IMG/VR virus record: IMGVR_UViG_3300035661_001517
Location: 1-23,820 of that record
Length of the DNA stretch: 23,820 bases
Reading direction: 5' to 3' (one strand)
Source: a virus
A model generated the notes under the pieces. It had not been told where the DNA came from and ran no database searches. It saw only the letters and a program-made list of their open reading frames with translations. The translations under genes and the position numbers were made by a program. Below are positions 1 to 23,820 of the stretch, in pieces. The stretch's first letter is position 1; each line of letters begins with the position of its first letter.

Positions 1-441
1 CTAGACCCTAATACAGTGGCAGCTAGCAATGTTAATGCTATGCAACAAGCATTTCAACAGTCTCAGGTCCAGGTTAACCAGGCAATGGCTCAAAGAGGAA
101 TGCAAGACTCGGGTTTAAGTACGCAACTATTTGCACAAGGTACTTATCAGAATGAGATGAGTAAGGCACAAGCAGTAACATTAGCCCCTCAACAAGTAGC
201 TCAACAGAGACAAAGTTTTTTACAAATTGGTTTAGGCCAACAAGGTGCTCTACAGAATAATATTAGTAATGCTTATAGTAATCAAATTACTACAGCAAAT
301 AATCAGTATACTTCTGCAATGAACCAATTAAACTCAGCTAATCAATCAATGGGTAGCGCTGTTAATGCTACAGCAATGGGCTTAGGCTATGCCTTTAATA
401 GTGCTCAGACAGCCCCTAGAACACAAATTCAACTACCATAG
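1..441 (+). CDS. Gln/Ala-rich candidate virion (ejection) protein, 5' end outside window
   Basis: The reading frame is open from base 1 (first codons read L-D-P-N-T-V) with no stop upstream, so the gene almost certainly begins before the window; the GTG at 16 is not a convincing start. The visible 147 residues are very rich in Gln, Asn, Ala and Ser and contain no Cys, with long amphipathic helical stretches. A segment R-G-M-Q-D-S-G-L near the left resembles the RG-x-x-S-G-L pattern I associate with phage DNA-ejection or tail-associated proteins. The stop overlaps the Shine-Dalgarno of the next gene, whose product has similar composition. With the portal downstream, this suggests a structural protein acting in or near the virion neck. 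Assignment as an ejection protein is inference from composition and position; a tail-needle or scaffold-like protein is an alternative. Confidence 0.5.
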   Translation, partial: LDPNTVAASNVNAMQQAFQQSQVQVNQAMAQRGMQDSGLSTQLFAQGTYQNEMSKAQAVTLAPQQVAQQRQSFLQIGLGQQGALQNNISNAYSNQITTANNQYTSAMNQLNSANQSMGSAVNATAMGLGYAFNSAQTAPRTQIQLP

Positions 442-451
442 GAAGAAAATA

Positions 452-1978
452 ATGCCAGCGATAGATTTTGGTGGTGCAATAGCACAAGGAATTACGGGTT
501 ATATAAACGGTATGAGAACAGGAATGTCTGATACTATGGACAGACAGGCTAAGCAACAAGCATTAACTATTCAGGCAGACCAAGCAGCCCAGGCTACGGA
601 GTCACACGATAGTGCTATGTCTCAACAAGCTGAACAGTTAAAGCAATTACAGATGCAAACTAAACAGATGCAAGATTCAATGAGTAAGCAAACTGTATAT
701 CAAGCATTTGATAGTCCTACTCCTATGACTAGTATAAATGCAGCTCTTAAAGATCCTAATATATCTAAGTTATTTAACGTAGGAAGAATAGCTGATATTG
801 ACCAGAAGGATGTCCAGCAAGTTACTCAAGCTAAAGCTATTACAGACGCGGGGGGCCATCCAGTCCAAACATTCTCAACAGACCCCACAACTAATCAACC
901 TGTCGCTAATGTAGTTGACTTAAATAAAATTAAGATTCAGACGGGATACGCAACTTACGCAGCCCAAAGAGATGCCGAACTAGCTAAAAATAAAGCTTTA
1001 ACGTCTACATCAAATCAAGCTAATGTCCAAGCCTTGACAGAAACCGATGGTCTACTTAAAGGGGCTAAAGAAACAGATCCGGCCGCGGGCGCAAAAGATT
1101 CACTAAATTCTTACCTTATTGCACATCCAGAAGCACAGATTAAACTACTAGCTAAGGGCAGCAGCGGGTCCGAAACTTTACTTGCACAAATGGAAAGAGC
1201 ATTTACAACTGAGTATAGTATTAAGGGATTAAAACCAAGTCCGCAACAAGTATCAGACTTTTACCATAGCTTCTTAGCTAAGGAGACTTTAGGTACAGGT
1301 TATATAGCAAAACAACAAGAAGTACAAAATGTAACTGGCGCTCAAATTAAATCTCAGGCTAACTTAAATTCTGGTAATACTAATCCAGCGGATCTTCGTA
1401 TGCAAGAGAATAAAATATTTGCTAATATGCCGCCTGAACAAGTTGCACTATATAAGCCCCAGATTACAGAATTAAAGGCTAATAAAGGTGTTATTACAGG
1501 TATTGATAGAGTACTTAGTACAGCGGATTCTACAATTAAGCCGGTGTCAAAAAATCTTATATCTGATGCTGAAACCTGGATTAAGCTTAAGTTTGGGGCT
1601 AACTCAGCCGAAGCATTTAACAACGTAAATTTTAACACTAAGGCTGGTATGCTCCTAACAAACTATATTAAATCTCTCTCGGGTTTAACTGTTTCGGACA
1701 AAGAAAGAGCTGGATTAACTGATATTATATTGGGTGGACAACATAATGATCTAAAATATATGAAAAGAGCAATGCAATCATTTAGAGAGGAACTTGTAGC
1801 TCATAATAATTCACTGGCAGATAGCGTAAAAGAGATAGCGCCATATACGGCATCTACATCAACCGACTATAGTCAACCGCCAGTAATACCACATCCACCA
1901 AGTAATACAGGCTCTAATAATACACCGCATCATACTAAGCAGTTGCCTCCATTAGACTTAGCCAAATATAAACATTAA
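452..1978 (+). CDS. Gln-rich candidate internal virion/ejection protein (508 aa)
   Basis: I place the start at ATG 452, because AGGAAG at 440-445 lies at proper spacing; the frame is open further upstream, but that part overlaps the previous gene and has no ribosome site. Residues 1-25 are Gly/Ala-rich and mildly hydrophobic (A-I-D-F-G-G-A-I-A-Q-G-I-T-G), followed by a Gln/Met-rich coiled-coil-like stretch to about residue 90. The middle is Ala/Gln/Lys-rich and helical. The C-terminal 40 residues are Pro/Ser/Asn/His-rich and probably disordered. An amphipathic N-terminus plus long helical segments just before the portal gene fits an ejection protein released with phage DNA, but no domain is recognised. 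The gene is followed after 9 bp by the portal gene, so the two are probably co-transcribed. Confidence 0.5.
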   Translation: MPAIDFGGAIAQGITGYINGMRTGMSDTMDRQAKQQALTIQADQAAQATESHDSAMSQQAEQLKQLQMQTKQMQDSMSKQTVYQAFDSPTPMTSINAALKDPNISKLFNVGRIADIDQKDVQQVTQAKAITDAGGHPVQTFSTDPTTNQPVANVVDLNKIKIQTGYATYAAQRDAELAKNKALTSTSNQANVQALTETDGLLKGAKETDPAAGAKDSLNSYLIAHPEAQIKLLAKGSSGSETLLAQMERAFTTEYSIKGLKPSPQQVSDFYHSFLAKETLGTGYIAKQQEVQNVTGAQIKSQANLNSGNTNPADLRMQENKIFANMPPEQVALYKPQITELKANKGVITGIDRVLSTADSTIKPVSKNLISDAETWIKLKFGANSAEAFNNVNFNTKAGMLLTNYIKSLSGLTVSDKERAGLTDIILGGQHNDLKYMKRAMQSFREELVAHNNSLADSVKEIAPYTASTSTDYSQPPVIPHPPSNTGSNNTPHHTKQLPPLDLAKYKH

Positions 1979-1987
1979 GGGTAACAG

Positions 1988-3841
1988 ATGACTATAACAA
2001 TAGAAAACTTAAGAGATACTTTTCAGATAGGCTACAATGCTTATCTGGAGAGTCGTAAAGAGGCCAATCTCTGTGAGGATTATTACCATAATAGACAGTA
2101 TACAACTGACCAATTATCTGTATTAGCTGATAGAGGGCAGCCTAAGGAAACCTTTAACATAGTTAAACTATTTTCAAGGCAACTTATTGGTTATTACTCT
2201 ACCTTAATTAATACAATAAAAGTAAACCCAATTCAATATAGTGATGTTGATACGGCATCCTTACTAGATGATGTAGCTAATGAGGTATTAAGAGATAATA
2301 GTTTTTCTAATGAAGCAGACGCTATTAAACTTGATGGCTTTTTATCTGGACTATTATGCTCATATATAGATGTTATAGACTCAGGAGAGACTGATAAGTT
2401 TGGGCGTAAAATATACAACATTACACTTGAAAGAGTTCCCTCTAGTGAAATAGTTTTAGACCCTATGAGTATTAGAGCAGACAGTCAAGATGCTAGGTTT
2501 ATCCACAGACATAAGTGGTTTTCAGAAGAGGGTGTAATTGAAGCATTCGGTAAAGGTAGTTTAGATAAATTGCAAGACTACAGAAACACATTAAATGCTG
2601 AGGAAGCAGATTTTGAGTTTAAGTATGGTATGCAGTTTATGGGTCAATATAGACTACATAAGAACTATCTAATAGTTCACTCTATTATGAAGGATGATAA
2701 TGGTGATAGCTGGAGTGTTTATTGGTCTGACTTTACTATACTTAATAAAAAGAAAATAACTTATAAAGATGTGAAATTTCCATATAGAGTTGTTAAAGTT
2801 AGTGACTCAAATAAAGCTGAATATTACGGTATATTTAGAGATGTTATGGAAAGTCAAAATGCTATAAATCAGGCTATCATACAAATCCAACAGATGGCTA
2901 ACTCAAATAAAGCTTTTGTAGAAGATGGAGCAGTGGAAAACTTAGCTGACTTTACTAAGGCATTTAATAGAGTTAACTCTGTTATACCTGTAACTAATTT
3001 AGCTGGTATTAAGATAGACAGTCTTAGTGGTGATATTCAACAACAGTACCTACTTATAGATAAAGCATTTAATCGTATTCAGAGAATACTAGGTATAAAT
3101 GATAGTTTTCTTGGTATGGCGTACGCTAGTGATAGCGGTAGAAAAGTTCAACTTCAACAAAATGCTAGTATGGTTGCGTTGCGATATTTAACAACTAAAC
3201 TCGAACTTTATTATAAAATGGTTGGGTGGGATGTCGTTAATCTAATCAAACAATACTATACAGCTAACCAAATACTAAGAATATCTGATGAGTTAGTGGG
3301 GCAAAGATGGGTTGAATTAAACAAGCCTATTATGCTTCCGGACTCAAAGGGTCAACCACAACCCGTTATGGATGAGTCTATTGACCCGGCATCAGGGGAA
3401 CCTAATAAAGATGCCTTGGGGAATATTATTATGGTTCCGCTTAATGACAGTAGAACTGACATTAGTTTTGCAAAAGTAGATTTAGAAATAACTACAGCAG
3501 CTTATGATGACTCAGATGAGCAGAATGATAAAATGCTGAACGGTGTATTAAACGGAAACTTAGGTAACGCACTTATGACCGTTAACCCAGCTGGATATAT
3601 GAAACTTGCTAGTTTAAGCATAAAATCACTTAAATCTAGATACAGTTCTAATATAGCCGATATACTGGACCAAACATCCCAGATGCTAACGCCTCAACCT
3701 CAGATGCAGTCCCAATTAGGGGCTGGAGCGAATGTTAGTTCACAGTTACCTCAAGGCGGGTCACGAACCCAACAAGGCGCTCCTATGCAACAAGCTCCTC
3801 AGGCTCAACAAGGAATACCTAATGTTCAAGGCGGAAACTAA
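1988..3841 (+). CDS. Portal protein, P22-like (617 aa)
   Basis: This is the dodecameric ring at the capsid vertex through which DNA is packaged and ejected. The N-terminal region has the order usual for P22-type portals: an early acidic/aromatic helix with E-D-Y-Y-H-N-R-Q-Y, then N-I-V-K-L-F-S-R-Q-L-I-G-Y-Y (about residues 57-70), then I-K-V-N-P (about 77-81). A central segment has V-P-S-S-E-I-V-L-D-P (about 150-159) before R-F-I-H-R-H-K-W. A long helical part follows (M-E-S-Q-N-A-I-N-Q-A-I-I-Q-I-Q-Q, about 290-305). The last 50 residues are Gln/Pro-rich and probably flexible. Length is close to the 600-750 usual for the family. ATG 1988 follows AAGGG at 1977-1981. The stop shares one base with the start of the next gene (TAATG). 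Terminase and coat genes, normally near the portal, are outside the window. Confidence 0.8.
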   Translation: MTITIENLRDTFQIGYNAYLESRKEANLCEDYYHNRQYTTDQLSVLADRGQPKETFNIVKLFSRQLIGYYSTLINTIKVNPIQYSDVDTASLLDDVANEVLRDNSFSNEADAIKLDGFLSGLLCSYIDVIDSGETDKFGRKIYNITLERVPSSEIVLDPMSIRADSQDARFIHRHKWFSEEGVIEAFGKGSLDKLQDYRNTLNAEEADFEFKYGMQFMGQYRLHKNYLIVHSIMKDDNGDSWSVYWSDFTILNKKKITYKDVKFPYRVVKVSDSNKAEYYGIFRDVMESQNAINQAIIQIQQMANSNKAFVEDGAVENLADFTKAFNRVNSVIPVTNLAGIKIDSLSGDIQQQYLLIDKAFNRIQRILGINDSFLGMAYASDSGRKVQLQQNASMVALRYLTTKLELYYKMVGWDVVNLIKQYYTANQILRISDELVGQRWVELNKPIMLPDSKGQPQPVMDESIDPASGEPNKDALGNIIMVPLNDSRTDISFAKVDLEITTAAYDDSDEQNDKMLNGVLNGNLGNALMTVNPAGYMKLASLSIKSLKSRYSSNIADILDQTSQMLTPQPQMQSQLGAGANVSSQLPQGGSRTQQGAPMQQAPQAQQGIPNVQGGN

Positions 3842-6426
3842 TGGCGTATGATGTAAATAAAATGCTTAGTGATGGATATTCAATAAGTGATATTGGTCAG
3901 GCGATGGGCTATAATGTAAACAAGATGAAATCTGATGGTTATGGAGATGACCAGATTACAGCGGCGTTAAAATCTTATAAGGGTACAGATTCTAGCCCAG
4001 CAGTAGACAACTCAATGCCTAGTACAGGTAATAGTACACTAGATAGAATGGGATCAATGCAAAATTCTTCCTTTGGTAAAACTGTAAAAGCTAAAACCAC
4101 ACCTAAAGCACCTGTAGTTAATAAGACATCAGTTAATACAACACCTCATGCTAAGAGTGTCCCTCAGGTTTCAACTATTTCAGGGGATACTCAGTACACA
4201 CCAGATAACTATACAGGGGCATTTACTCAGGATGTTGCCCAACCACTAGGTGAATTTAGTGGACAAGTAGCCGCAGGAATGGCGACCCCTTTAGCTGGTG
4301 TACAAAGAGCCTTTGATGATACAACAGGTGTTAATACAGGCGGGCAAGCAAATGTTGATGCTATACAGGAATATGAGAAAACTTATAATGACCAGCACCC
4401 AGATCAAACAATTGCTCCATCAACTCTAGGTGAGGGAGTTGATTATTTCCTAACACCTATGGGTACAGGTATGCTAACTGGTATGGCTTCAATTATGGGT
4501 ATATCATCTGCAATGGGAATAGGTGAGAATAAATCCTATAAAGAAGCACTAACAACAGGTGCCTTATCAGCAGCGGCTGGTGGTGCCGTTATGAAGGGTC
4601 TTGATATGCTAAGTGGTAAGGTTGGTGACGCAACGGCCTTTAAAGTGTATAACTACCTTAAGGATTATAATAACATTAGTGAAGAGGAAGCAACAAATAT
4701 CTTCACTAACTGGTCTAAAGTTATGGACGCTCTGGATACAGCCTCTAATAGATCTAAAGCCATAGTCGACTACTTGGGTAGCAAGGGTGCAGCTTTAAAA
4801 GTTAACGCAGTAGCTAATTCACCTAAAGCCATAGCTGAAACTGAAGGAGAGATGAAAGCTCGTCTTACGGCCGTTAAAGATATGACTAATGGCGCATCGC
4901 CCATAGAATATACAGCTGACTCACTTAATGAGGCCTCTAACACAGTTAAAGATAACTATAACTTTGTTAAGTCAACCATAGGTAATAATCCTGTTAGTTT
5001 GGATGTTACTAGTGACTTAACAAAGGCTTTAACTAGTAATACTAAAGCTATAAAAGATACTCTATTAAAGGGTTCAACTATTGAAAGCGATATTACAACC
5101 GCGATGGACGACGCAGCTTCGGGGGCTAATAAACTAGGTAGAAATTCTACATCTGTTGAAATTCCTGAGTCTATGGCTGATGCTGAAAGTTCAGGTTCTG
5201 TACAAGCGATAAAATCCACACTTAGTTCACCAAATGTTACTACTCAGGACATTATTAATATTATGCCTAATATTAATAAACTAATAAGTAGGTCTGATGG
5301 AGTAGTTAAATATAACTGGACTAGGGTTAAGGATAGTTTACAAACCGCTTTAGAAAAATCACTTACCCCTAATGAGTTTAAGGCTTGGACAGAAGCTAAT
5401 GCTGACTATAGTAAAATGGCTGATGTTACCTACGGTAAAGTAGGTGATATTATGAATAATGTTAGAAAGGGTATTATTACTCCGGATGTAGGCATTAGAC
5501 AAATAAGTAAACTAAAGCCCGGTGAAACATTATTTAGTAATCTACAAGATATGGTTGGTAGTAAAGCTACTGCAGGATTTGAAAAAGCTATACTTAAAGA
5601 AGCAATGGGTAAAAACTCTGAAAATGTAGACTGGGCTCACTTAGCTAGAAATCTAGATCAGCATGGATTTATTACTCCAGAAGGAAGGGCAATTAAGTCA
5701 GCTGTGGATAGTATTTCAAAAAGCTTTTTAACTGATGACTCTATAAATGCTATTATAGCTAAGTCTAACTTTTCAGACAGTGGTATTGGGTCAAATATCT
5801 ATGAAAGAGCTAAGGTTAAGTTTATAGGTTCTGTATTTAAAGCCTTAACTAAAAGAATACCTTTTAATGAGACTAGTAAATATGAACTTAGAATGGACCA
5901 ACTGTCAAAGATACTTAGTTCACCAACTAAAGTTAAGAGTTTAATGTCTGAGTATAATTCACTAGGAGAAGGTGTTAAACAGAAGTTTAAAGATGACTTA
6001 ATTAAACAAATAGCCTATAACCCTAAATTAGAGCCTACTGGAGATGTTAACTTAAAGCCTATGTATTCAACACCAAAAGGCACTGTTAGTTCTAATATAT
6101 CCCAAGCAGCTTTACACGATGCACAGTTACAGATAGTCAGAGAAAGCTTAGGTAGCTCAGTTAAAAGTGACCAGGTTATGCACACTATTAAAAATGTTCT
6201 TGATAGTAAAAGAACAGCCAATATCCTAAGAGATGCTGGTGAAAGAATGAAGGTTAATGATAGAGAGGGTAATTCTAAAATGTTAAAGAAAATACTTGAC
6301 AGGGAAGTAAACACTTTAGTAGAAACTGTAAATAAATCTAATGGAGTTAAGCTTCATCCTGATGATGTAACTAAGATCTATCAAATGAAACTTGACCAAC
6401 TAATGAAGGATTGTAATGGCCTGTAG
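3841..6426 (+). CDS. Large candidate internal virion/ejection protein (861 aa)
   Basis: No enzyme motif is recognised. The N-terminus carries two tandem copies of a roughly 21-residue unit, Y-D-V-N-K-M-L-S-D-G-Y (3-13) and Y-N-V-N-K-M-K-S-D-G-Y (24-34), each followed by an acidic/isoleucine segment; D-G-Y-S type repeats of this kind occur in large podovirus internal proteins. Residues 45-120 are Ser/Thr/Pro-rich and probably disordered. Residues about 200-258 are Gly/Ala/Met-rich and hydrophobic (for example G-M-L-T-G-M-A-S-I-M-G-I), compatible with membrane insertion during DNA ejection. The rest is mostly helical and Lys/Asn-rich. Size, location after the portal and the muramidase gene immediately after it suggest the role split among gp14-gp16 in T7-like phages. 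The gene overlaps the muramidase gene by 11 bp. Confidence 0.55.
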   Translation: MAYDVNKMLSDGYSISDIGQAMGYNVNKMKSDGYGDDQITAALKSYKGTDSSPAVDNSMPSTGNSTLDRMGSMQNSSFGKTVKAKTTPKAPVVNKTSVNTTPHAKSVPQVSTISGDTQYTPDNYTGAFTQDVAQPLGEFSGQVAAGMATPLAGVQRAFDDTTGVNTGGQANVDAIQEYEKTYNDQHPDQTIAPSTLGEGVDYFLTPMGTGMLTGMASIMGISSAMGIGENKSYKEALTTGALSAAAGGAVMKGLDMLSGKVGDATAFKVYNYLKDYNNISEEEATNIFTNWSKVMDALDTASNRSKAIVDYLGSKGAALKVNAVANSPKAIAETEGEMKARLTAVKDMTNGASPIEYTADSLNEASNTVKDNYNFVKSTIGNNPVSLDVTSDLTKALTSNTKAIKDTLLKGSTIESDITTAMDDAASGANKLGRNSTSVEIPESMADAESSGSVQAIKSTLSSPNVTTQDIINIMPNINKLISRSDGVVKYNWTRVKDSLQTALEKSLTPNEFKAWTEANADYSKMADVTYGKVGDIMNNVRKGIITPDVGIRQISKLKPGETLFSNLQDMVGSKATAGFEKAILKEAMGKNSENVDWAHLARNLDQHGFITPEGRAIKSAVDSISKSFLTDDSINAIIAKSNFSDSGIGSNIYERAKVKFIGSVFKALTKRIPFNETSKYELRMDQLSKILSSPTKVKSLMSEYNSLGEGVKQKFKDDLIKQIAYNPKLEPTGDVNLKPMYSTPKGTVSSNISQAALHDAQLQIVRESLGSSVKSDQVMHTIKNVLDSKRTANILRDAGERMKVNDREGNSKMLKKILDREVNTLVETVNKSNGVKLHPDDVTKIYQMKLDQLMKDCNGL

Positions 6427-7132
6427 TGTATTATTAGCTAATGCTATAAAAGATATTGGTGCCTATATAAGCTCATCTAAGGAGGCTAAAATAGCTTCCT
6501 TATCAACTACACAGGGTATACCTTCTAGTAGTGATAATACTCAGACAAAACCTGTTGTTACTATTCCACAGCCTGTTAGTGAGCCTGTTATAGATAATAC
6601 TAAGAGTGTAAAAGACTATGCAGTAGCTGAGAATAAAAAGAATGCCCCAAATACCTATGATAGTATTCTTAGGGCTGAATTAGGTGGAAAGACCCATATA
6701 GGTACTAAACTTCATATGGGTAAAACTATTGGAGCAGGAATAGACTTAGTTCAAAATCCTAAGGTAGGTTCTGATGCACTAAGAAGTGCAGGTGTTAGTA
6801 ATAATACAATATCAAGATTACTTCAGGGTGATAAGTCAGCAAGTATAACTACTGAACAAGTTAAAGATGCTTCAAAGTATATGATTGACTATAGTTTAAA
6901 AGCTCTTGAAAATAGACTTGGGTTTAAAATACCTGAACAATATCAAGCTGCGGTTGTTTTAGGCCAATACTATATGGATCTTCATCCTAGTAATAATAAG
7001 ACTAGAAATGATTTATATAATATGGTTAAGTCACAGAACTTTGAAGGTTATATGAATACTATTGCATCCGGAAGAGGGAGGGTTGCATCTGAAATGAGGC
7101 AGAGGTTAGACAGAGCGGGAATTAAATACTAA
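6416..7132 (+). CDS. Pesticin/T4-lysozyme-like muramidase (238 aa)
   Basis: The C-terminal part (about 80-238) has a GH24-like lysozyme signature. Glu88 sits in R-A-E-L-G-G, and T-I-G-A-G-I-D-L (104-111) places Thr104 and Asp110 exactly six residues apart, as the catalytic Thr and Asp are in pesticin. Further on, an I-T-T-E-Q segment with a helix of basic residues and a C-terminal R-Q-R-L-D-R match the helical lobe of this fold. Residues 1-78 are Ser/Thr/Pro-rich with no recognisable signal peptide. Position behind the large candidate ejection gene, with an 11 bp overlap and AAGGA at 6406-6410, suggests a virion-associated murein hydrolase that opens the cell wall on entry. An endolysin used at lysis is the alternative; no holin or spanin is visible nearby. 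Confidence 0.72.
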   Translation: MACSVLLANAIKDIGAYISSSKEAKIASLSTTQGIPSSSDNTQTKPVVTIPQPVSEPVIDNTKSVKDYAVAENKKNAPNTYDSILRAELGGKTHIGTKLHMGKTIGAGIDLVQNPKVGSDALRSAGVSNNTISRLLQGDKSASITTEQVKDASKYMIDYSLKALENRLGFKIPEQYQAAVVLGQYYMDLHPSNNKTRNDLYNMVKSQNFEGYMNTIASGRGRVASEMRQRLDRAGIKY

Positions 7133-7145
7133 GAAAGGAGATAGA

Positions 7146-7265
7146 ATGGCTAAAGTAACAAGTAAAATGTCTGCAGTTAAACCTGGTAAAACACTACCAG
7201 TTGCACCAATGGCAAAAACTAAAGTTGTGCCTATGGCACCAATGAAAAAACTACCTAAGAAATAG
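7146..7265 (+). CDS. Small basic Lys/Pro/Met-rich protein (39 aa)
   Basis: This short reading frame follows the muramidase stop after 13 bp and has a strong AAAGGAG at 7134-7140, five bases before ATG 7146. The product contains 12 Lys, 5 Met and 5 Pro, with no acidic residue and no Cys. Two P-M-A-like units (V-A-P-M-A-K and V-P-M-A-P-M-K-K) form an imperfect repeat. Such a peptide may bind DNA or act as a minor virion or cementing component, but no family is recognised. Its last 11 bases overlap the end of the convergent SF2 helicase gene. The good ribosome site and the clear compositional design argue that it is a real gene despite its length. Confidence 0.6.
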   Translation: MAKVTSKMSAVKPGKTLPVAPMAKTKVVPMAPMKKLPKK

Positions 7266-8484
7266 ATAGTCTTTCATAGGTTGAATTATTAAAGTCTTCT
7301 TTTTTGGAGACTTTATTATATACCTGGTCCGAAATTGCTTTCTTAACAAGTATATGGTGGACAGTTAATGTATTACTTCCATTTGTATTAATAATTCTTT
7401 CCCTTCGTTGTATAAACTTAGCACCAGAATAGTTGCTAGATAGTATAACAAAATGAGTGAGATGACTAAGATCCACACCTTCTGCATCCGCTGTCGATGA
7501 ATATATTTTTGCTCTTCTAAATCTTTTCTCAAGTAAAATCCTTTCCCCTATAAAATTACACATTATACCTACTTCTTCTGTATCCCCAAAAGTATTAAAT
7601 ATATAATTCACTTTCTCTGTATTACCAAGTAATACATATTCCTCACCTACCTTAGCTACACCAGATTCTAACATATGTAATGATGTCCTTAGTTTCATTG
7701 TACTGTCACAGACTAATGGTAACTTATCATCACTAACCTTGTTAAACATATTAGGCCAAATATCAACTATAAAATCCTTTTGTAATTGATTATATAATGC
7801 CTTTGTGGGTTCATTTAGGTCAATGTAATGTATCTGGTCAACTGCCTGTAAATCCTTTGAAATACCTGCATCTTCTTGAGTCATATACACGGTGAAAGTG
7901 TTTATATAATCAATTAATTCAGGTTTATGCTTATCATATTGTTGAATATCTCTACCCACAACCCTTAGTGAATATCTAATACCATAATGGTCGTGAAACC
8001 TATAAAAGTTTGAAAACTGTGAGAAAGGATTAAACTCTGATATACTCATCTGATGATATATACCACAAGGACTTTCAACTATTGCTGTACCACTAAGATG
8101 TATATGTGGCATTAGTTTACACAGTGACTTAATTGTTTTAATTCTTAGGGATGGTTTACCTAGTGTTCCCAAGTTATGTGACTCATCAATTATAACTAAG
8201 TCATAGTGTTTTGGATTTAACTTATGAGCTTGTTCATAGTTAGTAATTGTATACTTATGTTTTAATGCACTATTACCAATAGTAAACTTCTCCCATCCAG
8301 GTATAGCATTCTTTTTAGTTAAAACTAATATGTTAGTTATCTTATCTGACTTCTCAGCAATTAATATACTAGTGTATGTTTTACCACTTCTGGGTTTACC
8401 AGCTAAATAGACATAACCTTTTTCTTTTAAAATATCCCAACATTTATCTGCAAAGACTAGTTGATGTGGAAGAGGTGTTATCAT
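7255..8484 (-). CDS. SF2 (SNF2-like) DNA helicase/translocase (409 aa)
   Basis: An ATP-driven DNA translocase of superfamily 2. Motif I is A-G-K-P-R-S-G-K-T (28-36), motif II is D-E-S-H (100-103) and motif III is S-G-T-A (131-134). Motif VI appears near the C-terminus as F-I-Q-R-R-E-R-I. Q-motif-like P-L-P-H-Q is at residues 4-8. The size is typical of compact phage SNF2-like helicases that lack accessory domains. It overlaps the VRR-NUC nuclease gene by 4 bp (ATGA), so translation is coupled. The helicase, nuclease and ligase trio at the end of the operon suggests a role in recombination, branch processing or late replication. The exact substrate cannot be told. Confidence 0.82.
   Translation of the reverse strand: MITPLPHQLVFADKCWDILKEKGYVYLAGKPRSGKTYTSILIAEKSDKITNILVLTKKNAIPGWEKFTIGNSALKHKYTITNYEQAHKLNPKHYDLVIIDESHNLGTLGKPSLRIKTIKSLCKLMPHIHLSGTAIVESPCGIYHQMSISEFNPFSQFSNFYRFHDHYGIRYSLRVVGRDIQQYDKHKPELIDYINTFTVYMTQEDAGISKDLQAVDQIHYIDLNEPTKALYNQLQKDFIVDIWPNMFNKVSDDKLPLVCDSTMKLRTSLHMLESGVAKVGEEYVLLGNTEKVNYIFNTFGDTEEVGIMCNFIGERILLEKRFRRAKIYSSTADAEGVDLSHLTHFVILSSNYSGAKFIQRRERIINTNGSNTLTVHHILVKKAISDQVYNKVSKKEDFNNSTYERLSIS
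7290..7315. terminator. Hairpin at the convergence of the two modules (possible terminator)
   Basis: TAAAGTCT (7290-7297) and AGACTTTA (7308-7315) form an 8 bp perfect stem with a 10-base T-rich loop, extendable past one mismatch. It lies inside the 3' coding end of the SF2 helicase gene, about 25 bp past the last + strand stop, where a terminator for the virion operon would be expected. The flanks are AT-rich but lack a clean run of T on either strand, so termination is only inferred. Confidence 0.3.
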
Positions 8485-8771
8485 AGCTCACCTCTATGTA
8501 ATGCAAGGATTTGTTCCTCTACATATTCTTGGGACCAAGCAACAAAACTAATCCCACCTGACTTTTCAACCATATCTAAGTTATAGGCTTGTAGTTTAGA
8601 CACTGTATTTCTGCTCTCTGGTCTTTTAACCTCAATAGCTATAAACCTACCTTCATAACAACATAGTAAGTCAGGCACACCAGATTTAGATGCTGAAACT
8701 ATTTTAACAACATAAGCATCTATACTTTCAAGATACTTAATTATTTTAGTTTGTATCTGCTGTTCTGTCAT
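8481..8771 (-). CDS. VRR-NUC domain nuclease (96 aa)
   Basis: A minimal PD-(D/E)XK-type nuclease of the VRR-NUC family, which cuts branched DNA such as Holliday junctions or flaps. The visible core is Glu3/Gln4 in the first helix, S-G-V-P-D (30-34) as the metal-binding Asp motif, and I-E-V-K (46-49) with the catalytic Glu and Lys, followed by Gln61 and Y63 in the next helix (S-K-L-Q-A-Y). The length matches the stand-alone VRR-NUC domain found in many phages, where it is commonly next to an SNF2-like helicase, as here. The start shares one base with the ligase stop (TAATG). Confidence 0.85.
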   Translation of the reverse strand: MTEQQIQTKIIKYLESIDAYVVKIVSASKSGVPDLLCCYEGRFIAIEVKRPESRNTVSKLQAYNLDMVEKSGGISFVAWSQEYVEEQILALHRGEL

Positions 8772-9640
8772 TAGTCTATTTCCTTATCTTCTCTTAGTGA
8801 TACTATTACTGGTTGAATATATGTGTCCATTATCTGTTCATAGGATATTTCCCATACCTTACCAATAAAATAATTTGGTGCCTGTATTCTTTGTAGATCA
8901 GATAAACCACTTCCTGCTAATGCTGTTCTACCTATGGAATCTTTAAGAACTATTGCCCCAATTTGATTAGCATATTTACCTTGTCCATATTCAACACCAA
9001 TACATAGTAAATCAACTGTTGGTCTATTTTTAAGCTTTATACTATGATTTACTCTGTGACTAAATTCATAATAAGTATCAGGTTCTACAAGCATACAACC
9101 TTCCCAACCCATAGAGGTTAGTTCATCCTTATACTTAAAGGCCTCTCGTCCAGACATTGTAACCGTGTGAACTACTGAAATATTTTTAGGCACTATTGTA
9201 TATAGTAGATTTCTAGCTCTTTCTAATCTGTCTGCATATAGATATAAACCCACCTCAATAAAGTCAAATACTCTAACTAGACATTTACCTTCTTGACTAA
9301 ATTTAGTTTCTATACCCTTCTTAAAGTTAGTTCTAAACGTAGTTAGTATGGCTGATTTACTCCTATCCCCTAATTTACCTATTGAGTCATAGTTAAACTC
9401 TCCTACTAGTGTGAAGTTATCTCCGGCTAGTGAGCTAATATACTCATTCATCTTAGGCAGATTAAATTCTTTCCAGTCACTAGTAAAGAATCTAACTACA
9501 CCATTAATCTTTGAGATAAATATCTGATGTCCATCATACTTAGTTGAAACTAAGTATCTGATGTTATCAAATAAAGCTAATGTTTTAGCAGGTAGTTTAT
9601 CAAAAGCTTTACCCTTTTGTGGTTTCCAGCCTATCTTCAT
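8771..9640 (-). CDS. ATP-dependent DNA ligase (289 aa)
   Basis: Joins nicks, for example between Okazaki fragments, by adenylating a lysine. Motif I is K-Y-D-G (34-37) with Lys34 as the adenylated residue. Glu81 in V-G-E-F-N (79-83) fits motif III, E-G-C-M-L-V (180-185) is motif IV, and I-K-L-K-N-R (201-206) is motif V with two Lys. A short OB-fold-like tail follows from about 208. It is smaller than T7 ligase (359 residues), with a shortened N-terminus. The start at 9640 is supported by AAGGAG six bases upstream on the - strand. The gene overlaps the end of the preceding HTH gene by 32 bp. Confidence 0.85.
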   Translation of the reverse strand: MKIGWKPQKGKAFDKLPAKTLALFDNIRYLVSTKYDGHQIFISKINGVVRFFTSDWKEFNLPKMNEYISSLAGDNFTLVGEFNYDSIGKLGDRSKSAILTTFRTNFKKGIETKFSQEGKCLVRVFDFIEVGLYLYADRLERARNLLYTIVPKNISVVHTVTMSGREAFKYKDELTSMGWEGCMLVEPDTYYEFSHRVNHSIKLKNRPTVDLLCIGVEYGQGKYANQIGAIVLKDSIGRTALAGSGLSDLQRIQAPNYFIGKVWEISYEQIMDTYIQPVIVSLREDKEID

Positions 9641-9902
9641 TTAGTCTCCTTTGTTCCTTAAATATTTCAAGATGAGCTTCTAACTCTTCTACTGACTTGT
9701 ATATATTTATAAGTATATTAAAGTTATCTAATATTGCCTTACAAATAATAGGTGTTGGACATTTAGTCTTGCCTGTTGCATAGTAATGAACTTGTAAAGT
9801 AGATACACCAATTAAAGCTGCTATATGAGGCTTAGTATATTTTCTTTCAATTAATAGATGCATTGCTGCCATAAGTGGCAGTTCTAATGGTTTATTTTCC
9901 AT
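9609..9902 (-). CDS. Small helix-turn-helix protein (97 aa)
   Basis: Residues about 23-50 read as a Cro/XRE-like helix-turn-helix: T-K-P-H-I-A-A-L-I-G-V-S followed by a recognition helix with V-H-Y-Y-A-T-G-K. The C-terminal part is an acidic/basic coiled-coil-like helix with L-E-A-H-L-E-I-F-K-E-Q-R-R. It could be a transcription regulator of this operon, but nothing in the sequence identifies its operator. No strong Shine-Dalgarno precedes ATG 9902; translation may depend on coupling to folE, which it overlaps by 11 bp. A lone HTH protein does not by itself indicate a lysogenic lifestyle. Confidence 0.6.
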   Translation of the reverse strand: MENKPLELPLMAAMHLLIERKYTKPHIAALIGVSTLQVHYYATGKTKCPTPIICKAILDNFNILINIYKSVEELEAHLEIFKEQRRLNEDRLETTKG

Positions 9903-10455
9903 GGGTGTTTATTGTATTAAGAAACTCTGTCTTAACACCCTCCTCAGTTAGAAACAAACCAGTTAATTTAGTTGTAACAGTTCTTGCTCCGTGATGTCTA
10001 ACACCTCTAGTACTAACACACATATGCTCAGCAACTATTTGAACACCTACACCTCTAGGTTGTAATAGTTTCTGTAATTCATCTGCAATTTGTGTAGTTA
10101 GTCTTTCTTGAACTTGTAAACGTCTTGAGAATCTTTCAACTATTCTGTTCAATTTACTTAAACCTACTATCTTATCACTAGGTAAATATGCAATGTGACA
10201 GATACCACGAATAGGTGCTAAATGATGAGAACAGTGTGAAATAACTGGAATAGCTAATTCCACAACCATCTGGTCTGTACCTTCATCTTCAAAGGTTGTA
10301 AAGTTAAAATCCTTCTCATAACCTTCTGACCAATCATCATCCCAAGCCTTAATAAATCTTAGGGCAGTTCCTTCTGTATGTTGGTCTAATCTACCTTTTG
10401 AAATATATTCCATTACTTTTTCCATTGCTTGCACAGCATCATCTCTTGTTACCAT
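9892..10455 (-). CDS. folE: GTP cyclohydrolase I (187 aa)
   Basis: Converts GTP to dihydroneopterin triphosphate, the first step of 7-deazaguanine synthesis. Zinc ligands are visible: Cys75 and His78 in S-H-C-S-H-H-L-A-P (73-81) and Cys146 in E-H-M-C-V (143-147). The signature V-G-L-S-K-L-N-R-I-V (97-106) and Q-V-Q-E-R-L-T (114-120) are those of FolE, as is R-G-V (150-152). The usual Glu in CEHH is Ser here (C-S-H-H), a change I believe also occurs in other FolE proteins. It overlaps queC by 7 bp; AAGGAG lies upstream of the start. In this company it most likely feeds the deazaguanine pathway rather than folate synthesis. Confidence 0.93.
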   Translation of the reverse strand: MVTRDDAVQAMEKVMEYISKGRLDQHTEGTALRFIKAWDDDWSEGYEKDFNFTTFEDEGTDQMVVELAIPVISHCSHHLAPIRGICHIAYLPSDKIVGLSKLNRIVERFSRRLQVQERLTTQIADELQKLLQPRGVGVQIVAEHMCVSTRGVRHHGARTVTTKLTGLFLTEEGVKTEFLNTINTHGK

Positions 10456-11138
10456 TCTCCACTCTCCTTAAGTAAATTTTTTGCATACTCTGTATCTCTA
10501 TATAAAGTAGTATCAGTTATATTAGCTAATGCCCATATTCTTTCAACACAGGTTCCACACCTACCACAATGAACATCTAAGTTACCCTCATAACAAGAAT
10601 AGGTTTGGTTAGGCACCATCCCATATTTAACACCCATTTCAGCTATTTGTCTTTTATCCATTTTAGCAAAAGGTGCTACAAGTTCAAGTCTTGCCCAAGT
10701 ACCATTTCTAATAGCACTAGACATAGCCCTATTAAACTCTTGTGTACAATCAGGATACTGTGCATTATCACCCATATGACTTGCTAACATAATTTTAGTT
10801 AAGCCATTACTCTCAGCAATACCTGTAGCAATACTAAGCATAATACCATTTCTAAAAGGCACAACTGTTGATCTCATATTATCCTCTGCATAGTGTCCGT
10901 GTGGAATAGGCCCATCACTTAACAAAGCAGATTTTATATTTGAGAATATAGTATCAAGGTATATAACTTTATGTGGAATAGCTAAGCGTTCACAGTTGAG
11001 TTTTGCCATTTTAATTTCTTGGCCATTATGTTTACTACCATAGTTAAAACTAATAGCTAATGCTATTTGGTCCTTATAGATATGAAGAGCTGATGTACTA
11101 TCAAGCCCACCTGAATAAATTAATACTGTATCTTTCAT
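10449..11138 (-). CDS. queC: 7-cyano-7-deazaguanine (preQ0) synthase (229 aa)
   Basis: Converts 7-carboxy-7-deazaguanine to preQ0 using ATP and ammonia. The PP-loop motif is S-G-G-L-D-S-T (9-15). The zinc-binding motif near the C-terminus has Cys182, Cys191, Cys194 and Cys197, giving the CX8CX2CX2C spacing of canonical QueC. Other family blocks are F-N-Y-G (31-34), V-V-P-F-R-N (92-97) and the region around A-P-F-A-K-M-D-K (155-162). The length of 229 is normal. No glutamine amidotransferase domain is fused to it, unlike some phage QueC proteins. It overlaps folE downstream and dpdA upstream (4 bp), so the genes are translationally coupled. Confidence 0.95.
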   Translation of the reverse strand: MKDTVLIYSGGLDSTSALHIYKDQIALAISFNYGSKHNGQEIKMAKLNCERLAIPHKVIYLDTIFSNIKSALLSDGPIPHGHYAEDNMRSTVVPFRNGIMLSIATGIAESNGLTKIMLASHMGDNAQYPDCTQEFNRAMSSAIRNGTWARLELVAPFAKMDKRQIAEMGVKYGMVPNQTYSCYEGNLDVHCGRCGTCVERIWALANITDTTLYRDTEYAKNLLKESGEW

Positions 11139-11833
11139 CTTACAAGTCCTTCTAGAAAACTAATATTTTCCTGCATAAATAAATTTATATAAGTAAGTGG
11201 TTCATCAAAACGTACTGATAAACAATTCTTTCTAGTTTGATTCTTTAATAACTCTCCACAAAAGCCCTGCCATATAGCAGCACTACTATCCCAAGAGTAT
11301 ATCCAGTAACTATAAGGTGATAACATACCTAATTCCCAACAACTATCTGTTGCACCTAATAAGTGAATTTTCTTTTTAGGCATACCTACAGTTAAATAGT
11401 CTCTAAATAGTTCATATCTTGCACCAGGTGAATGTCTATAGTCAAGATGTTCCTCACTAACACCTACCATATCTATTTCTCTATCAAACATAAACTCACA
11501 AAATTGTTCTGGAGTTTTTGGAATACACATAACTTTATAACCAGCTTCCTTAAACTCTTTCAATCCATCTCTTGTTCCATCAGGACATATAAGTATTGTT
11601 GCCTTTACTTTATCAGCGGCCTCAAGCATTTCCTTAGGTGATAAACAATAACCCAGTTCAAAGAAACTATTATCAAGATATTTTATTCCTTCTAACTTAG
11701 CACAAGCTTTTGCATACTTTTCATCTGAAAGAACTAAATGTGTTAGTACCATATTTAGTCCTTTATTGTAATACTTATCAACAACATCAATAAGGCTTGT
11801 TGGAGCAATATGAATTAGTCTAATTGGATCCAT
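11135..11833 (-). CDS. dpdA: DpdA-like DNA-guanine transglycosylase, TGT fold (232 aa)
   Basis: Proposed to exchange guanine in phage DNA for a 7-deazaguanine base. Asp54 in Y-L-D-N-S-F-F-E (52-59) matches the D-N-G-A-F-E type motif of DpdA proteins and aligns with the D-S-G-G-F-Q of tRNA-guanine transglycosylase. P-D-G (84-86), I-H-L-L-G (156-160) and S-W-D-S-S-A (180-185) follow in the TGT order, the last Asp (182) being in the position of the TGT nucleophile. No CXCX2C zinc motif is seen. I use ATG 11833 (GGAGGT at 11839-11844, five-base spacing, TAATG coupling to queE), not the longer in-frame ATG 11878, which lies inside queE. The linkage to queC and queE supports a DNA role. A tRNA-directed TGT is the alternative but less likely given size and motifs. 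Confidence 0.75.
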   Translation of the reverse strand: MDPIRLIHIAPTSLIDVVDKYYNKGLNMVLTHLVLSDEKYAKACAKLEGIKYLDNSFFELGYCLSPKEMLEAADKVKATILICPDGTRDGLKEFKEAGYKVMCIPKTPEQFCEFMFDREIDMVGVSEEHLDYRHSPGARYELFRDYLTVGMPKKKIHLLGATDSCWELGMLSPYSYWIYSWDSSAAIWQGFCGELLKNQTRKNCLSVRFDEPLTYINLFMQENISFLEGLVR

Positions 11834-12435
11834 TATTGACCTCCATATAATTTGTGTAGTTGAATTGATAGTTTCCACTCTGGGTTATCAATTATGTAGT
11901 TAGCACACCATCTAATGTTATCTAAGTCTAGTGTAGACTCAAAACTAATTGGTTGAAGATATTTCTCAGCAAGAGTAAGATTCCATATCTCCTCTGGAGG
12001 ATTGTTTTTACTAGTGGGAAGTTTTAACTCATCATAACCTTCAAGTAATACTTTAGCTTTAATTGACCACCTTTTCTTAGGTGAATAGGTAATCCAATCA
12101 GCATTATTAATATTATCTAAGTTTTCCCCATTAGTTTCTACTTGAACATAATGCCCAAATAGCTGTAACTTAGTTATTAACTCATTTAGATCTTGAAGTG
12201 AGGGTTCACCCCCCGTAATAACTACGTGGTTTATACCTGAAGTAAATTTAATTATATCTTCTATGGAACAGTTAACTACTTTTGACTTATCAGTATGTAG
12301 TGGTTCATCACAAACTTTCCCACCACCAAAATCACAAGCTAAATTACAACCAAAGAATCTTATAAAAGATGCAGGTGTTCCAGAATGATGACCCTCACTC
12401 TGGATTGACTTAAACATTTCAACTATTTTGAACAC
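11833..12435 (-). CDS. queE: 7-carboxy-7-deazaguanine synthase, radical SAM (200 aa)
   Basis: Rearranges 6-carboxy-tetrahydropterin to 7-carboxy-7-deazaguanine with SAM and a [4Fe-4S] cluster. The N-terminus E-M-F-K-S-I-Q-S-E-G (6-15) and F-I-R-F-F-G-C-N-L (24-32) are typical of QueE, as are T-G-G-E-P-S (74-79), V-E-T-N-G (98-102) and Y-S-P-K (117-120). The cluster cysteines are Cys30, Cys34 and Cys42, spaced CX3CX7C with a Gly-rich insert D-F-G-G-G-K-V. This differs from the CX3CX2C and CX14CX2C forms known for the family. The C-terminal S-I-Q-L-H-K-L (190-196) is the usual QueE ending. It shares one base with dpdA downstream and overlaps queD by 13 bp. Confidence 0.92.
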   Translation of the reverse strand: MFKIVEMFKSIQSEGHHSGTPASFIRFFGCNLACDFGGGKVCDEPLHTDKSKVVNCSIEDIIKFTSGINHVVITGGEPSLQDLNELITKLQLFGHYVQVETNGENLDNINNADWITYSPKKRWSIKAKVLLEGYDELKLPTSKNNPPEEIWNLTLAEKYLQPISFESTLDLDNIRWCANYIIDNPEWKLSIQLHKLYGGQ

Positions 12436-12929
12436 TTATAGCTCCTTTTGTTTCCACCAAGTTGAACTTCAATTTCTGGTATATTATAATAGGTAACTTC
12501 TTCACCTACAAATGGTTTTAGTCTTTTAGCTACTGCCCAACCCGTAAGAGTTTCTTGAACTCTAACTTCTTTAACTGGTAAACCATTATCAACACAAGCT
12601 CTAAATATATGGTAAGCCATATTTTCTGCTGTTGGATTATAGTCAATCTCAACCATTCTAAGAGGAAGTAATCTTAGCATTGCTTTGTAGTGGTCTGCTA
12701 ATATATCCTCTGAGTAGAACATAAATGAATGGTCCCAAGCTTCAAACAAGTGACTAAGTTTGTTCTTTAGTTCACCAAAGTCCATAACCATTCCATCTTC
12801 ATTTAGGTATTCAGACTCAAGTGCAACCTCAAATATATAACTATGTCCGTGAATACTTTGACACTTTTTACTGTATGATGATACTAGTCTATGTGATATC
12901 TCTGCCTTAAATTGTTTAGTTGCTACCAT
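12423..12929 (-). CDS. queD: 6-carboxy-5,6,7,8-tetrahydropterin synthase (168 aa)
   Basis: Second step of the pathway, converting dihydroneopterin triphosphate to 6-carboxy-tetrahydropterin. Zinc ligands are His13 in I-S-H-R-L, and His27 and His29 in S-I-H-G-H-S-Y (25-31). Cys23 is the catalytic cysteine; Asp66-His67 (W-D-H-S) and Glu126 (V-Q-E-T) complete the active site. V-M-D-F-G-E-L-K (48-55) and P-T-A-E-N-M-A (99-105) are family signatures. It is longer than the 120-130 residues usual for QueD, mainly through a C-terminal extension of about 25 residues. ATG 12929 lies in the end of the exonuclease gene (14 bp overlap) and follows AAGGAAAG on the - strand. Confidence 0.93.
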   Translation of the reverse strand: MVATKQFKAEISHRLVSSYSKKCQSIHGHSYIFEVALESEYLNEDGMVMDFGELKNKLSHLFEAWDHSFMFYSEDILADHYKAMLRLLPLRMVEIDYNPTAENMAYHIFRACVDNGLPVKEVRVQETLTGWAVAKRLKPFVGEEVTYYNIPEIEVQLGGNKRSYKCSK

Positions 12930-13506
12930 TTATTCTTTCCTTTATATATAGTGCTAACTTTCTTGTTAGCTTAACATCAGTCATAGAGTTATGTAAATTA
13001 CCTTCTTCTATGATACCAAATTCTTCACAAACTGTACCTAGTTTTTGGTTAAACGTCTTTGGTAAGACTCCCATAAACTGGATAAATTTTAATGCTTCAA
13101 AAACATCAATTTGTTTTCTAGTAAAATATAGGTTAATCTGTCTACCAAATAAACTAAATAGTTCTTCTAAGAAAAACTTATCAAATGTACTATTATTATA
13201 ACCACAAGGAATAACCTTATGGTCACCACAATTAACTGTAACTAGGTGCATAATGCTTTTAACTACAAATTCTGCTTCTAAACCATTAGTCTCTAGCCAA
13301 TCAATACTTAGACCATTTACATTCATAGCCTCAGGTGATACTGTAACTGCTCTTCCATATGTAGAAGGTTTTATATAGTAGTCAAATTCATCTATAACTG
13401 TGCCTGTATCAGTCTTACAAAGTAGGCCCGATATCTGAACAATAGCTGCTCCTTCTTTAATATCTAAACCCGTTGTTTCAACGTCATACCATAAGGAATA
13501 ACTCAT
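12916..13506 (-). CDS. DnaQ-like 3'-5' exonuclease, DEDDh type (196 aa)
   Basis: The five catalytic residues of a DEDDh exonuclease are visible: Asp8 and Glu10 in Y-D-V-E-T-T-G-L, Asp109 in N-S-T-F-D-K, and His172 and Asp177 in H-N-S-M-T-D. Q-I-S-G after the first motif and the N-T-F-N-Q-K-like segment (T-F-N-Q-K-L, 151-156) fit RNase T/DnaQ relatives. It lies between queF and queD, overlapping both (4 bp with queF, 14 bp with queD), which is a curious place for an exonuclease. The phage polymerase has its own proofreading domain, so this enzyme may act in RNA or DNA turnover, or in trimming ends, rather than as its subunit. Confidence 0.85.
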   Translation of the reverse strand: MSYSLWYDVETTGLDIKEGAAIVQISGLLCKTDTGTVIDEFDYYIKPSTYGRAVTVSPEAMNVNGLSIDWLETNGLEAEFVVKSIMHLVTVNCGDHKVIPCGYNNSTFDKFFLEELFSLFGRQINLYFTRKQIDVFEALKFIQFMGVLPKTFNQKLGTVCEEFGIIEEGNLHNSMTDVKLTRKLALYIKERINGSN

Positions 13507-13952
13507 CCTTCTCTGCCCAATCTAAGACAAGTTTTAAAGCTGTTACCAACTTCAACTATTGTTGTTACATTACCCCTAGGCATCATCTCAAGTTTAACAT
13601 ATAGTTCTTGTGGATTAAGTTTACCTTTAAGAGTATTATAAATTCCATTAGCTAAATCCTCGTGACTAATATTTACATTTCTAAAACTATTAATCCATAG
13701 TTTAAATGCCTTTAGTTCAACTGTTAGTTTATCTGGTTTAAACTCAACTGTAACTTTACCTGAGTCAGGATATCCACTAACTGGACATAATGCTGATATC
13801 TCTGGGTGTATCATTGTAACCCAATAGTTATTACTTCCATCAACAGGCCAAGTTACAAGGTCCTCCTTAACATCAAAAGACTCAATTATCTTTCTACCAT
13901 ATCTCTCTGCATCTGAGCTTAATTTTGCTCTTTCATTACTAAATGTACTCAT
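13503..13952 (-). CDS. queF: NADPH-dependent preQ0 reductase (149 aa)
   Basis: Reduces preQ0 to preQ1 (7-aminomethyl-7-deazaguanine). Catalytic residues are in place: Cys56 and Asp63 in L-C-P-V-S-G-Y-P-D (55-63), and His97-Glu98 in S-H-E-D (96-99). The numbering is one off from the Bacillus subtilis enzyme (Cys55, Asp62, His96, Glu97). The NADPH-binding QueF motif E-L-K-A-F-K-L-W (79-86) matches E(S/L)K(S/A)xK(L/Y)(Y/F/W) at every position. That motif is missing from the archaeal QueF-like amidinotransferases, so a reductase is the better call. Length is that of the single-domain type. AGGAG precedes ATG 13952, and the gene starts 1 bp after the flap endonuclease gene. Confidence 0.92.
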   Translation of the reverse strand: MSTFSNERAKLSSDAERYGRKIIESFDVKEDLVTWPVDGSNNYWVTMIHPEISALCPVSGYPDSGKVTVEFKPDKLTVELKAFKLWINSFRNVNISHEDLANGIYNTLKGKLNPQELYVKLEMMPRGNVTTIVEVGNSFKTCLRLGREG

Positions 13953-13953
13953 T

Positions 13954-14778
13954 TTATTCTCCTAATTTTTCAGTCCATAACTCAAGGTTATGTTCTTTTG
14001 TTACCTGGTGCATATTCACCAACCTCATATTTAATATTGCCTCTTTCTCTGTTTGCTTATTATCTAAATAAGCTTTAAGAGTATTTCTCCACAGTATCTT
14101 CTCATCTCTGGTTGAACCAAGTATAGCCTCAGCCTTTTTAGGCCCAATACCTTTAACACCTGCAATGCCATCAGCAGAGTCACCCATTAAACATTGTAAA
14201 TAGGGCCATCTTATTGCTTCCTCAGGTGTTGTTTCTACCCAACTCATTAATATCTTATACTTAAGATTTTCATAATAGTTAAAGTGAATTCCACTAACTC
14301 CATTGAACACATCCTTATCCACAGAACATAAAATATACTTTTCTGGATATTCACGTTTAAGCATACAAACTATATCATCTGCCTCATAGTCAGAATGGAT
14401 AAAAGCCTTAGTTGGATTATGTTCAACTAATAGAGACTTTAATTCTCTTAATCCAGAGGGATATCTGGTGTCTTTTCTGTTACTTTTATAATTAGGTGTT
14501 AGAGTATACCTGAAATTCTTACCTGATGTAAAGTGCAGTTCAAAGTCCTTACAACCTGTTATTTCTACATAGTTGTTTATCTTTGTATTTGCTACTTCAA
14601 AGGCTTCTTCTATATTAATTTCATATCCAGCCTCATCATCACCATACTCACAACCACTACAAGTTGCATAGACAATAGTATCAGCATCAATTAAAAGAAT
14701 CTTATCCTTTGTATCTGGTTTAAGGTGTATATTCTTAATTGCCTTTTCACGTTCTTCTACTCTTGTTTCCTCAAACAT
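13954..14778 (-). CDS. 5'-3' exonuclease / flap endonuclease, T5 D15-like (274 aa)
   Basis: Removes RNA primers and 5' flaps during replication. Metal-binding acids appear as L-I-D-A-D (29-33), Y-E-A-D-D (131-135), V-D-K-D (153-156) and M-G-D-S-A-D (198-203). N-Y-K-S-N-R-K (96-102) holds the basic residues that contact the scissile phosphate. The helix-3-turn-helix that grips duplex DNA is G-V-K-G-I-G-P-K-K-A (207-216). I use ATG 14778, which GGAG precedes with six-base spacing; the in-frame TTG at 14790 has no better support. It overlaps the preceding gene by 8 bp. The separate polymerase lacks this domain, so the two proteins would cooperate. Confidence 0.88.
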   Translation of the reverse strand: MFEETRVEEREKAIKNIHLKPDTKDKILLIDADTIVYATCSGCEYGDDEAGYEINIEEAFEVANTKINNYVEITGCKDFELHFTSGKNFRYTLTPNYKSNRKDTRYPSGLRELKSLLVEHNPTKAFIHSDYEADDIVCMLKREYPEKYILCSVDKDVFNGVSGIHFNYYENLKYKILMSWVETTPEEAIRWPYLQCLMGDSADGIAGVKGIGPKKAEAILGSTRDEKILWRNTLKAYLDNKQTEKEAILNMRLVNMHQVTKEHNLELWTEKLGE

Positions 14779-15214
14779 TATAGACTCCAAATTGTTTTTC
14801 TAAAGCTAAAATAAATAAACTATTTGTAGCAATATGTGCCATATGTGGTAGCCCACTTTCCAGATCTACTATCTCACCTTGAGCCATTGAACTATAATGT
14901 CTAAGTAGTGCAGCCTTATATCTGGGTATATCTTCTTTCTTGCTATTAATCCTCCAGTTTTCCTCAGGTTTAGGATACTTCTTAATACCATAAGTTAATA
15001 CTTTAGCTACATAGTCTAAAGCATCAAAGGGCATAAGATCATATCTTAGTTTACCCTCATCCTGTTTTACAGAAGTATTTGGACCTGCCCACTTATCCTT
15101 CCAATCAGAATCTGGTCTCACACTAGCCAATTGAGTATTAATTTTACCTTTCTTTTCATACGCTGTAACAGGTCCTTCACCATCTCTCCATTCATTTAGT
15201 TCTTTATTAGTCAT
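14771..15214 (-). CDS. dATP/dGTP diphosphohydrolase-domain protein, DUF5664-like (147 aa)
   Basis: The C-terminal two thirds match the phage dATP/dGTP diphosphohydrolase N-terminal domain family: Q-D-E-G-K-L-R-Y-D-L-M-P (51-62), T-Y-G-I-K-K-Y (74-80), E-N-W-R (85-88), R-Y-K-A-A-L-L-R-H (98-106), then G-E-I-V-D-L-E-S-G-L-P-H (113-124) and a final helix. His106, Glu114, Asp117, Glu119 and His124 are likely metal or substrate residues. Members relate to all-alpha NTP pyrophosphohydrolases and would convert dATP or dGTP to the monophosphate. The N-terminal 45 residues are charged and unrecognised. It overlaps the polymerase gene by 8 bp and has AGAGGAG upstream. Its presence could reshape the dGTP pool, but substrate choice is inference. 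Confidence 0.75.
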   Translation of the reverse strand: MTNKELNEWRDGEGPVTAYEKKGKINTQLASVRPDSDWKDKWAGPNTSVKQDEGKLRYDLMPFDALDYVAKVLTYGIKKYPKPEENWRINSKKEDIPRYKAALLRHYSSMAQGEIVDLESGLPHMAHIATNSLFILALEKQFGVYNV

Positions 15215-17240
15215 TGTTAATCTCCTCTTCTAAGTCTTTACCGTACATATACATACCATCTAGCTCAAAGTTATAATCAGATGTACCATGTTCTATATCG
15301 TCCCAATTTGAACCAACTGCAACATCTACTGGCATAGGCACATCAATTAGTGGTGCATTTTTAATTATTTCAAACCAAGCCGCTTGAGCACACAGTGCAA
15401 CTTTTCTACTAAGCTTAGTATACAAAACTTCATCATCCGGTATATCAAGAATAATACTATCGTGAACCCTATTAGTAATAAAGACTTCAGGATACTTACT
15501 AATAATATATTTATCAACGTAATGCAACCATAGTTTAAATACCTCACTTCCTGTACCTGATACTCTAATATTGTTTAAGTCTGTAACCGTATCAGCTTTG
15601 TATATTCTACCAGATACGGTTGAGTCCATCTTTGTTTGTGACTTACCATTCTTCTCATGCCATAGTTTAATATCACTAAAGATGTCCTTCCAGTTATTAG
15701 CAATCTTTGTAGCTATGTCTGTTTCAAACCAAACACCACCTAATTTACATACTGTTTTCTGAAAGTTTGATATACCTCCTCCATATAGTAAAAGAAAGTT
15801 ACACTGTTTAGCAATAAACCTAGGGGATATACCATCTGGTAGTTGTGACAGGTCCTCTTTACTAAGGTTAAGATTATTACCTACAAAGGTGTGTAGGTCA
15901 ATACCTTCCTTAAGTGACTTGTACATATTCATTTCAGGCAAGGCCGCACATATAATCCTTAACTCAACTTGAGCAAAATCTGAATATAATAACTTTCTAC
16001 CATTACCTTTAGGATGACCCCACATACTTTTCATAGTTCGTGGATACTGTGAAAGGTTCTCATTATCAACCTGTATCCTACCATTAATAGCGTGAGGTGA
16101 GAATGTGCCCCTTATCCTTGATATACCTTGTAAGTCAACTTTAATTGCTTTAAGTGCTCTATCTGCAAAGTTTAATCTTTTTAAAGCTTTACGTTTTTCA
16201 TTTATAAGTTTTGCATAGTTCATAACTTCTGGACCGTGAAGGTAACTATTCTCAATGTAATAAACTAACACTCTGTTACTTCTAGGTAAATCAATACTTT
16301 TAAGAACAGGTTTTGAATTTCCAAATTCTTTTGTAACTACAGATAATGTACCATCATCTATACCCTTTTTAAGAGCTGCTGCCCAACTACCATTAGTCAT
16401 AGTAATTCTTTGTTCAAGACCTGTTAAACCATCTGGTCTTGCCTGAATAATAGTTAGTGCTTCTTCATCAGAAGACAACACTGTACCAAGTAATTTTCTA
16501 ACCTGGATATAACTGTTTACATTAAACCCATTAGGTAATTGTTTGTCTATCTCAGCAATCTTCAAATAGTCCTTGTTTTGTAAGTCAGTTAATCTGTCTA
16601 AGTCAACAGCTAAACCTAACTCATCAGTTTGAATATGCTCTATGGTTAATTTGTCAAGTATATAGACAAAGTTATTAGTCATATGCTTAACTCTATTCCA
16701 TAACTTAGGTAAGTCATAAACATCTGTAGCTGCATATAGGTACTGAGTTTGTGTTATATCCTTTAGACCTTCTGGTCCTTCAATATAGTTACCTTTAACC
16801 ATAATACGTTCAAAAGACATCTGTAATTGTTTCTTAACTAAACCTTCTGTTTCATAAGGATCTTCACCTATTACTTTTGTTAAACATTCATCAAGTGAAT
16901 ATTTTTGCCACTCAGGACAGGCTAACCTTGATAGATAAAATGTATCATCCCATTGTTCTGGAATCTTAAATGTTTCTGGTATGTCTTTTCTAAAACATCC
17001 AAAGTCATAAGTTAGGTTATGTCCCACTAGATGGTATGAACTAATAACACTCCATAACACAGTTAGGTTAGTATTTACAGTATCAAATATTAAGGCAAAA
17101 GGCCAGTCCTCTTGATATAGTTGAACTAATCTTATTTGACTACCTAGTTTACTTGTTTCAGTATCCAGGAATAAACTTTTATCAGTCTGTAGTTGTTTAA
17201 CCAACTCAGGAATTGTACCCAGTTTATATATGTTTCTCAT
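15207..17240 (-). CDS. Family A DNA polymerase with 3'-5' proofreading (677 aa)
   Basis: Replicative polymerase of the T7/Pol I type. The exonuclease domain has D-T-E-T (26-29), H-N-L-T-Y-D-F (74-80) and Y-A-A-T-D (169-173), so proofreading looks intact. Motif A is D-F-A-Q-V-E-L-R (421-428) with Asp421. Motif B is R-F-I-A-K-Q-C-N-F (474-482) followed by L-L-L-Y-G-G-G. Motif C is V-H-D-S-I (592-596). Phe482 sits where T7 polymerase has Tyr526, as in E. coli Pol I. The usual T-G-R motif before motif A is degenerate (N-G-R-I-Q-V-D-N). There is no 5' nuclease domain; that function is the separate neighbouring gene. Start 17240 follows A-AGG-CTTAAA, a junction repeated at the gene upstream. Confidence 0.93.
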   Translation of the reverse strand: MRNIYKLGTIPELVKQLQTDKSLFLDTETSKLGSQIRLVQLYQEDWPFALIFDTVNTNLTVLWSVISSYHLVGHNLTYDFGCFRKDIPETFKIPEQWDDTFYLSRLACPEWQKYSLDECLTKVIGEDPYETEGLVKKQLQMSFERIMVKGNYIEGPEGLKDITQTQYLYAATDVYDLPKLWNRVKHMTNNFVYILDKLTIEHIQTDELGLAVDLDRLTDLQNKDYLKIAEIDKQLPNGFNVNSYIQVRKLLGTVLSSDEEALTIIQARPDGLTGLEQRITMTNGSWAAALKKGIDDGTLSVVTKEFGNSKPVLKSIDLPRSNRVLVYYIENSYLHGPEVMNYAKLINEKRKALKRLNFADRALKAIKVDLQGISRIRGTFSPHAINGRIQVDNENLSQYPRTMKSMWGHPKGNGRKLLYSDFAQVELRIICAALPEMNMYKSLKEGIDLHTFVGNNLNLSKEDLSQLPDGISPRFIAKQCNFLLLYGGGISNFQKTVCKLGGVWFETDIATKIANNWKDIFSDIKLWHEKNGKSQTKMDSTVSGRIYKADTVTDLNNIRVSGTGSEVFKLWLHYVDKYIISKYPEVFITNRVHDSIILDIPDDEVLYTKLSRKVALCAQAAWFEIIKNAPLIDVPMPVDVAVGSNWDDIEHGTSDYNFELDGMYMYGKDLEEEINND

Positions 17241-17252
17241 TTTAAGCCTTAT
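17237..17252 (-). repeat. Repeated 16-bp gene junction, copy 1 (before polymerase gene)
   Basis: On the - strand this reads ATAAGGCTTAAAATGA and holds the last codons of the Gp49-family gene, its TAA, the AAGG ribosome site and the ATG of the polymerase. The same 16 bases with one change occur at 17496-17511. Both preceding proteins end in K-A-stop. Confidence 0.6.
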
Positions 17253-17499
17253 TTAGTTTATCTTTTAGAAGATAGTATTCCAACTCCCAGATCTGTTGTT
17301 TAGCATTCTCATAAGCCATTCTTTTAACTATTGTCTCATAAAAACTTTTTCTAGAATCTGCAACTGCCTTCCCTATAACAACAAAGTTATTTTTTAATAC
17401 CATAGCACATACAATAGTTGTAGTACCAGGAACTAGCCAATAGTCTACATATTTTATAATACTATTAATATATTCAGGAGTAAGTCCTGTCTCATTCAT
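17242..17499 (-). CDS. Gp49-family phage protein (85 aa)
   Basis: The product matches the phage Gp49-like family: T-I-V-C-A-M-V-L-K-N-N-F-V-V-I-G (about 28-43), then a D-S-x-x-S-F-Y-E-T helix and the hallmark A-Y-E-N-A-K-Q-Q-I-W-E-L-E-Y-Y-L-L-K (about 62-79). Function is unknown; members are small, widespread phage and prophage proteins. I choose ATG 17499, 1 bp after the MazG-like stop, because AAGG lies six bases upstream in the junction also used by the polymerase gene and because family members begin about here. The longer in-frame ATG at 17538 would add 13 residues inside the MazG-like gene. Confidence 0.8.
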   Translation of the reverse strand: MNETGLTPEYINSIIKYVDYWLVPGTTTIVCAMVLKNNFVVIGKAVADSRKSFYETIVKRMAYENAKQQIWELEYYLLKDKLNKA

Positions 17500-17511
17500 C
17501 TTAAGCCTTAT
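17496..17511 (-). repeat. Repeated 16-bp gene junction, copy 2 (before Gp49-family gene)
   Basis: On the - strand this reads ATAAGGCTTAAGATGA, identical to the copy at 17237-17252 at 15 of 16 positions. It contains the end and TAA of the MazG-like gene, an AAGG ribosome site and the ATG at 17499, and so decides the start chosen for the Gp49-family gene. Confidence 0.6.
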
Positions 17512-17854
17512 CTGCTCTTTGTTGAGCTTGTTTATCACTATAAGTATTTTCGTGATATCTTTTGTTAAGTTTTTCTATATTACATTGTAGTATCGAGTCT
17601 CTTGTAATACTGAGATAACCCCTTAATCCAGCTAAGTAAAACTCTACATCACCCAATTCTTCAATAATATTTTCTAAATCAAGTTCTTTGTTATAGATAC
17701 AATATTTTTTAATAGCATCTAATAGTTCTCCTGCCTCACCTGATATGCCAACAGTCATATGTAATAAATGGGCTTTTTCCGGTGTTAGTGTTTCAATAAT
17801 AGCCTCTCCTGGTTTAACTAAGTTCATAACAAACTCACCGTATTTTTCTTTCAT
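17501..17854 (-). CDS. MazG-like nucleotide pyrophosphohydrolase (117 aa)
   Basis: Hydrolyses NTPs or dNTPs to monophosphates. The metal-binding motif of the all-alpha fold is visible as G-E-A-G-E-L-L-D-A-I-K-K (39-50) and E-E-L-G-D-V-E-F-Y (65-73), giving the Glu40, Glu43, Glu66 and Asp69 set. The C-terminal N-I-E-K-L-N-K-R-Y (about 92-100) is the usual ending helix. The size is that of single-domain phage MazG proteins. It overlaps thyX by 4 bp (ATGA). Together with thyX and the dATP/dGTP diphosphohydrolase-like gene it points to dNTP pool control. Degradation of the alarmone ppGpp has been suggested for some phage MazG proteins, but nothing here decides that. Confidence 0.85.
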   Translation of the reverse strand: MKEKYGEFVMNLVKPGEAIIETLTPEKAHLLHMTVGISGEAGELLDAIKKYCIYNKELDLENIIEELGDVEFYLAGLRGYLSITRDSILQCNIEKLNKRYHENTYSDKQAQQRADKA

Positions 17855-18603
17855 ATCTTTACCTTTCTGTATAATTCTGGTTGGTGTATGCTAAGTAGTT
17901 TTAACATAGCAAAAGCTAAGTCTTGAATTTCTTTTTGAGCGTGAGCGTCACAACGTAATTTAAAGAAGTTTTTTAGTCCTTCTGTACTTCCCATCATATA
18001 GAACTCTGTGTAAGTTGTTTGAGGCATTAATCTTGAAGCAACCTGTGTTTCATAGCCTTGTTTACTAACTGAGTCATAGGTCCTATTAAATGCTTTTACC
18101 CAATCATTCTGATGTGCTGCATCTTTGGAGAAGTTTTCTGGAAACCAGAACTCAAATTTTACTTTACTTCCTTTTGTGTAACGTCTACTCATTTCTAAAT
18201 AACTAAATGCTCTGTGACGCATAAACTGTGCTCTTACAAACATTGGTACTTTAATCCTAAAACAAGAAATGTTTTCCTTATGCTCAATTATACTCTGGTC
18301 ATCTGAATATCTATTTTCATATTCATCTGGAGAATTTCTCATTGAGTTTTCTATGTTAGTTAATGGGTTTCTAATAAATTCCCATAAACTTTCGTGCTTA
18401 ATAGACTTCATACGTTCATATAAGGCCTCAGGATTTTTTGCTTTTTCATTTCCATAAGCTAATGAAGCAATGGTTGTAACAGTCCAAATTCTTTGGTCTT
18501 CAGATGTATTTGCTCGTGAAGCGTCGTATAGTTTAACATAACCAATATTGTCGTTGTAAAGTGGTTCAAAATCTAGTTTAATAAACTTATTTTCTTCCAT
18601 CAT
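17851..18603 (-). CDS. thyX: Flavin-dependent thymidylate synthase (250 aa)
   Basis: Makes dTMP from dUMP using FAD, NADPH and methylene-tetrahydrofolate. The ThyX signature RHRxxSxxxxSRRY is complete as R-H-R-A-F-S-Y-L-E-M-S-R-R-Y (129-142). His70 in I-K-H-E-S-L-W-E-F and the Q-F-M segment before the signature also fit. The C-terminal half has L-M-P-Q-T-T-Y (about 192-198) and R-C-D-A-H-A-Q-K-E-I (about 217-226) typical of the family. Length is normal. ATG 18603 overlaps the previous stop (ATGATG); the second ATG at 18600 is equally placed for the AAGG site, so the start is uncertain by one codon. Confidence 0.95.
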   Translation of the reverse strand: MMEENKFIKLDFEPLYNDNIGYVKLYDASRANTSEDQRIWTVTTIASLAYGNEKAKNPEALYERMKSIKHESLWEFIRNPLTNIENSMRNSPDEYENRYSDDQSIIEHKENISCFRIKVPMFVRAQFMRHRAFSYLEMSRRYTKGSKVKFEFWFPENFSKDAAHQNDWVKAFNRTYDSVSKQGYETQVASRLMPQTTYTEFYMMGSTEGLKNFFKLRCDAHAQKEIQDLAFAMLKLLSIHQPELYRKVKI

Positions 18604-18962
18604 TTATTTTCCTTTAAGTGTTCTGGAAAAGTACCATCAAATTTAGCGCAACAATCCCACTCGTGTAATCCATAACTATAAAACTTTTTAGACTTTGGAG
18701 TTATAATAATTTTAGCTAAGTTTAAACTATTACTGTCACCCTTATTCCAAAACCAACACCATTCACCTTCTTGTGGTTCCCATACTTCTATTAGGTTATA
18801 ACTAGAACCTAGGATACTTTTTCCCTCTTCTGTAAAATATGCTATGGACCCATCATCACGCATTCCAATAACTGGATATACAGAGTCACTAGGTCTATCT
18901 GTACATAATATTCTAGTGGGTTTTCCATGGGAGGTATATTTCTTTTTCATATCTATTTTCAT
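18600..18962 (-). CDS. Hypothetical phage protein (120 aa)
   Basis: No function recognised. The first half reads as a small beta-rich unit (Y-P-V-I-G-M-R-D-D-G-S-I-A-Y-F-T) ending in a hydrophobic strand (S-Y-N-L-I-E-V). The second half has several Trp, G-E-W-C-W-F-W-N near 66-73, and ends in an E-W-D-C-C-A-K-F-D-G-T-F-P-E-H-L-K motif. Patterns with a tryptophan-rich strand and a closing P-E-H-L-K recur in small phage proteins of unknown role. ATG 18962 is chosen over ATG 18950 because AAGGAG precedes it at five-base spacing. A hairpin sits just upstream at 18986-19009. Confidence 0.7.
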   Translation of the reverse strand: MKIDMKKKYTSHGKPTRILCTDRPSDSVYPVIGMRDDGSIAYFTEEGKSILGSSYNLIEVWEPQEGEWCWFWNKGDSNSLNLAKIIITPKSKKFYSYGLHEWDCCAKFDGTFPEHLKENK

Positions 18963-18985
18963 CTTCTCTCCTTCTTAGAGTTAAG

Positions 18986-19009
18986 TAGCTACCAATATCC
19001 TGGTAGCTA
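18986..19009. terminator. 9-bp perfect hairpin between two genes
   Basis: TAGCTACCA (18986-18994) pairs perfectly with TGGTAGCTA (19001-19009) around a six-base loop. It lies in the 51 bp gap just after the stop at 19014 of the leftward gene. No T-run follows on the - strand, so it may be a leaky terminator, an RNA-processing site or an mRNA-stabilising stem. A T-rich stretch follows some bases later on the + strand only. Confidence 0.45.
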
Positions 19010-19013
19010 GTAG

Positions 19014-19496
19014 TTATATTTTTGGGCTTTTAACTTCTGGTCTTGTGTCTGGTTTAGCTGCCTCAGTAGGTAGTTTACCCTCAAGACCATCAACTTTTGC
19101 TTTAAGCTGTTTTATAACATCATTAGGAACATTTTGAATAAAGATATTCCAGTGAAAGTATTTAACTTTCTTTCCTTTGTAAGTATCACCTCTACGAATA
19201 TGACTTTCTAGTCTTGCAACTTGACCAATGTTCCAGTTGCCTTCTTCAATATCAGCCTGTAGGATTGATTTAGGAATAAAACTTACTGGTTTTGCTGTCT
19301 CAACTATATCCTCAACTGTTTTTGCATTAAGGTCTAATTGTAACCCATTACAAACCATAAATTGTCCATCATCACCAGTTATCATAGGTGTCTCAACAAG
19401 ATAAAACCCAATAGATGAACCAACTTCTGGAGTTAATTCTTCCAGTTTTCCCTGAGCATAAATTCCTGAATTTTCTACTTTTCTTTCTTCAAACAT
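19014..19496 (-). CDS. Hypothetical protein, possible DNA-replication accessory (160 aa)
   Basis: No family is recognised with confidence. Residues 1-35 are acidic, followed by alternating beta-like segments: I-G-F-Y-L-V-E-T-P (about 29-37), V-S-F-I-P-K-S-I (about 71-78), then an aromatic strand V-K-Y-F-H-W-N-I-F-I (about 110-119). The C-terminal tail is Lys/Pro/Glu-rich. Beta-rich core plus flexible charged tail and its place in the replication region would suit a single-stranded DNA-binding protein, but its tail is not the acidic tip of SSB, so this is only a guess. It is the first gene after the AT-rich gap, with AAGGA before ATG 19496, and is probably the first gene read from the candidate promoter there. 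Confidence 0.65.
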   Translation of the reverse strand: MFEERKVENSGIYAQGKLEELTPEVGSSIGFYLVETPMITGDDGQFMVCNGLQLDLNAKTVEDIVETAKPVSFIPKSILQADIEEGNWNIGQVARLESHIRRGDTYKGKKVKYFHWNIFIQNVPNDVIKQLKAKVDGLEGKLPTEAAKPDTRPEVKSPKI

Positions 19497-19519
19497 AACT
19501 TATCCTTTCAAGATAATTA

Positions 19520-19540
19520 ATAGTAACTCCTAGTTACTAT
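19520..19540. promoter_or_regulatory. Hairpin just upstream of the 19496 start
   Basis: ATAGTAACT (19520-19528) and AGTTACTAT (19532-19540) form a perfect 9 bp stem with a three-base loop, 23 bp before ATG 19496. On the - strand the loop and right arm carry an AGGAG-like sequence that would be partly hidden in the stem. It could be a 5' mRNA stabiliser or a translational operator; neither is proven. Confidence 0.4.
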
Positions 19541-19580
19541 AGGACTGTGGGTTACCTGCCCATCAGTAAATGTCTACCAT

Positions 19581-19636
19581 AAACACTTATTAAACCCATT
19601 TTAAATTTTTGTTATAGGTTTAATAAACATTTATTA
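19581..19636. repeat. Two direct repeats AAACA(C/T)TTATTA
   Basis: AAACACTTATTA at 19581-19592 and AAACATTTATTA at 19625-19636 match at 11 of 12 bases and both lead, after zero or two A, into CCC. Iteron-like spacing of 44 bp; only two copies are visible, so chance in AT-rich DNA cannot be excluded. Confidence 0.35.
19587..19626. repeat. 10-bp inverted repeat
   Basis: TTATTAAACC (19587-19596) and GGTTTAATAA (19617-19626) are exact reverse complements separated by 20 bp of AT-rich sequence. It could form a stem in the leader transcript or be a binding site for a dimeric protein at the origin. Confidence 0.5.
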
Positions 19637-19641
19637 CCCAT

Positions 19642-19650
19642 ATTATATCA
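19642..19650 (-). promoter_or_regulatory. Extended -10 promoter element, leftward
   Basis: The - strand reads TGATATAAT, a perfect TGnTATAAT extended -10. No good -35 lies at the usual distance, which an extended -10 can tolerate. Transcription would start near 19635 and read the 19014-19496 gene and then the replication and deazaguanine genes, with a leader of about 140 bases that holds the two hairpins described here. In AT-rich DNA such a match can arise by chance. Confidence 0.4.
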
Positions 19651-19727
19651 TTATAATATTAATTTGACCTTAAATTATTGTAAATTTTCATTAATTAATT
19701 GAATGTAATACCTCACAAACCACACAT

Positions 19728-19810
19728 AAACCGGTCAAATTTTGATTATTTAATACAAAAGGTATAAATGTATTGATTGTATTTTAAAATTGAATTTTAA
19801 CCGGTTTTAG
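19728..19810. repeat. Pair of AAACCGGT boxes in inverted order
   Basis: AAACCGGTCAAA (19728-19739) and, on the other strand, AAACCGGTTAAA (right copy around 19797-19808) agree at 11 of 12 positions. Each contains the palindrome ACCGGT, a GC-rich island in otherwise AT-rich DNA, and the copies are about 65 bp apart. They could be binding sites for an initiator or repressor. Confidence 0.45.
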
Positions 19811-19814
19811 TAAA

Positions 19815-20990
19815 CTAAATATATAAGGTTTTCTTAGCCCTACTTATGGCCACATACATTAATCTAGCATAGTTCTCATAGTAACCATTCATTATACTTT
19901 TCTGTATATCCTCTTTATCAACAAATACCCTATCAAACTCTTGACCTTGAGCTTTATGGACTGTGGAGGCAAAACTATAGTCCATAGTATATGCTCTATT
20001 TAGTGCATAAACGTGTGAAAACTTACTTCTGTCTTTTAAAGCTTTTTGTTCTGCATCTTTGTGGACTATACTTGATTTTCCTATACCAACTATAACGGGA
20101 ATTGTTTTACCTTCAACTAGGATAAAGTCAATATCCTTATGTAATAATGCTTGTAAACTGGCTTCCAAGAAGCGTTTGTTTATTGAACTATTCTGTAGAA
20201 TTAGGTCATTATTCTCATAGGCTACCTTTAAGTCAGATAATGTAGGGTTTATAAATTCCTCAACTATAACAGTGTCATTTACTCCTATCTGAACTTCCTG
20301 TCCAACATATGATTTTATACCTAAATGTTTAGCTATTTTCTTATTCCAATCACCTACTTCTTTATTGGTGTAACCTAATAGTTTATCGCCTAACTTAAAC
20401 TCTTTTATGTCCAGTGGTTTAATGTTAGTTGAATAGTCTATTGATAAGTCATCGACGGAATTATCTTGCATATATTCCACAAACTTTGTATAGGCTTTAA
20501 CTATGTCTACTGACTCACTCCTATGCTGAGTTGTTAGATTTGTAGTAAGGTGTTTATCAGGTATAATTTGATAGCCTTTAACAGGTAGAAGTTGGTATGG
20601 ATCCATAAAAAGGTATAGAAATAACTTAGTATTAGCCTGCTCCTCAATATCCTCCAATTTTGATACTAATTGTAGAAAATGCTCCTCATTTATCATACCT
20701 GCCTCATCTATAACTATATGTGTATACTCACCAATGGGCTTATCAAGATTAGCTAATGTTCTAATACCACCTCTTGTTGTAGCATTCTCATTTATCCTAG
20801 GTATAAGGCCTAAAAGAGAGTGGATTGTCTTTAACTCAATACTACCCCTGTACTCTTTTCTTAATCTTTCAAGTGCTTTATGTGTTGGTGCTAATACTAC
20901 TGTTGTCTTAGGTGGTAATGTAGGTAGAAGTTTTAACAACTCAGTTGATTTTCCTGTACCAGCATAACCTGTGGTGTATTTTATTTCCAA
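19815..20990 (-). CDS. SF1 DNA helicase, Dda/RecD-like (391 aa)
   Basis: A 5'-3' type superfamily 1 helicase similar in plan to T4 Dda. Motif I is G-Y-A-G-T-G-K-S-T (8-16), motif Ia is A-P-T-H-K-A (33-38), motif II is V-I-D-E-A-G (92-97) and motif III is M-D-P-Y-Q-L-L-P-V (128-136), where most relatives have G-D. Motif V is S-T-V-H-K-A-Q-G-Q-E-F (about 342-352), and motif VI is Y-V-A-I-S-R-A-K (about 378-385). It probably helps replication start, fork restart or protein displacement. The start is a TTG at 20990, supported by AAGGAG at 20996-21001 with a five-base gap and a 10 bp overlap with the upstream gene. The AT-rich gap follows its stop. Confidence 0.88.
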   Translation of the reverse strand: MEIKYTTGYAGTGKSTELLKLLPTLPPKTTVVLAPTHKALERLRKEYRGSIELKTIHSLLGLIPRINENATTRGGIRTLANLDKPIGEYTHIVIDEAGMINEEHFLQLVSKLEDIEEQANTKLFLYLFMDPYQLLPVKGYQIIPDKHLTTNLTTQHRSESVDIVKAYTKFVEYMQDNSVDDLSIDYSTNIKPLDIKEFKLGDKLLGYTNKEVGDWNKKIAKHLGIKSYVGQEVQIGVNDTVIVEEFINPTLSDLKVAYENNDLILQNSSINKRFLEASLQALLHKDIDFILVEGKTIPVIVGIGKSSIVHKDAEQKALKDRSKFSHVYALNRAYTMDYSFASTVHKAQGQEFDRVFVDKEDIQKSIMNGYYENYARLMYVAISRAKKTLYI

Positions 20991-21430
20991 TTTAACTCCT
21001 TTATTCTATCTCTATAACCAGGACTACTTTTTAGTAACTGTGGGTGCATTTTCAATATTAATTCCTCTGCCCATTGCAGGAATAACTTATGGGTTCCAGA
21101 TATAGGCCTTGGTAAGGTGTAGTCCCTTCTTTTAAACAAATCCTTGGCCAGAAAGGACTTCCACTTTCTACTATCATCAACCTCTGTTAGAAGTTCTATT
21201 AACTCTACATCATTAAGGCCTACTGCATAATTAAAGTAGTAGTAATAGTCCTGGCCCACTTCAATTAGGTCTATATTTTCCTCTACATCTTTAAGATACT
21301 TATCCTCATCAATGTAATGTCTACTACCTTGTGATACAAGGAAACTATCATTTACCCTCATTACATAGCTATGTAGAGTATTAATATTTATGCCATACTT
21401 TAAACTAAACTCTTTAAGGGACAAGAGCAT
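20981..21430 (-). CDS. Helix-turn-helix protein of unknown role (149 aa)
   Basis: Residues 4-30 resemble an excisionase/MerR-like winged helix-turn-helix: L-K-E-F-S-L-K-Y-G-I-N-I-N-T-L-H-S-Y-V, followed by a basic wing with S-R-H-Y-I-D-E-D-K-Y-L (about 36-46). The middle is acidic with a run of four Tyr. The C-terminus is basic (L-F-K-R-R-D-Y-T-L-P-R-P and a final lysine-rich helix). It may bind DNA as a regulator or as a replication accessory such as a helicase loader, but no family is recognised. The gene starts 1 bp after the stop of the upstream gene with a weak ribosome site, and overlaps the helicase gene. Confidence 0.6.
   Translation of the reverse strand: MLLSLKEFSLKYGININTLHSYVMRVNDSFLVSQGSRHYIDEDKYLKDVEENIDLIEVGQDYYYYFNYAVGLNDVELIELLTEVDDSRKWKSFLAKDLFKRRDYTLPRPISGTHKLFLQWAEELILKMHPQLLKSSPGYRDRIKELNWK
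20996..21001 (-). promoter_or_regulatory. Shine-Dalgarno deciding a TTG start
   Basis: AAGGAG on the - strand lies five bases before TTG 20990, with no in-frame ATG nearby that would keep the start of the Walker A strand. It therefore supports a non-ATG start for the Dda-like helicase. Confidence 0.65.
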
Positions 21431-21431
21431 T

Positions 21432-21632
21432 TTAGTTATCTAAGTCAATAGACTCTAGTACCATACTTTGGTTTCTTAAAGTTAGGTTCTGCCTAAGTAG
21501 ATTATTAGTAATTACTAAATTACTGTAATCTTTTTCCATAACATCAAGCCTTACTAGCAAATCCTGGACAGCACCTGCTTTTATTGTAAGCATATCAGTC
21601 GGTTTAAGATCCATTAGGTCTGTCTTTGTCAT
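21432..21632 (-). CDS. Small hypothetical protein (66 aa)
   Basis: Short, mainly helical product rich in Leu and Asp, with heptad-like spacing (L-L-V-R-L-D-V-M-E-K-D-Y-S-N-L) that suggests a coiled coil. No Cys and no membrane segment. It overlaps the upstream small gene by 4 bp (ATGA) and ends 1 bp before the HTH gene. This coupling is the main evidence that it is real. Function unknown. Confidence 0.55.
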   Translation of the reverse strand: MTKTDLMDLKPTDMLTIKAGAVQDLLVRLDVMEKDYSNLVITNNLLRQNLTLRNQSMVLESIDLDN

Positions 21633-21826
21633 ATTAGATCCAGAATATATTCTTTGTAGTCTATGTCATAGTCCTCATATGAGTTTGCTATTTCTTTAAT
21701 AGAATCTATTGATGAGCTAATTAATGAGATATAGTTTTGTATATCTTTCTCAAACTGTTCTAATGCCTTCTCCGCTTTTTCTTCTCTTTTGTAATACTCA
21801 TTCAAACAATATTCATTATAATCCAT
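21629..21826 (-). CDS. Small acidic coiled-coil protein (65 aa)
   Basis: Very acidic and Tyr/Glu-rich, with a predicted long helix R-E-E-K-A-E-K-A-L-E-Q-F-E-K-D-I (about 14-29) and an acidic tail D-Y-D-I-D-Y-K-E-Y. Small acidic phage proteins of this sort often inhibit host nucleic-acid-binding proteins by mimicking DNA, but that is a guess here. AAGGAG precedes ATG 21826, which lies 11 bp inside the upstream gene. Confidence 0.55.
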   Translation of the reverse strand: MDYNEYCLNEYYKREEKAEKALEQFEKDIQNYISLISSSIDSIKEIANSYEDYDIDYKEYILDLI

Positions 21827-22070
21827 AACTATTCTCCTTAATTTTTTTAAGTGCTTCTAATCTAGCCAATCTTTTTGTTTCTCTTGACCTTAGGTCATTT
21901 GTTAGGTATTTAACTGCCTCATCATATCTTACTGTTCTTTGTGTTGAGTTAAAACTTGAACTTGCTCTTAATAATGTTATTGGGCAACCCAAAGCACTTA
22001 ATCTCTCAAGTATATTATGCCACTCCTTAATAGTTATAACTTGTATTGCTAATGTCTTATTTATTCTCAT
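21816..22070 (-). CDS. Small basic hypothetical protein (84 aa)
   Basis: Basic and helical: a central S-S-S-F-N-S-T-Q-R-T-V-R-Y-D-E-A segment and a C-terminal Arg/Lys-rich helix (R-S-R-E-T-K-R-L-A-R-L-E-A-L-K-K). The start is ATG 22070, since GGGAGAAG precedes it at good spacing; the frame is open to ATG 22100, but that part overlaps the secreted-protein gene by 44 bp and lacks a ribosome site. Possibly nucleic-acid-binding. No family recognised. Confidence 0.55.
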   Translation of the reverse strand: MRINKTLAIQVITIKEWHNILERLSALGCPITLLRASSSFNSTQRTVRYDEAVKYLTNDLRSRETKRLARLEALKKIKENSYGL

Positions 22071-22308
22071 TGTCTTCTCCCTTACATTTTTTATCTTCAT
22101 CTATTAGATACTCACCCATATCTATATCCAGCCCATCCAGTAGGCACTTATGTTTAACTAATTGTTTGTATAGGGTAGATGCTTCTCTTATCTGAGTGCA
22201 ATTATTTGTCTCCCTTATATCCAGATAGTATGTGTAAAGTTTATCACACAAACCATCTTGAGCAGATAAGTACTGGGCTAATAGAGCTATTATAAAGAAC
22301 TTTCTCAT
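22057..22308 (-). CDS. Small secreted protein with signal peptide and four Cys (83 aa)
   Basis: The N-terminus M-R-K-F-F-I-I-A-L-L-A-Q-Y-L-S-A-Q is a classical Sec signal peptide: a short basic n-region, a hydrophobic core and a small-x-small cleavage site S-A just before Gln17. The mature part, about 67 residues, is polar and acidic with Cys21, Cys37, Cys55 and Cys75, which could form two disulfides in the periplasm. There is no lipobox, as the first Cys is not placed for lipidation. Roles such as blocking superinfection or altering the envelope are possible but unproven. It overlaps the ATPase gene upstream by 4 bp and the next gene by 14 bp. Confidence 0.7.
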   Translation of the reverse strand: MRKFFIIALLAQYLSAQDGLCDKLYTYYLDIRETNNCTQIREASTLYKQLVKHKCLLDGLDIDMGEYLIDEDKKCKGEDNENK

Positions 22309-23820
22309 TTTGCCTCACCTTTATTCATCAGTAGTTCTTCCTCTTCCTCAGACCATAACTTACCATTAGGTCTTATTAGGTTGTATTTAAGCAATGTTTC
22401 CTCTGATATAACTAAGTCTTGTTTCATCTGATTAATCCCATTCCCAACTATACAAGGTCTTAGCACATTATCATTATTAACTAATATCTTAGGTATATCA
22501 TTATAGTCAATATCCTCTATATGGTCTGCCACACCAGGTGTTTCTATATTAAATGACCCCTTTGCATTCCATAACCTAAGTCTGTAGGGACTTCTATGTG
22601 AAGTTCTCTGCATCCTCAAAACACATTCTGTAATATCATTAGGTGTCATTAGTTCTTGTAACTTAGGTATGTTTACCTCATCATTTGTCATACCTATTGC
22701 CATCCCAAACTGTTTCAACTTACTAACCCCTTCTCCCATAAACTTGTAATAGTGGTCATCAACCTCTTTCCAATTTTTATTATTACCATAGTCAACAGAT
22801 GATATCTCCCCCACCTCCATTGCCAAGTAATATGCAAAGTCTATTAGTTCCTCTCTTATGGCTGATTTTATATCTGGATCATCCATCTTCAATGAGTCTC
22901 TTACAGGCTGTTTGCTATACCCTACAACTAACCTTCTTTCTCCCACTGTTTCTGTTGCTGGTACAACCACCTTATTCATTGTAACAAAAGGTGTTACCTC
23001 TTGATGCACATCCTTGCCCTTAGACACTGATGAATACATATGTCTTATACCCTCGTGATATTCTGCCCCAAACTTGTTCAGAGTTTGTATCAACGGTTTT
23101 AGTATCGGTGTACCAACTAGGTGGTGTATCTCATCAACTAATAGTATATCAAGATTAACTAAGTAGTCATTATACTTCTCCGTTAATATGTCTCCACTAG
23201 TCTTTAAATAGCGTGAGGTTGAAAATAGAGGCTTTAAAACCCCCTCAACCAAACCTGTCTTAAATGAGTGAGGTGGTCCCATTAATGCAAATATTAGCGG
23301 TGATGGCTGATGAGTCATCAACTTATGCTTTATGAAAGGTAAGAACAACTGATGTGTCTTAGCAGAACCTATCTGTGACTCTATCGCACCTATTATAGTT
23401 GATGGATACTTATAAATATGCTTAGTGAGTAGTGTTGTTTCTCTAGGCTCATAAAACATCTCCTGAACTTTAGTCCTTCTGTATATGTTGAAAGTTGGAC
23501 GTCTATGTGTTGAGTTCTTATTAGGTGCTAGGAGTCCAAAAGGTTTATCCGGCCTCTCCAATAGATCTACTGTTATAGCTCTTGCCTGCACCTTCTTCAA
23601 TATGTTTCTAGGTAGTGTAGACTCTCCTGATATCTCCTCCATAAGATCTCCTGGTGACCTAAACAGCCTAATCTCTCCCGTCTCCGTGTTGTGAACCATA
23701 TGAGGATCTGGAGATGTATGCCTACTAACCCTATAGAGGTGAAGTATCTGATTATGTATAGTGTAAATAGATGAAGTCATATCTTCCCAGTCCTTGTTGT
23801 AGTTGTACGGCTCCCTAGTG
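22305..23820 (-). CDS. Primase-helicase-type ATPase (SF3/D5-like), 5' end outside window
   Basis: Probable replicative helicase. From the first visible ATG (23780), Walker A is G-P-P-H-S-F-K-T-G (168-176) and Walker B is L-L-V-D-E-I-H-H (213-220). A sensor-like segment, F-V-T-M-N-K (about 266-271), is followed by an arginine pair, G-E-R-R-L-V-V. This order fits SF3/D5-type ATPases of phage primase-helicases. The frame continues without a stop upstream of 23780 to the window edge, reading E-P-Y-N-Y-N-K-D-W-E-D before that Met, and the ribosome site before 23780 is weak. The gene therefore likely starts outside and may carry a primase domain there. If 23780 is the real start, the protein is a 491-residue helicase alone. 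Confidence 0.72.
   Translation of the reverse strand, partial: TREPYNYNKDWEDMTSSIYTIHNQILHLYRVSRHTSPDPHMVHNTETGEIRLFRSPGDLMEEISGESTLPRNILKKVQARAITVDLLERPDKPFGLLAPNKNSTHRRPTFNIYRRTKVQEMFYEPRETTLLTKHIYKYPSTIIGAIESQIGSAKTHQLFLPFIKHKLMTHQPSPLIFALMGPPHSFKTGLVEGVLKPLFSTSRYLKTSGDILTEKYNDYLVNLDILLVDEIHHLVGTPILKPLIQTLNKFGAEYHEGIRHMYSSVSKGKDVHQEVTPFVTMNKVVVPATETVGERRLVVGYSKQPVRDSLKMDDPDIKSAIREELIDFAYYLAMEVGEISSVDYGNNKNWKEVDDHYYKFMGEGVSKLKQFGMAIGMTNDEVNIPKLQELMTPNDITECVLRMQRTSHRSPYRLRLWNAKGSFNIETPGVADHIEDIDYNDIPKILVNNDNVLRPCIVGNGINQMKQDLVISEETLLKYNLIRPNGKLWSEEEEELLMNKGEAK

Follow-up and report, generated by a model that had tools for sequence, protein, structure and literature searches.

Operon layout and the pathway enzymes

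The stretch of DNA analyzed here (the window) is a 23,820-base fragment of an uncultured P22-like bacterial virus (IMG/VR record IMGVR_UViG_3300035661_001517), which encodes a P22-type portal (PF16510, 1e-80) and a family A polymerase. Edwardsiella phage KF-1 and Vibrio phage VPMS1 are among the phages with the best matches to this polymerase. Its minus strand carries an operon in the order QueF, DnaQ-like exonuclease, QueD, QueE, TGT-like protein, QueC and FolE (Table 1), in which each gene pair from QueF to FolE overlaps by 1-14 nt. FolE, QueD, QueE, QueC and QueF all lie where the initial annotation placed them, on the minus strand and with profile matches; the span it assigned to the pathway does hold the genes it named, but also the exonuclease, which it did not list. 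Scans of viral contigs recovered a close clade of relatives (L003, L004, L005, L008, L086, L087 and L088) together with several hundred distant ones. From QueD to FolE the genes keep their order in relatives with as little as about 47% DpdA identity, and the arrangement is therefore not a matter of chance. A 97-aa protein with no family match in the profile searches is encoded directly downstream of folE in 7 of 8 relatives, and an Rfam search of the window at E<=1 recovered no preQ1 riboswitch.

Table 1. Features of the minus-strand operon, with the codons of the DpdA loop pair
Feature	Position in window	Strand	Evidence or context
QueF, preQ0 reductase (preQ1 synthase), 149 aa	13503..13952	-	TIGR03139 88.8 bits
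DnaQ-like 3'-5' exonuclease, inside operon	12916..13506	-	PF00929 3e-13
QueD, 6-carboxytetrahydropterin synthase, CxxxHGH present	12423..12929	-	PF01242 (PTPS) 1e-26
QueE, radical-SAM CDG synthase, GTG start	11833..12435	-	PHROG 2076 3e-27
Small DpdA-like DNA-guanine transglycosylase (predicted), 232 aa	11135..11833	-	Family profiles, motifs, fold
E127-E128 codons, loop after strand beta6 (S-E-E-H), predicted preQ1-specificity determinant	11450..11455	-	QueF covariation
QueC, preQ0 synthase	10449..11138	-	TIGR00364 167.1 bits
FolE, GTP cyclohydrolase I	9892..10455	-	PF01227 2.3e-56
97-aa protein, no family match	9609..9902	-	Directly after folE in clade

Comparison of the pathway proteins with profile libraries showed that: 1) FolE, in addition to its Pfam match (E 2.3e-56), scores 183.7 bits against an NCBIfam cut-off of 174. 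2) QueC scores 167.1 against the TIGR00364 cut-off of 150.3, with its PP-loop SGGLDS and Cys cluster intact. 3) QueD scores 82.6 with TIGR03367, slightly short of the cut-off of 89.25. 4) QueE is clear by PHROGs only (PHROG 2076, 3e-27), its NCBIfam QueE matches lying under the curated cut-offs. 5) QueF exceeds the curated preQ1-synthase cut-off (TIGR03139, 88.8 versus 86.9 bits). Curated NCBIfam cut-offs are passed by FolE, QueC and QueF only, with QueD just under. The catalytic motifs, initially described as intact throughout, are so in QueF, in QueD (CxxxHGH) and in QueC, but in QueE the cluster motif has the unusual form C-x3-C-x7-C instead of the canonical radical-SAM CxxxCxxC. This spacing is common to some of the relatives, and CxxxCxxC is found in L005, L008, L013 and L087.

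The QueF protein, of the unimodular type, displays the residues of the reductase, namely C56 (the thioimide cysteine), D63 and H97-E98, and an NADPH motif, ELKAFKLW, at residues 79-86. The NADPH-binding motif of QueF is defined as E(S/L)K(S/A)xK(L/Y)(Y/F/W), and the window version aligns with the ESKSLKLY of a solved QueF and of the QueF of Streptococcus phage Dp-1, which also shares the thioimide Cys, the Asp and the His-Glu pair. Among solved structures recovered with phmmer the nearest are QueF 4f8b (1.3e-13) and, more distantly, QueF-L 5jyx (1.9e-7), so that the protein is nearer the B. subtilis-type QueF than the archaeosine synthase QueF-L.

A remote relative of phage DpdA

The best start of the TGT-like gene is the ATG at 11833, which yields a protein of 232 aa. 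Searches of profile libraries with it recovered nothing meaningful and no library names it; hence, the grounds for calling it DpdA-like are its family profiles, its motifs and its fold. We compared an alignment of 50 viral relatives (A3) with candidate homologs using hhalign. This family matched the DpdA of Flavobacterium phage immuto (P 1.5e-19) and gp056 of Campylobacter phage CP220 (P 4.1e-14, nearly end to end; family HMM E 1e-16), as well as an alignment of four diverse DpdA1 proteins, those of CAjan, Dp-1, R7M and phi38:2 (P 1.3e-5). The tie to DpdA1 appears to be a remote one, because a deeper but narrower DpdA1 set gave P 0.012 only; an HMM search recovered no match between the window DpdA family and proven DpdA. 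Comparisons with nt-1 DpdA2 (P 0.12), E. coli TGT (0.48) and Mufasa8 DpdA were not significant, and a sequence search of the PDB with the family profile returned noise only. GTDB genomes were also searched for cellular relatives; this search, a weak one made with narrow peptide patterns, gave 396 pattern matches and 0 relatives.

The predicted catalytic residues D54 and D182 are invariant across the 50 relatives and align with those of proven DpdAs, and three motifs are in register with proven DpdA1, namely DNSFFE with DSGAFS, KIHLLG with KxHAFG and SWDSS with SCDSS. An AF2 model (pLDDT 92, pTM 0.90) predicts a TIM barrel, for which a fold search returned the archaeosine TGT 1iq8 with Z 13.4 over 217 aligned residues. 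The longest fold alignments are those with TGTs, although other TIM barrels reach comparable Z-scores; nt-1 DpdA2 and phage queuine transferases are among the viral matches. In the model D54, D85, G160 and D182 are situated at strand C-termini, as are the active-site residues of TGTs. FolE, QueD or QueE are commonly encoded near the DpdA-like gene in distant relatives too, which supports a function in the same pathway. The TGT-like protein is supported as a remote relative of DpdA and is a predicted catalyst of guanine exchange in DNA; its tight coupling with the pathway genes, noted in the initial annotation, is seen in the gene overlaps.

CP220 and immuto belong to what we take to be the DpdA3 of Cui et al. 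(NAR, 2023), who reportedly defined this group in fully modified phages, and the window enzyme is probably a divergent DpdA3 member. That the protein falls in this branch, which includes the Campylobacter phages whose G is fully replaced, had been missed in the initial annotation. Among the DpdA1 proteins, that of Escherichia phage CAjan is proven to be essential for base insertion (PMC6884629). Its DSGAFS, KxHxxG and SCDSS align with the DNSFFE, KIHLLG and SWDSS of the window protein, whereas it lacks direct BLAST similarity to the latter, has a TGT-like GGMVG loop, and belongs to a phage without QueF in which dPreQ0 was measured.

Two other substrates have to be considered for such a protein. 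Bacterial TGT naturally uses preQ1, and phages that have pathway genes but no DpdA may well supply host queuosine in tRNA; that the window pathway does so in place of modifying phage DNA is very improbable, as the operon carries a transglycosylase-like protein of its own, which the Pfam TGT family does not match and which, with 232 aa, is far shorter than TGT, and as QueA, QueG and QueH were not seen in the window. Attachment of the base to a protein has a precedent in CBASS Cap10, reported as a TGT-family enzyme conjugating 7-deazapurines to protein (PMC11996544). In the comparisons made, with DpdA proteins, CP220 gp056 and TGT, the profile relationship of the window protein is with phage DpdA and CP220 gp056, and no CBASS genes were recognized in the window, which makes a protein target the least probable of the readings.

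A loop that varies with QueF

In the clade of the window the loop after strand beta6 reads S-E-E-H in all five QueF-bearing phages, and the EE pair is absent from all five in which QueF was not detected, as judged from contigs that are not necessarily complete. The sister phage L003 has 84% DpdA identity and the same gene order, but QueF is missing exactly between its neighbors and was not found elsewhere in the contig. The five QueF-bearing phages and L005 (the contig of which stops short of the QueF position) have 93 invariant DpdA columns in common, of which only three are changed in L003; two of these, E127 and E128, also differ in all other phages in which QueF was not detected. Two members recovered later, L199 and L201, fit the pattern with the loops SFFH and SYLH and no QueF found; a weak QueF match in the L199 record turned out to be FolE. 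In a tree of QueC and FolE, L003 (100%) and L088 fall within the QueF-bearing clade (98%), with L199, L201 and L013 outside it. With its weakly supported inner nodes, this topology is suggestive of a single gain and two losses of QueF, each matched by the loop, so that the transitions in this clade are few (about three).

The same loop varies with QueF in DpdA1. In loci without QueF it reads GG[ML]V or nearly so, and in those with QueF it is often [GC]xSPxND: among 137 sequences, GGxV occurs in none of the 14 QueF-bearing DpdA1 proteins versus 122 of the 123 for which QueF was not found in the flanks, where alone it was looked for. The Fisher P of 3e-18 for this association ignores relatedness and is not to be taken at face value. 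On a DpdA1 tree built without the loop QueF changes 4 times, against 12 or more with shuffled labels, and every QueF-bearing clade has lost GGxV, some of the clade nodes being poorly supported; the exception to the pattern is the DpdA1-type protein L210, which lacks both QueF and GGxV. The set includes two phages with measured products, Dp-1 (loop GISPAND, dPreQ1) and CAjan (loop GGMVG, dPreQ0). In the Z. mobilis TGT the corresponding loop (L231/A232 with E235) flips between guanine and preQ1 (PMC3660597). The DpdA1 covariation independently replicates the pattern seen in the window's clade. Taken together, the comparisons suggest that a small loop decides which modified base is used, with E127/E128 as a predicted preQ1-specificity determinant. 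We did not find this relationship in the literature surveyed and regard its novelty as provisional.

The loop follows QueF in both DpdA subfamilies, which is most simply explained by selection of the free base by DpdA and, hence, by action of QueF before insertion; the covariation thereby supports reduction of the free base. Hutinet 2019 had left open whether phage QueF acts before or after insertion, so that for Dp-1 and HVTV-1 preQ0 might be inserted first and reduced by QueF inside DNA, much as archaeal QueF-L acts on tRNA. We hold this sequence of events to be improbable for the window, as its QueF residues fit a free-base reductase and not QueF-L, and as a DpdA that invariably handled preQ0 would not be expected to have a loop that varies with QueF. 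So far the inserted 7-deazaguanine could be guessed from the gene list only, whereas the loop offers a prediction at the level of residues from sequence alone. Further, natural enzyme pairs such as the window DpdA and its 84% identical counterpart in L003 are already matched for comparison.

Predicted chemistry and the extent of replacement

In the proposed pathway FolE, QueD, QueE and QueC would convert GTP to preQ0, QueF would reduce free preQ0 to preQ1, and the small DpdA-like enzyme would replace guanine of the phage DNA with preQ1 through the double-displacement mechanism of TGT, with D182 as the predicted nucleophile and D54 as the general acid/base. The S-E-E-H loop would read the 7-substituent, its acidic pair being suited to the cationic aminomethyl group. 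The product, dPreQ1-DNA, would be resistant to host enzymes needing the N7 of guanine, a protection that we infer from other phages. We consider it likely that the phage makes preQ1 in this way and inserts it into its own DNA, with QueF acting on the free base and the exchange taking place in DNA. The choice of preQ1 as the inserted base, made in the initial annotation, stays a prediction, supported by the QueF residues and independently by the QueF-linked DpdA loop.

preQ1 in phage DNA, phage QueF and DpdA were all previously known, the first from Dp-1, in which dPreQ1 was measured (PMC6884629), and HVTV-1. Since Dp-1 has FolE, QueD, QueE, QueC, QueF and a transglycosylase in one operon and a measured dPreQ1 product, the combination is less unusual than initially held. 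Dp-1 differs in that its DpdA is of another subfamily, without direct sequence match to the window DpdA, that it has a QueT transporter, that about 1.7% of G is modified and that its host is Streptococcus pneumoniae.

The relationship with CP220 raises the question of how much guanine is replaced. In CP220 and CPt10 100% of dG is replaced by dADG (PMC8306585), and a modified-dGTP route was earlier proposed for Campylobacter phages; as the window family includes CP220 gp056, the exchange might take place on dGMP or dGTP, with the modified dNTP then polymerized. A dNMP kinase (PF21448) is encoded at most 900 bp downstream of DpdA in 21 of 49 family representatives (a count that includes the P-loop kinase-like proteins of CP220 and immuto) versus 0 of 54 DpdA1, but the kinase profile was built from the same family, which biases the count. 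Similarly, the window encodes a dATP/dGTP diphosphohydrolase domain protein and MazG, but the contigs of L008 and L088 yielded no such hydrolase, and dNMP kinases and nucleotide hydrolases are common in many phages. We therefore prefer exchange in DNA for the window, because no dNMP kinase was found in the available contigs of its own clade, and give the nucleotide-pool route little credence there. That preQ1 takes the place of essentially all G in the phage, the enzyme acting in part of the branch together with the neighboring dNMP kinase on the nucleotide pool, is somewhat less improbable, though still unlikely; it is entertained because the Campylobacter phages with fully replaced dG have a transglycosylase of the same branch.

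CP220 (Firehammervirus) gp056 is a homologous transglycosylase-like protein with both Asp motifs aligned, but it lacks the EE loop, its phage makes dADG and not preQ1, a kinase-like gene adjoins it and the genome is 177 kb. The Campylobacter phages were classed by Hutinet 2019 among those without DpdA, and the family link to gp056 points to the transglycosylase behind their full G replacement. Phage immuto, of the same DpdA branch, shares with the window QueF, pathway genes and the C-x3-C-x7-C spacing of QueE, and differs in having a formyltransferase-like gene and a kinase in addition, the loop SFDY instead of SEEH, and pathway genes interspersed with others.

DpdA-like transglycosylase loci of large phages

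FolE, QueD, QueE and DpdA occur together in many loci of large-phage relatives (e.g. the viral contigs L021, L035 and L053), and searches of the neighborhood of DpdA in these loci detected no QueC. Such phages may insert a different 7-deazaguanine; alternatively, their QueC may be divergent or encoded elsewhere. In the Campylobacter phages with full dADG modification, CP220 gp056 is a probable transglycosylase. Many large phages also carry a gene for a dNMP kinase or kinase-like P-loop protein immediately 3' of the DpdA-like gene (the table gives three examples; further large-phage loci share the arrangement), often followed by a dCTP-deaminase-like gene.

Features of the window and related loci
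Locus	Positions	Feature
L180 (CP220)	8995-9771	gp056, annotated as hypothetical
L180 (CP220)	9813-10355	dNMP kinase or kinase-like P-loop gene after DpdA-like gene
L015	6849-7406	as above
L006	8840-9385	as above
L210	5114-5998	TGT-like protein alongside full set of pathway genes
Window	11833-12435	QueE with C-x3-C-x7-C
Window	14771-15214	protein with a dATP/dGTP diphosphohydrolase N-terminal domain
Window	9609-9902	97-aa protein

Variation in DpdA and QueE motifs

The sole exception to the loop pattern is record L210, whose DpdA1-type, TGT-like protein lacks the GGxV loop and in whose 79 kb QueF was likewise not found. A comparison of cysteine spacing across relatives recovered the QueE arrangement of the window in some members of its close clade (L004, L086, L088) and in L089, with the third cysteine even more distant in large-phage relatives (CNLxCxGFGQ...GCDS); judging from these sequences, non-canonical radical-SAM spacing seems common in phage QueE.

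Additional window genes

The diphosphohydrolase-domain gene adjoins the polymerase gene, and its product is found in several relatives, not in all. The 97-aa protein had no match in family searches; its gene is conserved immediately 3' of folE within the clade.
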